DNA from: Thermalbibacter longus
Lineage (GTDB): Bacteria; Chloroflexota; Chloroflexia; Thermomicrobiales; Thermomicrobiaceae
Assembly (NCBI RefSeq): GCF_023806485.1
Contig: NZ_JAMSLR010000003.1
Span: forward strand, 124,001-188,000
DNA length: 64,000 nucleotides
Direction of reading: 5' to 3'
Positions 1 to 64,000 of the stretch are shown in pieces. The position numbers were made by a program, and so were the translations under genes. The notes below the pieces were generated by a model. That model ran no database searches. It was not told the origin of the DNA and saw only the letters and a list, made by a program, of their open reading frames with translations. Positions within the stretch are counted from its first letter, which is position 1, and every line of letters begins with the position of its first letter.

Positions 1-361
1 GCGGCATGATGATGTGGTTGTATGCCTGCGCCATCGCCGAGCCGTGGCCGCCGAACCGCACCTGGCTCTCGCGGTCAGCCGCCAGGATAGCCTGGTAGAC
101 CGCCGGCTCCTGCTCCGCCATCCAGGAAAGGAGCGTAGGGCCGAAGTTGAAGCTGATCCGGGCGTAGTTGTCGACGATCTTGACGATCCGCCCCTCGCTG
201 TTGAGGATGCGCGACCAGGCGTTCGGCCCGTAGCACTCCGCCGTAATCCGCGCGTTCCAGTCGTGGTAGGGGTATGCCGAGTCCTGGAGTTCAACGACTT
301 CGAGCCAGGGATTCTCGCGCGGTGGCTGGTAGAAGTGACCGTGGATACAAATATGCTTCAT
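1..361 (-). CDS. Glycoside hydrolase family 57 (DUF3536-type), N-terminal part
   Basis: Partial gene: the ATG is at 361 and the frame runs off the left edge with 120 codons present. The start region reads HGHFYQPPRENPW, followed by a conserved-looking segment (YPYHDWNARITAECYGPN) that is typical of the amino end of GH57 enzymes carrying a DUF3536 region. GH57 enzymes act on alpha-glucans (amylase, branching or glucanotransferase activity); which of these applies cannot be told from the fragment. It is the last visible gene of the glucan/trehalose cluster, about 100 bases after treZ on the same strand. The catalytic part lies outside the window, so substrate is unknown. Confidence 0.85.
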   Translation of the reverse strand, partial: MKHICIHGHFYQPPRENPWLEVVELQDSAYPYHDWNARITAECYGPNAWSRILNSEGRIVKIVDNYARISFNFGPTLLSWMAEQEPAVYQAILAADRESQVRFGGHGSAMAQAYNHIIMP

Positions 362-460
362 GCAAACTCCAAACCTCGTCTCGCGGCAATCAGCGGTGGT
401 CTCTCCGTCTCGTCGATTCACGTGGCCGTCCGGCCTCGATGAGGTCAGAGCGGCTCTTCC

Positions 461-2308
461 TCACGAGTCGTCTTCGTGCTCCAGGAGGATGGCTGACCAG
501 GGTTGAGCGCCCAAGTTTACCATACTATTCACCGCGAGCTGATCACCGAGCCTGCTGCCCTGGCCGTTCCAGCGCTCGGCTTCGGAGTCGAGCCGGACGC
601 TCCACACCCCCGGTTCTAGGCTGAGCGGGATACTCTGGGCCTGCGCGGCGAAACACAGGATCAGGCATGCCCGGCTGTTCCCCGCCTGCCGGTGCACGAT
701 GATCGACCGGTGTTCCTCGCGAACCTGCACGTCGATCCCCTCGCGATCCAGCGTCGCTAGTGCCGGAATGCTTCTCCGCAGGCGGAGCAACTCCCGGTAG
801 TACGCCTGCAGCGCGGCATGCTGGCGCTGCTCACGGAGCGCGCGCTGGAGCTTCGAGCGCTCGAACGTGGCCGGATCCTGCGGGTCGGGCACCTCGTCGC
901 CCCAGGCGAAGGCGGCGAACTCTCTGCGGCGTCCCTCGCGCACCGCGCGGGCTAGGTCTGGATCGCTGTGGCTGGTGAAGTACTGGAACGGCGCGGTCTC
1001 GCCGTACTCCTCGCCCATGAAGAGCAGGGGCAGGTACGGCGAGAGGATGACGGTGGCGGCGGCCAGCTTGAGCTGGGCGAGCGAGACGAGCTGGCTCAAC
1101 CGCTCTCCGGCTGCCCGGTTGCCCACCTGGTCGTGGTTCTGCGCGCACACCACGAACTGCCGGGGGTGAGCCAGCGGGGCTGGCCGGCCGTGGCTCCGGC
1201 GGCGATGGGGCGAATACTGACCGGTGTAGGTGAAGCCGGAGCGAAGCGCCCGGGCCAGGTGATCGAGGGAACCGTAGTCCTGGTAGTAGCCCTGTCGCTC
1301 GCCGGTCAGGAGCGAGTGCAGGCTGTGGTGGAAGTCGTCGCTCCAGACGCCGTCTAGCCCGTAGCCGCCAGCGGCAGGGTGAGCGATCAGCCGGGGATCA
1401 TTGGCGTCGCTCTCGGCGATGACGTGGATCAAGCGGCCCTGGCGCTCGGCCTCGCGGTGGATGGCCTGGGAGAGCTCCTCGAGGATATGGAGCGGCCGCT
1501 GGTCGAGGATGGCGTGCACGGCGTCCAGCCGGAAGCCGTCGATGTGGTACTCGCGGAGCCACATCAGCGCGTTCTCGATCACGTAGCGGCGCACCTCGTC
1601 GCTCGCTGGCCCGTCGAAGTTGATGGCTGGTCCCCAGGGAGTGCGGTAGCGCTCGGTGAAGTAGAAGCCGTACTCGCCCAAGTAGTTGCCCTCCGGGCCG
1701 AGGTGGTTGTAGATCACGTCCAGGAAGACCGTGATCCCCTGCCGGTGACAGGCATCGACCAGCCGGCGCAGGCCGTCGGGCCCGCCGTACGAGTGCTGGA
1801 CGGCGAACGGATAGACGGCGTCGTAGCCCCAGTTGCGCTCGCCGGGGAACTGGCTCACCGGCATCAGCTCGATCGCCGTGATCCCCAGTTCAGCCAGCTC
1901 GGGCAGGTGAGGGACGACGGCGTCGAACGTCCCTTCCGGGGTGAAGGCGCCGACGTGCAGCTCGTAGAAGATCAGCGCGTCTTGCGGTCGTCCACGCCAC
2001 TCGCGGTCAGTCCAGGCAAATCCCGTCGGGTCGACCAGCGCCGATGGGCCGTGCACGCCGAGCGGCTGCCAGCGTGACGCGGGGTCGGGCAGATCGCGCT
2101 CCCCCTCCAGCCGGTACCAGTACCGCGTTCCGGGCTCCACATCCGTTGCGACGACGCTCCAGTACCCGCGCTCCCCGCGCTCCATCGGGACGAGCCGCTC
2201 GCGCGGCGTCAGCAGGTGCAGATCGAGCCGCTCGACCTTCGGGGCCCACACGGTGAAGCGGGCACGCCGCTCGCCCAGGTACACCGCGCCGAGCGTGAGG
2301 TCGACCAT
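461..2308 (-). CDS. treZ: Malto-oligosyltrehalose trehalohydrolase
   Basis: 615 residues, normal for TreZ. The enzyme cleaves trehalose from the end of maltooligosyl-trehalose (the TreY product). An N-terminal CBM48-like beta domain (FTVWAPKVERLDL, about residues 18-30) precedes a GH13 barrel with YNHLGPEGNYLG, the nucleophile Asp262 in DGFRLDAVHA, and the acid Glu299 in VIAESDAND. The last sheet contains CAQNHDQVGNRA. A GGGAG site lies about 8 bases before the ATG. It follows glgB by 78 bases on the same strand. The usual partner treY is not in the window. Without it TreZ has no obvious substrate source, so treY is presumably elsewhere in the genome (inference). Confidence 0.93.
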   Translation of the reverse strand: MVDLTLGAVYLGERRARFTVWAPKVERLDLHLLTPRERLVPMERGERGYWSVVATDVEPGTRYWYRLEGERDLPDPASRWQPLGVHGPSALVDPTGFAWTDREWRGRPQDALIFYELHVGAFTPEGTFDAVVPHLPELAELGITAIELMPVSQFPGERNWGYDAVYPFAVQHSYGGPDGLRRLVDACHRQGITVFLDVIYNHLGPEGNYLGEYGFYFTERYRTPWGPAINFDGPASDEVRRYVIENALMWLREYHIDGFRLDAVHAILDQRPLHILEELSQAIHREAERQGRLIHVIAESDANDPRLIAHPAAGGYGLDGVWSDDFHHSLHSLLTGERQGYYQDYGSLDHLARALRSGFTYTGQYSPHRRRSHGRPAPLAHPRQFVVCAQNHDQVGNRAAGERLSQLVSLAQLKLAAATVILSPYLPLLFMGEEYGETAPFQYFTSHSDPDLARAVREGRRREFAAFAWGDEVPDPQDPATFERSKLQRALREQRQHAALQAYYRELLRLRRSIPALATLDREGIDVQVREEHRSIIVHRQAGNSRACLILCFAAQAQSIPLSLEPGVWSVRLDSEAERWNGQGSRLGDQLAVNSMVNLGAQPWSAILLEHEDDS

Positions 2309-2386
2309 CGTGATCGCTCCCTTCGTCCCCCTGGCAGCGTCTGGCCGCGCCTACCGGTCGCGAGCCCGGCGCAGCCGGGAGAAGGT

Positions 2387-4308
<1,922 letters not shown>

Positions 4309-4312
<4 letters not shown>

Positions 4313-6356
4313 GCCTCACCCCCTTGTCGTCGCAGCCGATCGATCTGTGCCAGCAGGGCTTGCAGGGCGGCGGAGTTGGTGACATCTTCGAGCGCGTAGC
4401 GTGCCTTGCGACGCCAGTTCGGCTGCTCCAGTCCAGTACCGGGCCGGTTCTGTGGCTCCGTCTCCAACCACAGGTCTTCGAGGTTGACCACGAGTGCCTG
4501 AGCTGGGCTGGCGGCGAGGAAGGCGAGGAAGCCGTGGAGCGCGGCGAGCGCTTCGTCCCCTTCGACAGCGGTGAGACAGCCTTGCTGCCGGAGCCAGGCC
4601 AGCAACCGCTGCCGCTCCTGAGCTGGCCAGGATCCCCAGAGCGCGGCGAACGGGGGCAGGTCGTGCGTGTCCAGGCAGGCGAGCGCGTTGCGTGGCGGGG
4701 CAGCGGCCTGGCCGCCGGGCCGTAGCTCGAAGGGCAGGACATACATGCGGAGCAGCCCGTGCCGGGCCATGGCCCGGCGCACCGCGTCTGGAGCCGTGCC
4801 GAGATCCTCGCCGACAACGATGCAGCGGCCGCGGTGCGACTCGAGCGCCAGCACGGCGTACATCTCCTCGGCCGGGTAACGGATGTAGACGCCGTCCCGG
4901 CCGCTGCTCCCGGCTGGGATGAGGTACAGCCGGTGCAGCCCCATCACGTGGTCGATCCTGAGCATGCCGGCGTGACACAGGTGGTGCTGGAGGCAAGCCC
5001 GGAGATAGCCGTAACCGTCCTCTCGTTGCCGCTCTGGGTGCAGCGGCGGGAACCCCCACACCTGACCCTCGTCGAAGAAGGGATCCGGAGGCGCGCCGGC
5101 GCTGACGCTCTGGATGAAGAGATCGCGGAAACGCCAGGTGTCGAAGCCATCCGGGTGGACGCCGACCGGTAGATCGAGATAGAGCCCTTGCCCGCCCTGA
5201 TCGTGGCGCTGCGCGAGCTGCCGCACCTGCTGCTCGGCCGCCCACTGCACGTAGAGGTGGTAGCGCGCGACATCGGGGTCGCCATCGGTACGCTGCCCGC
5301 TCCGCAGCGGCTCGGGCCAGGCCGACCAGCCGGCCCGGTAACGCTCGACCGTGGCCCGGAAAGCAGCGTATCGCTCGGCTTCTGGGTGGGCGGCACGCCA
5401 GGTTTCGAGCTCCTCGCGCCGGGGCCCAGGCGTCTCCCAGCACTGGCGAGCCAGGAGCTCCAGCACGCGCCGGCGCAAGCGCATCCCGTGGCGATAGTCG
5501 ACGAGGCGGTCTCGGCGCAGCCGCCGGAGTTCGTCCTGGAAGTCGCGGGAGTTCACCAGGTCTCGAGCGGCACGGCTGGCCTGGAACTCCGCGAGCGCGG
5601 TGACATCCAGGTAGAACTCGTTCCAGAAGAGGCGGCTGACTGGAGCGTAGGGGCTGATCTCGAATGGCTCGTCCAGATAGGCAGCCAGGAGCGGCAGCGT
5701 GCCGGTGAACTGTCCTCCCAGGCGTTTCGTCCACTCGAGCAGGTCGGCGAGGTCGCTGAAGTTGCCGGCGCTCCAACTTCGATCACTGGTCAGCGCATAC
5801 AGTGGCAGGAAGGTGCCCCACAGGCGTGCTTGCTCGCCGCTGGGCTGCCAGGCCCGGCGCGGCGCAGCGATAACCGTTGCGGTAGCGAGCCCACCGTCGG
5901 GGAACCCGAGGCTCAGCCGGTGGTACCCCCGGGGGAGCCCCTCGGGCAGCGGGAGCGAGCGGAGGACGTAGCGACGGCCGTCGACCGATGCCGAGCCGGT
6001 CACCGGTAGCTGGCCCAGATCCACGCGCAGCTCCCGGCTCGACCCGTCTTCGAGCGCGATCACGGCGGCGAGTCGTCCAGCGTCAAGCTCGGACGGCAGC
6101 CGCAAGGGCAGATCCGCTGGGACATCGTCCCAGGCGACGACGACCGGCTCGCAGCGGCGGCTCCACTGCTCAACGTCCCGCGCCCGGAGCAGCTCAGGGG
6201 CGTCGTCGGGCCGCTCGATCGGAGTGCCGAGCGCTCGGAGGACGGCCATCAGGGCCTCAGGTCGCGCGGTCTGGCGCTGCCCCCGGATATCGCGATAGGC
6301 AATCTGGATGCCGTGCGAGAACGCGAGCCGGCGAAGCTCTCGAAAACCTGTCGATC

Positions 6357-6360
<4 letters not shown>
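4309..6360 (-). CDS. malQ: 4-alpha-glucanotransferase (amylomaltase)
   Basis: 683 residues. MalQ is a GH77 enzyme that moves maltooligosaccharide units between chains. It has the longer E. coli-like form with an amino-terminal extension of about 140 residues before the barrel (GTFLPLYAL). Signatures are Asp470 ([15 protein letters not shown]), Glu518 ([10 protein letters not shown]) and [13 protein letters not shown]. The open frame continues upstream to 7272, but that stretch is out-of-frame translation of the treS-maltokinase gene. The ATG at 6360 is chosen because it overlaps the preceding stop by four bases, has AGGTGA four bases upstream, and begins recognisable MalQ sequence. Confidence 0.95.
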
Positions 6361-9722
<3,362 letters not shown>

Positions 9723-9745
9723 CGGTCGTCGTGTCCCTCCTCGGC

Positions 9746-11767
9746 TCAGAGGTAGTACTCGAAGTCGTGTTCAGTCCGCACACGCCGGCGCAGGCGGAAG
9801 ATGTGCGCCGGTAGGATCTGCGGGTTGAGCTCGACGTAATTTGTCGAGCCGTGCCAGAGGTAGCGGCTGTCGCTCAGCAGGTCGTGCACCTGGTAGGGGT
9901 GGAGCGGATCGACGTTCAGATCCTCCAGCGGCAGCGTCACCCAGCCGGACTGGGTGTGGTACGGATCCAAGTTGACCACTGTCAGGATCACGTTGCTCAG
10001 ATCGTCCGTGGTCTTGGTGTACGCGATGAGCTCGGGGTTATCGACCGGGTGAAAGCGCAGGTTCCAGTCGCGCTGCAGGGCCGGGTTCTCTCGACGGATG
10101 CGGTTGACGCGGGCGATCAGCGGCGCCAGGCTGTGAGGCGCCTCCAGATCCCAGTAGCGGATCTCGTACTTCTCCGAGTTCAGGTACTCCTCGCTGCCCG
10201 GCGCGAGCGGCACGTGCTCGCACAGCTCGAAGGCCGGCCCGTAGATCCCGTAGCTGGCGCCGAGCGTGGCGGCGAGCACCAGCCGGGCGATGAAGGACGG
10301 CCGCCCCCCGTGCTGGAGGTACTCGGTGAGGATGTCAGGCGTGTTGGGCCAGAGGTTCGGGCGGAAGTACTCGCGTACTTCGGTCTGGGTGAGCTCGGTG
10401 AAGTACTGTTCGAGTTCCCACTTGGTGTTGCGCCAGGCGAAGTAGGTGTACGACTGGGTGAAGCCGAGCTTGGCCAGATGGTACATGACCTTCGGGCGGG
10501 TGAACGCCTCGGAGAGGAAGATCGTCTCCGGAAAGTCGCGCTTGATCTCGGCGATCAGCCACTCCCAGAAGCGGAAGGGTTTGGTGTGCGGGTTATCCAC
10601 CCGGAAGATGCGTATCCCTTGCTGAACCCAGAAGAGCACGACCCGCTTCAGCTCGTCCCACAGCTCGCGCCAGTGCTCGGTCTCGAAGTCGAACGGGTAG
10701 ATGTCCTGGTACTTCTTGGGCGGGTTCTCCGCGTACTGGACTGTCCCGTCGGGACGCCGGCGGAACCACTCCGGGTGCTGCCGCACGTACGGATGGTCTG
10801 GAGAGCACTGGAAGGCGAGGTCGAGCGCGACTTCGATGCCGAGCTGCTGGGCTCGCTCGACGAAGCGGCGAAAATCGTCCAGCGTGCCGAGCGCGGGATT
10901 GATCGCGTCGTGCCCGCCGTCCCCCGCTCCGATCGCCCAGGGGCTGCCCGGATCGTCTGGACCCGCGACGAGGGTGTTGTTCCGTCCCTTGCGATTGGTG
11001 CGGCCGATCGGGTGGATCGGCGGGAGGTAGAGCACATCGAACCCCATGCCGGCGATGTAGGGCAGCCGGGCTTCACAGTCGCGAAAGGTGCCGTGACGGC
11101 CGGGCTCCGGCGCGCACGACCGCGGGAACATCTCGTACCAGGTGCTGAAGCGCGCGCGCTCGCGGTCGACGGTGACCCGCAGCGTGCGCTGGTACTGGCT
11201 GGCGAACGGGCGGTCATCGTACCGGGCCATCAGCTCGGCGAGCTCCGGCTCCAGCGCGAGCTCGGCATGCTCTTGCCCTTCGCGGAGCCGCGCCGCGTAG
11301 GAGCGCAGCAGCTCGCCATCGGCCTCCCCGGCGCGCGCCGCGGCTGCTTCGATCAGCTCGGCCCCGATCAGCAGGTCGACCGAGACGTCCTGCTCGGCTT
11401 GCAGTCGCTTGCGCAGGTCGCGCGCCCAGGTCTGGTACCGGTCGACCCAGGCCAGCACCGTGTACTCGTAGGTGCCCAGCTCCATGACCGTGAACGTCCC
11501 GCGCCAGCGGTCGTTCTCGACCAGCGTCATCGGCGCTTCGTCCCAGTCCGGCTGGCGCAGGTGGCGAAAGCGCAGGACAGCCGAGACTGCGTCGTGACCA
11601 TCGGCGAAGATGTCGGCCTCGACGACCACCGGCTCGCTGATGGTGCGCTTGATCGCGAACAGTCCACAGTCGATCTCCGGGCTGAGGCGCTCGATGACGA
11701 CGCGCTGCCGGCCTTCCGCCGGGAACTGCTCGGCGCTGATCGCTCGATTCCGGAGCACCTCTGCCAC
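9746..11767 (-). CDS. glgE: Alpha-1,4-glucan:maltose-1-phosphate maltosyltransferase
   Basis: 673 residues from the chosen start. GlgE (GH13_3) extends alpha-1,4-glucan using maltose-1-phosphate. The N-terminal beta domain (about residues 10-100) is followed by the barrel with the nucleophile Asp391 in RVDNPHTKP and the acid Glu420 in [11 protein letters not shown]. Also visible are TGPHPIGRT-like ([14 protein letters not shown]) and KYEIRYWDL motifs. The frame is open to an ATG at 11812, but a GTG at 11767 with AGAGGTG six bases upstream fits better, and the family-like sequence starts soon after it. It is first in the cluster, behind a shared divergent intergenic region. Confidence 0.95.
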
Positions 11768-11901
11768 AGACTGCACCTCTCTACCGCTCGTTCGCGCGTC
11801 GGGGCACCGCATCCTGCTCGCCGGTGGGATTCAACGGGACAAACGGCCGCGCCCGTGTCTGGTATCGTCGGGGCGCGCAGCGCATCGATTGTTCTGTCTT
11901 G

Positions 11902-11930
11902 ATCCTAGCAAACTGCGCGGGGAGCGTCGG
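11902..11930 (-). promoter_or_regulatory. Probable promoter of the glgE cluster
   Basis: On the minus strand CCGACG (11925-11930) lies 17 bases before TAGGAT (11902-11907). The latter is preceded by TGC, which makes an extended -10 element. It sits about 135 bases before the glgE GTG. The -35 match is poor (3 of 6), so the call leans on the extended -10. Confidence 0.4.
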
Positions 11931-11962
11931 GTATCATGCGCTAGGCCTGGAAGGAGGGCAAG

Positions 11963-12721
11963 ATGCGGGTCGCGGTAATCTCCGACATGCACGGCAATCT
12001 GCTCGCGCTGGACGCCGTGCTCGCCGAGCTCGACGCGACTGGGCCGTACGATGCGGTCGTGATCGGCGGCGACCTCGCGTTCGGCGGCCCGCGCCCAGCC
12101 GAGTGCATCGACCGTATCCGCGAGCGCGGCTTCCCGGCGGTGCGAGGCAACACCGACGAGTTCATCGTCGAGCTCGCCACCGGAGGCCGGATACCGGCCA
12201 GGGTGGCGCACGAGTCGCAGCGCCACACAGCGTCCGAGCCGATGCTCCAGCGGTACCGCTGGACGGTCGAGCGCCTCGCGGCTGAGCAGATCGAGTACCT
12301 GGTCAGCTTGCCGCTGGCTTGGGTGATCCCGTCGCCGGCAGGCCGGGCGCTCACGGTGGCGCATGCGACGCCGTGGAATGCGCACGATACCGTACGGGAA
12401 GGCGCTCCCGAGGAGCTGGCTCGCCGGATGCTGGATCAGGCCGGCGGGCAGGCGCTCGCCTACGGCCATATTCATGTGCAGTACCAGCGGCGGGTCGATG
12501 GCCGGCTGCTGGCCGCGGTCGGCAGCGTCGGGCTGCCGTTCGACGGCGATCGGCGCGCCGCCTATGCTGTCTTCACGCTCGGCGAGGACGGCTGGGCGGT
12601 GGAGTTTCGCCGCGTCGCCTACGACGTGGAGCGAGCCCTAGAAGAGACCCTCGCCTCCGGCATGCCGGGGGCCGAGTTCCAGGCAGCGATCCTGCGCGCG
12701 GCGAGGCCTCCCGGCGCGTAG
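11963..12721 (+). CDS. Calcineurin-like metallophosphoesterase (YfcE/MJ0936 type)
   Basis: 252 residues. The full two-metal phosphoesterase signature is present: ISDMHGN (about residue 6), GGDLAFGGP (about 34), RGNTDEF (about 61), AHATPW (about 133), and AYGHIHVQY (about 171) followed by GSVGLPFDGD. Members hydrolyse phosphodiesters or phosphomonoesters; the natural substrate cannot be read from sequence. An AGGAGG at 11951-11956 positions the ATG. It stands alone, divergent from the glgE cluster and convergent with the aldolase-domain gene, with a strong hairpin after it. Confidence 0.88.
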   Translation: MRVAVISDMHGNLLALDAVLAELDATGPYDAVVIGGDLAFGGPRPAECIDRIRERGFPAVRGNTDEFIVELATGGRIPARVAHESQRHTASEPMLQRYRWTVERLAAEQIEYLVSLPLAWVIPSPAGRALTVAHATPWNAHDTVREGAPEELARRMLDQAGGQALAYGHIHVQYQRRVDGRLLAAVGSVGLPFDGDRRAAYAVFTLGEDGWAVEFRRVAYDVERALEETLASGMPGAEFQAAILRAARPPGA

Positions 12722-12816
12722 GAGGAAGCGTGGCAGTCCTGCCAGCGTCGCGGGGCGAGGCGTCGGAGAGCAGCCCGGCCTGGGTGAGCGCCGAGGCCGA
12801 GGTGGTCGGTCGCGAC

Positions 12817-12848
12817 GCGGGGTGCGCTGCCTTGCGGGCGCACCCCGC
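12817..12848. terminator. Perfect 11-bp hairpin between convergent genes
   Basis: GCGGGGTGCGC (12817-12827) pairs perfectly with GCGCACCCCGC (12838-12848) around a 10-base loop. It lies in the gap between two convergent genes, so it could stop transcription from both sides. No T-run follows on either strand, so it is not a textbook intrinsic terminator. Confidence 0.5.
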
Positions 12849-12902
12849 ACCGGCTCAGTTACTGCGCGGGCGAACGGGGCGGATTGCGCGGTCGGGCCGA
12901 AG

Positions 12903-14051
12903 TCAGGACATCGGCACCTGAGGGATGATCTTCCCTTCGATCCGCTCGAAGATCTCGTCCATGCTCCGGCCGGTAATCGTCACGCCGTGGTTCTTGAGCC
13001 CGATGACGGCGCGCGAGGGGTCGGGCTCCTGGGCCAGCAGGCGGGAGACCGCCTGCGCGAGCTCGATCGTCCCGCACGGGTAGTTGATCTCGGTCGAGCG
13101 GATCCCCTCCATCCAGGCGTGGACATGGACGATCGCGCCGATCTCGGGGTGCTGCTGGTAGATCATCCAGTGCTCGATCGCGTCGACCGAGACGCGCCGT
13201 GGCTGCACGTGGGGCGGCACGCTCAGGATGATCGCAGGGATGGCGGGGTCGAACCCGGACACGAGGAGGATGTCCTGGCCGATCACCTCCAGCTTCGCCT
13301 TGTTGACGCCGCTGGCGCTCATCCAGAAGCGATTGCGATCCTTGCGCGCGCTCAGGTTCCCGTAGCTCAGTCCCCCGAGGCCGTAGAGCCGCTTCACGTG
13401 TCGCAGTTCCCGCTCGGTCAAGATCTCGTGGACGGGGAACGGCGCCGGCAGGAGGTTCATGGCGTCCAACCGCTTGCCGGCGCGAGAGATCTGCTCGGTG
13501 ATCTCGTCGCCGTTCCACAGCTCCGGCTCGAGGTCGGTGCGGAAGATGTTGTTGATCACCAGACGCGAGGACGCCAGCGGGTGGAGGCGCTCGTAGATCT
13601 CGGCGAAGAAGTCGTCGTCACGTCCTGGCCGGTGCCGGACGGTGTAGTGGCCGCGCTCCAGCGTGATGAAGTGGGCCTCGATCCCCTCTTGGCCGGGCAA
13701 CAGGAGGATCACCAGGTTCGCCAGTGCTCGCAGCAGATAGGGGTAGCCGGTGACCAGGACATCGCTGGGTTGCTCCGGTAGCTCGGTGATCCCGACGACG
13801 AAGGTGGCCTGGGCCTTCCGGCGGTACTGCTGTGGCTTGTCGTGCGGGAAGACGCTCAGCACTAGCCGGATATCCGGTATTGGACGCTCGAAGAACTCGT
13901 GCCCCCGCCGTTGGAGCTCCTGGCGCAATCCCTCGGCGAACCATGCTAATCTCGGAGTCAACCCCTCCCCGATGATCGTGAAGGTTCCCCGTTCAGGCTC
14001 ATCTCGATCGAGATTCATCGTGGCAATCAGTGGCTCAGACTGCATGTTCAC
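12903..14051 (-). CDS. Class II aldolase/adducin-family protein with unknown N-terminal domain
   Basis: 382 residues. The C-terminal half (about 185-382) is a class II aldolase/adducin fold: GNLSARKDRNRFWMSASGVNK, the metal-site motif HVHAWMEG and a third histidine in LKNHGVTITG. Class II aldolases of this fold act on sugar phosphates such as fuculose- or rhamnulose-phosphate, but some members are epimerases or dehydratases, so the reaction is not assigned. The first 180 residues (for example LVLSVFPHDKPQQYRRKAQATF and VLVTGYPYLLRALANLV) match nothing I recognise and look like a separate globular domain. A second ATG at 14018 is an alternative start. The gene is monocistronic or paired with the lipid kinase upstream. 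Confidence 0.8.
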   Translation of the reverse strand: MNMQSEPLIATMNLDRDEPERGTFTIIGEGLTPRLAWFAEGLRQELQRRGHEFFERPIPDIRLVLSVFPHDKPQQYRRKAQATFVVGITELPEQPSDVLVTGYPYLLRALANLVILLLPGQEGIEAHFITLERGHYTVRHRPGRDDDFFAEIYERLHPLASSRLVINNIFRTDLEPELWNGDEITEQISRAGKRLDAMNLLPAPFPVHEILTERELRHVKRLYGLGGLSYGNLSARKDRNRFWMSASGVNKAKLEVIGQDILLVSGFDPAIPAIILSVPPHVQPRRVSVDAIEHWMIYQQHPEIGAIVHVHAWMEGIRSTEINYPCGTIELAQAVSRLLAQEPDPSRAVIGLKNHGVTITGRSMDEIFERIEGKIIPQVPMS

Positions 14052-14183
14052 CGTGCCCCCACCGCTCCGCTCTGTCTGTGTCCCCCGAGGATCGTTCCAT
14101 TGTGGGTCGTTCCAGCGTCATGGCGAGACGGCGCTGCCCGCCGGGGGAGCGCGCCTCATTGTGGCAGACCCGCTGCCTTCCGG

Positions 14184-15197
14184 TCAACCTCTGCCCATGC
14201 CCTCGCACGTGCCACGCGGCACCCGAAACGCGACCGCGCGGGGCAGGACGCTGGCTGTCACGTCGGTAAAGCCTGGCTGCTCACCGTCGAGCTCGATGCG
14301 CAGCGGCTCGGGCGCGTGGATCGTTACCCGGCGTGCCTGCCAGTGCTGGACTGCCGGGTGGCCGATATGCCCACCGCGGTAGACCGCCGGCAGGAGCGAG
14401 GTGAGCAGTTGCCAGCGCGAGACGTCGTGCAGGATGAACACTTCGAGCATCCCGTCGGTCACCGAGGCCATCGGCGCGATCCGCATGCCGCCGGCATGGA
14501 AGCGGCCGTTGGCCAGCGCCACCATCAACGTCGGCCCGCGATGAACTGGGTCGCCGTCGACCCGGAGCTCGAGCGGGCGACTACGGTAGCGCAGGATCGT
14601 CCGAGCAGCGCCGAGCAGATAAGCGAGGAAGCCCCCGAACATCTTGGCCGATTGGCTCACCCAGGCTGCCGTCTCGGCTCCCAGGCCGACATCGGCCATG
14701 TTGACGAAGTAGCGGCGCTCCGGCTGCCCGCTCGGGCTGCGGTACTGGACGACGCCGACATCGACGCGGCAGACCTCGCCGTCCCGCAGGAGACTCACCG
14801 CGTGCTCTGGCCGGGTAATCCCGAAGAGCCGGGGAAAGTCGCGACCCGTACCGCAGGGAACGATCGTCAGCACGGCGTCCCGGGCGATGGGCTGGCCATC
14901 GGGACCGAGGTAGCCGTTCACGACCTCGTTCAAGGTCCCGTCGCCGCCGACGACGATAAGCTCGCGCGCGCCGCGCTGCAGTAGCTGGCGGGCGATCAGG
15001 GTGGCATCACCCGGGCCGCTGGTGTGCTCCTCCTCTACCCGTAGACCGAGCGCTTCGAGCCGCCGCTTGAGTGCTGGCCAGGCGCGGGCGGGACGGCCGC
15101 TGCCGGACGCCGGGTTGACGATGGCGTGGGCCGTCTCCACGACGTACCCGGTATCCGGCCAGATCGGGCGTACGTGCTTTTGGATCTCTCGCGACAT
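14184..15197 (-). CDS. Diacylglycerol kinase-family lipid kinase (DagK/YegS/LCB5 type)
   Basis: 337 residues, typical for the family. It would use ATP to phosphorylate a lipid such as diacylglycerol at the inner face of the membrane. Motifs: NPASGSGR near residue 29, VVGGDGTLNEVVNGYLG (the catalytic GGDGT) near 81, and CGTGRDFPRLFGI near 113. The C-terminal beta-sandwich contains GPTLMVALANGRFHAGGMRIAP. A probable promoter lies upstream and 132 bases separate it from the aldolase-domain gene. The exact lipid substrate cannot be inferred. Confidence 0.9.
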   Translation of the reverse strand: MSREIQKHVRPIWPDTGYVVETAHAIVNPASGSGRPARAWPALKRRLEALGLRVEEEHTSGPGDATLIARQLLQRGARELIVVGGDGTLNEVVNGYLGPDGQPIARDAVLTIVPCGTGRDFPRLFGITRPEHAVSLLRDGEVCRVDVGVVQYRSPSGQPERRYFVNMADVGLGAETAAWVSQSAKMFGGFLAYLLGAARTILRYRSRPLELRVDGDPVHRGPTLMVALANGRFHAGGMRIAPMASVTDGMLEVFILHDVSRWQLLTSLLPAVYRGGHIGHPAVQHWQARRVTIHAPEPLRIELDGEQPGFTDVTASVLPRAVAFRVPRGTCEGMGRG

Positions 15198-15257
15198 CAG
15201 CTCGGTCTCCTGCTGATGGCGGCGTCGGCCACAGGCGCCTGCGCTCGGGCTTGCGGA

Positions 15258-15287
15258 ATCCTACACTGCCGGGGGCGGCCATGTCGC
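15258..15287 (-). promoter_or_regulatory. Possible promoter of the lipid kinase gene
   Basis: Minus-strand GCGACA (15282-15287) and TAGGAT (15258-15263) are separated by 18 bases. The start codon is about 60 bases downstream. Both boxes are partial consensus matches. Confidence 0.35.
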
Positions 15288-15381
15288 GTGCCTCCTGGGA
15301 AGGTGCGCCCTGGGCCTGCAACACCGGCAAATAGGACTGCTGGGTGGTAGGCTACCGGCGCTGTCTTCTGTATGGTCAGGT

Positions 15382-15410
15382 TTGACGCGATTTGGCGCTC
15401 GTGTTATCCT
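15382..15410 (+). promoter_or_regulatory. Promoter of the LysM/M23 and mre run
   Basis: TTGACG (15382-15387), a 17-base spacer and TATCCT (15405-15410) make a good sigma-A type promoter. Transcription would start near 15417, leaving a leader of 65 to 130 bases depending on which start codon is used. Confidence 0.65.
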
Positions 15411-15481
15411 GCCGGAAAGGTATGGAGAGGGCGGCGCCAGCGCGCGAAGGGGGACGAAACTCTTGGCGCTTCGCCTCGTAA

Positions 15482-17368
15482 TTGCTATATCCTCCATCGG
15501 GAAGGGGTATAGCCGTCCAGGTTCGGGAAGGGAAGGGGCCGGAGCCGGTGGGCGGCTCGTTGGGTAAGGCGCGCGAGCCTGCGACGCCCAGCGCATCTGA
15601 CCACGCTCGACCATCAGGGAACGGGCAGCCGCAGTTCGGCTGGCGGCCTGATCCGGCTGAACGGGCGGGTACGCCTGCCAACGGTCATGCCACCCCGCCG
15701 GCCGATCACTTCTCGAATGGACAGCCACCACGCTCGCCGGCGAATGGCAGCGAGCCCGGCGCGGTGCCGCGTACCAGCGTGACGGCGAATGGCCGGCGAC
15801 CGTCCGACCACCCGCCTCCGCTGGTACGGATTCCGAAGCCGGCGGGCAATGGGCAAGCACACAAGGTACCGCCTGCTTCGCCCCGCGGCGCGCCGGGCAT
15901 CGTTGTCTCTCCGCCCCGCGCGCCGAGCTCTCCTGACGTTCAGCGAACGCTCATTATCCCGCCGCGACCGGCCACGCCTCGGCCGATGGCGGTTCTGCGC
16001 GCCGGCCGCTGGCGCGTGGGGCTACACGGGCTGGTCCTTGCCTTTGCAATTGCTACGGCGGCCGGCAGCGGCTTTTGGGCGCGCGAGCTACCGGTTCAGC
16101 GGCCCGGTGGAACCGACCAGATCGTGTCGGTCGCGCCCGCTGGCCCGGCTGCGCAGCAAGCGCCTGGCCCGCTGCTCGCCGCGCCGGACTCGACCGTCGC
16201 TGACGTGATGAACGGGTATCTCTCGACGGGTGGACTGGCGGTGACTCCCGATGTGCTGCAGATCGATACCTACATCACCGCCGATGGAGAAACGATCTAC
16301 GATGTCGCCCAGGCCACCGGGCGCTCGCCGGAGACGCTCCTGTGGGCGAACAACCTGGTCGATCCGGGCAAACCGCTCCCGGAGGGCATCCAGCTCCGTA
16401 TCCCGCCGGTCGATGGGATGCTGCACGTGGTTCGGGAGGGGGATACGCTCGAGTCGATCGCGGCCCGCTACCAGGTCGATGTCAGCGCGATCACTGGCTA
16501 CGCCCCCAACGGAGTGCAGTACTCGACGGATCTGGTTCCGTACCGGCTGCTGATGGTTCCCGGTGGGAAGATGCCGAGCCGCGACCGGGTCATCATGTAC
16601 ACGGTTCAGGAGGGAGACACGCTCTGGCGGATCGCCGAGCGGTTCGGCTTGCAGACGAAGACGATCACGCTGGCCAACAGCCTGCCCGATCCAGAGTTGG
16701 TCCATCCCGGCCAACAACTGGCGATCCTGCCAACAGACGGCGTGATGGTGCAGGTCAAAGAGGGTGACACCATCGAGTCGCTCGCCGAGTACTGGGGTGT
16801 CGATCCTCAGGTCATTCGTGATTACCCGATGAATGGGCTCGGAGAGAACGGCGTGCTGCGAGTGGGCCAGTACGTGATGATCCCCGGTGGCGAGCCGCCA
16901 CCGCCGCCTCCGCCACCGCCGCCCCCGCCGCAGCAGGAGGCACCGCCCTCGGCGCCGGCCAGGGCTTCGTCCCCCGCGCCGCCGCCGGCCCAGCAGCAGT
17001 CCCCCAGCGGCTCGTTCATCTGGCCGACGACCGGGGTGATCACGCAGTACTTCCATGCCGCCCACAACGGGTGGGACATCGCCAACCGGATGTACACCGA
17101 CATCGTGGCGGCCGACAGCGGCACCGTGATCTTCTCCGGCTGGAACAATTACGGGCTGGGCTACGCGGTGGCGATCGACCACGGCAACGGCTACGTGACC
17201 TGGTACGGGCACATGGCGGAGCCGCCGCCGGTGCAGGTGGGGCAGTGGGTGAACCAGGGGCAGTACATCGGGCCGATGGGCAGCACCGGCTACTCCACCG
17301 GACCCCACGTCCACTTCATCATCATGTATAACGGGGTTTACCAGGATCCGGCATGGTACCTGAACTGA
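15482..17368 (+). CDS. LysM-repeat M23 peptidoglycan endopeptidase, membrane anchored
   Basis: Up to 628 residues. Order: a low-complexity, Pro/Asn/Gly-rich cytoplasmic region of about 175 residues; one membrane helix (GLHGLVLAFAIATAAGSGFWA); four LysM-like repeats, each with a GDT/GET core; a run of 12 prolines; and an M23 domain with HNGWD and HVHF. All visible zinc-site residues are there, so it is probably an active peptidoglycan-cutting enzyme outside the membrane. The frame opens at TTG 15482. A GTG at 15548 with GGAAGGGG about 10 bases before it is an equally good start. It is followed by mreB, which fits a role in wall growth. Confidence 0.88.
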   Translation: MLYPPSGRGIAVQVREGKGPEPVGGSLGKAREPATPSASDHARPSGNGQPQFGWRPDPAERAGTPANGHATPPADHFSNGQPPRSPANGSEPGAVPRTSVTANGRRPSDHPPPLVRIPKPAGNGQAHKVPPASPRGAPGIVVSPPRAPSSPDVQRTLIIPPRPATPRPMAVLRAGRWRVGLHGLVLAFAIATAAGSGFWARELPVQRPGGTDQIVSVAPAGPAAQQAPGPLLAAPDSTVADVMNGYLSTGGLAVTPDVLQIDTYITADGETIYDVAQATGRSPETLLWANNLVDPGKPLPEGIQLRIPPVDGMLHVVREGDTLESIAARYQVDVSAITGYAPNGVQYSTDLVPYRLLMVPGGKMPSRDRVIMYTVQEGDTLWRIAERFGLQTKTITLANSLPDPELVHPGQQLAILPTDGVMVQVKEGDTIESLAEYWGVDPQVIRDYPMNGLGENGVLRVGQYVMIPGGEPPPPPPPPPPPPQQEAPPSAPARASSPAPPPAQQQSPSGSFIWPTTGVITQYFHAAHNGWDIANRMYTDIVAADSGTVIFSGWNNYGLGYAVAIDHGNGYVTWYGHMAEPPPVQVGQWVNQGQYIGPMGSTGYSTGPHVHFIIMYNGVYQDPAWYLN

Positions 17369-17486
17369 GCGAACGGACGGGACAAACGGAGATGACCTCG
17401 ACGGAGAGACACGAGCCACCGGGCGATCTCGAGCGCAGCGCGCTGCGCGACGCCAGTGGCCGCAAGGGGTGGGAGGCGCACGGAGC

Positions 17487-18551
<1,065 letters not shown>

Positions 18552-18584
18552 AGGTCGCAGCGCGGGAAGAGCCTGCGGTGAGCG

Positions 18585-19397
18585 ATGACTCTCACAGCCC
18601 GGCAGGTCGCAGTGCTGGTGGCCCTGTTCGTGGCCACGAGCGCGACGCTGATCCTGCTCGATCACCAGCAGCGGCTAGAGACTGTCAAGGCTCCGGCGAA
18701 CCGCTTCGCCGGGGCGGTCGAGTCGGCTCTCGCCCAGGCGCTCGATAGGGCCCCCTGGCCAGGGCGCGGCAGCCAGAGCGAGCTGGAGGCACAGCTCGAG
18801 GCCCTACGTGCCGAGCGCGACCGCCTGCTGGCTGAGAACGCTCGGCTCAAGGAGCTCGAACAAGAAGTGATCCAGCTCCGCGAGCAGCTCGGCTTCAAGC
18901 AGCAGAACCCGGATCTCACGCTGGTGCCGGCCAACGTGATCGCCTACGACCCCGACGCGCTGCAGCAGGCGATCGTGATTGACCGTGGGGCGAACGCCGG
19001 GATCCAGATCGGCATGCCGGTGGTCAGCCCGGACTTTCTGGTCGGCCTGGTCACCGAGGTCGAGGCCGACCGCGCGCGGGTCACGCTGCTGATCGATTCG
19101 AGCATGCAGATCGGCGCGCTGCTGCAGGAGAGCCGGGCAGAAGGCATCGTGTACGGCCAGTGGCAGCGCGGCGGGCTGCTGGAGCTCCGGCACCTCGATC
19201 CGAACACGCCGGTACGCGAGGGTGAGCTGGTCGTCACCTCGGGTCGCACGGCGCGTGTCCCAGCCGGCCTGGTGATCGGGACAGTCTACGGTGGGGAGCG
19301 CGAGGTGGCGGCGAGCGAGCTCCGGCTCGCGGTGCGGCCGCTGGTAGACTATAAGGCGCTGCGCTCGGTCAGCGTGATCCTCACCAGCGAAGACTAG
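18585..19397 (+). CDS. mreC: Rod-shape protein MreC
   Basis: 270 residues, normal length. It is a bitopic membrane protein linking MreB to the periplasmic or external wall-synthesis complex. It has an N-terminal helix (VAVLVALFVATSATLILL, about residues 8-25), a coiled coil of about residues 65-103 rich in Glu/Leu/Arg, then the beta-barrel domain (IVIDRGANAGIQIGMPVV, then VVTSGRTARVPAGLVIGTV). It sits between mreB and murT and probably shares their transcript. Confidence 0.95.
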   Translation: MTLTARQVAVLVALFVATSATLILLDHQQRLETVKAPANRFAGAVESALAQALDRAPWPGRGSQSELEAQLEALRAERDRLLAENARLKELEQEVIQLREQLGFKQQNPDLTLVPANVIAYDPDALQQAIVIDRGANAGIQIGMPVVSPDFLVGLVTEVEADRARVTLLIDSSMQIGALLQESRAEGIVYGQWQRGGLLELRHLDPNTPVREGELVVTSGRTARVPAGLVIGTVYGGEREVAASELRLAVRPLVDYKALRSVSVILTSED

Positions 19398-19403
19398 TAG
19401 AGC

Positions 19404-20795
19404 ATGGACCCTCGTCTCATCCTGGCCGTCGGAGCGAGCCGCCTGAGCGCCGCGGCGATCCGTCGACTCGGGCGGGGCGGTGGCACTGCCCTGCCGGGGC
19501 TGCTGGCCACCCTGATCGATCCCGGGGCGCTGGGCAAGCTGAGCCGACAGCTCCCGGGTGGCTGCGTCGTCGTCGCCGGGACGAACGGCAAGACCACGAC
19601 AGCCCGCATGCTGGCGACGATTCTGGAGCAGGCCGGCCACAGGGTAGTCCACAACCGCTCTGGCTCGAACCTCGTCCGCGGCATCACGGCCGCCTTCGCC
19701 GAACAGTCATCGCTGCTCGGCCGGGTGCGGGGCGAGATCGCGGTGATCGAGGCAGACGAGGCGGCCTTCCCGGCCGTCGTGCGCCAGACGCGCCCGCGGA
19801 TCGTCTTGCTGCTCAACCTGTTCCGCGACCAGCTCGACCGGTACGGGGAGCTGGACACCGTGGCGCGGGCCTGGGGCGAGGCCCTGCGCGCGCTCCCGAA
19901 CGAGAGCCGCGTCGTCGTCAACGTCGACGACCCCACGCTGGCGGCGCTGACCGGCGAGCTCGGCGGCCGGCGCCTAGCGTTCGGCCTGGCCGAGCAGCGC
20001 GTGGCGCTCGACGGGCTGCCGCACGCGGCCGATGCCTCGGTCTGCCGCCGCTGTGGCACGGCGTTCACGTATCGTGCTGCCTTCCTCTCCCACCTGGGCG
20101 ACTACCGGTGCCCCGGCTGTGGCTTCGAGCGTCCCCCGCTCGATGTCGCGGCCAGCTCGATCACGCTCGAGGGGCTGGAGCGTCTCTCGTTCGAGGTGGC
20201 AGTACCCGGGCACGACCCCTGGCCAGTAGAGGTTCCCCTCTCCGGGCTCTACAACGCATACAACGCTCTCGCGGCGGTGGCCGCGTCCCTCGCGCTCGGG
20301 GTCGCGACGGAACAGATCCAGTCTGGCCTCGCGACGATGCGAGCTGCCTTCGGGCGCCTGGAGCGGATAAGCTACGAGGGCCGCTCGCTCGTCATCGTGC
20401 TGATCAAGAACCCGACTGGGCTGAACGAGGTCGTGCGGATGCTAGCGAGCGCGCGCGTCGAGGCCCCGCTGCTCGTCCTGATCAACGATCTCGACGCCGA
20501 CGGGCGCGATGTCTCCTGGCTCTGGGATGCGGATCTCGAGCCGCTGGCCGGGGCCCGCTTCCCGGTCTTCACCGGCGGCATCCGCGGGGCAGACATGGCC
20601 CTCAGGTTGAAGTACGCCGGCGTTCCCCAGGAGCGGCTGCGCGTGCTGGGCGACTTGCCCGGCGCGCTCGACGCCTTCGTGAGCGAGCTGGCTCCCGGCC
20701 AGACTGGGTACATCCTGCCGACCTATACCGCCATGCTCGCGCTGCGCCGCGCGCTGGCCGGCCGTGGCGTCGCGCCGGCGTTCTGGCAGCAGTGA
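19404..20795 (+). CDS. murT: Lipid II isoglutaminyl synthase, Mur-ligase subunit MurT
   Basis: 463 residues. MurT with GatD amidates the D-glutamate of lipid II to D-isoglutamine using ATP and glutamine. It carries a Mur-ligase middle domain with P-loop GTNGKTTTARML (about residues 59-70), a four-cysteine zinc ribbon (CRRCGTAF ... CPGCGFE, about residues 214-240) inserted as in known MurT proteins, and the C-terminal MurT domain with Asp362 in NDLDADGRDVSWLWD. That Asp matches the conserved aspartate of the family. It starts 6 bases after mreC and ends 11 bases before gatD, so the three are likely co-translated. Confidence 0.96.
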   Translation: MDPRLILAVGASRLSAAAIRRLGRGGGTALPGLLATLIDPGALGKLSRQLPGGCVVVAGTNGKTTTARMLATILEQAGHRVVHNRSGSNLVRGITAAFAEQSSLLGRVRGEIAVIEADEAAFPAVVRQTRPRIVLLLNLFRDQLDRYGELDTVARAWGEALRALPNESRVVVNVDDPTLAALTGELGGRRLAFGLAEQRVALDGLPHAADASVCRRCGTAFTYRAAFLSHLGDYRCPGCGFERPPLDVAASSITLEGLERLSFEVAVPGHDPWPVEVPLSGLYNAYNALAAVAASLALGVATEQIQSGLATMRAAFGRLERISYEGRSLVIVLIKNPTGLNEVVRMLASARVEAPLLVLINDLDADGRDVSWLWDADLEPLAGARFPVFTGGIRGADMALRLKYAGVPQERLRVLGDLPGALDAFVSELAPGQTGYILPTYTAMLALRRALAGRGVAPAFWQQ

Positions 20796-20806
20796 GGAGG
20801 TGAGCC

Positions 20807-21535
20807 GTGGAGCTGACGATCTGCTGGCTCTATGGCCGGACGATGAATATCTACGGGGATCGCGGCAATGTCCTAGCGCTGGCCCAGCGCTGCCGCTGGC
20901 GCGGGATCGAGGCGCGGGTCATCGAGCTCGGCGTCGGTGAGCCGCTGGAGCCCGGCCGGTGCGACATCTTCTTCTGGGGTGGCGGGCAGGATCGCGAGCA
21001 GGTGGCCGCAGCGCGGGATCTCCAGGGGCCGAAGGGCGAGATCTTGCGGCGCGAGATCGAGGAGGGAGCGCCGCTGTTGGCGATCTGCGGAGGGTACCAG
21101 CTTCTCGGCCACTATTACCGGCCGCATCAGGGCGAGCCCCTGCCCGGTCTCGGCGTCTTCGACGCCTGGACCGAGGCCGGATCGCGCCGGATGATCGGCA
21201 ACGTCGTGGTCGAGAGCGAGGAGTTCGGCGAGCTGGTGGGCTTCGAGAACCACAGCGGCCGTACCTTCTTGGGGCCGCAGGCCCGGCCGCTGGGCCGCGT
21301 CCGGGTCGGTTGGGGCAACAATGGCGAGGACAAGACCGAGGGATGCCGCTACCGGAACGCGATCGGCTGCTACCTCCACGGCCCGGTGCTGCCGAAGAAC
21401 CCGCCGCTTGCCGACTTCCTGATCGAAGCCGCCCTCCGGCGACGCTACGGCGAGGTCACGCTCCCGCCGCTGGACGACACGCTGGAGCGGTTGGCCCATG
21501 CCTCGGCGGTGAGCCGCGCGCACTCGGCCAGGTAA
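20807..21535 (+). CDS. gatD: Lipid II isoglutaminyl synthase, glutaminase subunit GatD
   Basis: 242 residues. A CobB/CobQ-type class I glutamine amidotransferase that releases ammonia for MurT. The nucleophile is Cys94 in LAICGGYQLLGHYY and the partner His191 is in GCYLHGPVLPKNP. The N-terminus (LTICWLYGRTMNIYGDRGN) is the characteristic GatD start. An AGGAGG site lies just before the GTG-proximal start. It is the last gene of the plus-strand envelope run and converges on the disulfide reductase gene, with only 9 bases between the stops. Confidence 0.96.
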   Translation: MELTICWLYGRTMNIYGDRGNVLALAQRCRWRGIEARVIELGVGEPLEPGRCDIFFWGGGQDREQVAAARDLQGPKGEILRREIEEGAPLLAICGGYQLLGHYYRPHQGEPLPGLGVFDAWTEAGSRRMIGNVVVESEEFGELVGFENHSGRTFLGPQARPLGRVRVGWGNNGEDKTEGCRYRNAIGCYLHGPVLPKNPPLADFLIEAALRRRYGEVTLPPLDDTLERLAHASAVSRAHSAR

Positions 21536-21544
21536 CCGCCGGCG

Positions 21545-22900
21545 TCAGACCTGCTCGGCCGCCTTGCGGGCGGCGATGAGCAAGGGATCCCAGACCGGCG
21601 AGAAGGGCGGGGCGTAGGCGAGATCCAGGTACATGAACTCGTCGACCCGCATCCCGGCGTGCAGCGCCGCCGCGACCACGTCGATCCGCTTGCCGGCGCC
21701 CGGGCCGCCGACGATCTGCGCGCCGAGTAGCCGGCCGCTCCCCTTCTCGGCCAGCAGCTTGACCACCATCCGCGCGGAGTCGGGGTAGTAGCGCGCTCGC
21801 GTGCGGTCCTCGATCCGGGCGACGCCGTACTCGAAGCCGAGCGCCTGAGCCTCGCGCTCGCTCAGCCCCGTGCGGGCGACCTCGGTCTGGTTGAACTTGG
21901 TGATGGCAGTGCCGACGACGCCTGGGAAGCGGGCGTAGCCACCACCGAGGTTGATGCCGCAGATCCGGCCCTGCTTATTGGCGGTGGTGCCGAGCGGGAT
22001 GTACGCTGGTCGCCGGCTCACCAGATGGAAGGTCTCTGCGCAGTCGCCGGCTGCCCACACGCCCGGGATACCAGTGCGCATCCGGTCGTCGATCCGCACG
22101 GCGCCGCTCTCGCCGAGCGGGAGGCCGGCCTCGGCCGCCAGCTCGCTGCGCGGCTGTACCCCTACCCCGAGGACGACCAGGTCAGCCGGGAGCGTCCGCC
22201 GGTCGGTCTCCACGGCTCGTACCTGGCCGCCGTCCGCGTGGAAGCCGGTCACGCGCTCTTCGAGATAGACCTTCACCCCCGCTTCGCGGAGGGCCGCCGA
22301 GACGAGCGCGCCCATGTCCGCGTCGAGCGTCCCCATCACCTCCGAGCCCAGCTCGACTAGCGAGACGTCCAGCCCGCGGGCGACGAAGGCTTCGGCCATC
22401 TCGATGCCGATGTAACCACCACCGACGATCACCGCCCGCTGCGGGCGCTCGTCCTCCACAATCTGGCGCAGGAGCAGGCCATCCGCCAGCGTCGCGACGC
22501 CATAGATCCCCCGGCTACGGGCGCCGGGTACCTCCAGCCACCGTGGGCCGGCGCCGGTCGCGTAGACGAGCTGGTCGAACGGCTCACGGTAGGTCGCGCC
22601 GTCCTCCAGGCGGCGCACGGTGACTGCACGCGCCGCGAGGTCGATAGCGACGACCTCTTGACCGGTACGGACATCGATGCCGCGGCGGCGGTGCTCCGCG
22701 GGCGAGCGGGCGATCAGCTCGTCTTCGTCGTCGACCAGACCGGCGACGTAATACGGGATGCCTCAGGCGGAGTAGGAGGTGTGCTGCCCACGCTCGAAGG
22801 CGATGATCTCCAGGTCGTCGCGCATCCGCCGGGCCTGCGCGGCCGCGCTCATCCCAGCCGCGTCGCCCCCGACAATGATCAGCCGCTCCTTCGTCGCCAT
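21545..22900 (-). CDS. CoA-disulfide reductase/NADH oxidase-like flavoprotein, probable selenoprotein
   Basis: 451 residues if codon 46 (TGA, 22763-22765) is read as selenocysteine. The family uses FAD and NAD(P)H and a single redox-active cysteine near residue 43 to reduce CoA disulfide, persulfides or oxygen. Visible: FAD site IVGGDAAGMSAA (about residues 9-20), SYSA-[Sec]-GIPYYVAGLVDD, the NAD(P)H site VGGGYIGIEMAEAF (about 157), the second FAD motif GVWAAGDCAE, and the C-terminal dimerisation end YLDLAYAPPFSPVWDPL. TGA stands exactly where the catalytic Cys belongs and the frame is intact on both sides. The ATG at 22900 has GGAGAGGGA upstream. An automatic caller would start at 22618 and lose the FAD site. 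A sequencing error or pseudogene is the alternative. Confidence 0.88.
22729..22748 (-). promoter_or_regulatory. Candidate bacterial SECIS stem-loop
   Basis: Read on the minus strand, CGTCG (22748-22744) plus CC pairs with GG plus CGACG (22733-22729), with a single bulged U at 22734. The apical loop is GGUCU (22741-22737), 21 bases after the TGA. Bacterial SECIS elements place a short stem with G or GU at the start of its loop about 16-37 bases downstream of UGA. The E. coli fdhF element has the same GGUCU loop and one bulged U, although there the bulge is on the 5' side. Confidence 0.7.
22763..22765 (-). other. In-frame TGA, probable selenocysteine codon 46
   Basis: The minus strand reads TCC GCC TGA GGC ATC CCG. 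Cys-containing relatives have S-x-x-C-G-[IM]-P at this place. A single base change from TGC/TGT to TGA explains the difference, and no frameshift or other stop occurs in the remaining 450 codons. Confidence 0.85.
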
Positions 22901-23026
22901 CTGCCGGTCCCTCTCCGGCTATCCGCACACGATCGCATCTTCGGCCGCCATCCTACCATGCGTGCGGGCACTCAGGCTGGGCGAAGCTGCTCCCTGCCCT
23001 CGACCGGGCGCCAGCGTGAGCGAGCG

Positions 23027-23746
23027 CTACAGCGGGCGCTTGGCCGGCATGCCGGGCCGGCGCGGGTACCTCTCCGGTACCGGCCGTTCCAGTCTCACCA
23101 CGACGATGGTCGTGCCGCGCAGCGCCTCGATCTGGACGGGCTCGACCGCGACCAGCCGGGCGCCGAGGATCTCCAGCGCCCGGCGAGCTCCGGCCACCTC
23201 GCCGTCAACCCCGGCACCCTTGGGGAAGATGCCCCAGCCGCCGGGCCGGCAGAAGGGGAGGCAGAGCTCGAGGAGCGCTGGCAGCGGGGCGACCGCCCGG
23301 GCGGTCGCCACGTCGAACACGCCGCGGTAGCCAGCGTCGTGCGCCAGCGTCTCGGCCCGGGCGTGGACTGCGCGGACGCCCGAGAGCTCGAGGGCCTGGA
23401 TCGCGGCCTCTAGGAAGGTGACCTTCTTGCCGGTAGCCTCCACCAGCGTGACCTCGATCCAGGGGAGAACCAGCTTCAGCGGGATGCCTGGGATGCCGGC
23501 GCCGGTACCGATGTCGATCAGCCGGCAGGCGTCGCCGGCCTCCGCGCAGGCCTGGCGCACGTAGGGAGCCAGGGCTAGCGAGTCGGCGAACAGCCGGACT
23601 TGCAGCTCGTCCCAGTCGCTGACGGAGGTGAGGTTCACCCGCCGGTTCCACTCGAGGATCAGCTCGCCGTAGCGGGCGAAGGCGGCGAGTTGGGAAGAGT
23701 AGAGCGGCTCGCCGAGCTGCTCGGCGAGCCGCTTCAGGATCTCCAT
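23027..23746 (-). CDS. rsmG: 16S rRNA (guanine-N7)-methyltransferase RsmG
   Basis: 239 residues from ATG 23746 (a GTG at 23770 would add eight). RsmG (GidB) methylates G527 of 16S rRNA using S-adenosylmethionine. The family signature is clear: WNRRVNLTSV near residue 35, the SAM loop LIDIGTGAGIPGIPLKL near 80, and FDVATARAVAPLP near 150. The start is ambiguous: the ATG has GGGGAAG close before it. It lies 34 bases after dxs on the same strand. Confidence 0.94.
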   Translation of the reverse strand: MEILKRLAEQLGEPLYSSQLAAFARYGELILEWNRRVNLTSVSDWDELQVRLFADSLALAPYVRQACAEAGDACRLIDIGTGAGIPGIPLKLVLPWIEVTLVEATGKKVTFLEAAIQALELSGVRAVHARAETLAHDAGYRGVFDVATARAVAPLPALLELCLPFCRPGGWGIFPKGAGVDGEVAGARRALEILGARLVAVEPVQIEALRGTTIVVVRLERPVPERYPRRPGMPAKRPL

Positions 23747-23780
23747 CGCTTCCCCGGATCGGCCGGTCACCGGGATCCGA

Positions 23781-25661
23781 TCACCTGAGCTGCGGCGTGA
23801 CCCCGCGGTGCTGCCGGACCAGCGCGAGCGCCCGCCGGGCGATGCTCTCGGCGTCGATACCCGCTTGCTTGCGCAGCGAGGCCTGTGAAGCGTGGTCGAA
23901 GAAGCGGTCGGGCAACCCGAGGCAGGCGACCGGTATGCGCAGCTCCTCGCGCGCGAAGAGCTCGAGCACAGCGCTGCCGAAGCCGCCGGCGACCTGCGCG
24001 TCCTCGACGGTCACGACCAGCCCGGTTCGCCGGGCCGCTTCGAGGATCAACGCCTCGTCGAGCGGCTTGACGAACCGGGCATTGATAACGGTGGCCTCCA
24101 CGCCGGCTTCGGCCAGGATCTCCGCCGCGCGCTGCGCTGGCAGAACGGTCGCGCCGATGGCAATGATCGCCACGTCGTCGCCCTCTTGCAGAAGCTCGCC
24201 TTTGCCGATCGGCAGCGGGTGCGGATCGCCCAGCAGCGGGACGCCGACGCCGGAGCCGCGCGGGTAGCGCAGCGCGATCGGCCCGCGCTCGTAGTCGATG
24301 GCCGTCTTCAGCATATGGCGGAGTTCGTCTTCGTCCTTGGGCGCCATGATCACCATGTTCGGGATGCAGCGGAGATAGGCGAAGTCGAACACGCCGTGAT
24401 GGGTGCGGCCGTCCTCGCCGACCAGTCCAGCGCGGTCCATCGCGAAGACAACCGGCAGGTTCTGGATGCAGACGTCGTGGATCACCTGGTCGTAGGCCCG
24501 CTGGAGGAACGTCGAGTAGATGGCGGCCACCGGCCGCAGACCCTGGGTCGCCAGGCCGGCGGCGAAGGTGACGGCGTGCTGCTCGGCGATACCGACGTCG
24601 AAGAAGCGGTCGGGGTGTGCCTTGGCGAAGGGCAGCAAACCGGTGCCGTCCGGCATGGCAGCGGTGATGGCGACGATGCGCTTGTCCTCCTCGGCCAGCC
24701 GCGTCAGCGTCTCGCCGAAGACGTCCTGGTATTTCGGCGGCGACGGCGGCGCCCCGGGCACCTTGACCGACGCGCTGTGGTGCTTGAACGGGTCGTCTTC
24801 GGCGGGCTGGTACCCCTTGCCCTTGACGGTGATGGCGTGGACGAAGACCGGCCCCCTGATCTTCTTCACGAGCTGGAAGGTCTCGATCAGCTCGCGGATG
24901 TTGTGGCCGTCGACCGGGCCGAAGTACGTAAAGCCGAGTTCCTCCCAGATCATGGTCTGGTAGACGATCTCCTTGAGGCCGTCGAGGAACCGGTGGCTGA
25001 GCTCCAGCCAGAGATCCCCCTGGGGCAGGCGTCGCAGCAGCCGCTCGATCTCGGCTTTGGCCTGGGTGTAGCGCGTGTTGGTGCGGATCCGGCTCAGGTA
25101 CTTGGCCAGCGCGCCCACGTTCGGCGCGATCGACATCTCGTTGTCGTTGAGCACGACGATCAGCGGCACCTGGAGGCTGCCGGCGTTGTTGAGCGCCTCG
25201 TACGCCATGCCGCCGGTCAGCGCGCCGTCGCCGATCACCGCCACGGTGTGAAAGTGCTCGCCCTTGAGCTGGCCGGCCACCGCCATGCCCAGCGCCGCCG
25301 AGATCGAGGTGCTCGCGTGCCCGGCGCCGAACTGGTCGTGCTCGCTCTCCTCTCGCTGGAGGAAGCCGCTCAGCCCGCCCTCCTGGCGGATCGTGTGGAA
25401 GCGATCCCGCCGTCCGGTGACCAGCTTGTGCGGGTAGGCCTGGTGACCGACATCCCAGACGATCTTGTCACGCGGCGAGTCGAAGACGTAGTGCAGCGCC
25501 AGGGTCAGCTCCACCGTGCCGAGGTTGGGCGCGAAGTGGCCGCCGGTCTTGCCGGCGACCACGTCGATGATCGTCTCGCGGATCTCCTGCGCCAGTTGCT
25601 CGAGTTCGGGGATGGTGAGTTTTTTCAGGTCTTCCGGGCTGTTGATCTGTTCCAGATGCAT
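23781..25661 (-). CDS. dxs: 1-deoxy-D-xylulose-5-phosphate synthase
   Basis: 626 residues. Dxs condenses pyruvate and glyceraldehyde-3-phosphate with thiamine diphosphate, the first step of the MEP isoprenoid pathway. Seen: [20 protein letters not shown], the ThDP motif [18 protein letters not shown] (about residue 148), DGHNI, and the transketolase-like middle domain with [15 protein letters not shown] and [18 protein letters not shown]. The frame stays open to 25748, but the ATG at 25661 has GGAGGAACC directly before it and matches the family start. It is followed by rsmG. Confidence 0.98.
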
Positions 25662-25756
25662 GGTTCCTCCCCATGGGCCACCCGCTCCCCGCGGGGGCAG
25701 TAGCGTGAGGCTGGCGCTGATCCTAGCAGCGGCACCGGGGAGAGTCAAATCCGGTT

Positions 25757-27196
25757 TCAGCGCTCGCGTGATTCGGCGGCCACCGGGAGATCGATGACGA
25801 ACGTCGTCCCCTGTCCCGCCTGGCTCTCGACCGCGATTGTGCCGCCGTGGGCCGCGACGATCTCGCGCGCGATCGCCAGCCCCAGACCGAAGCCGGTGGG
25901 GCGGCCGGAGCCGTCTGCGCGCTCCGCCTCGACGCGGTAGAACCGCTCGAACAGCCGCGGCAGCGCCTCCGGCGGGATCCCCGGCCCGGTGTCGCTGACC
26001 CGGATCCGGACGAGCGGCGTGCGTTCGGCCTCCAGCAGCGCCGGTTGGGCGGTGATCTGGATCTGGGTGCCTGGCCCGCAGTGCTGCAGGGCGTTGACGA
26101 CCAGGTTGTCGATCGCCTGCTCCAGCAGCTCCGGGTCGGCGCTGGCGAGGAGATCAGGCGCGATGGCCGAGCTCAGGGTGATGCCTCGGGCTTCGGCCCC
26201 GAGGCGGTGGCGCTCGACGACGCGCCCCGCCAGATCCTGGAGACGGACGGGCTGGAGCGCCGGGCGGCGCAGACCGCTCTCCAGCCGGGAGAGCTGGAGA
26301 AGCTGGGCGAGCAGGCGGTCGGCGCGCTCGCACTCTTCGACGATGGTCGCGAGCGCCCGCTCCCGGTCGCCGCGATCCTCGAGCACCCCCTCGCGCAGCG
26401 CCAGCGCGTAGCCCTGAATGACCGTCAGCGGGGTGCGCAGCTCGTGGGCGACGTTGGCCAAGAGGCGGCGCTGGCTCTCCAGCATCGCGCGCAGGCTCGA
26501 GGCCATCGTGTTGAAGCTCCGTACCAGCCGGCCGAGCTCGTCGGAGCCCTCGCCAGGGATCGCCTGCTCGAGGTTACCCGCGGCCATCGCGTCGGCGGCC
26601 TGGGTCAGGCGCGTGATCGGGCCGGCGATCGAGCGGCTGACGAGCCAGGTCACCGCCAGCGCGACCAGCAGCCCCAGCCCGGTCGCCGCTGCCAGTGGCA
26701 GGAGCAGCCCGCGGCCGATCGGCGCGCGGCGCGCGGGAGCCAGCAAGGCCAGCGTCAAGCCATCGGAGCGCGGCACCGGCGCGACCACTAGCCGCTGCCG
26801 GTCGACCAGGCCGGCGTCGAGCGGCTCGGCCCGGCGGCCGTCCACCCGGCCGGCAGCCTGCCGGACGGCTGCATCGAGCGCCGGCGAGAGCGGCTGCCCA
26901 GGTGCCGAGTCCGCGACCACGTTGCCGCCCCGGTCGACGATGAGGATGCGCGCGCCCAGCCGCTCGGCCTGGCGCGTGAGGAAGCCTTCGAGCGCGGCTG
27001 CGCGGGCCGGTGACTGCTCCAGGATCACCCCGGCGCCCACTGCCAGCGTGGCCGCGTAGGCCTGCAGCCGCTGGCTCTCCAGGCGCTCCTGGAACCGCCG
27101 GATCGGCACCGCCGCGAGCAGGGCCGTGGTCAACACCATCACCAGCGCCACGAACACGAACCCGGTGAAGATACGCGATCGCACGCTGGTGAACAC
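25757..27196 (-). CDS. Sensor histidine kinase (HAMP, HisKA, HATPase)
   Basis: 479 residues from GTG 27196, preceded by GGAGAGGGG; the open frame to 27454 is not convincing coding. An N-terminal helix ([22 protein letters not shown]), an extracytoplasmic sensor of about 130 residues, a second helix ([23 protein letters not shown]), HAMP, the phospho-acceptor His in [18 protein letters not shown] (about residue 250), and the ATPase motifs [30 protein letters not shown] and [13 protein letters not shown]. It is 119 bases after the response regulator and is its probable partner. The signal sensed is unknown. Confidence 0.93.
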
Positions 27197-27315
27197 GGCT
27201 GCCCCTCTCCCTGGACGCTCTGGCCACGTTACGCTCGACGATGCCTGGCCCTCGTAACCGCCCGGTAAACGGCACTCCGGTGCCCGTCGCGGCAGCCGGG
27301 GCAGGCGTGGCGCGA

Positions 27316-27993
27316 CTACGCCTCTCGCTCGACGAGCCGGTAGCCGAGGCCACGCACGCTCTCGATGGCGACGCTCGCCCCGCCCAGCTTGTGCCGCAGC
27401 CGGTTGACGTGCACGTCCACCGTCCGCGTCTCCGAATCGTCGTCCCATCCCCACACCTGCGCCAGCAACTGCTCGCGAGTGAAGACGACCCCAGGGCGCG
27501 CGGCGAGGGTGGCCAGCAGGTCGAACTCCCGCGGGCGCAGGGGGATCGGCTGCCCGCTAACCATCACTGCCCGCTGGTCGAGCTGGATGCGCAGGTTGCC
27601 GATCGCCAGCTCGCGCACCAGCGAGGGCGGGCCTGCCGAGCGGCGCAGCGCGGCGCGCACCCGGGCCAGCAGCTCCCGGGGCTTGAACGGCTTGGTCACG
27701 TAGTCGTCGGCCCCCAGGTCGAGCCCCTCGATCACGTCGCGCTCGTCGTCGAGCGCGGTCAGCATGATGATCGGTGTGGCGTGGCGCGTCCGGATCGCTC
27801 GGCAGACGTCGCGCCCGTGGGTGCCGGGGAGCATCAGGTCGAGGATGACGAGGTCGGGTCGCTCCAGGCCGAACAGCCGCAGCCCCTCGCGTCCGTCCGG
27901 GGCGGTGATCACCTCGTGGCCCTCGCGCGCCAGGAAGATGCGGAGGAGCTCGGCGATGCGCAGGTCGTCCTCGATGACGAGGATGCGTGCCAT
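27316..27993 (-). CDS. OmpR/PhoB-family response regulator
   Basis: 225 residues starting at MARILVIEDD. The receiver domain has the acidic pair at 9-10, phospho-acceptor Asp52 in LVILDLMLPG, a Thr in MLTALDD and Lys in YVTKPFKPREL. The C-terminal winged helix has LRPREFDLLATLAARPG and RTVDVHVNRLRHKLG, typical of OmpR/PhoB DNA binding. The frame continues upstream, where it overlaps the membrane glycosyltransferase gene, but ATG 27993 gives the canonical start. It is encoded directly before its histidine kinase and only 8 bases after the glycosyltransferase stop, so all may share a transcript. Confidence 0.94.
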   Translation of the reverse strand: MARILVIEDDLRIAELLRIFLAREGHEVITAPDGREGLRLFGLERPDLVILDLMLPGTHGRDVCRAIRTRHATPIIMLTALDDERDVIEGLDLGADDYVTKPFKPRELLARVRAALRRSAGPPSLVRELAIGNLRIQLDQRAVMVSGQPIPLRPREFDLLATLAARPGVVFTREQLLAQVWGWDDDSETRTVDVHVNRLRHKLGGASVAIESVRGLGYRLVEREA

Positions 27994-28001
27994 GGCGGTG
28001 A

Positions 28002-29882
28002 TCAGGGTGCCCCGGGGCCGTACAGCCGCTCGGCGAGGTGGGCGCGCAGCCCCAGCGCGAACGACTCCGGCGCCGGGGGGACGGCCACCTGCCGGTCGAT
28101 CAGGTAGCTGAGGTAGCGCCTGACCGCCCAAGGATCGACGGGGGCCGAGAGAATGGCCTGCCAGTCAGGGTTCGCCAGCGCCTCGGGCATGCTGGAGCGC
28201 AGCGGGTACAGCCGGATGACGGCGTCCGGGTAGGTCGATGCCAGGGTAGGCTCCAGCGCGGCTGGGGCGATGATCACGTCCGGAGTTGGCTCCAGCGGCC
28301 CGGCTTCGGCCAGCGAGACGACCTGGACGTTCGGGAAGTCCCGGAAGTACCAGCGGAAGGGCTGCTCGAGCGCCGGATCGACGGCGATAGCGAGCCCGTG
28401 CCCGCCGGTCGGGTCCCGGACGTCGGACTGGAACGTCGTGACGTCGCGGCTGAGCCGGGTGACTCGCTCGACGAGCAGACGGACTCCCGGCGAGGTCGCG
28501 CCGGCCGTCAGGAGCTCGCCGGGGCGGGCGGTGTTGGTCATGTTCAGCAGCAGGCTGCTCCGCAGCCCGAGTGCCAGCAGCAGGGCGAGCGGGATGGTAA
28601 GGAACAGCGTCTCCGGGCGGGCAGCCTGGCGCCAGAGCCAGGCGGTGAGCGCGGCCAGCCCGAGGACGATGAGGAGCAGTACCAGGAGGCCGGCTAGCCA
28701 GGCGGCGGCCTGTCCACCCGACCCGCCGAGGAGCCGGCCGAGCAGGCTGAGCACGGCCAGCAGCAGGGTCGTCGCCGATCCGGTCACTGTCAGATCCCAG
28801 GGGTTACGAGCGAGGCGCCAGTCGATCGCTGCCAGCGCGGCGTGGAGCCCTACCCCACCCAGGAGCGCCAGCGGGAGGGCCAGCAGCCCGTAGAGCGCCG
28901 GCCCCTTGCCGCCGAGGAGCAGCGCGGCGAGCAGCACCAGCCCGGTCCAGGCCGCGAGCGATGCCAGCGGCGGCCGCAGCGGCTCCCCGCTCCGGACGCG
29001 CAGCCCGAGGGCACCCACCAGCGCGGCGAGCGCGAGGAGCGTGGCTGGCAGCTCGTCCGTCACGAGCAGAGCCAGCGGGAGCGGCCAGCCCTCGAGCGGT
29101 GCTCCCACGTGCTCGCGCGCGAGGAGCGAGAGGCTGCCCTCGAGGAAGCCGAGCGCGCCGCCCGGCCGGCTGAGCAGGGCCGTCGAGGCAAGGAGGAGCG
29201 TTCCCAGCATGCCGCACACCAGCGGGACGGCGTGCCTGAACAGCGCCGTCCCGCGATGCCAGAGCCCCCAGAGCGCGAGCGCAGCCAGCACGAGCCAGCC
29301 GAGCGGGTGGGCCAGCGGCAGCAGCGCCGCCGAGAACCCGAGCAGGACAGTCGGGCCAGCGCCAGGCTGCCGATCGAAACGCGTGGCCGCGGCCAGCGTG
29401 GCGACGACCGCCAGCAGCAGGAGCGCGCCCCCGTCGAGCCGAGTCGAGGTGGCCACCAAGGCCGGCGAGAGAGCCATGAGGAGCCCGGCGGCCAGTGCCG
29501 TGCCGGGGCCGAGCCAGATCCGCAGCCGGGCGATCAGCAGGAGCGTCAGCAGCCCGGCCAGCAGCGGCACGAGCCGGATCACCCCGTCGCCGGCCCCGAA
29601 CAGGAAGAGCGCCAGCGCGGCGGCCAGGGCCGGCAGCGGCTGCGCCTGGCCGGTGCTGGAGAGCGCGTCGCCGCGCACCAGCGCCAGGCCGTCGCTGGCG
29701 AGCTGTGCCTCAGCCGGTGAGAGCGGGTAGTTCGTCAGCCCGACGAGCCTGACGAGCAGCGCGAGGCCGAGCAGTCCGGTCCAGGCCAGCGCCTCGCGGT
29801 CGATCCGCGTCAAGTCGATCCGGCGATCAAGGACGCTTGCCTCAGCTCGCTCGCGTGCCGGCGTTGCCTGGGTCACCCGCAT
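28002..29882 (-). CDS. Multi-spanning membrane glycosyltransferase-like protein
   Basis: About 626 residues from ATG 29882; a GTG two codons later has a better-spaced GGAG site. It has a dozen or so strongly hydrophobic segments and the N-terminal layout of GT-C (ArnT/PMT-like) enzymes: a first helix, then an extracytoplasmic loop with NYPLSPAEAQLASDG, where acidic residues in this loop usually bind metal. It then has a soluble C-terminal part. GT-C enzymes transfer sugars from lipid-linked donors to proteins or lipids outside the membrane. The loop motif here is weaker than in true Pmt proteins. It overlaps the stop of the preceding gene by about 41 bases. Confidence 0.7.
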   Translation of the reverse strand: MRVTQATPARERAEASVLDRRIDLTRIDREALAWTGLLGLALLVRLVGLTNYPLSPAEAQLASDGLALVRGDALSSTGQAQPLPALAAALALFLFGAGDGVIRLVPLLAGLLTLLLIARLRIWLGPGTALAAGLLMALSPALVATSTRLDGGALLLLAVVATLAAATRFDRQPGAGPTVLLGFSAALLPLAHPLGWLVLAALALWGLWHRGTALFRHAVPLVCGMLGTLLLASTALLSRPGGALGFLEGSLSLLAREHVGAPLEGWPLPLALLVTDELPATLLALAALVGALGLRVRSGEPLRPPLASLAAWTGLVLLAALLLGGKGPALYGLLALPLALLGGVGLHAALAAIDWRLARNPWDLTVTGSATTLLLAVLSLLGRLLGGSGGQAAAWLAGLLVLLLIVLGLAALTAWLWRQAARPETLFLTIPLALLLALGLRSSLLLNMTNTARPGELLTAGATSPGVRLLVERVTRLSRDVTTFQSDVRDPTGGHGLAIAVDPALEQPFRWYFRDFPNVQVVSLAEAGPLEPTPDVIIAPAALEPTLASTYPDAVIRLYPLRSSMPEALANPDWQAILSAPVDPWAVRRYLSYLIDRQVAVPPAPESFALGLRAHLAERLYGPGAP

Positions 29883-32376
29883 GCTCCTCGTCGTGCTGGG
29901 TGGCTGCCGAAGCGACGTCTTCGTGCGCTGCGGCGGAGCCACTGTCGCCGTAGCGGAGATCATTCACGTACGGGACGAGATCGTTCCGGATGTAGACGCG
30001 GAAGCGGTACGAGCCGATAGTCGCCGGCAGCTCGCGGAAGGCGACCAGCCGGAAGACCTTGGCCTGCTGCTCCGGGCGCTGGAGCGACGAGATGCTGGAC
30101 CAGACGCTGCGCAGCACGTCGCCGGCGGAGTAGGGCGGTGGCTGGTCGGTCTGGTAGTTCTGGCGCGCCTCGTTCTTCAGCTCCGGCGCGATGGCGAAGC
30201 GCCGGTAGGTCTGGTCTTCGGGGAACCACCAGCGCATCGGGTATTCCACGTACGTGTACTGGCTCTCCAGTTGCCGCGCGGCCTCCGGCGACATGTTGTT
30301 CAGGTACTCGAGCGAGTAGAGGATGACCGGCGGCGGATCGGCGGGCAGCTCGCGCAGCGTGGTGCCGAAGTAGCGGCGGCTGGTGAACTCGCGCAGGTAC
30401 CAGTTCATCGGCCACTGCGTGCCGGAGTCGTACCAGACTTCCAGCCCCATGCCACCGGTCAGCTCGTGGGAGAGTGCCTCCAGATCGCGCGTCAGTTGCA
30501 CGACCTGCGGTGAGGTCTGGACATAGATCAGCATGTCGCGGGGGACGTCGCCCTCGCGGTACGTGAGTCGCCAGCCGGCATGGATCTGGAGCAGCACCAA
30601 CCCCAGGCTCAGGGCCGCACTCATCGTCAACAGGTGTGGCCGAGAGCGGCGTTCGGCCGCGACGGTCGCGGCGATGACCGCCACCACGACCAGCGGGAGC
30701 CACAGCCAGCGCCAGTGCCCGGCGATCTCCGGCCGGATCGCCCGCACGAGCTGCGGGAAGCCGCTCGTGGTCGACTGGACGAACGGGCCGGCGCTCCCCC
30801 AGGCCATGAGCAGGAACCAGGCAGCCGCCAGCCCGAGGCTGGCCAGCCCGAGGTAGACCGAGCGGGAGCGCTGCCGGGCATTCCAGCTCGTCCAGGCGCG
30901 CTCGAGTCGCTCGGCGCCGCTGCCGAGCAGCGAGGCCGCCAAGAGGGTCAGCGGCAGCGTGATGTGCACCACCAGCCAGGGCATCTTCTCGCCGGCCCAG
31001 GAGAGCACGGCCAGCATCACCGCTCCCCAGTAGACCAGCAGGGCCCGGGTATACCAGCGCCCGTCGAGCTCCTGGCCTCGAACCAGGGCGCGCAGCCCCT
31101 GCCCAGCGACGATGCCGATACCGACCGGGAACAGCAGGGCGGCAAGGTACTCGTACTGGGGCAGCAGCAGGAGGTAGTAGAACCAGGGCTGCTCACCGCG
31201 CTGCACCCCGTGCTGGCCCAGCCAGTAGCCGAGCGCGCCGACGGTGCCGCTCGCCAGCCCGCCAGGGTTGGTGAAGAGGCTCGTGTAGAGCAGCGTGAAC
31301 AGCGCCAGCCCCAGCCCGGCGCCGAGCGCGAGGCCGGTGCGGTCAGCGAGCGCGTCGGCCAGGGCACGCGCGGTCGTCCCAGGCGGGGCCGCGCCGAAGA
31401 GACCGTCGATCCAGCCCCGGTCGGGGTCGCGGATGCGGTCGAGCAGCCAGAGGGAGCCGATGACCGTGAGCAGGGCGATACCGAGCGCGCCGACGACCAG
31501 CGGGTGACGGACGAGCGCGACCAGATACGCCAGGACGGCATCGCGCGTCGGATTTTGCCAAGGTATTTCGGGAAGCGGGGCCACGCCGAGCCGGTCGAGG
31601 CCCGCGGCGAGCAGCCCCAGTGCGATCAGCCCGGCGCCGAAGATCCAGAAGAGGGCGGGAGCCACCCGGTAGGCGATCGCGATGAGGATGAAGGTGACCA
31701 GGATGAAGAGCGAGACGAAGGTCACCTCGTGGGTCGTGAGCATGAAGCCGATGGTGACGCCGCCGGTGATCAGCCAGCGCCGCTCGGGCCGCTCGACGTA
31801 GCGCAGGAGCGCGATGAAGAGCAGGAAGGTGCCGGCGAGAGCGAAGATATCGTGCCGGATGAAGCGACTGAAATAGAGGGTGGATGGCGAGACGAGCAGG
31901 AGAAACGAGGCGAGGAGGGCGCCCCAGCGGCCGAGCAGCCCCTCGCCCCGCAGCAGCGCCGGCAGCAGCACGAGCGCGACACCGAAGACCGCGGCTGGAA
32001 CCCTCGTGACATAGTCGGTGGCGCCGAAGAGCAGGTAGGCCAGGGCGTCGAGGTGGAACAGCGCTGGGCCGTGCATGAGCGGGTGGTGGATGTATCCCTC
32101 GCCTTCTGCGTAGATCCAAGAGTAGTAGGCATGGAGCGATTCGTCATGGTGGAGGGCCCGCGAGCCCAGATCCCAGAACCGGGAAAGGAGGGCCGCCAGC
32201 GCGATGGCGACGTAGAGCAGGAGCTCGACCGGCGGTCGGAGGGCCGGGGCGCGCAGCCCCCGGCGCGATGGCGGGATGGCGGTCGGAGCCACGGCGGTGG
32301 GCGACGCGGCGACGCGCCCGTTCGGCGCGGCGCCCTCGCCTGGAACGGCTCGTCTCGCCCATCGCCTCGTCGACAC
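29842..32376 (-). CDS. Agl23/TIGR03663-type membrane protein (GT-C glycosyltransferase-like)
   Basis: 844 residues from GTG 32376. After a Pro/Ala-rich cytoplasmic tail of about 45 residues come a first helix and the diagnostic loop ALHHDESLHAYYSW, then HHPLMHGPALFHLDALAYL and about 12 further helices. This is the pattern of the family annotated as flippase-activity-associated Agl23, thought to be GT-C glycosyltransferases acting with lipid-linked sugars. The soluble C-terminal end is about 200 residues. It is first in the row of membrane glycosyltransferase, response regulator and kinase genes. Donor and acceptor are unknown. Confidence 0.8.
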   Translation of the reverse strand: MSTRRWARRAVPGEGAAPNGRVAASPTAVAPTAIPPSRRGLRAPALRPPVELLLYVAIALAALLSRFWDLGSRALHHDESLHAYYSWIYAEGEGYIHHPLMHGPALFHLDALAYLLFGATDYVTRVPAAVFGVALVLLPALLRGEGLLGRWGALLASFLLLVSPSTLYFSRFIRHDIFALAGTFLLFIALLRYVERPERRWLITGGVTIGFMLTTHEVTFVSLFILVTFILIAIAYRVAPALFWIFGAGLIALGLLAAGLDRLGVAPLPEIPWQNPTRDAVLAYLVALVRHPLVVGALGIALLTVIGSLWLLDRIRDPDRGWIDGLFGAAPPGTTARALADALADRTGLALGAGLGLALFTLLYTSLFTNPGGLASGTVGALGYWLGQHGVQRGEQPWFYYLLLLPQYEYLAALLFPVGIGIVAGQGLRALVRGQELDGRWYTRALLVYWGAVMLAVLSWAGEKMPWLVVHITLPLTLLAASLLGSGAERLERAWTSWNARQRSRSVYLGLASLGLAAAWFLLMAWGSAGPFVQSTTSGFPQLVRAIRPEIAGHWRWLWLPLVVVAVIAATVAAERRSRPHLLTMSAALSLGLVLLQIHAGWRLTYREGDVPRDMLIYVQTSPQVVQLTRDLEALSHELTGGMGLEVWYDSGTQWPMNWYLREFTSRRYFGTTLRELPADPPPVILYSLEYLNNMSPEAARQLESQYTYVEYPMRWWFPEDQTYRRFAIAPELKNEARQNYQTDQPPPYSAGDVLRSVWSSISSLQRPEQQAKVFRLVAFRELPATIGSYRFRVYIRNDLVPYVNDLRYGDSGSAAAHEDVASAATQHDEEHAGDPGNAGTRAS

Positions 32377-32461
32377 GGAGTATCCGCCCTCGCGCCTCTC
32401 GGGTGGCTCCTGCGGCTCGACCGGCCCTGGCCGGTCACGGGATCAGTCGTCTCAGTTGCCG

Positions 32462-32470
32462 ATTCTACCA
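32462..32470 (-). promoter_or_regulatory. Possible extended -10 promoter for the Agl23-type gene
   Basis: Minus-strand TGGTAGAAT (TG-n-TAGAAT) lies about 85 bases before the start codon. No good -35 box is seen at 16-18 bases, so this rests on the extended -10 alone. Confidence 0.35.
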
Positions 32471-32545
32471 CCCATCCCTCCTGATCCCCGGACGGCGTGG
32501 TAGGCTGTTCGCATGGTTCGATGCGGTACCGCTGGAGGGACCGCG

Positions 32546-33412
32546 GTGACGGGCTCGCTTCAATCTCCCGACAGGCGCTGCACGATCTTCATCGTCTCGG
32601 ACGGCATCGGCACTACGGCGCAGGCCGCCGTCGAGGCGGCACTCGTCCAGTTCCCCGGTGTGGACTTCGATGTCCGCCGCTATCCGGGCGTGCGGACGCG
32701 CGAGCAGGTGCTTGAAGTGGTCGAGGAAGCCGCTCGCGTCGACGGCATCATCGTGCACACGATCGTCATCGTCGAAGTGCGTCGCCTGCTCCTGCGCGAG
32801 TGCCGGCAACGGCTGATCGATCACGTGGATCTCCTCGGCCCCCTGCTGGGGCAGATCTCGCAGAAGATCGGTATGCGCCCGTTGCTGCAGCCTGGCGTCG
32901 CGCGCGGGATCGACGCCGAGTACTTTCACCGGGTCGATGCCATCCAGTACGCCGTGCGCCATGACGACGGGCAGGGGCTGGACACGCTCGACGAGGCGGA
33001 CATCGTGCTGGTGGGTGTCTCGCGGACGTCGAAGACGCCGCTCAGCGTCTATCTCTCTATGTCGGGCTGGAAGGTGGCGAATGTCCCGATCGTGCTCGGT
33101 GTGCCGCCGCCGCGCCAGCTCGAAGAGATCGACCAGAGCAAGATCGTCGGCCTGATCATCGACAAGGACGAGCTGGTGCGCATCCGCCAGCACCGGTTGC
33201 AGGCACTGGGCGCCGCGCTCGACGGCGAGTATGCCGATCCGGAGAAGGTGGCCGAGGAGCTGGCCTACTTCCGGCGCATCGCACGGCGGGGCCGGCCCTG
33301 GCCGCTGGTGAACATCACTGGCAAGTCGATCGAGGAGACAGCCAAGGAGGTCATCTCGATCATCCAGCGCGAGCGTTTCCGCAGTCACGCCGGTGAGGTG
33401 GCTTCCCGGTAA
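32546..33412 (+). CDS. Pyruvate,phosphate dikinase / PEP synthase regulatory protein (DUF299)
   Basis: 288 residues from GTG 32546, which has GGAGGG six bases before it; an ATG at 32513 is less well placed. These bifunctional enzymes use ADP and phosphate to phosphorylate and dephosphorylate a threonine of PPDK or PEP synthase, switching gluconeogenic flux. Seen: IFIVSDGIGTTAQ near the N-terminus, the P-loop-like GVSRTSKTPLSVYLSMSG near residue 152, and the C-terminal NITGKSIEETAKEV. It is transcribed away from the Agl23-type gene. No ppdK or ppsA lies nearby, so which of the two it controls is open. Confidence 0.92.
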   Translation: MTGSLQSPDRRCTIFIVSDGIGTTAQAAVEAALVQFPGVDFDVRRYPGVRTREQVLEVVEEAARVDGIIVHTIVIVEVRRLLLRECRQRLIDHVDLLGPLLGQISQKIGMRPLLQPGVARGIDAEYFHRVDAIQYAVRHDDGQGLDTLDEADIVLVGVSRTSKTPLSVYLSMSGWKVANVPIVLGVPPPRQLEEIDQSKIVGLIIDKDELVRIRQHRLQALGAALDGEYADPEKVAEELAYFRRIARRGRPWPLVNITGKSIEETAKEVISIIQRERFRSHAGEVASR

Positions 33413-33531
33413 TCAGCCTGGGCGCGACGGTACGACGTGCGCCTTCGACAAAACGCAATCTTCGGCGTGCCTGGGACGCTTACCTTTCGGTAGAATGAGA
33501 GCTAGGTCGTTGAGCGTGAGAGGTGGTTAGC

Positions 33532-34467
33532 GTGCAGCGGCGCACCTGGGGCGTACTGATCATCGGAATTGTGCTCAGCCTGACAGGCTGCGTGGCAGGC
33601 GGGAGCCTGGTACTGATCCTGCTCGAGCGCGACGTGTTCGGGGAGGAGGCGCACGTCGCCGAAGTGCCGGTCTACGGCCAGATCGTGATGCGAGGGCAGG
33701 GTGGACTGCTAACCGGCTCCGTCGCCAGTGCCGAGGACATCGTCGAGCAACTCGATCGGGCACGCGAGAACCCCGACGCAAAGGCCGTGTTGCTCCGGGT
33801 AGACAGCCCGGGCGGCAGCGTGAACGCGTCGCGGGAGATCTGGCTGGCAGTGAAGCGGGTGCAGGAAGCGGGCAAGCCGGTGGTCGTCTTCTTCGAGGAG
33901 ACCGCGGCCTCCGGGGGCTACTACATCAGCGCGCCGGCCGACTACATCTTGGCGATGCCGGATACGATCACTGGCAGCATCGGCGTCATCGCCTTGATCC
34001 CGAATCTGGCCGAACTGTACGACAAGCTGGGTATCGACTACGCGGTGATCAAGAGCGGGCCGTACAAGGACATGCTCTCTCCCAACCGGCCGTTGACGGA
34101 GGACGAGCGCCGGCTGGTCGAGCAGATCATCGCCGAGGCGTACCAGGAGTTCGTCTCCGTGGTGGCTGAAGGCCGGGAGATGCCAGAGGACGAGGTGCGC
34201 CGGCTGGCGGACGGCCGCATCTACACTGGCCGCCAGGCCGAGGAGCTCGGTCTGGTGGACGGGCTCGGGAGCTACCGCGACGCGGTGGCCAAGGCGGGCG
34301 AGCTGGCAGGCCTGGGGCCGGAACCGAAGGTCATCGAGTACCGGCGCGCGCCGACCTTCTTCGAACAGCTCGCTGGCGCGGTGGCGGCCCGGCTGGGGCT
34401 GGAGAGCCTCCCCACCCCCTGGGCCTCCCCCACCCACTTCCAGCTCCGCTATTCGCTCGGGGGCTAG
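33532..34467 (+). CDS. sppA: Signal peptide peptidase SppA (S49), short form
   Basis: 311 residues from GTG 33532 (GAGAGGTGG upstream; GTG 33523 is an alternative). It is a membrane-bound serine protease that degrades leftover signal peptides. An N-terminal hydrophobic segment contains LSLTGC, so it could be a lipoprotein rather than a simple anchored protein. The catalytic dyad is Ser127 in ETAASGGYYISAPAD and Lys174 in VIKSGPYKDMLSPNRPLT. GSIGVI and GRIYTGRQAEELGLVD follow. A TAGAAT -10-like box is at 33491-33496. The gene stands alone, with a 483-base gap after it. Confidence 0.93.
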   Translation: MQRRTWGVLIIGIVLSLTGCVAGGSLVLILLERDVFGEEAHVAEVPVYGQIVMRGQGGLLTGSVASAEDIVEQLDRARENPDAKAVLLRVDSPGGSVNASREIWLAVKRVQEAGKPVVVFFEETAASGGYYISAPADYILAMPDTITGSIGVIALIPNLAELYDKLGIDYAVIKSGPYKDMLSPNRPLTEDERRLVEQIIAEAYQEFVSVVAEGREMPEDEVRRLADGRIYTGRQAEELGLVDGLGSYRDAVAKAGELAGLGPEPKVIEYRRAPTFFEQLAGAVAARLGLESLPTPWASPTHFQLRYSLGG

Positions 34468-34825
34468 CTCCGGCTCGGCAGCTTCCGGCACGGAACAGGA
34501 CTCGACCCGGGCGAGCGTCCGCCGCAGCAGGAGAGTCGTCTCGGTCTGTCTCTAGGTCGGTGGGCTGGCGAGGTGGGAGGCGTCCCGGCCTTGGCTCGCC
34601 CGGTCGTGCCCCGGAGGTAGTGAGGCGCGCACGATCGTCCCCCATCGCGTATCGCGCCTCACGGGGGCGTGAGGCGGGGAGGGCTTTCCCCTTCCCCGCT
34701 AGCGCTGGCTAGCCCTCGTGTACCGATGCAGCCCTTCCCGTGGAGCTCGCTCGCCGAGCCTGGGTCGCCCCGCGAGATGGCCAGTTGGAGCCCGCGCGGC
34801 GGGTGCTCTCCGGCCAGTGCTGATC
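34468..34825. other. Non-coding stretch after sppA
   Basis: No credible reading frame. It holds two inverted repeats: CGCCTCACG/CGTGAGGCG (34655-34676, 9 bp, GGGG loop) followed by a G/C-rich CTTT-looped fold, and GCTAGC-GCTG-GCTAGC at about 34698-34713. The first may end sppA transcription about 190 bases downstream of its stop; no T-tract is present. Confidence 0.5.
34655..34676 (+). terminator. Hairpin downstream of sppA
   Basis: A perfect 9-bp stem CGCCTCACG/CGTGAGGCG with a four-G loop, followed by GGGAGGGCTTTCCCC, which can form a second small fold. Terminator-like but without a U-run. Confidence 0.35.
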
Positions 34826-34854
34826 TTGCGCCAGCCGGGTATCCGTGCTATAGT
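34826..34854 (+). promoter_or_regulatory. Promoter of the Fur-box membrane protein gene
   Basis: TTGCGC (34826-34831), a 17-base spacer and TATAGT (34849-34854). Transcription would begin near 34861, immediately before the inverted repeat that resembles a Fur operator. Confidence 0.65.
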
Positions 34855-34864
34855 ACAACTGTAA

Positions 34865-34881
34865 TTGAGAATGATTCTCAA
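34865..34881. promoter_or_regulatory. Fur-family operator-like 17-bp inverted repeat
   Basis: TTGAGAATGATTCTCAA is a perfect palindrome around one central base. Its core TGAGAAT-n-ATTCTCA follows the 7-1-7 pattern of Fur-family boxes (TGATAAT-n-ATTATCA). It lies at about +5 to +21 relative to the predicted start site, where a bound repressor would block transcription. The family member (Fur, Zur, Mur or PerR) and the metal are not determined by sequence. Confidence 0.65.
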
Positions 34882-34950
34882 CAGAGATTGAGTCTTATTC
34901 CGACTGCGCCAGTCGGAAATGCAATCTGAGGGAAGGGACACGCGTACAAG

Positions 34951-35469
34951 ATGAGGACGCTTCTACGGCAATTCTTCGAGTGGTACGAGCGGCATTACCT
35001 GCTCAACATCACCGTTGCGGCCGGGCTGTTCGTTCTCCAGCTCGCTCACTTGTACTGGCTCACGGCCGATGTGGTGGCTCAGCGATTGGTCGGGCGCAGC
35101 TATGCCGACCTGGAAGGGATCTTCCGCTACCTGATCCTCATCGTGGACTACACCGAAATCCCTGCTCTGATCAGCGTCTCGCTCGTCTACATCAACGAGC
35201 TACGAAAGCGATTCCATTGGGAGAGCGCGCTGTATCTGCTCTTCTTGAACTCGCAGTGGCTCCACATCTTTTGGATTACCGACGAGTTCGTCGTGGCGGA
35301 GTTCACTGGGGCAGGGCACGGCACGAGCCTGCCGCTTTGGCTCGCTTGGGTCGCGATTCTGATCGACTACCTGGAACTCCCAGTGATTGCCTCGACGATC
35401 GGCAGGTTCGTCGCCGCGCTGCGCGAGCGACGAACCATCCAGTTCTTGCGCGAAGAGCTGGCCGATTAG
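34951..35469 (+). CDS. Small polytopic membrane protein of unknown function, likely metal-regulated
   Basis: 172 residues. I do not recognise the family. About four hydrophobic segments are visible (about residues 18-36, 53-79, 92-110 and 126-150), with charged ends such as NELRKRFHWES and AALRERRTIQFLREELAD. Histidine and tyrosine residues sit at helix ends (WYERHYLLN, QLAHLYWL, QWLHIFW). The ribosome site GAGGGAAGGG is about 13 bases before the ATG, rather far. A good promoter followed by a Fur-like operator precedes it, which suggests control by iron or another metal. A six-base hairpin (34900-34916) lies in the leader. Confidence 0.75.
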   Translation: MRTLLRQFFEWYERHYLLNITVAAGLFVLQLAHLYWLTADVVAQRLVGRSYADLEGIFRYLILIVDYTEIPALISVSLVYINELRKRFHWESALYLLFLNSQWLHIFWITDEFVVAEFTGAGHGTSLPLWLAWVAILIDYLELPVIASTIGRFVAALRERRTIQFLREELAD

Positions 35470-35492
35470 CGGCGGGGAGGGCGTGCCGGCGA

Positions 35493-35666
35493 TCAGAGCC
35501 GAGCGATGAGGTACGCGGCGAGCAGCGCCGCCATGGTGAGCAAGCCCGCGAGGTCCGCAATCGGCCCTGTCCGGCTGAACGCAACGGAGACTGACTGGGC
35601 TTCCTGCCGCGAAGAGCGTGCGTGCAGGTCGAGCATGCTCAGGAGTATCCGGCTTCGGGCGACCAT
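35493..35666 (-). CDS. Possible small one-helix protein
   Basis: 57 residues from ATG 35666 (GTG 35681 adds five). It has a charged N-terminal part and a hydrophobic C-terminal helix (LAGLLTMAALLAAYLIARL), the layout of a tail-anchored small protein. GAGG is nine bases before the ATG. It converges with the Fur-box gene, only 23 bases from its stop. Function unknown; it may be a chance frame. Confidence 0.4.
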   Translation of the reverse strand: MVARSRILLSMLDLHARSSRQEAQSVSVAFSRTGPIADLAGLLTMAALLAAYLIARL

Positions 35667-35745
35667 CAGTGTATACCTCACCGCATCGATGCTCGAACGT
35701 GAATCCCGATCGTGTCACTCAGAATTATCGAGCTCTGCGCGCGCG

Positions 35746-35774
35746 TTGTCAAGCGGTCGGTACCGTGCGATCCT
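35746..35774 (+). promoter_or_regulatory. Weak candidate promoter for the 54-residue protein
   Basis: TTGTCA (35746-35751) and GATCCT (35769-35774) with a 17-base spacer, just upstream of the GGAGGA site. The -10 box matches only three of six consensus bases. Confidence 0.3.
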
Positions 35775-35795
35775 CGCGCTTTGCTTGGAGGAATC

Positions 35796-35960
35796 ATGCT
35801 CCCGTTGCTGCACGCCGGTGGGGTGGGTTGGGACGAGATTGCGATCGGGATCGCGCTGGCGCTCGGGGTCTACCTCATTGCCCGGTCGTGCGATCGCCTG
35901 GCCCGCACTCGCACCTCGCGCGCTCGCTCCCGGCGCCTGGACGACGAAGAGGCTCTCTGA
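35796..35960 (+). CDS. Small one-helix membrane protein, unknown function
   Basis: 54 residues. The ATG at 35796 has TTGGAGGAATC directly upstream, a strong ribosome site, while the upstream ATG at 35712 does not. A single helix (IAIGIALALGVYLIA) is followed by an Arg/Ser-rich cytoplasmic tail ending in DDEEAL. I recognise no family. It lies divergent from the small minus-strand protein and convergent with the Nramp-like gene. Confidence 0.6.
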   Translation: MLPLLHAGGVGWDEIAIGIALALGVYLIARSCDRLARTRTSRARSRRLDDEEAL

Positions 35961-36103
35961 CGCACTTAGCACTGCCGGCTGAGGGTACTCCGCCGCCCGA
36001 GCTGGCGGGATGCCGGCCGCTGAGACGTTGCCCGAGGTCGGACTGGATGGCGGCGAACCGGACGGCCGGCCCGACCGTCCGGTTCGCTGGCCGACGGCTC
36101 CCG

Positions 36104-37633
36104 CTAGAAGCTGACGAGCGCCGTCCCGGTGATTCGCTGCCACAGGAAGTTGAGGAAGAAGAACCCGAAGAAGATCGTGTTCAGAATCAAGACCACGTAC
36201 GACCACCAGCGCATCCGGGCCGGCCCCGGCAGCTTGCTGTTCAGGTACATCAGCAGGAACGGGAAGACCAGGACTCCGAGGTTCGACATATTCGCCGAGA
36301 TCAGGATCAACCCGGTCGGCAGGGCCTGGAAGATCAGGAAGCTGATGACGACGACCAGCAGCGCCATGAAAGGGTAGTAGAAGCGCCGCGGGTCGCCGGC
36401 GATCAGCCGCCGGAAGCCCGGGCTAGTGCCGTGGAGCGCGTCGACCACGTTGCGCACGAGCGACTCGAAGACGCCGAGCTGGGTCGAGAAGAGGATGAAG
36501 AACCCGACCAGCAGTGCCCAGGCGTAGAGCCCCGAGCTGTAGTGGCGCGACAGCACGTCGGCGGCATAGGTCGGCATCGTGGCCCGGGTCGGCGGCTCCT
36601 CGCCCGGCAGGCTTGCCAGGTGCGAGACGAGGATAGTCGTCAGGTACATCCCCAGGATGGCACCGCCGAAGAAGACGACCCACTGGTCGAGCAGCAGCAG
36701 GCGGAACCAGCGCTTCCAGCGCCGCGCGTTCTCCGGGGTGTCGGGGAAGGTGACCCCGCTGGGCATGACCTCTTCCTGCCGGCCACCGACTAGCCCGGCG
36801 ATGAAGCCGACCCGCGCGCCCATCCCGTAGCCGTGATCCCGATAGTAGTTCATGTTGTACCAGTTGAGGCCCGAGGCGAGCGCGGTGTACCCGGCCAGCC
36901 CGCCGAGCAGGGTCGCGTCTACCCCCGACGGAGGCAGCGCTGGGGTGAGGAATCCGCGTAGACCCTCCCACCACTTGCTGGCTGGCACGATGAAGAGGTC
37001 GACGAGAAGCAAGGTCACCAGGATGAAGCCGACGATGACCCAGTTCACCAGTTCCAGTGTCCTGGCGATCTTCTGGCCGAAAAGGGTGATCACCAGCACC
37101 AGGACCATCAGGCCCACTGCCAGCCAGCGCGCGGCCGTGCGCTCGCCGGGTTCATCGACCAGATTACCGGTCAGCAGCACGTAGAGCCCCTCGCCGGCAC
37201 CGGCTGCCCAGCCGCCCCAGATGTTGGCGAAGTACACCATCAGGAGCCCGAGTGGCATCCACAAGAAGAGCCCGAGCGGCACCCGGGCCCAACCCAGCAC
37301 CGGCACCTCGCCGGTCGCCATGATGTAGCGTGTAATCTCGACGTTGTAGAACGTCTGGAGGATCGCGGACAGCAGGATCACCCAGCCGAGACCGATGAAT
37401 CCGTACTGCGCGACGCCGAGCGGCCCGAGCAACCACTCGCCGCTGCCGATCGAGAGGCCCAGCGCGATCAGGCTGGGGCCGATCACCTTGGTGATCGCCT
37501 CCTTAGGGCCGATCCGCGGTACCTTGAATACCTCCTCCGGCTCAGGCAGATCGGTGACGACCAGTGGCGGCCGGTTGGTACCGATCTGGTACGTCTCGAC
37601 CGCGACCCGGCCCGCATCGCCTGCGCTACTCAC
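36104..37633 (-). CDS. Nramp-superfamily permease with non-canonical metal site
   Basis: 509 residues, about 11-12 helices, with the overall Nramp order. Canonical Nramp helix 1 carries Asp-Pro-Gly-Asn; here the same place reads LGLSIGSGEWLLGPLG. Canonical helix 6 carries Met-Pro-His; here it reads TALASGLNWYNMNYYRD. Both main metal-binding elements are therefore missing, so transport of Mn2+/Fe2+ cannot be assumed. The GTG at 37633 has GAGGAGGTG upstream and overlaps, by four bases (GTGA), the end of a short upstream frame. A good promoter lies about 290 bases upstream. Neighbouring Fur-like control of another gene makes a metal link tempting but unproven. Confidence 0.75.
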   Translation of the reverse strand: MSSAGDAGRVAVETYQIGTNRPPLVVTDLPEPEEVFKVPRIGPKEAITKVIGPSLIALGLSIGSGEWLLGPLGVAQYGFIGLGWVILLSAILQTFYNVEITRYIMATGEVPVLGWARVPLGLFLWMPLGLLMVYFANIWGGWAAGAGEGLYVLLTGNLVDEPGERTAARWLAVGLMVLVLVITLFGQKIARTLELVNWVIVGFILVTLLLVDLFIVPASKWWEGLRGFLTPALPPSGVDATLLGGLAGYTALASGLNWYNMNYYRDHGYGMGARVGFIAGLVGGRQEEVMPSGVTFPDTPENARRWKRWFRLLLLDQWVVFFGGAILGMYLTTILVSHLASLPGEEPPTRATMPTYAADVLSRHYSSGLYAWALLVGFFILFSTQLGVFESLVRNVVDALHGTSPGFRRLIAGDPRRFYYPFMALLVVVISFLIFQALPTGLILISANMSNLGVLVFPFLLMYLNSKLPGPARMRWWSYVVLILNTIFFGFFFLNFLWQRITGTALVSF

Positions 37634-37902
37634 ATCGACACCTCCTCGATCATCGCGATCACCGCCTCACGCACCAGGGGAGAGGGACTCCACTCGGCCC
37701 AGCCTGCAGCCTCTATGCGGCGCCGAGCCTGTCGCTGGGCGTAGCGGGGAACGAATGACGAGGTGAGCGCAATGGAAGCGAGACCGGCACCGGGCCAGCG
37801 TGGGCGAGCGCCGGCTCGACAGACCTCGATGAAATACAGGCCACTGGCAGAGGGAGGTCGACATCTCCGCGCTGGCCAGTTCCGCTCTGGACTATCGGGC
37901 AT
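37630..37902 (-). CDS. Possible small ORF coupled to the Nramp-like permease
   Basis: Open frame of up to 90 residues whose TGA overlaps the permease GTG by four bases, the spacing normal for coupled genes in this genome. The C-terminal part (AQRQARRRIEAAGWAEWSP, then LVREAVIAMIEEVSM) looks protein-like; the N-terminal part does not, and the real start may be internal. The ATG at 37902 would sit only a few bases after the predicted transcription start. Its third-position GC seems lower than in neighbouring genes. It may instead be an untranslated leader. Confidence 0.35.
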   Translation of the reverse strand: MPDSPERNWPARRCRPPSASGLYFIEVCRAGARPRWPGAGLASIALTSSFVPRYAQRQARRRIEAAGWAEWSPSPLVREAVIAMIEEVSM

Positions 37903-37914
37903 TCGAACACGTTC

Positions 37915-37943
37915 AGTGTAGTGTCCACGTTTCGCCTCGTCAA
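37915..37943 (-). promoter_or_regulatory. Promoter of the Nramp-like permease transcript
   Basis: Minus-strand TTGACG (37938-37943), a 17-base spacer and TACACT (37915-37920). Transcription from about 37908 would give a leader of about 275 bases before the permease start. Confidence 0.6.
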
Positions 37944-38242
37944 CAGGTTCCCGGCCTCAGGATCGACCACTATTGCCGGAACCGGACGCGTGAAGCCCTG
38001 CACTGCGCTCCACTTCTGCCGTCTGCCTGGTGACCGGTTCCCGACCGCAACTAGAGCGTGTAGGGGAGCCGTCACAGGGCAGTCGTGTGGCAGCCGTGGC
38101 GCGGCCAGGTTGCTCGCTGGTGATCACGCCCGCATACTTGTCGGGCAGTTCGGGCCGGCCGGTCACCACGAGGGCTAGGCCGGTCACGGTGCGACAATGG
38201 CGTAGCGTTGCCCGCGTCGATCTGCGTGAGAGCGATGCCAGG
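37944..38242. other. Gap upstream of rimO with nothing recognised
   Basis: About 300 bases between the divergent permease promoter and the rimO start. I find no convincing reading frame, RNA gene or good plus-strand promoter. The open frame reaching back to 38030 from rimO has no ribosome site and no family similarity. Confidence 0.5.
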
Positions 38243-39700
38243 ATGGAACCGATCCGCTTCCACATCGTCACGCTCGGTTGTTCCAAGAACCAGGTCGATT
38301 CCGAAGGGATGGCCCAGCTCCTGGCCGAGCAGGGGCTGGTCCCAGCCGAGCAGCCTGATGACGCCCAGGTGCTGATCGTCAACACCTGCGGCTTCCTGGC
38401 CAGCGCCCGGCGTGAATCGGCCCAGGCGATCCAGGAACTGCTCGAGGCCCGGCGGTCCGGCCAGGTGGTGATCGCTGCCGGCTGCATGGCCGCGCTCGAC
38501 GACCACCGGGCCGAGATCCCGGCCGGCGTCGACGCTATCCTCTCCACCCGCGAGTGGCCCCAGATCGGCCAGGTCATCGGCCGGTTGCTCGATCTCCCGA
38601 TGGCTCCCGTGCGTCCCGACGGCCAGTCGTCGATGCTGGCCAGCTTCCACCGGGCCCGCGCGACAGGTCCCAGTGCCTACGTGAAGATCGCCGACGGCTG
38701 TGACCACGCGTGCTCCTTCTGCGCTATCCCGCTTATCAAGGGCGGGCAGGCGAGCAAGCGGCCGTCTGAGATCGTGCGCGAGATCCGAGAGCTCGTCGAC
38801 GGAGGGGTCAAGGAGGTCGTCCTGGTCTCTCAGGACACCATCCGCTACGGGGCGGATCTCGGCGTCAAGCACGGGCTACCGGGCCTCGTCCGCCTGATCG
38901 CTGAGCAGGTACCGGCGTTACACTGGCTGCGCATGCTCTATATCTATCCCAGCCCGCTGGTCTTCCGGCTCATCGATGCCATGGCCGAGACGTCCACCTG
39001 CGTGCCCTACCTGGACATGCCGATCCAGCATGCCGATCCGGACATCCTGCGCGCCATGGCTCGTCCGAGCAACGTCGACCTGTACCGGCGCATCTTCAGC
39101 TATGCCCGGGAGAAGCTCGATGGTGCGGTGCTTCGTACCACGCTCATCGTCGGTTTCCCCGGTGAGACCGACGAGCAGTTCCGGCGACTGTACGACTTCG
39201 TGGCCGAGATCGAGTTCGATCACGTCGGTGTCTTCGCGTATTCCCGCGAGGCGCCGACCGCCAGCGCGAAGCTGTCAGGCGCGGTACCGCCGGAGGTGGC
39301 TGAGGAGCGGCGCGCGGCGCTGCTAGAGCTCCAGCAGCGAATCTCGCTGAGGAAGAACCGTGCGCTGGTCGGCCAGACGCTCGAGGTGCTGATCGAGGGC
39401 GTGGGCGAACTGGAGGACGAAGCCGGCGACCGCGAGCCGATCTCGGTCGGCCGCGCTGCCCGGCACGCGCCGGAGGTCGACGGCCTGGTCTTCATCCCGG
39501 GGGCTCAGCCGGTCGGGGCGCTGGTTCGGGCGCGAGTCGTGGATGCCGGTCCGTACGACCTGTGGGCGAATCCAGTGGCTCCGTCAGCGGCCGCGCCGGG
39601 TCGGCGCCCCAGCCCAGCAGCTCGCCCTCGAGCGGTGAACCGACGGGGAAGACGCGCAGCACCGGCGCCGGGCGCTCGGGCCAGACGCGCTGGAAGATGA
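38243..39700 (+). CDS. rimO: Ribosomal protein S12 methylthiotransferase RimO
   Basis: 485 residues; RimO is usually about 430-450. It is a radical-SAM enzyme that adds a methylthio group to an aspartate of ribosomal protein S12. The N-terminal UPF0004 domain has TLGCSKNQVDSE and NTCGFLASARRES, then AGCMA. The radical-SAM cluster is CDHACSFC (about residues 152-159). The TRAM domain ends near GPYDLW. The last 45 or so residues (R/A/P-rich) are encoded antisense to the 3' end of the acyltransferase gene and look like read-through after loss of an earlier stop. The ATG is chosen by family start; the ribosome site is weak. Confidence 0.95.
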   Translation: MEPIRFHIVTLGCSKNQVDSEGMAQLLAEQGLVPAEQPDDAQVLIVNTCGFLASARRESAQAIQELLEARRSGQVVIAAGCMAALDDHRAEIPAGVDAILSTREWPQIGQVIGRLLDLPMAPVRPDGQSSMLASFHRARATGPSAYVKIADGCDHACSFCAIPLIKGGQASKRPSEIVREIRELVDGGVKEVVLVSQDTIRYGADLGVKHGLPGLVRLIAEQVPALHWLRMLYIYPSPLVFRLIDAMAETSTCVPYLDMPIQHADPDILRAMARPSNVDLYRRIFSYAREKLDGAVLRTTLIVGFPGETDEQFRRLYDFVAEIEFDHVGVFAYSREAPTASAKLSGAVPPEVAEERRAALLELQQRISLRKNRALVGQTLEVLIEGVGELEDEAGDREPISVGRAARHAPEVDGLVFIPGAQPVGALVRARVVDAGPYDLWANPVAPSAAAPGRRPSPAARPRAVNRRGRRAAPAPGARARRAGR

Positions 39701-40580
39701 CCCACTGGTCCGGCGCCTCGCGGATGTGACGCTCGAACAGCTCGACGAGCCGCTGCAAGCCGGCGCGCAGATCGCGCGCCGTATCGTCGGTTCGCTCGAT
39801 GTAGAACGGCGGTTCGATCAACAACTGGTAGCCACGCTTCAGCCGGCGAGTGAACGCCGCCAGGATCGGTACCCCGGCCGAGCGCGCTAGCCGTACCGGG
39901 CCGGGCGGCAGGGTGGTCTCCTTGCCGAAGAAGATTACCGGCCAGCCATTCTGGAAGAAATCGCGATCGGCGGCGAGCCCGACGAGCTCCCCTCGGCGCA
40001 GCGCCTGGATGACGCGCCGGATCCCGCCCGGAGTTGCCCGCTCGATGTGCAGCCCGCGGCTCGTTCGCAGGTAGTTCACCGCGGCGTCGAGGAGTTCCGG
40101 AACCGTGCGGGTCGTCAGCGAGGTGAACCGGTAGCCCCGGGCCGAGAGGAGCTGCCCCACGTAGTCGAAAGCGCCGAGGTGGGCCGTGACGATGACCGCG
40201 CCCTGGCCAGAGGCAGCCAAGCGCTCGAACTCGGCCCAGCTCTCGGGGCAAACCTGGATCGAGTGGATCAGCTCCTGCGGCGAGAGGTGCGGCACGCGCA
40301 GGAGATCCACGAAGTTGCGAGCGCTGTTCCGGAAAACGCGACGCGCGACGCGCCGCACCTCCTGGGCGTCGGCATCCGGCCCGAGCGCCTGGGTCACGTT
40401 GTGCTCGACGTTCCGGCGGTACGTCTTCAACAGCAGGTAGGCAAGGTCGCCGCACCGATCGGCTAGCCAGTAGCTCAGCGGCAACGGCACCAGGCGGGCG
40501 ACCTGGCTCAGTAGCCAGGCCAACCGCCGGCTCACCCTACGGGTCCGGCTTCGATCGGGCGAAACGACTCGGCTGCTCAC
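39492..40580 (-). CDS. Lysophospholipid acyltransferase-family protein (LpxL/PatA type)
   Basis: 362 residues from GTG 40580. It has the HxxxxD acyltransferase motif HLGAFD (about residue 134), DRDFFQNGWPVIFFGKETTLPPG and the final QWVIFQRVWPERP. The family moves acyl chains onto lipid A or phosphatidylinositol mannosides. The product is unassigned, but the phosphatidyltransferase-family gene just upstream recalls actinobacterial PIM synthesis loci (inference). The last 55 or so residues are Pro-rich and overlap rimO antisense by 209 bases. Confidence 0.88.
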   Translation of the reverse strand: MSSRVVSPDRSRTRRVSRRLAWLLSQVARLVPLPLSYWLADRCGDLAYLLLKTYRRNVEHNVTQALGPDADAQEVRRVARRVFRNSARNFVDLLRVPHLSPQELIHSIQVCPESWAEFERLAASGQGAVIVTAHLGAFDYVGQLLSARGYRFTSLTTRTVPELLDAAVNYLRTSRGLHIERATPGGIRRVIQALRRGELVGLAADRDFFQNGWPVIFFGKETTLPPGPVRLARSAGVPILAAFTRRLKRGYQLLIEPPFYIERTDDTARDLRAGLQRLVELFERHIREAPDQWVIFQRVWPERPAPVLRVFPVGSPLEGELLGWGADPARPLTEPLDSPTGRTDRHPRLAPEPAPRPAEPPG

Positions 40581-40662
40581 GCTACACCCCGCGATGGGAT
40601 CGAACAGGCAGGCCGGCTGGAGGACATGCCGCAGGTATTCTACTCGCTGATGCCAGGCAACC

Positions 40663-41313
40663 CTAGAGGGACGGCTCGCGCCCGTCGACCCGCTCGGCGC
40701 GCAGGTACGGCATCGCGTCGATCAGGACTGGCAGGCCTCGGATCACCGTCAGCGCCAGCGTCACGTAGACCGTTAGCCAGCCGGCCGCCAGGAAGACCCG
40801 CTGGTCGTAGAGCCAAGTAAGCGGGTCGCGCCGATCGCCGGCCGTCCCAGCGGTGATCAGCCCGGCGAGAAAGGCGAACGCCACCAGCTTCGCCACGCCG
40901 TAGAGGGCTCGCATGAAGCGTGAAGCGGTCAGGAACCGGGTCACTGCAGACCGCTGCATCGTCTTCTCGCCGAAGGGGGTTCGGCCTTCGCCCAGCGCGA
41001 CGCTGCGCACCCCGTCCACCAGGAATCCGCGGGTCATCACGAGCAGCGGGGCCCAGATGCCGATAGCGCCCAGATCGGCGAAGACGATCCAGAGCGCATT
41101 CTCCACTACGCGATCGCCGGCGATGTCGAACACGGCACCGAAGACGGTGGCCGAGCCCCGCCGCCGCGCGACGATCCCGTCGATCGCGTCGCTCGCGAAG
41201 ACGACCAGAAGGAGCAGAGTAGCCAGCAGCGCGAGCTCGTACGCTCCACTGTAGAGCAGCGCGATGCTGACGAACAGGAGGACAACGCGCCCCAGGGTGA
41301 TCAAATTGGCCAT
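40663..41313 (-). CDS. CDP-alcohol phosphatidyltransferase
   Basis: 216 residues, membrane embedded with about six helices. The complete family signature DG-x2-AR-x8-G-x3-D-x3-D is present: Asp45, Gly46, Ala49, Arg50, Gly59, Asp63 and Asp67. The enzyme transfers a phosphatidyl group from CDP-diacylglycerol to an alcohol (glycerol-3-phosphate, inositol phosphate or similar). The acceptor cannot be read from sequence. AGGTGA precedes the ATG. It lies 82 bases upstream of the acyltransferase on the same strand, and the two may work in one lipid pathway. Confidence 0.92.
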   Translation of the reverse strand: MANLITLGRVVLLFVSIALLYSGAYELALLATLLLLVVFASDAIDGIVARRRGSATVFGAVFDIAGDRVVENALWIVFADLGAIGIWAPLLVMTRGFLVDGVRSVALGEGRTPFGEKTMQRSAVTRFLTASRFMRALYGVAKLVAFAFLAGLITAGTAGDRRDPLTWLYDQRVFLAAGWLTVYVTLALTVIRGLPVLIDAMPYLRAERVDGREPSL

Positions 41314-41398
41314 GGGTCACCTGCTCGTTCGCAGCAGCGTACGACAGCGACTGGACAGGCGCCTCATCAGGTCGGCCCTTGCCGGCAGTATAGCAACG

Positions 41399-42505
41399 CT
41401 ATCCGACCTCTACTCGGGAAGCGATCTCGGGGCTGACGATGCAGATCCACGTCTGGCCCTCTCCCAGCGGCAAGGGCTGCCCCGTTCGCGCATCGAGCAG
41501 GCGGAGCGGCTCCCGCTCGGCCGGCCGTTCCCAGCGAGCCCGGTAGACGTGCCCATCCCTGAGCAGCCAGGCCTCGCCCCCGCTGCTCAGGTCCAGATCC
41601 AGCGACTGCTCGACCGTCCAGCCGGCCGGCAGCTCGCGGTACCAGAATTCGGTCACCAGAACGACCACGTTCGCCGGCGCGACCGGCTCGTTGCTCCGCG
41701 CGTCCACGTGTGGAGCGCCGTCTACCCAGCGCCGGTAGCGGTTCGATGCGCGATCGTACCGGAACTCGACCTGTCCCTGAGCATAGGGGATAACCAGATA
41801 AAGGGCGGGCTCGCCTCCCGGCGCTGGTGGACCGAACAGGAGAGAGCTGGCCGCCGTGGGCCGCTCCCAGCCTAGCTCCGTCGCCACCTCCCGGAGGGCC
41901 GGGACTGAGACGTAGAGGTTGTGTGGCATCGAGCGGCTCCAGTCGCGCCAGCCGGCAGGGGTCGCGTTGCCCTCCGCGTGCAAGAGCTCGGCTCCGGCTC
42001 CGAGCAGCGCCTGGGTAACTCCCTGCGCTGCCCCGGAATAGACCAGCACTGCATCATGCATCGGCAGGATCGCCAGGTCGACCAGCCGCGCGCTCCGTAC
42101 CGGGCCGACCACCTCGGGCGCTCGGGTCTGGAAGAGCGCGGTCAGGCGCGTGAGCTGTGCCTCGGTCGGGGTCTCGTAGACGAGGTCGGCATCGGTCAGC
42201 CCGGTCTGCGGCCGGGCATCCGGGTGGTTGTCGATCTGGACCGCCAGTGGCCGGGGCGGGGGCGTGGCCAAGGCCTGGCCACTCAGGGGCGAGCGATAGA
42301 GAACCGGGGTCGGGCTCGGGGTGGCGGTCGGGGCAGCGGTCGGCGTTGGTCGAGGGGTGGGTGTCGGTGACTGGACAGGAGTGGGCGAGGACGCCGTTAC
42401 CGTGCCGGGTGCTGGAAGTGGCGGAGTTGGGGCCACCAGCGCTGGGGAGCGCGTGCAGGCGAGACACCAGAGCAGCGCGAGCACGAGCGAGCGAGACGCC
42501 CTCAC
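41399..42505 (-). CDS. DUF3048 (YerB-type) lipoprotein
   Basis: 368 residues from GTG 42505 with GGAGGG upstream. A short signal peptide ends in a lipobox-like LLWCLAC. A Pro/Thr/Ser linker of repeated PT units (about residues 25-68) follows. The DUF3048 domain starts at PLAVQIDNHPDARPQTGLTDADLVYE and includes VGPVRSARLVDL and SRSMPHNLYV. Function of the family is not established; members are secreted or lipid-anchored. It lies just downstream of the PH-domain membrane protein. Confidence 0.85.
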   Translation of the reverse strand: MRASRSLVLALLWCLACTRSPALVAPTPPLPAPGTVTASSPTPVQSPTPTPRPTPTAAPTATPSPTPVLYRSPLSGQALATPPPRPLAVQIDNHPDARPQTGLTDADLVYETPTEAQLTRLTALFQTRAPEVVGPVRSARLVDLAILPMHDAVLVYSGAAQGVTQALLGAGAELLHAEGNATPAGWRDWSRSMPHNLYVSVPALREVATELGWERPTAASSLLFGPPAPGGEPALYLVIPYAQGQVEFRYDRASNRYRRWVDGAPHVDARSNEPVAPANVVVLVTEFWYRELPAGWTVEQSLDLDLSSGGEAWLLRDGHVYRARWERPAEREPLRLLDARTGQPLPLGEGQTWICIVSPEIASRVEVG

Positions 42506-42580
42506 GGCGCACCCTCCCGTCTAGCCGCGTGGGAGGCCGCTCCTCCCACGACCGTCGACTCGAGCGAGAACCGTGCCGAC

Positions 42581-43654
42581 TCAGCCGACGATCGAGAGCA
42601 GCGCCACCCAGGCGACGAGCTGCACCAGGCACGTCCCGGCCAGCAGCAGGCGCGCCGCAAAGCGATCGAAGGTCTCGGCGAGCCAGGCAAGGCCGATATT
42701 CGCGATCGTCACGATCGCCGTGATGATCGGAAGCAGCCAGAGATCCCGGCGAGTGCCGATCCGATCCGGCAGTCCATTCGCGTTCCAGTGAAGCACGAGT
42801 GTCTCGGGAAGCTGATCGTACTGCACGAGGAGGTAGAGGATCATGGCCAGGTTCAGGCCGAGGGCCAATGCCAAGAACGAGAGCCCCACGCGGTCTTCGA
42901 TGAGAAAGAGGCGGAGCGGCCGGCTGTGGATGGCTCGTCGCGCTACCTGCCGAGCTCCGCTCGGTGGCCGTGCCAACGGGTACGAGCCGGTCGCCTGCGC
43001 GCGGGTGGCCGGCGCCGGAGAGACCGTGGTGAATTCGACAGTCCAGCCGGCTTCGGCTAGCTGCTGCCGGCCAGCGATCCGTGCTGGCTGGCCGGTTTGC
43101 TCGGCCAGCAACGCCTGGCGAGCCTGGGCCAGCCGTTCGAGAAAGACGGCAGGTCGCTCCGGTGAGATGGCGTAGTGCGCCGATGTCGTGGAGATGAGCA
43201 ACTGCCGGCTCACGGATTGGGTCGCCGCCACGTGCACAGGGCCGAGCGCCGTCGGGCGGGTGCCGAGATAGTAGCCGGGCCAGAACCACTGCCATGATGG
43301 CCGGCGATCCCCCAGGAGCGGCGCTGCCGGGCCAGCATAGACAATCTGCGCGAGCGGGATTTCCTCGCGTCGATTGCCCCAGCGAATAGCGAGCGCGTGG
43401 TCGCTGACGTCGTAGCCGAGCGTGAAGTAGCCGAACAGCAGGTATCCGAGCCCAATCGCGGCGCCGGTCGAGAGGATCAGCACGAGCCAGAGGGCGAGCG
43501 CTGGCAGTGAGGAGCTGATCAGGCCGAGCAGCGCAAGCAGCGCCACGGTGGCGATCACCAGAGACGCGCCGAAGAGCACGGCGCCGATCATGCCGCCGGC
43601 TGACGGTGCCGCCCGCACGCGCAACAGCCTAGACTGTGGCGGATCGGCCACCAT
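42581..43654 (-). CDS. PH-domain and DUF1648-type membrane protein
   Basis: 357 residues from ATG 43654 (GGAGGGAT upstream; the longer frame to 43780 is unlikely). Two N-terminal helices are followed by a bacterial PH-like domain (GYDVSDHALAIRWGNRREEIPLAQIV ends about residue 110) and, after a variable region, three C-terminal helices. The latter contain the DUF1648-like LVLHWNANGLPDRIGTRRDLWLLP. No biochemical role is known. It lies between the PpiC foldase and the DUF3048 lipoprotein, all on the minus strand. Confidence 0.72.
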   Translation of the reverse strand: MVADPPQSRLLRVRAAPSAGGMIGAVLFGASLVIATVALLALLGLISSSLPALALWLVLILSTGAAIGLGYLLFGYFTLGYDVSDHALAIRWGNRREEIPLAQIVYAGPAAPLLGDRRPSWQWFWPGYYLGTRPTALGPVHVAATQSVSRQLLISTTSAHYAISPERPAVFLERLAQARQALLAEQTGQPARIAGRQQLAEAGWTVEFTTVSPAPATRAQATGSYPLARPPSGARQVARRAIHSRPLRLFLIEDRVGLSFLALALGLNLAMILYLLVQYDQLPETLVLHWNANGLPDRIGTRRDLWLLPIITAIVTIANIGLAWLAETFDRFAARLLLAGTCLVQLVAWVALLSIVG

Positions 43655-43784
43655 GACTGTATCCCTCCAGGATGTGCCTCCGCCGAACCGGCCTGGTGCA
43701 GCACCGACATCATCATTCGGCACAGCACGGCCGGCGTCAACCACGCCCGTCTGGTCGCCGCCCCCGGCGCGTCTAGCCACGGGC

Positions 43785-45263
43785 CTACGGTGTCGGGCTC
43801 GCCGCCGGTGTCGGCTCCTCCGGGGTTGCCGGCGTTGGGGTCGGCACGGGCGTCGGCGTCGGCGGCGCGTTCGGAGGCGGCATGAAGGGCGGTGTCTCCG
43901 GCGTTGGCATCGGTTGCAACCCGGCCCGCCACGAGATCTCCGAGCTCTCGCGCTGTTTCTGCAACCAGGAATTGAACGCGCGCTGGCGCATCGCCTGAAG
44001 CATCTCGACCGTCAATGGCCGATCGTTCTCACGCTCGATCACCGTGATGATGTGCCAGCCGTACTCCGTCTTCACCGGGTCGCTAATCTCACCTGGCTGG
44101 AGGCTGAAAGCGGCGGCATCGAAGGCCTCCGGCATGTAGCCGCGCGGGAACCAGCCGAGGTCACCACCGTTCGGCGCGGTGGTGGAGTCGATGCTCCGCT
44201 GGCGGGCGATCTCGGCAAAGTCAGCTCCGCTCCGCAGCTCCTCGACGGTCGAGCGCGCGGCATCCTCGGTTGCCAGCAGGATATGCGCTGCGTGGACCTG
44301 CTCTGCCCGGAGCGGGATCTGCTCCTCGAGGACGCGTTGGATCTTCTCGCGGGTGAGGAGCGGCCTGACGAAGAGACGCCGGAAGTCCGTGAGCGACATG
44401 CCAGCGCGTTCGAGCACCTGCCGCTGGTATTCGCCGACGCTCGCCGTCGCGGTGGCGCGGAGATCGCCGGGGCTGAGGGTCGCCGTCGGCATGATCGTCG
44501 GGGTCGGCGACGCGGCGGGACTCGGCGTCTCGGTCGCGCCTCCCGGCGTCTGGGCCGGTGTCGGCGTGGCGGGAGCTGGGGTTTGAAGCTGGACTGTCGG
44601 CTCGATCGCTGGGGTCGTTGTGCCAGTTGGGGTCTCCGCGCTTGCCGGTGTGGGTTCGGGCGTCGGGGTGGGCGTGATCGATGCGGTGGCGGTGGCCGTT
44701 GCCCAGGCAGCGGCTGTCGGATCGATGCCGAGCGTGGGAGTCGGGCTGGCGAGCGGGCCAGGAGCGAAGAGCTGGGTCAGATACTCGTCCAGCTCGGCAT
44801 CGGTGACGCTCACGCCGAGCTCCGAGGCCCGCTGTACCACGATCAGGTTGTCGATCATCTGGTCGAGCGTCGACTCGTTGACCGGGTCTTCCTCGACCGT
44901 CGGAAGTTGTTGCTCGGCCTGGTCGGCCAGTTGCTGGTACTGGACGCTCTGCTGGCCGGTCGTCAGCGTCGCGAGCTGCCGGTACTGGCTGATCTGGTTG
45001 AGCAGCTCGAGCCTGCGGACCTTCCAGTAATCTTGCCGGGTGATCTCCTCGCCATTGACGACGACCAGAACTTGACGGGGCAGATAGAGGTACTGGTAGA
45101 CCGCGCCGACCCCGAGAAGGAGCAGAACGAAGACGATGGCCACCGCGGCGACGGCGATGACGATACGCTGCTGAAGCTGCTCTCGCTCGCGTCGAGAGAG
45201 CCGACGTCCTGGCGCTGCCGGCCGTGCGGGCCGACGCAGCCACCTCCGGACGTGCTCGCGCAT
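43785..45263 (-). CDS. Membrane-anchored SurA/PpiC-type peptidyl-prolyl isomerase
   Basis: 492 residues from ATG 45263; ATG 45272 is equally possible because ribosome-site bases serve both. An N-terminal helix (RIVIAVAAVAIVFVLLLLGV) anchors an extracytoplasmic SurA-like chaperone. A parvulin domain follows (VHAAHILLATEDAARSTVEEL, then GGDLGWFPRGYMPEAFDAAAF). A Pro/Thr/Ala low-complexity stretch of about 95 residues splits the chaperone region, and a second PT-rich tail ends the protein. It likely assists folding of secreted proteins. It follows the rpsF-ssb-rpsR group. Confidence 0.85.
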   Translation of the reverse strand: MREHVRRWLRRPARPAAPGRRLSRREREQLQQRIVIAVAAVAIVFVLLLLGVGAVYQYLYLPRQVLVVVNGEEITRQDYWKVRRLELLNQISQYRQLATLTTGQQSVQYQQLADQAEQQLPTVEEDPVNESTLDQMIDNLIVVQRASELGVSVTDAELDEYLTQLFAPGPLASPTPTLGIDPTAAAWATATATASITPTPTPEPTPASAETPTGTTTPAIEPTVQLQTPAPATPTPAQTPGGATETPSPAASPTPTIMPTATLSPGDLRATATASVGEYQRQVLERAGMSLTDFRRLFVRPLLTREKIQRVLEEQIPLRAEQVHAAHILLATEDAARSTVEELRSGADFAEIARQRSIDSTTAPNGGDLGWFPRGYMPEAFDAAAFSLQPGEISDPVKTEYGWHIITVIERENDRPLTVEMLQAMRQRAFNSWLQKQRESSEISWRAGLQPMPTPETPPFMPPPNAPPTPTPVPTPTPATPEEPTPAASPTP

Positions 45264-45401
45264 TGCTCCCATCTCCTCCACGCCTGGCAACGACGCGGCC
45301 GATCGGAATGCACCGCCGCGTCGTCACCGGGCTGTCGCATCACACAGGCGTGCCGGTGCCGGTCGCGCTGCGGCGACAGCGCGCCACAGCCAGTTGCTCG
45401 C

Positions 45402-45722
45402 TCAACCGACGAACGGCAGGAGAGCGATATGGCGCGCTCGCTTGATCGCCCTGGCGAGCTGCCGCTGGTGCTTCGCGCAGATCCCTGTGGTGCGGCGCGG
45501 CTCGATCTTCGCTCTCGGGGAGATATACCGTCGCAGCCGGCCGATGTCCTTGTAATCGACGACGGCGATGCCGTCCATGCAGAACGCGCAGACCTTGCGG
45601 CGCGGGTAGTAGCGGGCGCCGGCGCCACGCCGGCGTGCAGGTTCCTCTGCAGTGGTCTGAGCGCTCGGTCGAGCTTCCTCCTCAGTCGCCTCAGCTTCCG
45701 TCTGGATTTCCTCTTCGGTCAT
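45402..45722 (-). CDS. rpsR: Ribosomal protein S18, zinc-binding form
   Basis: 106 residues: a normal S18 core of about 70 residues preceded by an acidic, Glu/Ala-rich extension of about 35. Cys45, Cys48, Cys82 and His85 form a probable zinc site, as in C+ type S18. [25 protein letters not shown] and [16 protein letters not shown] identify it. It is the third gene of the classical rpsF-ssb-rpsR operon; the usual rplI does not follow. Confidence 0.97.
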
Positions 45723-45774
45723 GCCTCTCTACTCCATCTCGCTCATGTGCCGGTCTCACCGGGGAAATGCGGCG

Positions 45775-46206
45775 TTAGAAGGGGATGTCGTCGAACTCGT
45801 CCTCGCCCGAGATCTCCTTCGGCAACTCCGACTCGTCCGGCTCGGGTGTCTCCGGGCCGGCCGGCTCCTCTGACCGCCCCGAGAGCATGATGATGTCGTT
45901 CGCGACGACTTCGACGGCCGTCCGCTCAACGCCGTCGTTTCCGGTGTAGCGCCGGATCTGGAGCCGTCCATCGACGTACACGCGCATCCCGCGCTTGAGA
46001 TACTGGTCGGCGAACTCCGCCAGTCGATTCCAGCAGATCACGCGGAACCAGTCGGTCTCGTTGATCCACTGCCCGTCCGGGCCGCGTCGCCCGCGGTTGA
46101 CCGCCAGGCTGAACTCGGTGACCGGGGCCCCGCTAGGGGTATAGCGCATCTCGGCATCGCGTCCGAGATGCCCGATGAGCTGAATGCGGTTCAAGCCTCG
46201 TGACAT
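45775..46206 (-). CDS. ssb: Single-stranded DNA-binding protein
   Basis: 143 residues. It has the OB fold (LNRIQLIGHLGRDAEMRYTPSG, WFRVICWNRLAEFADQYLKRG, VYVDGRLQIRRY) and the acidic C-terminal tip EDEFDDIPF that recruits replication and repair proteins. GGAGG precedes the ATG. It sits between rpsF and rpsR as in most bacteria. Confidence 0.97.
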   Translation of the reverse strand: MSRGLNRIQLIGHLGRDAEMRYTPSGAPVTEFSLAVNRGRRGPDGQWINETDWFRVICWNRLAEFADQYLKRGMRVYVDGRLQIRRYTGNDGVERTAVEVVANDIIMLSGRSEEPAGPETPEPDESELPKEISGEDEFDDIPF

Positions 46207-46271
46207 GTCGCCTCCTTACAGGCCCCGGGCTCCGCCCCATCCCGGAGGGAGCGCGTGCGGCACGGTGACGG

Positions 46272-46589
46272 TCACTCGTCCAGCCGAACCATCAGATGAC
46301 GGATCACCTGCTCGTTGAGGCGTAATTCCCGCTCGATATCGCGTGTTCCGGCTGGCGGGCAGGTGAAATGATAGAGCACGTAGATCGCATCCTGGAATCT
46401 CTGGATCGGATAGGCCAGCCGGCGCCTGCCCCAGGGTGTATCCCGCTTGATATTGGTGACCGTGCCTCCGGCTTCCTGGATCAAAGAGGAGACCCGCTCG
46501 ATTGCGGCGTCGAGACCATCCTCCGCCAGGTCGGGCCGGAAAAGCACCATCAGCTCGTACGGTCGAGGTTCAGGTTGATAGCGCGGCAA
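46272..46589 (-). CDS. rpsF: Ribosomal protein S6
   Basis: 105 residues from a TTG start at 46589, chosen because AAAGGAGGACTCG lies directly upstream and family sequence begins at once (RPYELMVLFRPDL). The frame is open further upstream to 46724, but that is not S6-like. GGTVTNIKRDTPWGRRRLAYPIQRF and LRLNEQVIRHLMVRLDE are typical. First gene of rpsF-ssb-rpsR. An extended -10 element about 126 bases upstream gives a leader long enough for autoregulation by S6:S18. Confidence 0.95.
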   Translation of the reverse strand: MPRYQPEPRPYELMVLFRPDLAEDGLDAAIERVSSLIQEAGGTVTNIKRDTPWGRRRLAYPIQRFQDAIYVLYHFTCPPAGTRDIERELRLNEQVIRHLMVRLDE

Positions 46590-46714
46590 CGAGTCCTCCT
46601 TTCCTCGGGCTTGCGCTGGACACGCTCGCGGGCCGTTGCCACACCCGCGCGGCCACAGCGCAGAAAGGCACATCCAATCTCGCCAGCCGGCATCTCCGAG
46701 CTGGCATCTCCGCC

Positions 46715-46723
46715 AGTATAGCA
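46715..46723 (-). promoter_or_regulatory. Extended -10 promoter of rpsF-ssb-rpsR
   Basis: Minus-strand TGCTATACT (TG-n-TATACT) about 126 bases before the rpsF TTG. No clear -35 box at standard spacing, but the extended -10 is close to consensus. Confidence 0.5.
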
Positions 46724-46886
46724 AACGGCCGCGAACCCGCGCGACTCCAGACCAGGCCTGGCTCGTCGGAGCGAGCCATTCCCGACCGCGCTGCCCACAG
46801 GGCTGGCGGTCGCGCCGCTCTCATGCGCTGATCAGGTGTCATCCCGGCCTGAGAGATGGAAAACGGTTTACCCCTGCGAAGGGTGC

Positions 46887-46918
46887 GGAGTGCCGAGGAA
46901 GGGGCGAAGGCGCACTCC
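46887..46918 (-). terminator. Possible terminator after the 103-residue membrane protein
   Basis: GGAGTGC (46887-46893) pairs with GCACTCC (46912-46918) just beyond the stop of the minus-strand gene. The loop is 18 bases and could fold further. No U-run. Confidence 0.35.
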
Positions 46919-46925
46919 CCAGGGG

Positions 46926-47237
46926 CTACGCGGTGCGCGCCTCCGGCTGGGTCTCGAACTGTGGCACCAGCGACGGATGGCGCGCTTGGCTGATGATCCA
47001 ATCGACGATGACGGCAACGAGCGAACCGATGGTCGCGCTGATCAGGTGCAGGCCGCCGAACTCGGGATCGAAGGTGAGCACGCGGGTCAGGAGCAGCTCA
47101 CCAGCCCAGATCCCGAGGAACGGATACGCGGCGACCCGCCAGACTCGCTCGGGCAAGCGGCCCGGCAGAAGGTCGTACCAGAGAACGCCGAAGCTGTAGG
47201 CCAGTGCCAGCATCAGGAGAAAGGTTCCGAATTCCAT
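46926..47237 (-). CDS. Small membrane protein of unknown function
   Basis: 103 residues with three hydrophobic segments (about residues 5-22, 36-52 and 64-84) and a polar C-terminal tail. I recognise no family. The start is well supported: AAGGAGG lies seven bases before the ATG and a near-consensus promoter lies about 70 bases upstream. It is monocistronic. Confidence 0.75.
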   Translation of the reverse strand: MEFGTFLLMLALAYSFGVLWYDLLPGRLPERVWRVAAYPFLGIWAGELLLTRVLTFDPEFGGLHLISATIGSLVAVIVDWIISQARHPSLVPQFETQPEARTA

Positions 47238-47309
47238 GGCCCGACCTCCTTCCTCCGCTCATGGCGCCCTCGCCCCTTCGGCCATCGTCTATTGCCTTCC
47301 GATACAAAA

Positions 47310-47338
47310 AGTATACCACAAATCGACTCACTTGTCTT
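47310..47338 (-). promoter_or_regulatory. Promoter of the 103-residue membrane protein
   Basis: Minus-strand AAGACA (47333-47338), a 17-base spacer and TATACT (47310-47315), with TGG in front of the -10 box forming an extended -10. Confidence 0.6.
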
Positions 47339-47467
47339 ATGGCGAGTAAGCCCGAGGCAACCCCGCGTCACCCAGCTACGGGCGGCCCAGGAGATGCGCC
47401 ACCCGGCATACTGGGTTCTCCGGCGCTGGGAGCGGCCTCTGGTAGGGACTCCCTCGATCACGCGGCG

Positions 47468-47497
47468 TTGCCAGCCTCTCGCCGAGCTTCCTATACT
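47468..47497 (+). promoter_or_regulatory. Promoter of the plus-strand binding protein
   Basis: TTGCCA (47468-47473), an 18-base spacer and TATACT (47492-47497), about 50 bases before the GTG start. Confidence 0.6.
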
Positions 47498-47549
47498 GAC
47501 CGCCGAGGATCCGGCCAGGCGAGGATGTCCAGCGAAGGAGTGAACGGCG

Positions 47550-49328
47550 GTGCGGATCCGCTTTCCGGCAGTAGGGGTTCTGCGGCTGGCCCTCGCCTTC
47601 GTGCTGATCGCCATGGGCTGCCGCGGCGTACCGGTGACCCCCGCAGCGAGCCCGTCTGCGACGGTACCGTCCCCTCCGGTGACTCCCACCGCAGAACCTG
47701 ACATGCCCACGGTGACTCCGACCGAGGAGAGCCCGGCGCGCGGCGGCACGCTGGTCATCGGGGTGCCAGCGGAGCCTGATGCCCTGAACTTCTCCCTGAC
47801 GCGCCAGCCGGTCAGCTACTGGATCCTGAGCTGCCTCGACGCCCGCTTGATCCGGGTGCGCGACGACAACACGCTCGAGCCGCAGCTCCTCACTGAGGTG
47901 CCGTCGGTGGAGAACGGCGGCATCTCGCAGGACGGGCGCACGTACACGCTCCGGTTTCGTCCCGGCCTGAAGTGGTCGGACGGCGAGCCATTGGATGGCC
48001 GTGACTTTCTCTTTACCTGGCAGCTTCTCACGAACCCCAGCTACCCGGCCAGCAGCCGTGCCGGATGGGAGCTCATCCAGTCGGTGGAGCTCAGCGACGA
48101 CTACCTGACGGTGACCGTGTACATCGAGCGCCCGGCAGCGTCGTTCCTGGAGGACGTGCTCATCGGCATCGGCGAACGGCCTGGGGGCTTCATACTCCCA
48201 GCGCACGCGCTCGGCGCTTTGCCTCCAGCAGCGATTCCAGAGTCGGACTATGCCGGCCTCGGCCATGTCAGCAGTGGTCCTTTTGTGGTCGCGGAGTGGC
48301 AGCAGGGCAAACAGCTCACGCTCGAGCGGAACCCAGTGTACGAGGCGGACGAGGTTTACCTCGACCGGATCGTGTTTCGCTTTCTGCCCGACGAGCGCGA
48401 GCTGTTGACACAGCTTGTGTCAGGCGAGATCGATCTCGCGGCCGGCTTGCCGGAATGGTCGCTCGCCGAGCTGCATGCGCAACCGGAGCTGGCCACGCTC
48501 GTCACGCCGCGCGGTGGAGCCGTCGCGTCGGTGGCGATCAATCTCAACGACCCGGCGTCGCCCAGCCATGCCCATCCGATCCTCAGCGATGTCAGAGTGC
48601 GCCAGGCGCTCCTGCTCGGATTCGATCGCGCTCGGCTCGTTGAAGATCTGTTGCTGGGCTCGGTCCCGGTTGCGGCATCGTTGCTCGATCACTCGCTGTG
48701 GCAGGCCGGGCCGGAGTCCCCGGCGGCGTTCGACCCCCAGCGCGCTCGTCGCTTGCTCGACGAGGCAGGCTGGCATCCCGGCCCGGACGGCATCCGGGTG
48801 CGCGATGGCCAGGCACTCCAGCTCACCCTCGCTGTCGATGCAAACCCAGCGCGCGAGCTTGCGCTCAAGCGGCAGATCGCGACAGCGTTCGCTGACGATA
48901 TGCGAGCTATCGGTGTCGACATCCGCATTGTGCCTCTCACCAGCCAGGCTGTGGAACGGCAGTTCGATCTGCTCCTCTGCTGGTGCGATCGACGTCTCGC
49001 TCCGAGCGATCTGTACGCCTGGTTCAGCAGCGAACGCATCCCTTCGAGCGAGAATCCCGGTGGAGAGAACGTCATGGGATATCGCAACGCGGTTGTCGAT
49101 CAGCTCTTGTCGCGGCTGGACGTAGCCGTCGATCATGCGGCGAGGAGGGAGATCCTCTCGATGATCCAGCAACAGATCGACCAGGATCTTCCGGTTCTTC
49201 CGATCTACATCCACGTCGACATCGTCGCCGGGCGCGCGCATGTGAAGGGGCTCGCGCCTGGCCCGATGACTGGGATCTGGTGGAATCCCGAGGGCTGGTG
49301 GCTCAGTGCCCAGGAGGCTACGCCTTGA
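47550..49328 (+). CDS. ABC transporter substrate-binding lipoprotein, family 5
   Basis: 592 residues from GTG 47550 (AAGGAG upstream). The signal peptide ends in a lipobox LIAMGC (about residue 19-24), then a Pro/Thr linker and an SBP_bac_5 fold: RGGTLVIGVPAEPDALNF, YTLRFRPGLKWSDGEPLDGRDF, DVRVRQALLLGFDRARLV, and the C-terminal MIQQQIDQDLPVLPIYIH. Family 5 binds peptides, nickel chelates or oligosaccharides; ligand unknown. No permease or ATPase adjoins it. Its 3' end overlaps the convergent thrB by 11 bases. Confidence 0.9.
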   Translation: MRIRFPAVGVLRLALAFVLIAMGCRGVPVTPAASPSATVPSPPVTPTAEPDMPTVTPTEESPARGGTLVIGVPAEPDALNFSLTRQPVSYWILSCLDARLIRVRDDNTLEPQLLTEVPSVENGGISQDGRTYTLRFRPGLKWSDGEPLDGRDFLFTWQLLTNPSYPASSRAGWELIQSVELSDDYLTVTVYIERPAASFLEDVLIGIGERPGGFILPAHALGALPPAAIPESDYAGLGHVSSGPFVVAEWQQGKQLTLERNPVYEADEVYLDRIVFRFLPDERELLTQLVSGEIDLAAGLPEWSLAELHAQPELATLVTPRGGAVASVAINLNDPASPSHAHPILSDVRVRQALLLGFDRARLVEDLLLGSVPVAASLLDHSLWQAGPESPAAFDPQRARRLLDEAGWHPGPDGIRVRDGQALQLTLAVDANPARELALKRQIATAFADDMRAIGVDIRIVPLTSQAVERQFDLLLCWCDRRLAPSDLYAWFSSERIPSSENPGGENVMGYRNAVVDQLLSRLDVAVDHAARREILSMIQQQIDQDLPVLPIYIHVDIVAGRAHVKGLAPGPMTGIWWNPEGWWLSAQEATP

Positions 49329-50283
49329 CAGGCGTGCTGGCTGAGCGATCGATGCCTCGACGAGTCGACTGCGCGCCTGGGCTCGTCTGCGGGGCCACGT
49401 TCACGGTAGCCCCTTCGTTTGCGATGTCCAGAATCGTGACCTCGGCGGACATATGATGCCGCTCGACGACCCGCGCAAGCTGGCGGCGCACGGCTTCTGC
49501 CGAGTCTGGCGCCGCCAGCGCCAGTACTGAGGGGCCTGACCCGCTGAGACAGGCCCCGTAGGCCCCACCGCTCCGCGCCGCTGCGATCGCGTCGACCAGG
49601 TACGGGTAGAGAGTCGCCCGGTACGGCTGGTGCAGATCGTCTGCCATGGCCTCGCCGAGCAGCGCGAACTGGCCAGTGCTGAGCGCCAGCACCAGGAGAG
49701 CGCACCGCGCAGCCGTCGCGATGGCTACCTGGCGGGTAACCTGATCCGGCAGTACGGCGCGCGCCTCGCTGGTGTAGCCTGGCTGATCGGGAATCAGGAG
49801 GACTGCCCGTAGCGGGGCAGCGATCGGCACCTGCCGGGCCAGTGGCCCAGCCTGGCCCTCGAGTGCCAGCACGGCCCCACCGTAGAGCGCCGCCGTGACG
49901 TTATCCCCATGCCCTTCGAGCTGCCAGGCTAGACGCCAGATCCCCTCCTTCGTCAGTGGGGTTCCCAGCAGCACGTTCGCCGCCAGCAAGCCACCGACGA
50001 TGGCGGCGGCGGAGCTACCCAATCCCCGGGCCACTGGGATCGCCGACTCGACCTCGATGCGGCACCCCGGCAGCCGCTTCCCCACCAAGCGCGCCAGCGC
50101 CTGCATCGCCTCGAGAACCAAGTCACGTCCGTCGCCGAGCTCGCGAGCGGGCAGCGCCTCGATCTGTTGGTGGCCGGTCGTCTCGACCGTCACCACGAGG
50201 TAGCGGCTCAACGCGATCGCCAGCGCGTCGAAGCCGGGCCCTAGGTTGGCGCTCGACGCCGGGACACGAACGCTAAGCCACAT
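49318..50283 (-). CDS. thrB: Homoserine kinase
   Basis: 321 residues. A GHMP kinase that phosphorylates homoserine with ATP in threonine synthesis. Seen: VRVPASSANLGPGFDALAIALS at the start (GHMP motif 1), the P-loop PVARGLGSSAAAIVGGL (about residue 88), and GAYGACLSGSGPSVLALA (motif 3). Its ATG overlaps the end of thrC by 11 bases, so the two are co-translated and act in consecutive steps. Confidence 0.96.
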   Translation of the reverse strand: MWLSVRVPASSANLGPGFDALAIALSRYLVVTVETTGHQQIEALPARELGDGRDLVLEAMQALARLVGKRLPGCRIEVESAIPVARGLGSSAAAIVGGLLAANVLLGTPLTKEGIWRLAWQLEGHGDNVTAALYGGAVLALEGQAGPLARQVPIAAPLRAVLLIPDQPGYTSEARAVLPDQVTRQVAIATAARCALLVLALSTGQFALLGEAMADDLHQPYRATLYPYLVDAIAAARSGGAYGACLSGSGPSVLALAAPDSAEAVRRQLARVVERHHMSAEVTILDIANEGATVNVAPQTSPGAQSTRRGIDRSASTPVKA

Positions 50284-51565
50284 CGCTGAGCACTCCTCGC
50301 AGGGCGGCCACGGTCGGCTCGATCGTTACCGGGCGATTCGTCATGGGCCGGTGCTCTGCCTCGGGACCCAGGTGGTAGGCCATCACCGTGTCGGGGTCCT
50401 TCAGGAGGTGACCGGTCAGCAACGCAACGACGCGCTGTCCAGGCATGATCACGCCAGACCGCACCAGCTTGCGCACCCCGGCCACCGAGGCCGCTGAGGC
50501 CGGCTCGCAGCCGATCCCTGAGCGATCCACGCGCGCCTTCGCTTCCAGGATCTCATCGTCGGTGACGATCTCGACGACGCCGTCGGTCTCCAGGATCGAC
50601 CGGCGCGCCCGGTCATAGCTCACCGGGTTGCCGATCCGGATCGCGCTCGCGACGGTCTCCGCGGGCTCCGGCGAGAACGATGCGAAACCGTTTCGATAGG
50701 CACGGTAGAACGGGGAAGCTCCCTCCGCCTGGATCACCGCCAGGCGAGGTCGCCGCCGGATGAGTCCAGCAGCCTCGAGTTCGACGATCGCCGTGCCGAA
50801 AGCAGCCGTATTGCCCAAATTCCCTCCTGGAAGCACGATCCAGTCCGGTGGCTCCCAGCAGAGCTGGTGAAGCAGTTCGATGACGATCGTTTTCTGGCCG
50901 GCCAGCCGGAAGGGGTTGATCGAGTTCAGGAGATAGAGCCCCAGTTCCTGGCTCGCCTCCTGCACCAGCCGCATGGCCGAGTCGAAGTCGCCCCGCACCT
51001 GCACGATCCTGGCCCCGTAGGCGATCGCCTGGCCCAGTTTCGCGGCCGAGATCTTGCCCTCCGGCAGGAAGACCACGGCCGGGAGACCAGCCATCGCCGC
51101 GTAGGCGGCCACCGAGGCCGAGGTGTTGCCAGTCGAGGCGCAGGCCACCACGCGCGCGCCGACGGCCCGCGCGTGGCTGGTGGCCACGGTCATCCCGCGG
51201 TCTTTGAAGGAGCCTGTGGGGTTCTCACCCTCGTGCTTCAGGAGGAGATGCGGGCAGCCTGTCCACGTTGAGAGGGCCGCCGCCGAGTAGAGGTTGGTAT
51301 TCCCTTCCGGCCGGGTGACGATCTGATCTGGCGGCAGAGGTGGGAGAAACTCCCGGTAGCGCCAGACGCCACTCCGGTCGAGGGGATCGAGGCCACCGCG
51401 CCGGCGATCGTAGACGGCGGGGTCGATCGACTCGGGGAGAGCGAAGACGAGCTCGGGCAATCCACCGCACGAGCAGCGTCCTGGTGACCGATCTGCTGGC
51501 AATACTCGACCGCAGGCGTCGCAGACCAGATGCATGGACCCGCTACTGGCCATGTCTGGATCCAC
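50273..51565 (-). CDS. thrC: Threonine synthase
   Basis: 430 residues from GTG 51565, preceded by GGAGAGG at five bases; ATGs at 51553, 51535 and 51604 are alternatives. A PLP enzyme converting O-phosphohomoserine to threonine. An N-terminal zinc-ribbon-like segment (CDACGRVL ... RCSCGG) precedes the fold-type II core, with the PLP lysine Lys121 in GSFKDRGMTVA, ACASTGNTSASVAAYAAMAG and VLPGGNLGNTAAFG. It follows the permease gene by 51 bases on the same strand and overlaps thrB. Confidence 0.95.
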   Translation of the reverse strand: MDPDMASSGSMHLVCDACGRVLPADRSPGRCSCGGLPELVFALPESIDPAVYDRRRGGLDPLDRSGVWRYREFLPPLPPDQIVTRPEGNTNLYSAAALSTWTGCPHLLLKHEGENPTGSFKDRGMTVATSHARAVGARVVACASTGNTSASVAAYAAMAGLPAVVFLPEGKISAAKLGQAIAYGARIVQVRGDFDSAMRLVQEASQELGLYLLNSINPFRLAGQKTIVIELLHQLCWEPPDWIVLPGGNLGNTAAFGTAIVELEAAGLIRRRPRLAVIQAEGASPFYRAYRNGFASFSPEPAETVASAIRIGNPVSYDRARRSILETDGVVEIVTDDEILEAKARVDRSGIGCEPASAASVAGVRKLVRSGVIMPGQRVVALLTGHLLKDPDTVMAYHLGPEAEHRPMTNRPVTIEPTVAALRGVLSDVA

Positions 51566-51616
51566 GACGTCCTCTCCGAAGCGATCGGCACCGGCTCCGC
51601 GCACGAGCCCGCGTTC

Positions 51617-52582
51617 CTACGTGTACATGCGCCGCGGGTCCAGCGCGTCGCGCAGCCCATCACCAACGTAGTTGATGCTCAACACGGTGAGGAAGATCGC
51701 CAATCCTGGGAAGAGCACCATCCAGGGAGCGAAGCTCATCCAGTCCTTGGCGTCGAACAGCATGCGCCCCCAGGTCGGGATATCCGGCGGGAATCCCAGG
51801 CCGAGGAACGAGAGCGACGACTCGGTAATGATCGCCTGCGCGACGCCGAGCGTGGCGGCCACGATGACCGGGCTGAGGGTATTGGGCAGGATATGCTTGA
51901 TGATGATCGATCCAGTGCCGACGCCGATCGCATGCGCGGCCTCGATGAACTCCTTCTCTTTGATCGAGAGGAAGGATGCGCGCACCAGCCGCGCGACCGG
52001 CATCCAGTTCAGCCCGCCGATCACTACGACGATCAGGATGAACATGCCGAGCTCGACGCCGAAGGTCGCCGACATGCGATCCCGGAACAAGTATGTCACC
52101 AGGAGGAGGAGGGGAAGGCTGGGCAGGGAAATGAAGAGATCGGTCAGGCGCATGAGGGCCGAGTCGAGAAAGCCACCGAAGTAGCCAGCGACGGCTCCGA
52201 TGAGCGTTCCCAGGGTGATCGCCACCAGCATCGCGACCACGCCTACCGCGATCGAGATTCTACCACCCCAGAGGACACGCGCGAAGATATCATGGCCCAG
52301 GTCAGTCGTGCCGAACGGGTGGTCGAGCGATGGGGGCAGCATCGACTGGGCCATATCGAACTCGTTCCAGCGGATCGGCCAGAGAAATGGCCCGATCAGC
52401 GTTGCCAGCGCGATGATGATGATGACCACGCTGCCGGCCATCGCCAGCCGGTGATGACGAAATTGTCGCCAGGCGTCACTCCAGAGGGAGCGTGGCTTCT
52501 TCGTTCTCAGGCCGGCCAGCGCCTCAACGCTGAGCGCGGGGGCCGCTGCCGGTTGTACGCGCCGTCCTGTTGCTTCCGACAT
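51617..52582 (-). CDS. Peptide-type ABC transporter permease (DppC-like)
   Basis: 321 residues, about six helices. It has the N-terminal DppC-type segment (SLWSDAWRQFRHHRLAMAGSVV) and the permease loop EFIEAAHAIGVGTGSIIIKHILPN that contacts the ATPase. A GGAGG site lies eight bases before the ATG. It pairs with the DppB-like gene 36 bases upstream and the binding protein before that. No ATPase genes follow; thrC comes next. Confidence 0.94.
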   Translation of the reverse strand: MSEATGRRVQPAAAPALSVEALAGLRTKKPRSLWSDAWRQFRHHRLAMAGSVVIIIIALATLIGPFLWPIRWNEFDMAQSMLPPSLDHPFGTTDLGHDIFARVLWGGRISIAVGVVAMLVAITLGTLIGAVAGYFGGFLDSALMRLTDLFISLPSLPLLLLVTYLFRDRMSATFGVELGMFILIVVVIGGLNWMPVARLVRASFLSIKEKEFIEAAHAIGVGTGSIIIKHILPNTLSPVIVAATLGVAQAIITESSLSFLGLGFPPDIPTWGRMLFDAKDWMSFAPWMVLFPGLAIFLTVLSINYVGDGLRDALDPRRMYT

Positions 52583-52618
52583 CTGCTGTTCCTCCCTCTG
52601 GCCTGGCGACGCCGTACC

Positions 52619-53578
52619 CTACTCGTATTTGATCCGCGGGTCCAGGACCCCGTAGAGCACGTCGGCGATCAGGTTGAAGAGAACAACCAACGCCGAGAAG
52701 ATAATCGTGATCGCCATGATCACCGGCGTATCGTTGTCGTTGATCGCGGAGATCAGGAGCGATCCCATCCCCGGTACCCGGAAGATCTGCTCGGTGATCA
52801 CCGCGCCGGTGAAGATCCCGGGGATGCTCAGCGCGATGATCGTCACGACCGGAATCAGCGCGTTGCGGAGCGCGTGGCGGCTGATGACGGTGAGCTCGCT
52901 CAGACCCTTGGCACGTGCCGTTCGCACGTAGTCCTGGTGGATCGTCTCCAGCATGGAGGCGCGCGTGTAGCGCGTGAGCGCCGCGGTCTGGAAGAGGGCG
53001 AGCACGGTGATCGGCATGATCGCCTGCTCGACCTTCAGCCACAGTCCCCGGAGTCCCGGCTCATCGATGGTGGCTCGATAGATCATCGGGAACCAGCCGA
53101 GCTTGACGCTGAAGATCAGGATGAACAGCAGGCCGGTAAAGAAGGTCGGTAGCGAGAATCCGATAAAGGCTAACGTCGTCGCGATATTGTCGAAAATCGA
53201 GTACTGCCGGATGGCCGAGATGACGCCGATCGGGATAGCCAGGAGCACGGAGATCAGATAGGCGGTCCCGATGACGTAGAGGGTCGTTGGCAAGCGCTGG
53301 AGCATCAGGTCGCTCACCGGCGAGCGGCTGCGGAACGAGTAGCCGAAGTCACCACGCAGGATGGAGGTGAACCACTTCGTGTAGCGCACAGGAATAGGAT
53401 CATCCAGCCCCATGCTCTGGCGGATGCGCTGTCGCACTTCTGGCGGCACCGACGGGTTCACCGCGAACTCGGACAGCGGGTCGCCGGGCGCCAGAGCGAG
53501 GATGGTGAAGATGACCATGCTGATGGCGACCAGCGTCGGAATAGCGGTCAGCAACCGCCTGATGATGTACCGTGTCAT
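52619..53578 (-). CDS. Peptide-type ABC transporter permease (DppB-like)
   Basis: 319 residues with the DppB start (YIIRRLLTAIPTLVAISMVIF), the extracytoplasmic loop (DPIPVRYTKWFTSILRGDFG) and the ATPase-coupling loop DYVRTARAKGLSELTVISRHALRN. It forms the membrane channel with the DppC-like protein. GGAGCGG precedes the ATG. It lies about 200 bases after the binding-protein gene, with a strong hairpin between them. Confidence 0.94.
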   Translation of the reverse strand: MTRYIIRRLLTAIPTLVAISMVIFTILALAPGDPLSEFAVNPSVPPEVRQRIRQSMGLDDPIPVRYTKWFTSILRGDFGYSFRSRSPVSDLMLQRLPTTLYVIGTAYLISVLLAIPIGVISAIRQYSIFDNIATTLAFIGFSLPTFFTGLLFILIFSVKLGWFPMIYRATIDEPGLRGLWLKVEQAIMPITVLALFQTAALTRYTRASMLETIHQDYVRTARAKGLSELTVISRHALRNALIPVVTIIALSIPGIFTGAVITEQIFRVPGMGSLLISAINDNDTPVIMAITIIFSALVVLFNLIADVLYGVLDPRIKYE

Positions 53579-53732
53579 CGAGTTCCGCTCCTACCCCCGT
53601 GCATCTGAACGATTCACGCCGCCCGGCGTCCGCCGGTTTAGGGATAGTCGTATTCTAACGCTACACGATCACGGCTGCACCGGCCAGACGTGTCGAACGG
53701 ATTCGGCCGGTTCGGCTTTGCTGCAACGCAGA

Positions 53733-53757
53733 GGGCGGCCCCCGCTGAGGGCCGCCC
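53733..53757 (-). terminator. Intercistronic hairpin after the binding-protein gene
   Basis: A perfect 9-bp stem GGGCGGCCC/GGGCCGCCC with a 7-base loop, 21 bases past the binding-protein stop. In binding-protein ABC operons such hairpins often attenuate or stabilise mRNA so that the binding protein is made in excess. No U-run follows, so partial read-through into the permeases is likely. Confidence 0.5.
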
Positions 53758-53777
53758 CGCTCACGTTCGCCGGCAGG

Positions 53778-55652
53778 CTATCCGGTCCTCCTCCAGTTCG
53801 CGATGTTCCAGAGGTTCGACGTCCAACCGGACAGCTCCAACCCTTCGAGGTTTTTCGCGTACCCCTGCACGTCGTTGCGGTGCACCAGCGGGATGACGAC
53901 CACGTTCTCGATCACCAGGTCGTTCATCCGCACGAAGAGCTCCACCTGCTTGTCCGGGTCGAGCTCGGTGCGCGCCTGCTCGAAGAGCTGGTCGTACTCC
54001 TCGTTCTGCCACCGCTCGTAGTTGCTGCCGCCCCAGTTGTTGGCCTTCTGCGCGATGTTCGACTCGTCGCCCCACCAGGAGATCATGTAGTCGATCGGAT
54101 AGGTGAGCGTTGGCCCGTTGGTGAACATCTCGATATCGACGTAGAAGTGCGCGGCCGTGTCGGGGTTTCCGGCATCCGAGGAGAAGAACACGCTAGCTTC
54201 GACCGACTTGAGCTCGACTTTGATGCCGACCTTCTCGAACTCGGCCTTGACGATCTCCTGGGTCTTCTGCCGCACCGGGTTGATCGTCGTCGAGTAGACG
54301 ATCGACATCTGCACGCCGTCCTTCTGGCGCACGCCGTCCGGCCCGAGCGTCCAGCCGGCCTCGTCCAGGAGCTGCGCAGCCCGATCCGGGTTGAACTCCC
54401 ACTTCGTGTTCGGGGAGACGAACCGCTCGGGCGCCACCAGGATGTTGCTGGTCGCCTTACCTGCTGGCCCGTAGAGCTGATCGGCGATCTGGTCGCGCCG
54501 GCAGAGCAACGCGTACGCCTGGCGCACTTTGAGATCCGACTGCCAGGGGTGCGGCACGCCCAGCTTCGAGCGTTCCCCGTCGACCTCGGTGCGCGGATCC
54601 GTCATGTTGACCAGGATCCGCTCGACGTTGACGCCGGGCGTGATGCCCAACTGCCCGACACCAGTCTCCTCGAGCTGCTTGAGCACCTGCGCCTCGACCT
54701 GCAAGTTCCAGGCGAAATCGACCTCACCGGTCTGGATGGCCGCGCGGGCCGCGCTGGTGGCGTCACCGCCCCCCTTCAATTCCACTTCGGAGAAGAACGG
54801 CTTGTCCGGCTCCCGGTAGTTCTCGTTCATCTCGTAGATCACCACGTCGCCGGGCCGGAACTCGCGCACCTTGAACGGGCCGGTACCGATCGGGTTGAGG
54901 TTGAAGGGCGCGTTGCGGGCCTGCTCACCCACGTAGTCCTTAAGCACGTGCTCCGGCACGATGTAGCCGTAGGGGCCGACGAACGCCCCCATCCAGGCAG
55001 CCGTCGGCTCCTTGAAGGTGACCTTGACCGTGTAGTCATCCACGGCCTCGACTGACTGGATGTTCAAGTAGTTGCCGGCTGTGGTCGCCGTCGTGCCCTC
55101 GTCGACAACGTACTGCCAAGTGAAGACCACATCCTTGGCCGTGAACGGCGTGCCGTCCGACCAGACCACGCCTTGCTTGAGCTTCCAGGTCACGCTGCTG
55201 CCATCTTCGGCCAACCCGCCGTTTTCCAGGCTCGGGATCTCCTCCGCCAGGATCGGTACCAGGTTGCCGTCCTTGTCGATGTCGGCCAGCGGTTCCAGCA
55301 CCGGGCGGGACGCGTCGAAGTCCTTGGTACCCTGAGCCAGGTGCCCGTTGAGGATGGTCGGCGCCTGCCACCAGAGGAGCCGGAGCAACCCGCCCTGTCC
55401 ACGCTGCCCGGCAGCGGCTTCGGTCGGAGTCGCCTCTGCCGCTCCGGTCGGCGTCGCGGCGGGCGAGGCACCCGGTGCTGGGGTGGCCGCGGCCGGCGCC
55501 TGCGTCGGGGTTGCTTCCTCGCGAGCGCACGCGGCCAGCAGCGCGGCGATCGCGGGCGCGCTCAAGCCCAGAGCCGCCGCTCGTTTGAGCACGTCACGCC
55601 TGCTGAGGGAACCGCTCAGAACTGCCTGCTGAAGCTCTTCGAAGCGATCCAT
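53778..55652 (-). CDS. ABC peptide-binding protein, family 5, Tat-type lipoprotein
   Basis: 624 residues from ATG 55652, with GGAGGAGAG upstream. The N-terminus has SRRDVLKRAAALGLSAPAIAALLAACA: a twin-arginine motif followed by a lipobox, so export in folded form by Tat and lipid anchoring are likely. A Thr/Pro/Ala linker leads into SBP_bac_5 (PILAEEIPSLENGG, WKLKQGVVWSDGTPFTAKDV, KVRQAYALLCRRDQIAD, and QNEEYDQLFEQAR-like end). It is the first gene of the ABC operon, followed by two permeases. Probable ligands are oligopeptides; not proven. Confidence 0.93.
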   Translation of the reverse strand: MDRFEELQQAVLSGSLSRRDVLKRAAALGLSAPAIAALLAACAREEATPTQAPAAATPAPGASPAATPTGAAEATPTEAAAGQRGQGGLLRLLWWQAPTILNGHLAQGTKDFDASRPVLEPLADIDKDGNLVPILAEEIPSLENGGLAEDGSSVTWKLKQGVVWSDGTPFTAKDVVFTWQYVVDEGTTATTAGNYLNIQSVEAVDDYTVKVTFKEPTAAWMGAFVGPYGYIVPEHVLKDYVGEQARNAPFNLNPIGTGPFKVREFRPGDVVIYEMNENYREPDKPFFSEVELKGGGDATSAARAAIQTGEVDFAWNLQVEAQVLKQLEETGVGQLGITPGVNVERILVNMTDPRTEVDGERSKLGVPHPWQSDLKVRQAYALLCRRDQIADQLYGPAGKATSNILVAPERFVSPNTKWEFNPDRAAQLLDEAGWTLGPDGVRQKDGVQMSIVYSTTINPVRQKTQEIVKAEFEKVGIKVELKSVEASVFFSSDAGNPDTAAHFYVDIEMFTNGPTLTYPIDYMISWWGDESNIAQKANNWGGSNYERWQNEEYDQLFEQARTELDPDKQVELFVRMNDLVIENVVVIPLVHRNDVQGYAKNLEGLELSGWTSNLWNIANWRRTG

Positions 55653-55808
55653 CGTGCCTCTCCTCCTCGACGGTTTGTCTCCCTGCCATGACTGACCGAC
55701 CGGTGAATGCGTATCTCCAGACAATCCGCCGTGCTCTCCTCCTCGATACTCCCCACACCACCCAGCCGGAATCGGCGCCCGTCGACACCCGCGGGTCCAA
55801 TCGGCGCC

Positions 55809-55837
55809 ATTCTAGGTGTCGCAGCTGTACCTGTCAA
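55809..55837 (-). promoter_or_regulatory. Strong promoter of the ABC operon
   Basis: Minus-strand TTGACA (55832-55837), a 17-base spacer and TAGAAT (55809-55814): a full -35 and near-consensus -10, the best promoter in the window. The start codon is about 155 bases downstream. Confidence 0.75.
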
Positions 55838-56059
55838 GTATACGCGTTTTACGCCGAATTCGGCTCTCGCTTGCTGATTGAACGACTCAGCCGGCTGCCG
55901 TACTGCCCTGCGCTCAGCGCTCGAGCATGCTCCGCGCTCGGCAGCCGCTTCGAGCCGGCAGCAGCACACGACAGCACGGCCAGCCGGTAAGTCACGCTCA
56001 CCGGCCGGCCGTGGTCGATAGGCCAGATCACACCATGAGCCACGTTGCTCACCGAGCGG
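55838..56059. other. Gap between the HIT-like gene and the ABC promoter
   Basis: With the leader, about 400 bases lack a gene (55653-56059). Apart from the ABC promoter I see no reading frame, RNA gene or clear terminator. Confidence 0.5.
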
Positions 56060-57187
56060 CTACAGCGCGTCCTCATGGTCGAGGCACCGCCAGAGCGTCT
56101 CAGCCACGCGGAACGGGTCGCTGGCCACCACGCTGGCGGCATAGAGCTCCATAGCGCCGAAGTCGGAGGTGCGCGCCAAGGGGTCCCCGCGATCGACGAC
56201 TCGCACGATCGTCGGCATGTCGCTCCAGTCTTCGGTCGTCGGGGCGAGGGGCGGCATCCAGATCACGAGGTTGAAGGACACCACATTCAGGTCATCGACC
56301 AGGCACCGCAACACCTGGTGGATCGCGCGCCCCAGCTCCGGGCCGGATGACGGAGCGAGCAGCACGATTTCCTTCTCTTTGAGCGGCACCAGGCTGGCTA
56401 CGATGCGCACGTCGCCTGTCTGCCGGCCCAGCCCCAGTGCCTGGTGGACGCGGTACCAGTCATCGAAGTAGCTTCGCTCGTGCTCGCGTCGGTAGGCCTC
56501 GGCCGCCCGTCGCTGCCGCTCGACCTTTCCGTAGTGCAGCCCCCGGGTAAGGCTGACCTGCGCATGGCCGTGGGGGATCGAAGCCCCGCTTCGCCACAGG
56601 CAGTTCCACATGAACAGCGGATAGATCGCGTCCGGGTCGCAGGCGTGCGCGCGTTCGAACCATGCCCCAGCGACCTCGAGCGCGTCGAGGACGAGCTCCT
56701 CGTCGAAGGCGAGCGGGTCGTGCTCTTCGAAGATGATGACTCCATGCAGCCCGTCGTATTTCGCGATGTTGCTCGCGGTGAGCGTTCGCCGCCCGCGAAT
56801 GCGCCCGAATGTGTCCTCCGGGGTGTTCAGTTCTGGCTCGCAGAAGGGGTCTGGAGCCGTCTTGGCCAGCTCGTCAGCCAGCTCGACCGGGATTCGGGCT
56901 TCGAGCGGCCTTCTGGCGCGCAGCTCGTTGAACAGCGTGGCGTCGAGCGTCCAGCGATCAGTTACCTTGACCACCTTCTGCCGGACCACCGCCTCGGCAG
57001 ACCCGAAGTAGCGCTCGACCCAGCTCGCCATATGGATCGGGAGGATGAGCTCGCCGACCGTCGTGTCGACGGTGAAGAGTCGCCTGAAACAGTCCTGCTC
57101 CTCAGCCTCCAGCTCTGCCACCAGGTCAGGCAGAGAGAGCACCGAGCGCTGCGCTACCTGACCGGTTCGACCATCCATCTTTTTCAT
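56060..57187 (-). CDS. HIT-superfamily nucleotidyltransferase/phosphorylase-like protein (GalT-related)
   Basis: 375 residues. The motif SIPHGHAQVSL (about residue 213) has the H-x-H-x-Q active-site pattern of the galactose-1-phosphate uridylyltransferase branch of the HIT superfamily. NTPEDTFGRIRGRRTLTASN and FNLVIWMPPL also look GalT-like. In that branch the second His carries a nucleotide. The zinc-site cysteines of classic GalT are not evident. It lies 20 bases after glgA on the same strand, which suggests sugar-nucleotide or ADP-glucose metabolism (inference). ATG 57187 has only a distant ribosome site; ATG 57178 is an alternative. Confidence 0.65.
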   Translation of the reverse strand: MKKMDGRTGQVAQRSVLSLPDLVAELEAEEQDCFRRLFTVDTTVGELILPIHMASWVERYFGSAEAVVRQKVVKVTDRWTLDATLFNELRARRPLEARIPVELADELAKTAPDPFCEPELNTPEDTFGRIRGRRTLTASNIAKYDGLHGVIIFEEHDPLAFDEELVLDALEVAGAWFERAHACDPDAIYPLFMWNCLWRSGASIPHGHAQVSLTRGLHYGKVERQRRAAEAYRREHERSYFDDWYRVHQALGLGRQTGDVRIVASLVPLKEKEIVLLAPSSGPELGRAIHQVLRCLVDDLNVVSFNLVIWMPPLAPTTEDWSDMPTIVRVVDRGDPLARTSDFGAMELYAASVVASDPFRVAETLWRCLDHEDAL

Positions 57188-57207
57188 CGATTCAGTCCTG
57201 ATCCCTC

Positions 57208-58731
57208 TCAGTGCCCCGCGGGTGACGAGGGAGCACGCTCTCCCGTCGTTGTCCCTAGGATCACCTCATAGACCCGCACATACTCGAGTGCCGGCCGCAC
57301 CCACGAGACATCCGACCGCATCGCGTTGATCATCAATCGCTTCCACTGGGCCGGCTTCCGGAAGGTATCGACGGCGCGCCGCACGGTGGCGAGAAGTGCC
57401 TCGGCCGCATGCACGGTGAACAGGAACCCATTACCGGTTTCGGTCGATGGGTCCCATTCCTGAACGGTATCGGCTAGCCCACCGGTCTGGTGCACGATCG
57501 GCACCGAGCCGTAGCGAAGGGCGATGAGCTGGCCGATCCCACATGGCTCGAACCGGGACGGCATCAAGAACATGTCGCTCCCGGCATAGATCCGTCGGGC
57601 GAGCAGGGGATCGAAGCGTAGCACCCCCGCTACCGCCCGCGGAAACCGGCGGCTCACCTCCGCGACCTGCTTTTCCAGGCCCATGTCGCCGGTTCCGAGC
57701 ACGGCCAATTGCACTCCCAGGTCGACCAACCCCTCAACAGCGGCGAGCATCACATCGATGCCCTTCTGCCGGTCGAGTCGGGAGATCACGCCGATGAGCG
57801 GGCGCTCAACATCCTCAGCGAGGCCGAGTTCGCGCTGCAGCAGCGCCTTGCAGAGCGTCTTCCCGCCCGGCTCATCCGCCGAATAATGACCCGGCAGCGC
57901 CGGGTCGGTCGCCGGATTGTACCACGTGGTATCGATACCGTTCAGGATGCCGAAGAGATGGTCGGATCGCTGGCGCAGGAGCCGATCGAGCCCCTCGCCG
58001 AAGGCCGCTGTCTGAATCTCCTCGGCATAGCGCGGGCTGACGGTGGTCACGGCATCGCTTGCCAGAAGGCCTCGTGCCAGCAGGTTGATCGTCCTCGGAT
58101 AACGCGCTTCCTCTTCGAGGGGCTCAGCCGTCTCCAACCCTAGCGCCGTGGCGTAGTCCACGTCGGTGATTCCCTGGTGTGCCAGGTTGTGGATCGTCAG
58201 CACGCTTCGCTGGCGATACAGCGCGCGAGAGCGGTAGCGTAACGCTCTGTGCCAGATTAAAGCCGGGCAGGTATGCCAGTCGTTCGCATGCAGGATGTCC
58301 GCCGAGAGCACGCGCATCAATTCGACCACCGCTCGAGAGAAGGCTGCGAACCGCTCGCGGTCACGCTCTTCTATGTAAACGATCGGCACGCCGAAGAGGT
58401 TCGGATTGGCCAGAAACAGCACAGGCACGCCATGCCCCAGCTCGGCACGCCAGACCTGGAATGTCTCGGGCCCGGCCAATCCCGGGACGGTCACGCTGAG
58501 ACCAGTTCGCTCGAGCGAGCCGGCAGCCGTGTCTGGCTCTCCATGCCAGGGCGCCACGACGACCGCTCTGATGCCAGCGCTGGCGAGTGCCACGGGCAAC
58601 GACCCAGCCACGTCGCCGAGGCCACCGACCTTGGAGAACGGGGCTACCTCGACCGAAGCGAAGAGGACGAGTGGACTCGTCGGACGCTCGTGGCGTTGCC
58701 GCCACCGGTCTGTCTGCATGGGATGTCTCAT
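57208..58731 (-). CDS. glgA: Glycogen synthase (ADP-glucose type)
   Basis: 507 residues, GT5 family. It extends alpha-1,4-glucan from ADP-glucose. Seen: FASVEVAPFSKVGGLGDVAGSLP (ADP-glucose site, with Lys of KVGGLGDV), the central ILHANDWHTCPALIW, and the C-terminal MFLMPSRFEPCGIGQLIALRYG with the conserved Glu. It lies 21 bases after glgC. The start is uncertain because neither ATG (58731, 58719) has a good ribosome site. Confidence 0.95.
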   Translation of the reverse strand: MRHPMQTDRWRQRHERPTSPLVLFASVEVAPFSKVGGLGDVAGSLPVALASAGIRAVVVAPWHGEPDTAAGSLERTGLSVTVPGLAGPETFQVWRAELGHGVPVLFLANPNLFGVPIVYIEERDRERFAAFSRAVVELMRVLSADILHANDWHTCPALIWHRALRYRSRALYRQRSVLTIHNLAHQGITDVDYATALGLETAEPLEEEARYPRTINLLARGLLASDAVTTVSPRYAEEIQTAAFGEGLDRLLRQRSDHLFGILNGIDTTWYNPATDPALPGHYSADEPGGKTLCKALLQRELGLAEDVERPLIGVISRLDRQKGIDVMLAAVEGLVDLGVQLAVLGTGDMGLEKQVAEVSRRFPRAVAGVLRFDPLLARRIYAGSDMFLMPSRFEPCGIGQLIALRYGSVPIVHQTGGLADTVQEWDPSTETGNGFLFTVHAAEALLATVRRAVDTFRKPAQWKRLMINAMRSDVSWVRPALEYVRVYEVILGTTTGERAPSSPAGH

Positions 58732-58752
58732 CCGGCCCGGCGTGTATGCCCG

Positions 58753-60039
58753 TCAAGACCAGAGCACCGCCACCATCGGGTTGACCGTCTCACCGCTGGG
58801 GATGACGGTCGAGGTGAAGTCGGCCTCGGTCACGTCGGTGCCGATCAGGACGTTACGGCCGATCGTCACCCCGGCTGGCACGACCGCGTTGCGCCCGACG
58901 ATCGTGATGCCACTGTTGAGCCGGGTCGGCTCCAGCCAGTTCGGCGTCATGTCGTCACCACAGCCGACCCGGCTCCCGGCGCCGATCCTCACGTGCTTGT
59001 CGATGATGCAGCGGTCGACGACCGCGCCTGGCCCGATCTCGCTGTCGGTCATGATGATAGAGTCGCGTACGACGGCGCCCTCGTGCACGATGACGCCCGG
59101 GGAGAGCACGGAGTGCTCGACGTGCGCCCGGATGATGATGCAGCCGTTGGAGATGAGGCTGCGGGCGACGACCGAGCCTTCCATGATCTTGGCGGGCGGC
59201 CGCTCTTCGCTGCGCGTGTGGATGCGCCAGTTGGGATCGTAGAGGTTGAGCGCTGGCACGTCCTCCAGCAAGGCCATGTTGGCTTCCCAGTACGACTGGA
59301 TCGTGCCGACATCCTGCCAGTAGCCGTCGAATCGATAGGCCAGAACGCTGCCGGTCGGGATCAGGAACGGGATGACATCCTTGCCGAAGTCGATCATCTC
59401 GGGCGCATCCGGTGATCGTGCCGAAAACAGATCGAGCAGCGTATCCCGCCGGAACAGGTAGATCCCCATCGAGGCTAGGTTGCTTCGCGGTTGGGCTGGT
59501 TTCTCTTCGAAGTCGATGACCCAGCCGTCGTCGTTCACGAACAGCACGCCGAAGCGGCTGGCTTCTTCCCAGCGAACCGGCTGCACGGCGACGGTGACGC
59601 CGGCGCGCATCCGTCGATGCAGCTCGATCATCGGGCGATAGTCCATCGCGTACACGTGATCGCCTGCCAGGATGAGCACATCGGAGTAGTTGCGGCGCGT
59701 GATGTAGAAGAGGTTGTGGTACACTGCGTCGGCCGTGCCCCGGTACCAGCCGGAGTGACCGCGACCGAGGTACGGCTGGAGGATCAGCACGCCACCGTTG
59801 CGCTCTCGATCCAGATCCCAGGGACGACCGTGTCCGATGTGCTCGTTGAGCGAATGAGGACGATACTGGGTCAAGACGGCCACGTCGTAGAGCCCGGAGT
59901 TGACGCAGTTGCTCAGGGCGAAGTCGATGATCCGGTACTTCCCAGCGAACGGTACCGCCGGCTTGGCCCGCTGCCGCGAGAGGATGCTGAGACGTTCGCC
60001 TTGGCCACCCGCGAGGATCATGACCGCGACGTCGTTCAT
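58753..60039 (-). CDS. glgC: Glucose-1-phosphate adenylyltransferase
   Basis: 428 residues from ATG 60039 (GAGGGG upstream); the frame stays open to 60429 but that overlaps accD and is not GlgC-like. It makes ADP-glucose from ATP and glucose-1-phosphate, the controlled step of classical glycogen synthesis. Seen: [24 protein letters not shown], a slight variant of the usual GGxGxRLxxLTxxRAKPAV with Ser for Thr; [38 protein letters not shown]; and the C-terminal left-handed helix repeats. It pairs with glgA. Confidence 0.96.
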
Positions 60040-60176
60040 GCCGGGTCCCCTCTCCGCTCCCTCCTTCGGCTCCGGCTGAGCGATGTGGCCGCGTGTTCGC
60101 GGGTGCCAGCCTGCCGCTTGACCATACATGTATGATAGCGCCTGGCGAGCCGGTATGAGCGGCGAGGATGGTGACG

Positions 60177-61082
60177 ATGCGCCAGCATTTTCGCCGGAGA
60201 TCACCTGGTGACCTGTTGCCCACAGAAGGGCCTGTCGTCCCCGACGGGCTGTGGGTGAAATGCCCGCGCTGCCGCGAGATGATCTATACCCGTGAGTTCG
60301 AACGATTGCTCCGGGTCTGTCCACACTGTGGCCATCATACTCGCCTGACTGCCCGCCAGCGCATCGCGGCGCTGGCCGACCCCGGCTCCTTCGCCGAGTG
60401 GGACGCCCACCTGGCAGCGGCAGACCCACTGGGCTTCGTCGCGATGGGAGAGTCGTACGCGGCCAAGGCGGAGCGTACCAGCGCGACCGTCGGCGAGCGG
60501 GAGGCGTTGATCAGCGGCCGCGCCAGCATCCGGGGCATCCCGGTCGCGTTGGCGGTGGCCGAGTTCGGCTTCCTCGGCGCCAGTATGGGATCCGTCTTCG
60601 GGGAGAAGCTAGCACGGCTGGTGGAGCGTGCCATCGAGCTCTCGTTGCCGGTCGTCACCGTGTCGTGCTCCGGTGGCGCGCGGATGCACGAAGGTGTCCT
60701 GTCACTGATGCAGATGGCGAAGACGACGGCAGCCTTCGCTCGCCTGGCGAAGGAACGCCTGCCGCATGTCGCGATCCTGGTCGATCCCTGCTACGGTGGC
60801 GTCACGGCGAGCTACGCCACCACGGCCGATGTCATCCTGGCCGAGCCTGGCGCGATGATCGGCTTCGCCGGGCCTCGCGTCATCGAGCAGATCACCCGCC
60901 AGAAGCTGCCGGATGGGTTCCAGAGTGCCGAGTTCCTGCTCGAGCATGGCATGATCGATGCGATCGTGCCGCGCCGTGAGCTTCCTGATCGGGTGGCGCA
61001 GGTGCTCGTGCTGCTCCAAGGTTCGCCGCTCGCTGCCGCCGCTCGCGAGCGCGAGACGACCCGTGAAGGAGTCGTAGGGTGA
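60177..61082 (+). CDS. accD: Acetyl-CoA carboxylase carboxyltransferase subunit beta
   Basis: 301 residues from ATG 60177 (GAGG upstream at about 9 bases; ATG 60168 would place it too close). AccD and AccA transfer the carboxyl group from carboxybiotin to acetyl-CoA to make malonyl-CoA for fatty acids. The four zinc cysteines are Cys29, Cys32, Cys48 and Cys51. VTVSCSGGARMHEGVLSLMQMAKT and DPCYGGVTASYATTADVILAEPGAMIGFAGPRV are diagnostic of the beta subunit (only family segments named). Its stop overlaps the accA GTG by four bases. Confidence 0.96.
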   Translation: MRQHFRRRSPGDLLPTEGPVVPDGLWVKCPRCREMIYTREFERLLRVCPHCGHHTRLTARQRIAALADPGSFAEWDAHLAAADPLGFVAMGESYAAKAERTSATVGEREALISGRASIRGIPVALAVAEFGFLGASMGSVFGEKLARLVERAIELSLPVVTVSCSGGARMHEGVLSLMQMAKTTAAFARLAKERLPHVAILVDPCYGGVTASYATTADVILAEPGAMIGFAGPRVIEQITRQKLPDGFQSAEFLLEHGMIDAIVPRRELPDRVAQVLVLLQGSPLAAAARERETTREGVVG

Positions 61083-61942
61083 ACGTCCAGCGGACTGCCT
61101 GGGAGCGCGTCGAGCTCGCGCGCCATCCGGCGCGCCCCCATACGCTCGATTACCTGACCGATCTGCTGGACGACTTCGTCGAGCTGCACGGCGACCGTCA
61201 CTTCGCCGACGACCCGGCGATCGTCGGCGGCATCGGCCGCTTCCGGGGACGACCCGTGGTCGCCATCGGCCACCAGAAGGGAAGCTCCACCCGCGACAAC
61301 CTCCGCCGGAACTTCGGTATGCCTCGCCCCGAGGGGTACCGCAAAGCCCTCCGGCTGATGCGCCTGGCCGAGCGCTTCCTGCTTCCCGTCTTGACCTTCA
61401 TCGACACGCCGGCCGCCGACCCAGGCATCGGGTCGGAGGAGCGTGGCCAAGCGCTCGCCATCGCCGAGAACCTCGCGGCGATGGCGACGCTGGAAGTGCC
61501 GATCGTCAGCGTCGTGATCGGCGAGGGAGGCAGTGGCGGGGCCCTCGCGCTGGGAGTTGCCGACCGAATTCTCATGCTCGAGAACGCGATCTACGCCGTC
61601 GCCTCGCCGGAAGCCTGTGCCTCCATTCTCTGGCGCGACGCAGCCCGCGCGCCGGAGGCCGCCGAGACGATGCGCATTACCGCGGCCGACCTGCAGTCCT
61701 TCGGTATCGTGGACGAGATCGTGCCTGAACCGGTGCCGGCCCACGAGGAGCCGGTTCAAGCGATCCAGCGGGCCGGTGATGCGATCGAGCGACACCTTCA
61801 GGAGTTGCTCGATCGACTGGTCTCCGAGGGGGCCCAACGCCTGCTCGATGCCCGGTACGACAAGTACCGGCGGATCGGCCTCTGGCGCGAGGAGGCTGTG
61901 AGTGGGCTCTGTGGCGAGCAGGAGCATCCCGGAGCGTCGTAG
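61079..61942 (+). CDS. accA: Acetyl-CoA carboxylase carboxyltransferase subunit alpha
   Basis: 287 residues from GTG 61079, overlapping accD by GTGA. The alpha subunit completes the carboxyltransferase. Seen: RPHTLDYLTDLLDDFVELHGDR, GHQKGSSTRDNLRRNFGMP, TFIDTPAADPGIGSEERGQ, the oxyanion-hole GEGGSGGALALGVADRILML and SPEACASILWRDA. The biotin carrier and carboxylase genes (accB, accC) are not in the window. It converges on the hsp20 gene. Confidence 0.96.
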   Translation: MNVQRTAWERVELARHPARPHTLDYLTDLLDDFVELHGDRHFADDPAIVGGIGRFRGRPVVAIGHQKGSSTRDNLRRNFGMPRPEGYRKALRLMRLAERFLLPVLTFIDTPAADPGIGSEERGQALAIAENLAAMATLEVPIVSVVIGEGGSGGALALGVADRILMLENAIYAVASPEACASILWRDAARAPEAAETMRITAADLQSFGIVDEIVPEPVPAHEEPVQAIQRAGDAIERHLQELLDRLVSEGAQRLLDARYDKYRRIGLWREEAVSGLCGEQEHPGAS

Positions 61943-61971
61943 CCCGCTCCGCGGTTCAAGTTCCCTCCCGG

Positions 61972-62409
61972 TCAGCTTACCGAGCGGATCGGGATCTGGC
62001 GACTCCGGCTCACCGTCGCCTTGGGCAGCCGCACCACGAGCACGCCGTTCACGAACTCCGCCTCGGCATCGTCGGCCCGCACCGGGCCCGGCATAGTGAG
62101 GACGCGCCGGAAGGTCCCGTAGCGCCGCTCGCGCACCAGCCAGGTTCCTTCCACCTCCGGCTCCTTGACCTCCCCGCTGAGCTGGAGCGTATCGCCGGAG
62201 ACCTGGATCTGGACGTCCTCTGGGCGCGCCCCCGGGATCACAGCCATCACCACGTACGCTTCATCAGTCTCGGCGATGTCGACCGGTACGCCGATGCCGC
62301 TCACCATCCCGGCGGCCCTCGGTCGGATCATGCTCTCGCGGAAGAGCTGGTCCATCATCTCTCGTAGTGGGAGCAGCTCGTTCCATGGATCCCAGCGACC
62401 TGTGGACAT
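61972..62409 (-). CDS. Small heat-shock protein, Hsp20/alpha-crystallin
   Basis: 145 residues from ATG 62409 with AGAGGTG four bases upstream; the longer frame to 62538 is not used. An ATP-independent holdase. N-terminal WDPWNELLPLREMMDQLF, the alpha-crystallin domain (VPVDIAETDEAYVVMAVIPG, then YGTFRRVLTMPGPV and VNGVLVVRLPKA with the final conserved Leu/Pro), and a short tail with IPI, an I-x-I oligomerisation motif. Probably heat induced, though no regulator site was recognised. Confidence 0.93.
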   Translation of the reverse strand: MSTGRWDPWNELLPLREMMDQLFRESMIRPRAAGMVSGIGVPVDIAETDEAYVVMAVIPGARPEDVQIQVSGDTLQLSGEVKEPEVEGTWLVRERRYGTFRRVLTMPGPVRADDAEAEFVNGVLVVRLPKATVSRSRQIPIRSVS

Positions 62410-62534
62410 GTTGCACCTCTCTTCCCAGCTTGAGCCGTTCGCTACGTATCCCTGTCGAGCTTCTGCGTACCGCGCGGCGACCGCTGTTCTTCCCGTCCGG
62501 CTACTCGCGCCGGTGGCGGGAGGAGCATGCCCGG

Positions 62535-63677
62535 TCACCGGGCGATCAACCCGAGCGCCTCGGCGATGACCAGATAGCGGTCGCGGGGACGTCGCCCCTC
62601 CTGCAAGTAACGATAGACGTGGACAAGCCGATCAGCGGTGAAGATGCCGCGGTAGCGCCCGTGCTCGACCACCGGTATCGAGGGGTGACCGCTCGCCAGC
62701 ATGCGCTGGTGCGCGTCGTAGACCGAGGTGTCGACGTTGACCGTAACTACACTGGGGTCCATCACCTCCCGCACCAGCAGGCGACTGCCCACCTGGACGT
62801 TGCGGAGGATGTCCTCTCGCCAGAGCATGCCGACGACTTTGCCCCCACTCACCACTGCCACATCGCGTGGCCCTCCCCGCAGCGCGTAGCGCAGCTCCTG
62901 ATCCGGCCCGACTCCGCCCATGTCCCAGACGGCGAACTGGCCAACCGGCAGCCGCTGCATCGCTTGCTCTACCTCGATAAGCCGCGCCTCGACGGTTGCG
63001 GCGGCCAGCAGGAAGAGTGCCAGCAGCGGGAGCATCAGATCGCGGAGGAGAATGCCCGCGATCAGCAGCCCGAGCGCGAGCAAGTAGCCGAGTGAAACCG
63101 CAATGCGGGTAGCCATCAACCGGTCGCTCATCCAGCTCAGCCAGGCGCGCAGGATGCGGCCGCCGTCCATCGGGAACGCCGGCAACAGATTGAAGAGCGC
63201 CAGCAGCATGTTCGCTAGCCAGACGAGAAGCAGAAGGCTGCTGGGGCTGGTCTCCTGCGCGATGAGGAGAACGTCGAGCGGCTCGCGCACGCCCCGCCAC
63301 AGTAGCATGCCGACGAGCGCGGGCGTGAGGCCAGCCGCGACCACGAGGTTGAGCAGTGGGCCGGCCAGTGCCACCATGGCTTCGCTCCGCGGCGACAGCG
63401 GCGTCTGCTCGATGCGGGCTACGCCACCGATCGGCAGCAGCGTGATGTCCTGCACTTCCAACCCGTAGCGCTGGGCCAAAAACGAGTGGGCCAGCTCGTG
63501 CCCGGCCACGCTGACGAAAACCGCCAGCAGCAGGAACCCACCGAACAGCGCTCCGACCAGTGGATCATGCGCTGACCGCCCCCAGTGCCAGAAGACCCAG
63601 AGCAGGGCGATCACGACGGTCGGGTGAACCCGTACCTCGACCCCGCCGATCTTGCCGATGCGAAACCCGCGCCCCAT
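62535..63677 (-). CDS. Site-2 protease-family metalloprotease with CBS domains
   Basis: 380 residues from ATG 63677. The intramembrane zinc site is His60-Glu61-x-x-His64 (AGHELAHSF) in the second helix, and NLLPAFPMDGGRILRA supplies the third ligand Asp. About six helices are followed by two CBS domains (MDPSVVTVNVDTSVYDAHQRML, SGHPSIPVVEHGRYRGIFTADRL). S2P enzymes cut membrane-bound substrates such as anti-sigma factors; CBS domains usually bind adenine nucleotides and may set activity. The open frame to 63899 lacks S2P similarity. Confidence 0.9.
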   Translation of the reverse strand: MGRGFRIGKIGGVEVRVHPTVVIALLWVFWHWGRSAHDPLVGALFGGFLLLAVFVSVAGHELAHSFLAQRYGLEVQDITLLPIGGVARIEQTPLSPRSEAMVALAGPLLNLVVAAGLTPALVGMLLWRGVREPLDVLLIAQETSPSSLLLLVWLANMLLALFNLLPAFPMDGGRILRAWLSWMSDRLMATRIAVSLGYLLALGLLIAGILLRDLMLPLLALFLLAAATVEARLIEVEQAMQRLPVGQFAVWDMGGVGPDQELRYALRGGPRDVAVVSGGKVVGMLWREDILRNVQVGSRLLVREVMDPSVVTVNVDTSVYDAHQRMLASGHPSIPVVEHGRYRGIFTADRLVHVYRYLQEGRRPRDRYLVIAEALGLIAR

Positions 63678-63720
63678 TCCACCCGACCACTCTTGCTCGT
63701 CCCGAATGACCTGCTCAGAA

Positions 63721-63747
63721 TATCGGCGCCGATGGGCAGCGCCGATA
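63721..63747 (-). repeat. Inverted repeat in the S2P leader
   Basis: TATCGGCGC (63721-63729) and GCGCCGATA (63739-63747) form a perfect 9-bp stem with a 9-base loop. It lies between the predicted promoter and the start codon, so it would be a leader hairpin or a protein-binding palindrome. Confidence 0.45.
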
Positions 63748-63756
63748 GCTGTACTT

Positions 63757-63785
63757 AATGTATAGAACGAATGAACTCCTGTCAC
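63757..63785 (-). promoter_or_regulatory. Promoter of the S2P-family gene
   Basis: Minus-strand GTGACA (63780-63785), a 17-base spacer and TACATT (63757-63762), about 80 bases before the start codon. Confidence 0.5.
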
Positions 63786-64000
63786 CGGTGCGGGGCAGCC
63801 GCGCACCGCCTCTAGCATACCAGGATCCGCCGAGATGGCCGTATACGGTGGCAAATCGTGGTCTGAGGCGCCGGCGGTCGTGGCGCCCCGCCGCGCCACC
63901 GTCGCTCAACCGCGCACAACCTCCACTTCGCTCATCCGCTCCTGGCAGATCTGGCACTGGTCTCAGGAAACTCCCTGTACGAACGCGCTCTCTCCGTTTG

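Follow-up and report, generated by a model that had tools for sequence, protein, structure and literature searches.

The genome of Thermalbibacter longus almost certainly encodes a selenoprotein, a flavoprotein resembling CoA-disulfide reductases and probably recycling thiol compounds, in which UGA codon 46, at the catalytic site, is read as selenocysteine (Sec). The gene is real and intact. It lies in the window, that is, the whole 64,000-nucleotide stretch analysed (contig NZ_JAMSLR010000003.1, positions 124,001 to 188,000), which comes from a 3.63 Mb assembly that is 99.9% complete. Judging from sequence comparison, actual Sec insertion at residue 46 is very likely, because the TGA falls on the catalytic Cys column of related enzymes, the genome carries the Sec machinery, the codon recurs in homologues, the hairpin that follows it is conserved, and its apical CCGGUCUGG is common to two formate dehydrogenase genes. 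The features of the locus are:

21545..22900, reverse strand: selenoprotein gene, 451 aa (translation; Pfam, TIGR03385 and PDB matches)
22763..22765, reverse strand: UGA codon 46, predicted Sec at the catalytic Cys position (alignment to Cys enzymes; 80 homologous loci)
22729..22748, reverse strand: bSECIS-like hairpin CGUCGCCGGUCUGGUCGACG, 14 nt 3' of the UGA (conservation, formate dehydrogenase likeness, fold)
22908..22916, reverse strand: probable ribosome binding site GGAGAGGGA, purine-rich, 7 nt upstream of ATG 22900 (read from sequence)

The UGA codon occupies the catalytic Cys position of a flavoprotein

Translation from ATG 22900 to 21545 yielded 451 residues with a single internal stop, at residue 46 (TGA at 22765-22763), in the context HTSYSA*GIPYYVAG. 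A preliminary description of this DNA had already read the frame as open apart from this one codon, and had pointed out that the standard code leaves a truncated frame from 22618. Under table 11, the sole long frame of the region is indeed GTG 22618-21545, for a 357-aa product missing both the catalytic residue and the N-terminus that binds FAD.

In Pfam, the read-through protein matches Pyr_redox_2 at residues 6-295 (218.6 bits) and the dimerisation domain Pyr_redox_dim at residues 332-436 (74.4 bits); beyond the dimerisation domain the chain stops at residue 451, and there is no Pfam match to a rhodanese domain. The best curated models are those of CoA-disulfide reductases (CoADR), TIGR03385 (440.7 bits, E 5.5e-132, below the cut-off of 578.8) and PRK09564/NF007123 (423.7, below the cut-off of 458), both matched over their full length, and the Strep NADH oxidase model scored 228 against a cut-off of 600. 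The predicted product is a FAD/NAD(P)-dependent pyridine nucleotide-disulfide oxidoreductase, CoA-disulfide-reductase-like and without a rhodanese domain.

The best solved relatives in the PDB are 6ruz, named 'NADH oxidase' (E 1e-114), and the CoADR 4fx9 (E 4e-96), which we take to be from Thermus thermophilus and Pyrococcus horikoshii, respectively. Codon 46 aligns to the catalytic Cys of both, so the proposal that the TGA lies on the Cys column of CoA-disulfide reductases holds for solved Cys enzymes as well as for homologues. The P. horikoshii CoADR (4fx9, 5l1n) and the T. thermophilus NADH oxidase resemble the window protein in their full-length homology and in their FAD, NAD and dimerisation domains, but they carry a catalytic Cys and no UGA in the column where the window gene has UGA/Sec. 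The flavoprotein core is also common to Npsr/CoADR-Rhd (6pfz, 3icr, 3nt6), although Npsr, unlike the window protein, carries a rhodanese domain at its C-terminus (PMC7969121). The U-G-x-P motif that goes with TIGR03385/COG0446 homology is present, here as U-G-I-P.

The gene order is MurT/GatD, selenoprotein gene, RsmG, Dxs (names taken from ORF translations), which looks like a housekeeping neighbourhood, and no obvious shared neighbour emerged when the ORFs around Sec relatives from other phyla were listed; gene context therefore gives no clue to the substrate. In Bacterium HR32, whose contig is 99% identical, about 120 additional bases separate rsmG from the selenoprotein gene (L022 447-618 versus 22961-23013 in the window).

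T. longus carries the selenocysteine machinery

The Sec machinery that the earlier reading presupposed was found in full, each component scoring over its cut-off: tRNA-Sec with anticodon TCA (C1:652036-652128, 75.3 bits), selA (C23:321579, 531 bits), selB (C12:353944, 346 bits including a second piece) and selD (L018, C1:375586-376518, 376 bits). Two formate dehydrogenase-like alpha genes contain an in-frame TGA in the context ARIUHSSTVPGLG (L133, C1:300189-300974; L134, C80:66174-66932), named by similarity since the pieces fall below the curated TIGR01591 cut-off. With tRNA-Sec, selA, selB and selD present and active-site UGA codons in SelD and both formate dehydrogenases, T. longus appears to use selenocysteine regularly.

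The selD gene is itself a selenoprotein gene, with an in-frame TGA in ASCAGUAGK. The stretch 3' of this UGA differs, being without a CCGGUCUGG-type loop.

A hairpin after the UGA is conserved among Sec genes

The hairpin has the form CGUCG-CC-GGUCU-GG-U-CGACG, with the loop GGUCU at 22737-22741. All five outer pairs were kept in the same register in 28 of 32 distinct Sec genes versus 8.1 expected, counts that ignore gene relatedness, and in 7 of 71 Cys genes. For the expectation, codons were exchanged synonymously according to the codon use of the gene concerned; among 2000 sets the maximum was 16, and none (0/2000) reached 28. Covariation was 0.211 versus 0.140 in shuffles (0/500 as high), and stem pairs vary on both sides, the basal C-G becoming U-A in 10 sequences. 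The evidence for the hairpin is comparative, because the window gene, taken singly, folds no better than shuffled sequence (z about +1 over 50-80 nt, -1.5 over the 22-nt core) and retains all five pairs in 38% of its synonymous recodings. An Rfam search of the window at 21-24 kb returned no relevant RNA family.

Three long read-through frames of the genome have an apical CCGGUCUGG 16-19 nt past the UGA, namely the window gene and the two formate dehydrogenase genes, in both of which the distance is 16 nt. The apical loop of Escherichia coli fdhF is likewise GGUCU. Taken alone, the pattern is hardly selective genome-wide (17 matches for CCGGUCUGG after TGA versus 12 for a reversed control, with the other 14 of the 17 outside long read-through frames), and it is informative only in combination with an open frame. 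All three genes encode Gly-Leu at CCGGUCUGG, so their likeness may be partly coding-driven.

TGA recurs in homologues and alternates only with Cys codons

A scan for homologues, limited to a single genome for each species, yielded 80 loci, at which the codon aligned to position 46 is TGA in 32, TGC or TGT in 48 and another stop in none (0/80); three of the 32 TGA carriers belong to the same genus. With all homologues pooled, TGA occupied codon 46 in 37 of 110, the remainder having TGC/TGT only. The codon is TGA in Bacterium HR32, an independent assembly with 99% identity, and in two further genomes of the genus (90% identity), close relatives being where the preliminary description had proposed to look for it. 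It is also TGA in many Geobacteraceae, Desulfuromonadaceae and Syntrophaceae, and a survey of 158 genomes of the class added two further TGA genes, one in the same family (G125) and one in the same order (G104). Plasmid records held homologues of <60% identity only.

Compared with the 90%-identical relatives, codons 1-45 have dN 0.01-0.03 and dS 0.38-0.55, and the part after the TGA has dN 0.06-0.07, with dS 0.19-0.55 across both sides. As estimated from these substitution rates, purifying selection acts on both sides of the UGA.

These data bear on three other ways to read the codon. The standard code stops the frame at codon 46, and a truncated pseudogene or a sequencing error would make the TGA a real or an artefactual stop; this, like a frame open by chance, seems highly improbable, since the identical TGA occurs in independent assemblies and other species, selection acts on either side of it, and TGA alternates with Cys codons only. 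The preliminary description had itself raised a read-level error at 22763-22765, which the independent assembly and the other genomes of the genus exclude, and scattered stops in relatives, of which there were none, with no second stop in any of the 110 homologues. Initiation at the internal GTG 22618 has in its favour that it gives the longest table-11 ORF, but the product would be without its FAD-binding N-terminus as well as the catalytic residue, and the dN and dS given above point to strong purifying selection on codons 1-45; this is the least credible of the three. A near-cognate tRNA could in principle insert Cys or Trp at the UGA; such read-through is very unlikely in a genome with a genuine tRNA-Sec and SelA/B/D, for a UGA that occupies a redox position, as Sec usually does, and is followed by a hairpin kept in most Sec and few Cys genes.

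Sec and Cys versions exchange within one bacterial family

Genus g5, of the same family as T. longus, has Cys versions of the enzyme. Across the survey, selA was present in 119 of 158 genomes, including the g5 genomes that carry the Cys gene, so Cys in g5 is not due to loss of the machinery. A quickly built tree of 110 proteins called for 9 changes of the Sec/Cys label, of which the starred branches force at least 5. The T. longus genus formed its own Sec clade (99), and the Sec gene of G125 was sister to the g5 Cys clade (99). As read from this tree, the distribution fits repeated Sec/Cys exchange, which has been proposed in general (PMC1794560). We consider it possible, though rather doubtful, that the Thermomicrobiaceae enzyme gained Sec separately from the deltaproteobacterial forms, with an apical loop of the type found in the host's own formate dehydrogenase SECIS, and that Sec/Cys replacement despite selA in both lineages would stem from a different substrate or oxidant rather than from a lost machinery.

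The two Thermomicrobiota Sec versions that the class survey added, from the same family (L107) and the same order (L112), are 57% and 54% identical, respectively, and form long branches in the tree.

Proposed catalytic cycle and candidate substrates

By analogy with the Cys enzymes, from which we infer the catalytic cycle, NAD(P)H would reduce FAD, which would then reduce the residue-46 centre. The selenolate of residue 46 would attack CoA disulfide or CoA-bound sulfane sulfur, and the cycle would pass through a Sec-S-CoA selenenylsulfide, replacing the usual Cys-S-S-CoA. With scores below the strict CoA-disulfide reductase cut-offs, CoA disulfide, CoA persulfide or polysulfide, peroxide and O2 are all candidate acceptors. 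Relatives reduce persulfide or polysulfide (PMC7969121). The main substrate is somewhat more probably than not CoA disulfide or CoA-bound sulfane sulfur.

It is nonetheless quite conceivable, if not the reading we would choose, that the main job of this selenoprotein is NADH oxidase/peroxidase activity or reduction of free polysulfide, and not reduction of CoA disulfide or CoA persulfide. The best solved relative, 6ruz, bears the name 'NADH oxidase', as do entries in published selenoprotein lists; the window protein falls under the strict CoADR cut-offs; and below 75 °C the CoADR of P. horikoshii shows little activity with CoA disulfide (PMC6026696). Against this, the closest models are those of CoADR (TIGR03385, PRK09564), the Strep NADH oxidase model is far off, and the protein has no Npsr-like rhodanese domain.

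Relation to known selenoproteins

The family is already on record. An 'NADH oxidase' was among 25 selenoprotein families described in 2006, from Geobacter metallireducens (PMC1794560), one sequence of the family was found in the GOS metagenome under PRK09564 (PMC2398784), and later entries are 'FAD-dependent oxidoreductase (CoA-disulfide reductase, NADH oxidase)' (WP_011365774.1; PMC9312934) and, in a 2026 review, 'FAD-dependent oxidoreductase (CoA-disulfide reductase)', with TIGR03385 and the motif UGxP (PMC13188914). The preliminary description had called the protein a probable new selenoprotein, which is right for this member but not for the kind. Its interpretation, Sec at the catalytic Cys of a CoA-disulfide-reductase-like flavoprotein, is supported by the alignment to the Cys column, the machinery, the recurrence of the codon and the lack of scattered stops.

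The Sec 'NADH oxidase' of G. metallireducens (for example, WP_011365774.1) belongs to the same flavoprotein family, with UGA at the catalytic Cys and U-G-x-P, and Geobacteraceae relatives with TGA at the same codon are 58-61% identical to the window protein. The window gene differs in belonging to another phylum, Thermomicrobiota, and in the apical loop of its hairpin, which is GGUCU versus the CGGGUU or AAGGUU types of Geobacteraceae/Syntrophaceae. The literature searched, the main texts of mostly open-access papers, contained no mention of the family in Thermomicrobiota or Chloroflexota. What is added here is the spread of the family into Thermomicrobiota, with Sec/Cys exchange inside one bacterial family. 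The host range of a rare selenoprotein family now extends to Thermomicrobiota, and an annotation is corrected that would otherwise drop the catalytic residue along with the N-terminal region. The occurrence of Sec and Cys versions in one bacterial family, both in genomes with selA, offers a natural test of selenium's benefit in a single-residue redox flavoenzyme.

A Syntrophaceae-type clade of eight loci (L031, L042, L049, L053, L055, L056, L065 and L089) has U-S-I-P instead of U-G-I-P, so the published 'UGxP' motif is not kept across the whole family.

Follow-up and report, generated by a model that had tools for sequence, protein, structure and literature searches.

Introduction

Selenocysteine-containing members of the CoA-disulfide reductase family have been described in other bacteria. 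For Geobacter metallireducens, PMC1794560 reported a selenocysteine-containing 'NADH oxidase' / CoA-disulfide reductase; PMC9312934 lists the enzyme as well, and PMC13188914 lists it with a UGxP motif. The G. metallireducens protein (WP_011365774.1, FAD-dependent oxidoreductase, TIGR03385) has UGxP at the position of the redox Cys, with a hairpin directly downstream. The other relevant system is the SECIS element of E. coli fdhF, whose sequence we checked in E. coli genomes; it lies inside the coding region, with a GGUCU loop 18 nt after the UGA and a bulged U near the loop on the 5' arm.

Here we analyzed a window, meaning a whole stretch of 64,000 nucleotides, from Thermalbibacter longus (Thermomicrobiaceae), which contains a gene of the same family as the Geobacter enzyme, likewise with UGxP at the redox Cys and a hairpin directly downstream. 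It differs from the Geobacter selenoprotein in its Chloroflexota host and in a TIGR03385 score below the equivalog cut-off. The gene is not homologous to fdhF, and the loop common to both partly reflects the codons for Gly-Leu. The comparisons below indicate that the hairpin almost certainly (probability about 0.95) acts as a SECIS signal for selenocysteine insertion at the UGA of a CoA-disulfide-reductase-type enzyme. In open-access papers on selenoproteins in connection with Sphaerobacter, with Thermomicrobia or with CoA disulfide reductase, no title or opening part of an abstract reported a Thermomicrobia case.

A flavoenzyme gene with an in-frame TGA

When the TGA is counted as a residue, the sequence from the ATG at 22900 to 21545 forms a single open frame with a 455-residue translation. 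The features of the locus are as follows.

21545..22900, minus strand: selenoprotein gene for a CoA-disulfide-reductase-like / NADH oxidase-like FAD flavoenzyme, with ATG at 22900 and stop codon TGA at 21547-21545
22763..22765, minus strand: in-frame TGA, predicted to be read as selenocysteine, motif SYSA-U-GIPYY (UGxP), opposite the redox-active Cys in the alignments with 6ruz, 5l1n and 4fx9
22729..22748, minus strand: putative bacterial SECIS hairpin, from folding and orthologue comparison, with GGUCU as apical loop at 22741-22737, a bulged U at 22734 and the stem CGUCGCC / GG(u)CGACG

The translation contains the Pyr_redox_2 domain and the dimerisation domain Pyr_redox_dim, and its closest models are those of CoA-disulfide reductase. 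It matched the full length of the CoA-disulfide reductase equivalog model TIGR03385 with 440.6 bits, which is below the equivalog cut-off of 578.8 bits, and hence we named the protein CoA-disulfide-reductase-like only. The best solved relative, 6ruz, aligned over residues 8-450, nearly the full length. The Cys aligned to the TGA lies in SYGACGLPY in 6ruz and in SHAPCGIPY in 5l1n and 4fx9, and we take it to be the redox centre, as established for the family; the window gene has UGIP at this position, in agreement with the UGxP of selenocysteine-containing CoA-disulfide reductases. The part encoded upstream of the TGA includes the family's N-terminal FAD-binding motif, and GC content by codon position is similar on both sides of it. 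The product is predicted to be a CoA-disulfide-reductase/NADH-oxidase-type enzyme with selenocysteine in place of the redox-active cysteine, and its substrate is inferred. Standard gene calling, with TGA as a stop only, gives a 357-aa ORF (21545-22618, minus strand) from a GTG, without the N-terminal FAD-binding part and the selenocysteine.

The hairpin downstream of the TGA

On the minus strand, GGCATCCCGTATTA separates the TGA (22765-22763) from CGTCGCC-GGTCT-GG(T)CGACG at 22748-22729. RNAfold folded this minimal 20-mer as (((((((.....)).))))) with -8.1 kcal/mol and 47% of the ensemble, which corresponds to 7 bp, a GGUCU loop and a single bulged U on the 3' arm. The sequence-only reading had described an fdhF-like hairpin of this shape 21 bases after the TGA; its pairs, loop and bulge were reproduced, except that it is the loop that begins 21 nt after the TGA; the stem begins after 14 nt. 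The hairpin codons are translated as Val-Ala-Gly-Leu-Val-Asp. Published constraints on bacterial SECIS elements comprise a loop of 3-9 nt, an upper stem of 4-16 bp, a loop spacing of 16-37 nt from the UGA, a minimum free energy of -7.5 kcal/mol or lower, and a G within the first two loop positions, mostly as GG or GU (PMC13188914). With a 5-nt loop GGUCU, a 7-bp stem, a spacing of 21 nt and -8.1 kcal/mol for the 20-mer, the hairpin lies within all of them.

The checks suggested along with that reading were folding of 22700-22765 and application of bacterial SECIS rules. The region folded as a whole was no better than its shuffles (z = +1.07), and the published rules that the hairpin passes are also passed after 197 of 431 codons (46%) of this GC-rich gene. 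A hairpin with its loop at a spacing of 20-23 was found after 34 of the 431 codons (8%), and the fold energy compared with synonymous recodings of the same protein, with codons resampled, gave p ~0.06. For the outer stem, the synonymous null did not discriminate on single sequences (null mean 4.2 of 5 pairs for the window sequence). The hairpin does not reach significance by itself; what makes it significant is the comparison of orthologues.

Comparison of TGA and Cys orthologues

The codon at the site was read in 111 loci, 37 with TGA and 74 with a Cys codon (TGC/TGT). The homologous stem was present in 34 of the 35 distinct TGA orthologues, from Thermomicrobia, Geobacteraceae, Syntrophus and others, versus 4 of the 74 Cys orthologues (Fisher 1e-22, kinship ignored). 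The full published rules were passed by 30/32 TGA and 31/74 Cys orthologues, and a loop at spacing 20-23 was found in 29/32 and 4/74, respectively. All TGA orthologues align gap-free, and the stem occupies the same columns in every TGA lineage; the Geobacteraceae orthologues have their stem columns in common with the window gene. The exception was a TGA orthologue from the same family (L017, genome G005), which forms only the inner 5 bp, with an A.C mismatch and -3.6 to -4.2 kcal/mol, and keeps the GGUCU loop. A TGA flagged in a class relative (G067) was rejected as it lies upstream of the gene start, the site codon there being Cys TGT.

Synonymous conservation among the TGA orthologues (167 conserved columns, TGA apart) was highest at two stem codons, Val59 (GTC in 35/35) and Val55 (GTC in 32/33); the third, Asp60 (GAC in 33/35), was level with the next best codon of the gene, Gln398 (33/35), against a mean of 0.58. 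Cys orthologues used GTC, GTG, GTT and GTA at Val59 in 19, 17, 9 and 1 cases. This comparison is made within the gene and thereby controls for relatedness. The outer pair of the stem was C-G in 14, U-A in 10 and U-G in 4 TGA orthologues, the next pair changed from G-C to A-U, and the covariation score of the stem was matched by 0 of 500 shuffles. In a phylogeny-aware pairing restricted to supported branches, the hairpin tracked TGA in 2-4 (mean 3.4) of 5 independent TGA/Cys contrasts and ran opposite in 0, five contrasts being too few to reach p 0.05. The stem thus passed the test that the sequence-only reading had set for an in-frame selenocysteine UGA with a bacterial SECIS, namely covariation and a difference between TGA and Cys orthologues. 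It is because the stem is TGA-specific, covaries and has synonymously constrained codons across orthologues that we favor the SECIS reading.

Loop sequence and bulged U

The GGUCU loop, expected at the outset to be kept with the TGA, was not a conserved element. It occurs in 5/32 TGA and 5/74 Cys orthologues, in the latter by coding chance, which rules it out as a signature of selenocysteine, and other TGA orthologues have GGGUU, AGGU, GUCU or AGUU.

In 27 of 31 TGA orthologues the stem is uninterrupted because G20 of a Gly codon GGC forms a G.U pair with U29 (numbering from the TGA). The genus of the window and L017 have Ala GCC at this codon, and there C20-G28 and C21-G27 pair one step up, leaving U29 bulged and GGUCU as the loop. 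The 3' bulge therefore arises as the change from Gly GGC to Ala GCC breaks the G.U pair retained by the other TGA orthologues; in an orthologue from the same order (L022), which keeps the Gly, the stem is 8 bp long and the loop is GUCU. A single amino-acid replacement with the bulge as its side effect is the best reading, rather than a mirrored fdhF bulge, and SelB presumably tolerates it. The earlier view of a variant element with its bulge on the 3' side is thus correct as to the position and to a slightly variant SECIS, but in this family the bulged U is a local variant and no conserved feature for recognition. Compared with the Geobacter SECIS, the window element has Ala for Gly just before the loop, a shifted upper stem, the GGUCU loop and the 3' bulged U. 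It resembles the fdhF element in its loop, in a bulged U near the loop and in its place inside the coding region, and differs from it in the loop distance of 21 nt and in lacking the bulged U on the 5' arm that characterizes the fdhF type.

Selenocysteine machinery and other candidate selenoprotein genes

The genome of the window (3.63 Mb) contains selA (E 2.8e-130), selB, selC and selD. The C-terminal part of its SelB aligns with and is homologous to that of E. coli, and selC, the tRNA-Sec with anticodon UCA, is located on a contig other than that of the window. Within the window, ARAGORN found no tRNA and an Rfam scan at gathering thresholds gave no match. The selD gene (L112, C1:375586-376518) has its own in-frame TGA, with GGUUC at the apex of a hairpin, and two Fdh-alpha genes (L117, L118) have in-frame TGAs followed by hairpins whose loop, GGUCU at spacing 18, matches that of E. 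coli fdhF. The two Fdh-alpha elements share the GGUCU loop with the window element and differ from it in spacing and in that no U bulges from the 3' arm of their core stems. A U stands exactly five bases before GGUCU in both of them and in the window (22746); it is paired, not bulged, and could be a coincidence. The selD and the two Fdh-alpha genes, each with a SECIS-like hairpin carrying GGU at the apex, would be annotated as broken.

Distribution of the TGA genes

TGA genes were found in Thermomicrobiaceae, one further family of the order, Geobacteraceae/Desulfuromonadaceae, Syntrophaceae and scattered others. Three Cys versions from Geobacteraceae/Desulfuromonadales (L033, L034, L038) are nested in TGA clades; L038 keeps a hairpin, likely a remnant SECIS after a recent Sec-to-Cys reversion. 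Of the 61 relatives examined, 46 had SelB, among them genomes of the same family with the Cys form. Loss of the machinery alone therefore does not account for the Cys genes.

Alternative explanations

The hairpin might be a by-product of coding, in that Val-x-Gly-x-Val-Asp written in GC-rich codons often folds, with the TGA unrelated to it. The frequency at which the generic rules are satisfied within this gene (46% of codons), the pairing of the outer stem in many recodings of the same peptide (4.2 of 5 pairs on average for the window sequence) and the GGTCT found in Cys orthologues as well all speak for this explanation. It is nevertheless very improbable, as such a by-product would not be expected to be kept in 34/35 TGA but only 4/74 Cys orthologues, to change in a compensatory manner in its outer pairs, or to have codons among the most synonymously constrained in TGA orthologues and free to vary in Cys orthologues. 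Still less credible is a nonsense mutation or an assembly error, leaving a pseudogene or a gene starting at the downstream GTG. Translation with table 11 does halt at the TGA and leaves the 357-aa GTG ORF, but the TGA recurs in an independent assembly (L026), in two genomes of the same genus (L013, L014) and in distant lineages, exactly at the redox Cys, and the FAD-binding motif sits before it. Synonymous and nonsynonymous changes within the genus numbered 13 and 2 (L013) and 10 and 4 (L014) upstream of the TGA, and 96 and 43 (L013) and 90 and 41 (L014) downstream over the gene as a whole, mostly synonymous on both sides; in the 59 codons directly after the TGA, taken alone, the changes were not mostly synonymous (8 and 9 in L013, 7 and 8 in L014).

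With the hairpin read as a SECIS, its origin can be considered separately. Selenocysteine may have been gained independently in Thermomicrobiaceae, which is compatible with the SECIS reading and would give an element in the same place with an origin other than that in Geobacter/Syntrophus. On the gene tree the two forms, TGA and Cys, are intermixed (9-10 changes, of which starred branches force at least four), and the Thermomicrobia element, with its bulged U and GGUCU, differs in register from the elements with G.U and CGGGUU or AGGU. Against this, the same gap-free stem columns recur in all TGA lineages, one ancestral selenocysteine gene with repeated Sec-to-Cys losses also fits, and the tree is unrooted, so that gain and loss are inseparable on it. 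We regard an independent gain as rather unlikely. Equally tentative is the broader possibility that Thermomicrobiaceae acquired, or remodelled, their selenoprotein with its SECIS independently of the Geobacter lineage, the Ala shifting the register of the upper stem and bringing the loop to the GGUCU type of the genome's own Fdh SECIS elements. If so, SECIS elements within one genome would converge on the loop preferred by its own SelB.

Proposed mechanism and implications

Comparison between genomes shows a conserved, TGA-specific stem together with the presence of the machinery, and from these SelB binding and selenocysteine insertion at the UGA are predicted. SelB, carrying GTP and Sec-tRNA(Sec), would use its C-terminal winged-helix part to bind the SECIS hairpin just 3' of the UGA in the mRNA, contacting the stem and the apical loop with its G. 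SelB would then deliver selenocysteine at the UGA in place of release-factor termination, after which the ribosome would melt the hairpin and read it as coding sequence. The product would be a flavoenzyme with selenocysteine replacing the redox-active cysteine.

A lesson for similar searches is that a hairpin after a TGA in a GC-rich genome is no evidence by itself. The present analysis changes the annotation of the window gene, which would otherwise be called truncated, and among the orthologues the SECIS varies naturally at one homologous site (G.U versus bulged U, several loops), a set of variants suited to probing recognition by SelB. The family already had selenium members in other bacteria; it is here extended to Thermomicrobiaceae with a slightly variant SECIS, which adds a Thermomicrobiaceae/Chloroflexota branch to the selenocysteine-containing CoA-disulfide reductases.
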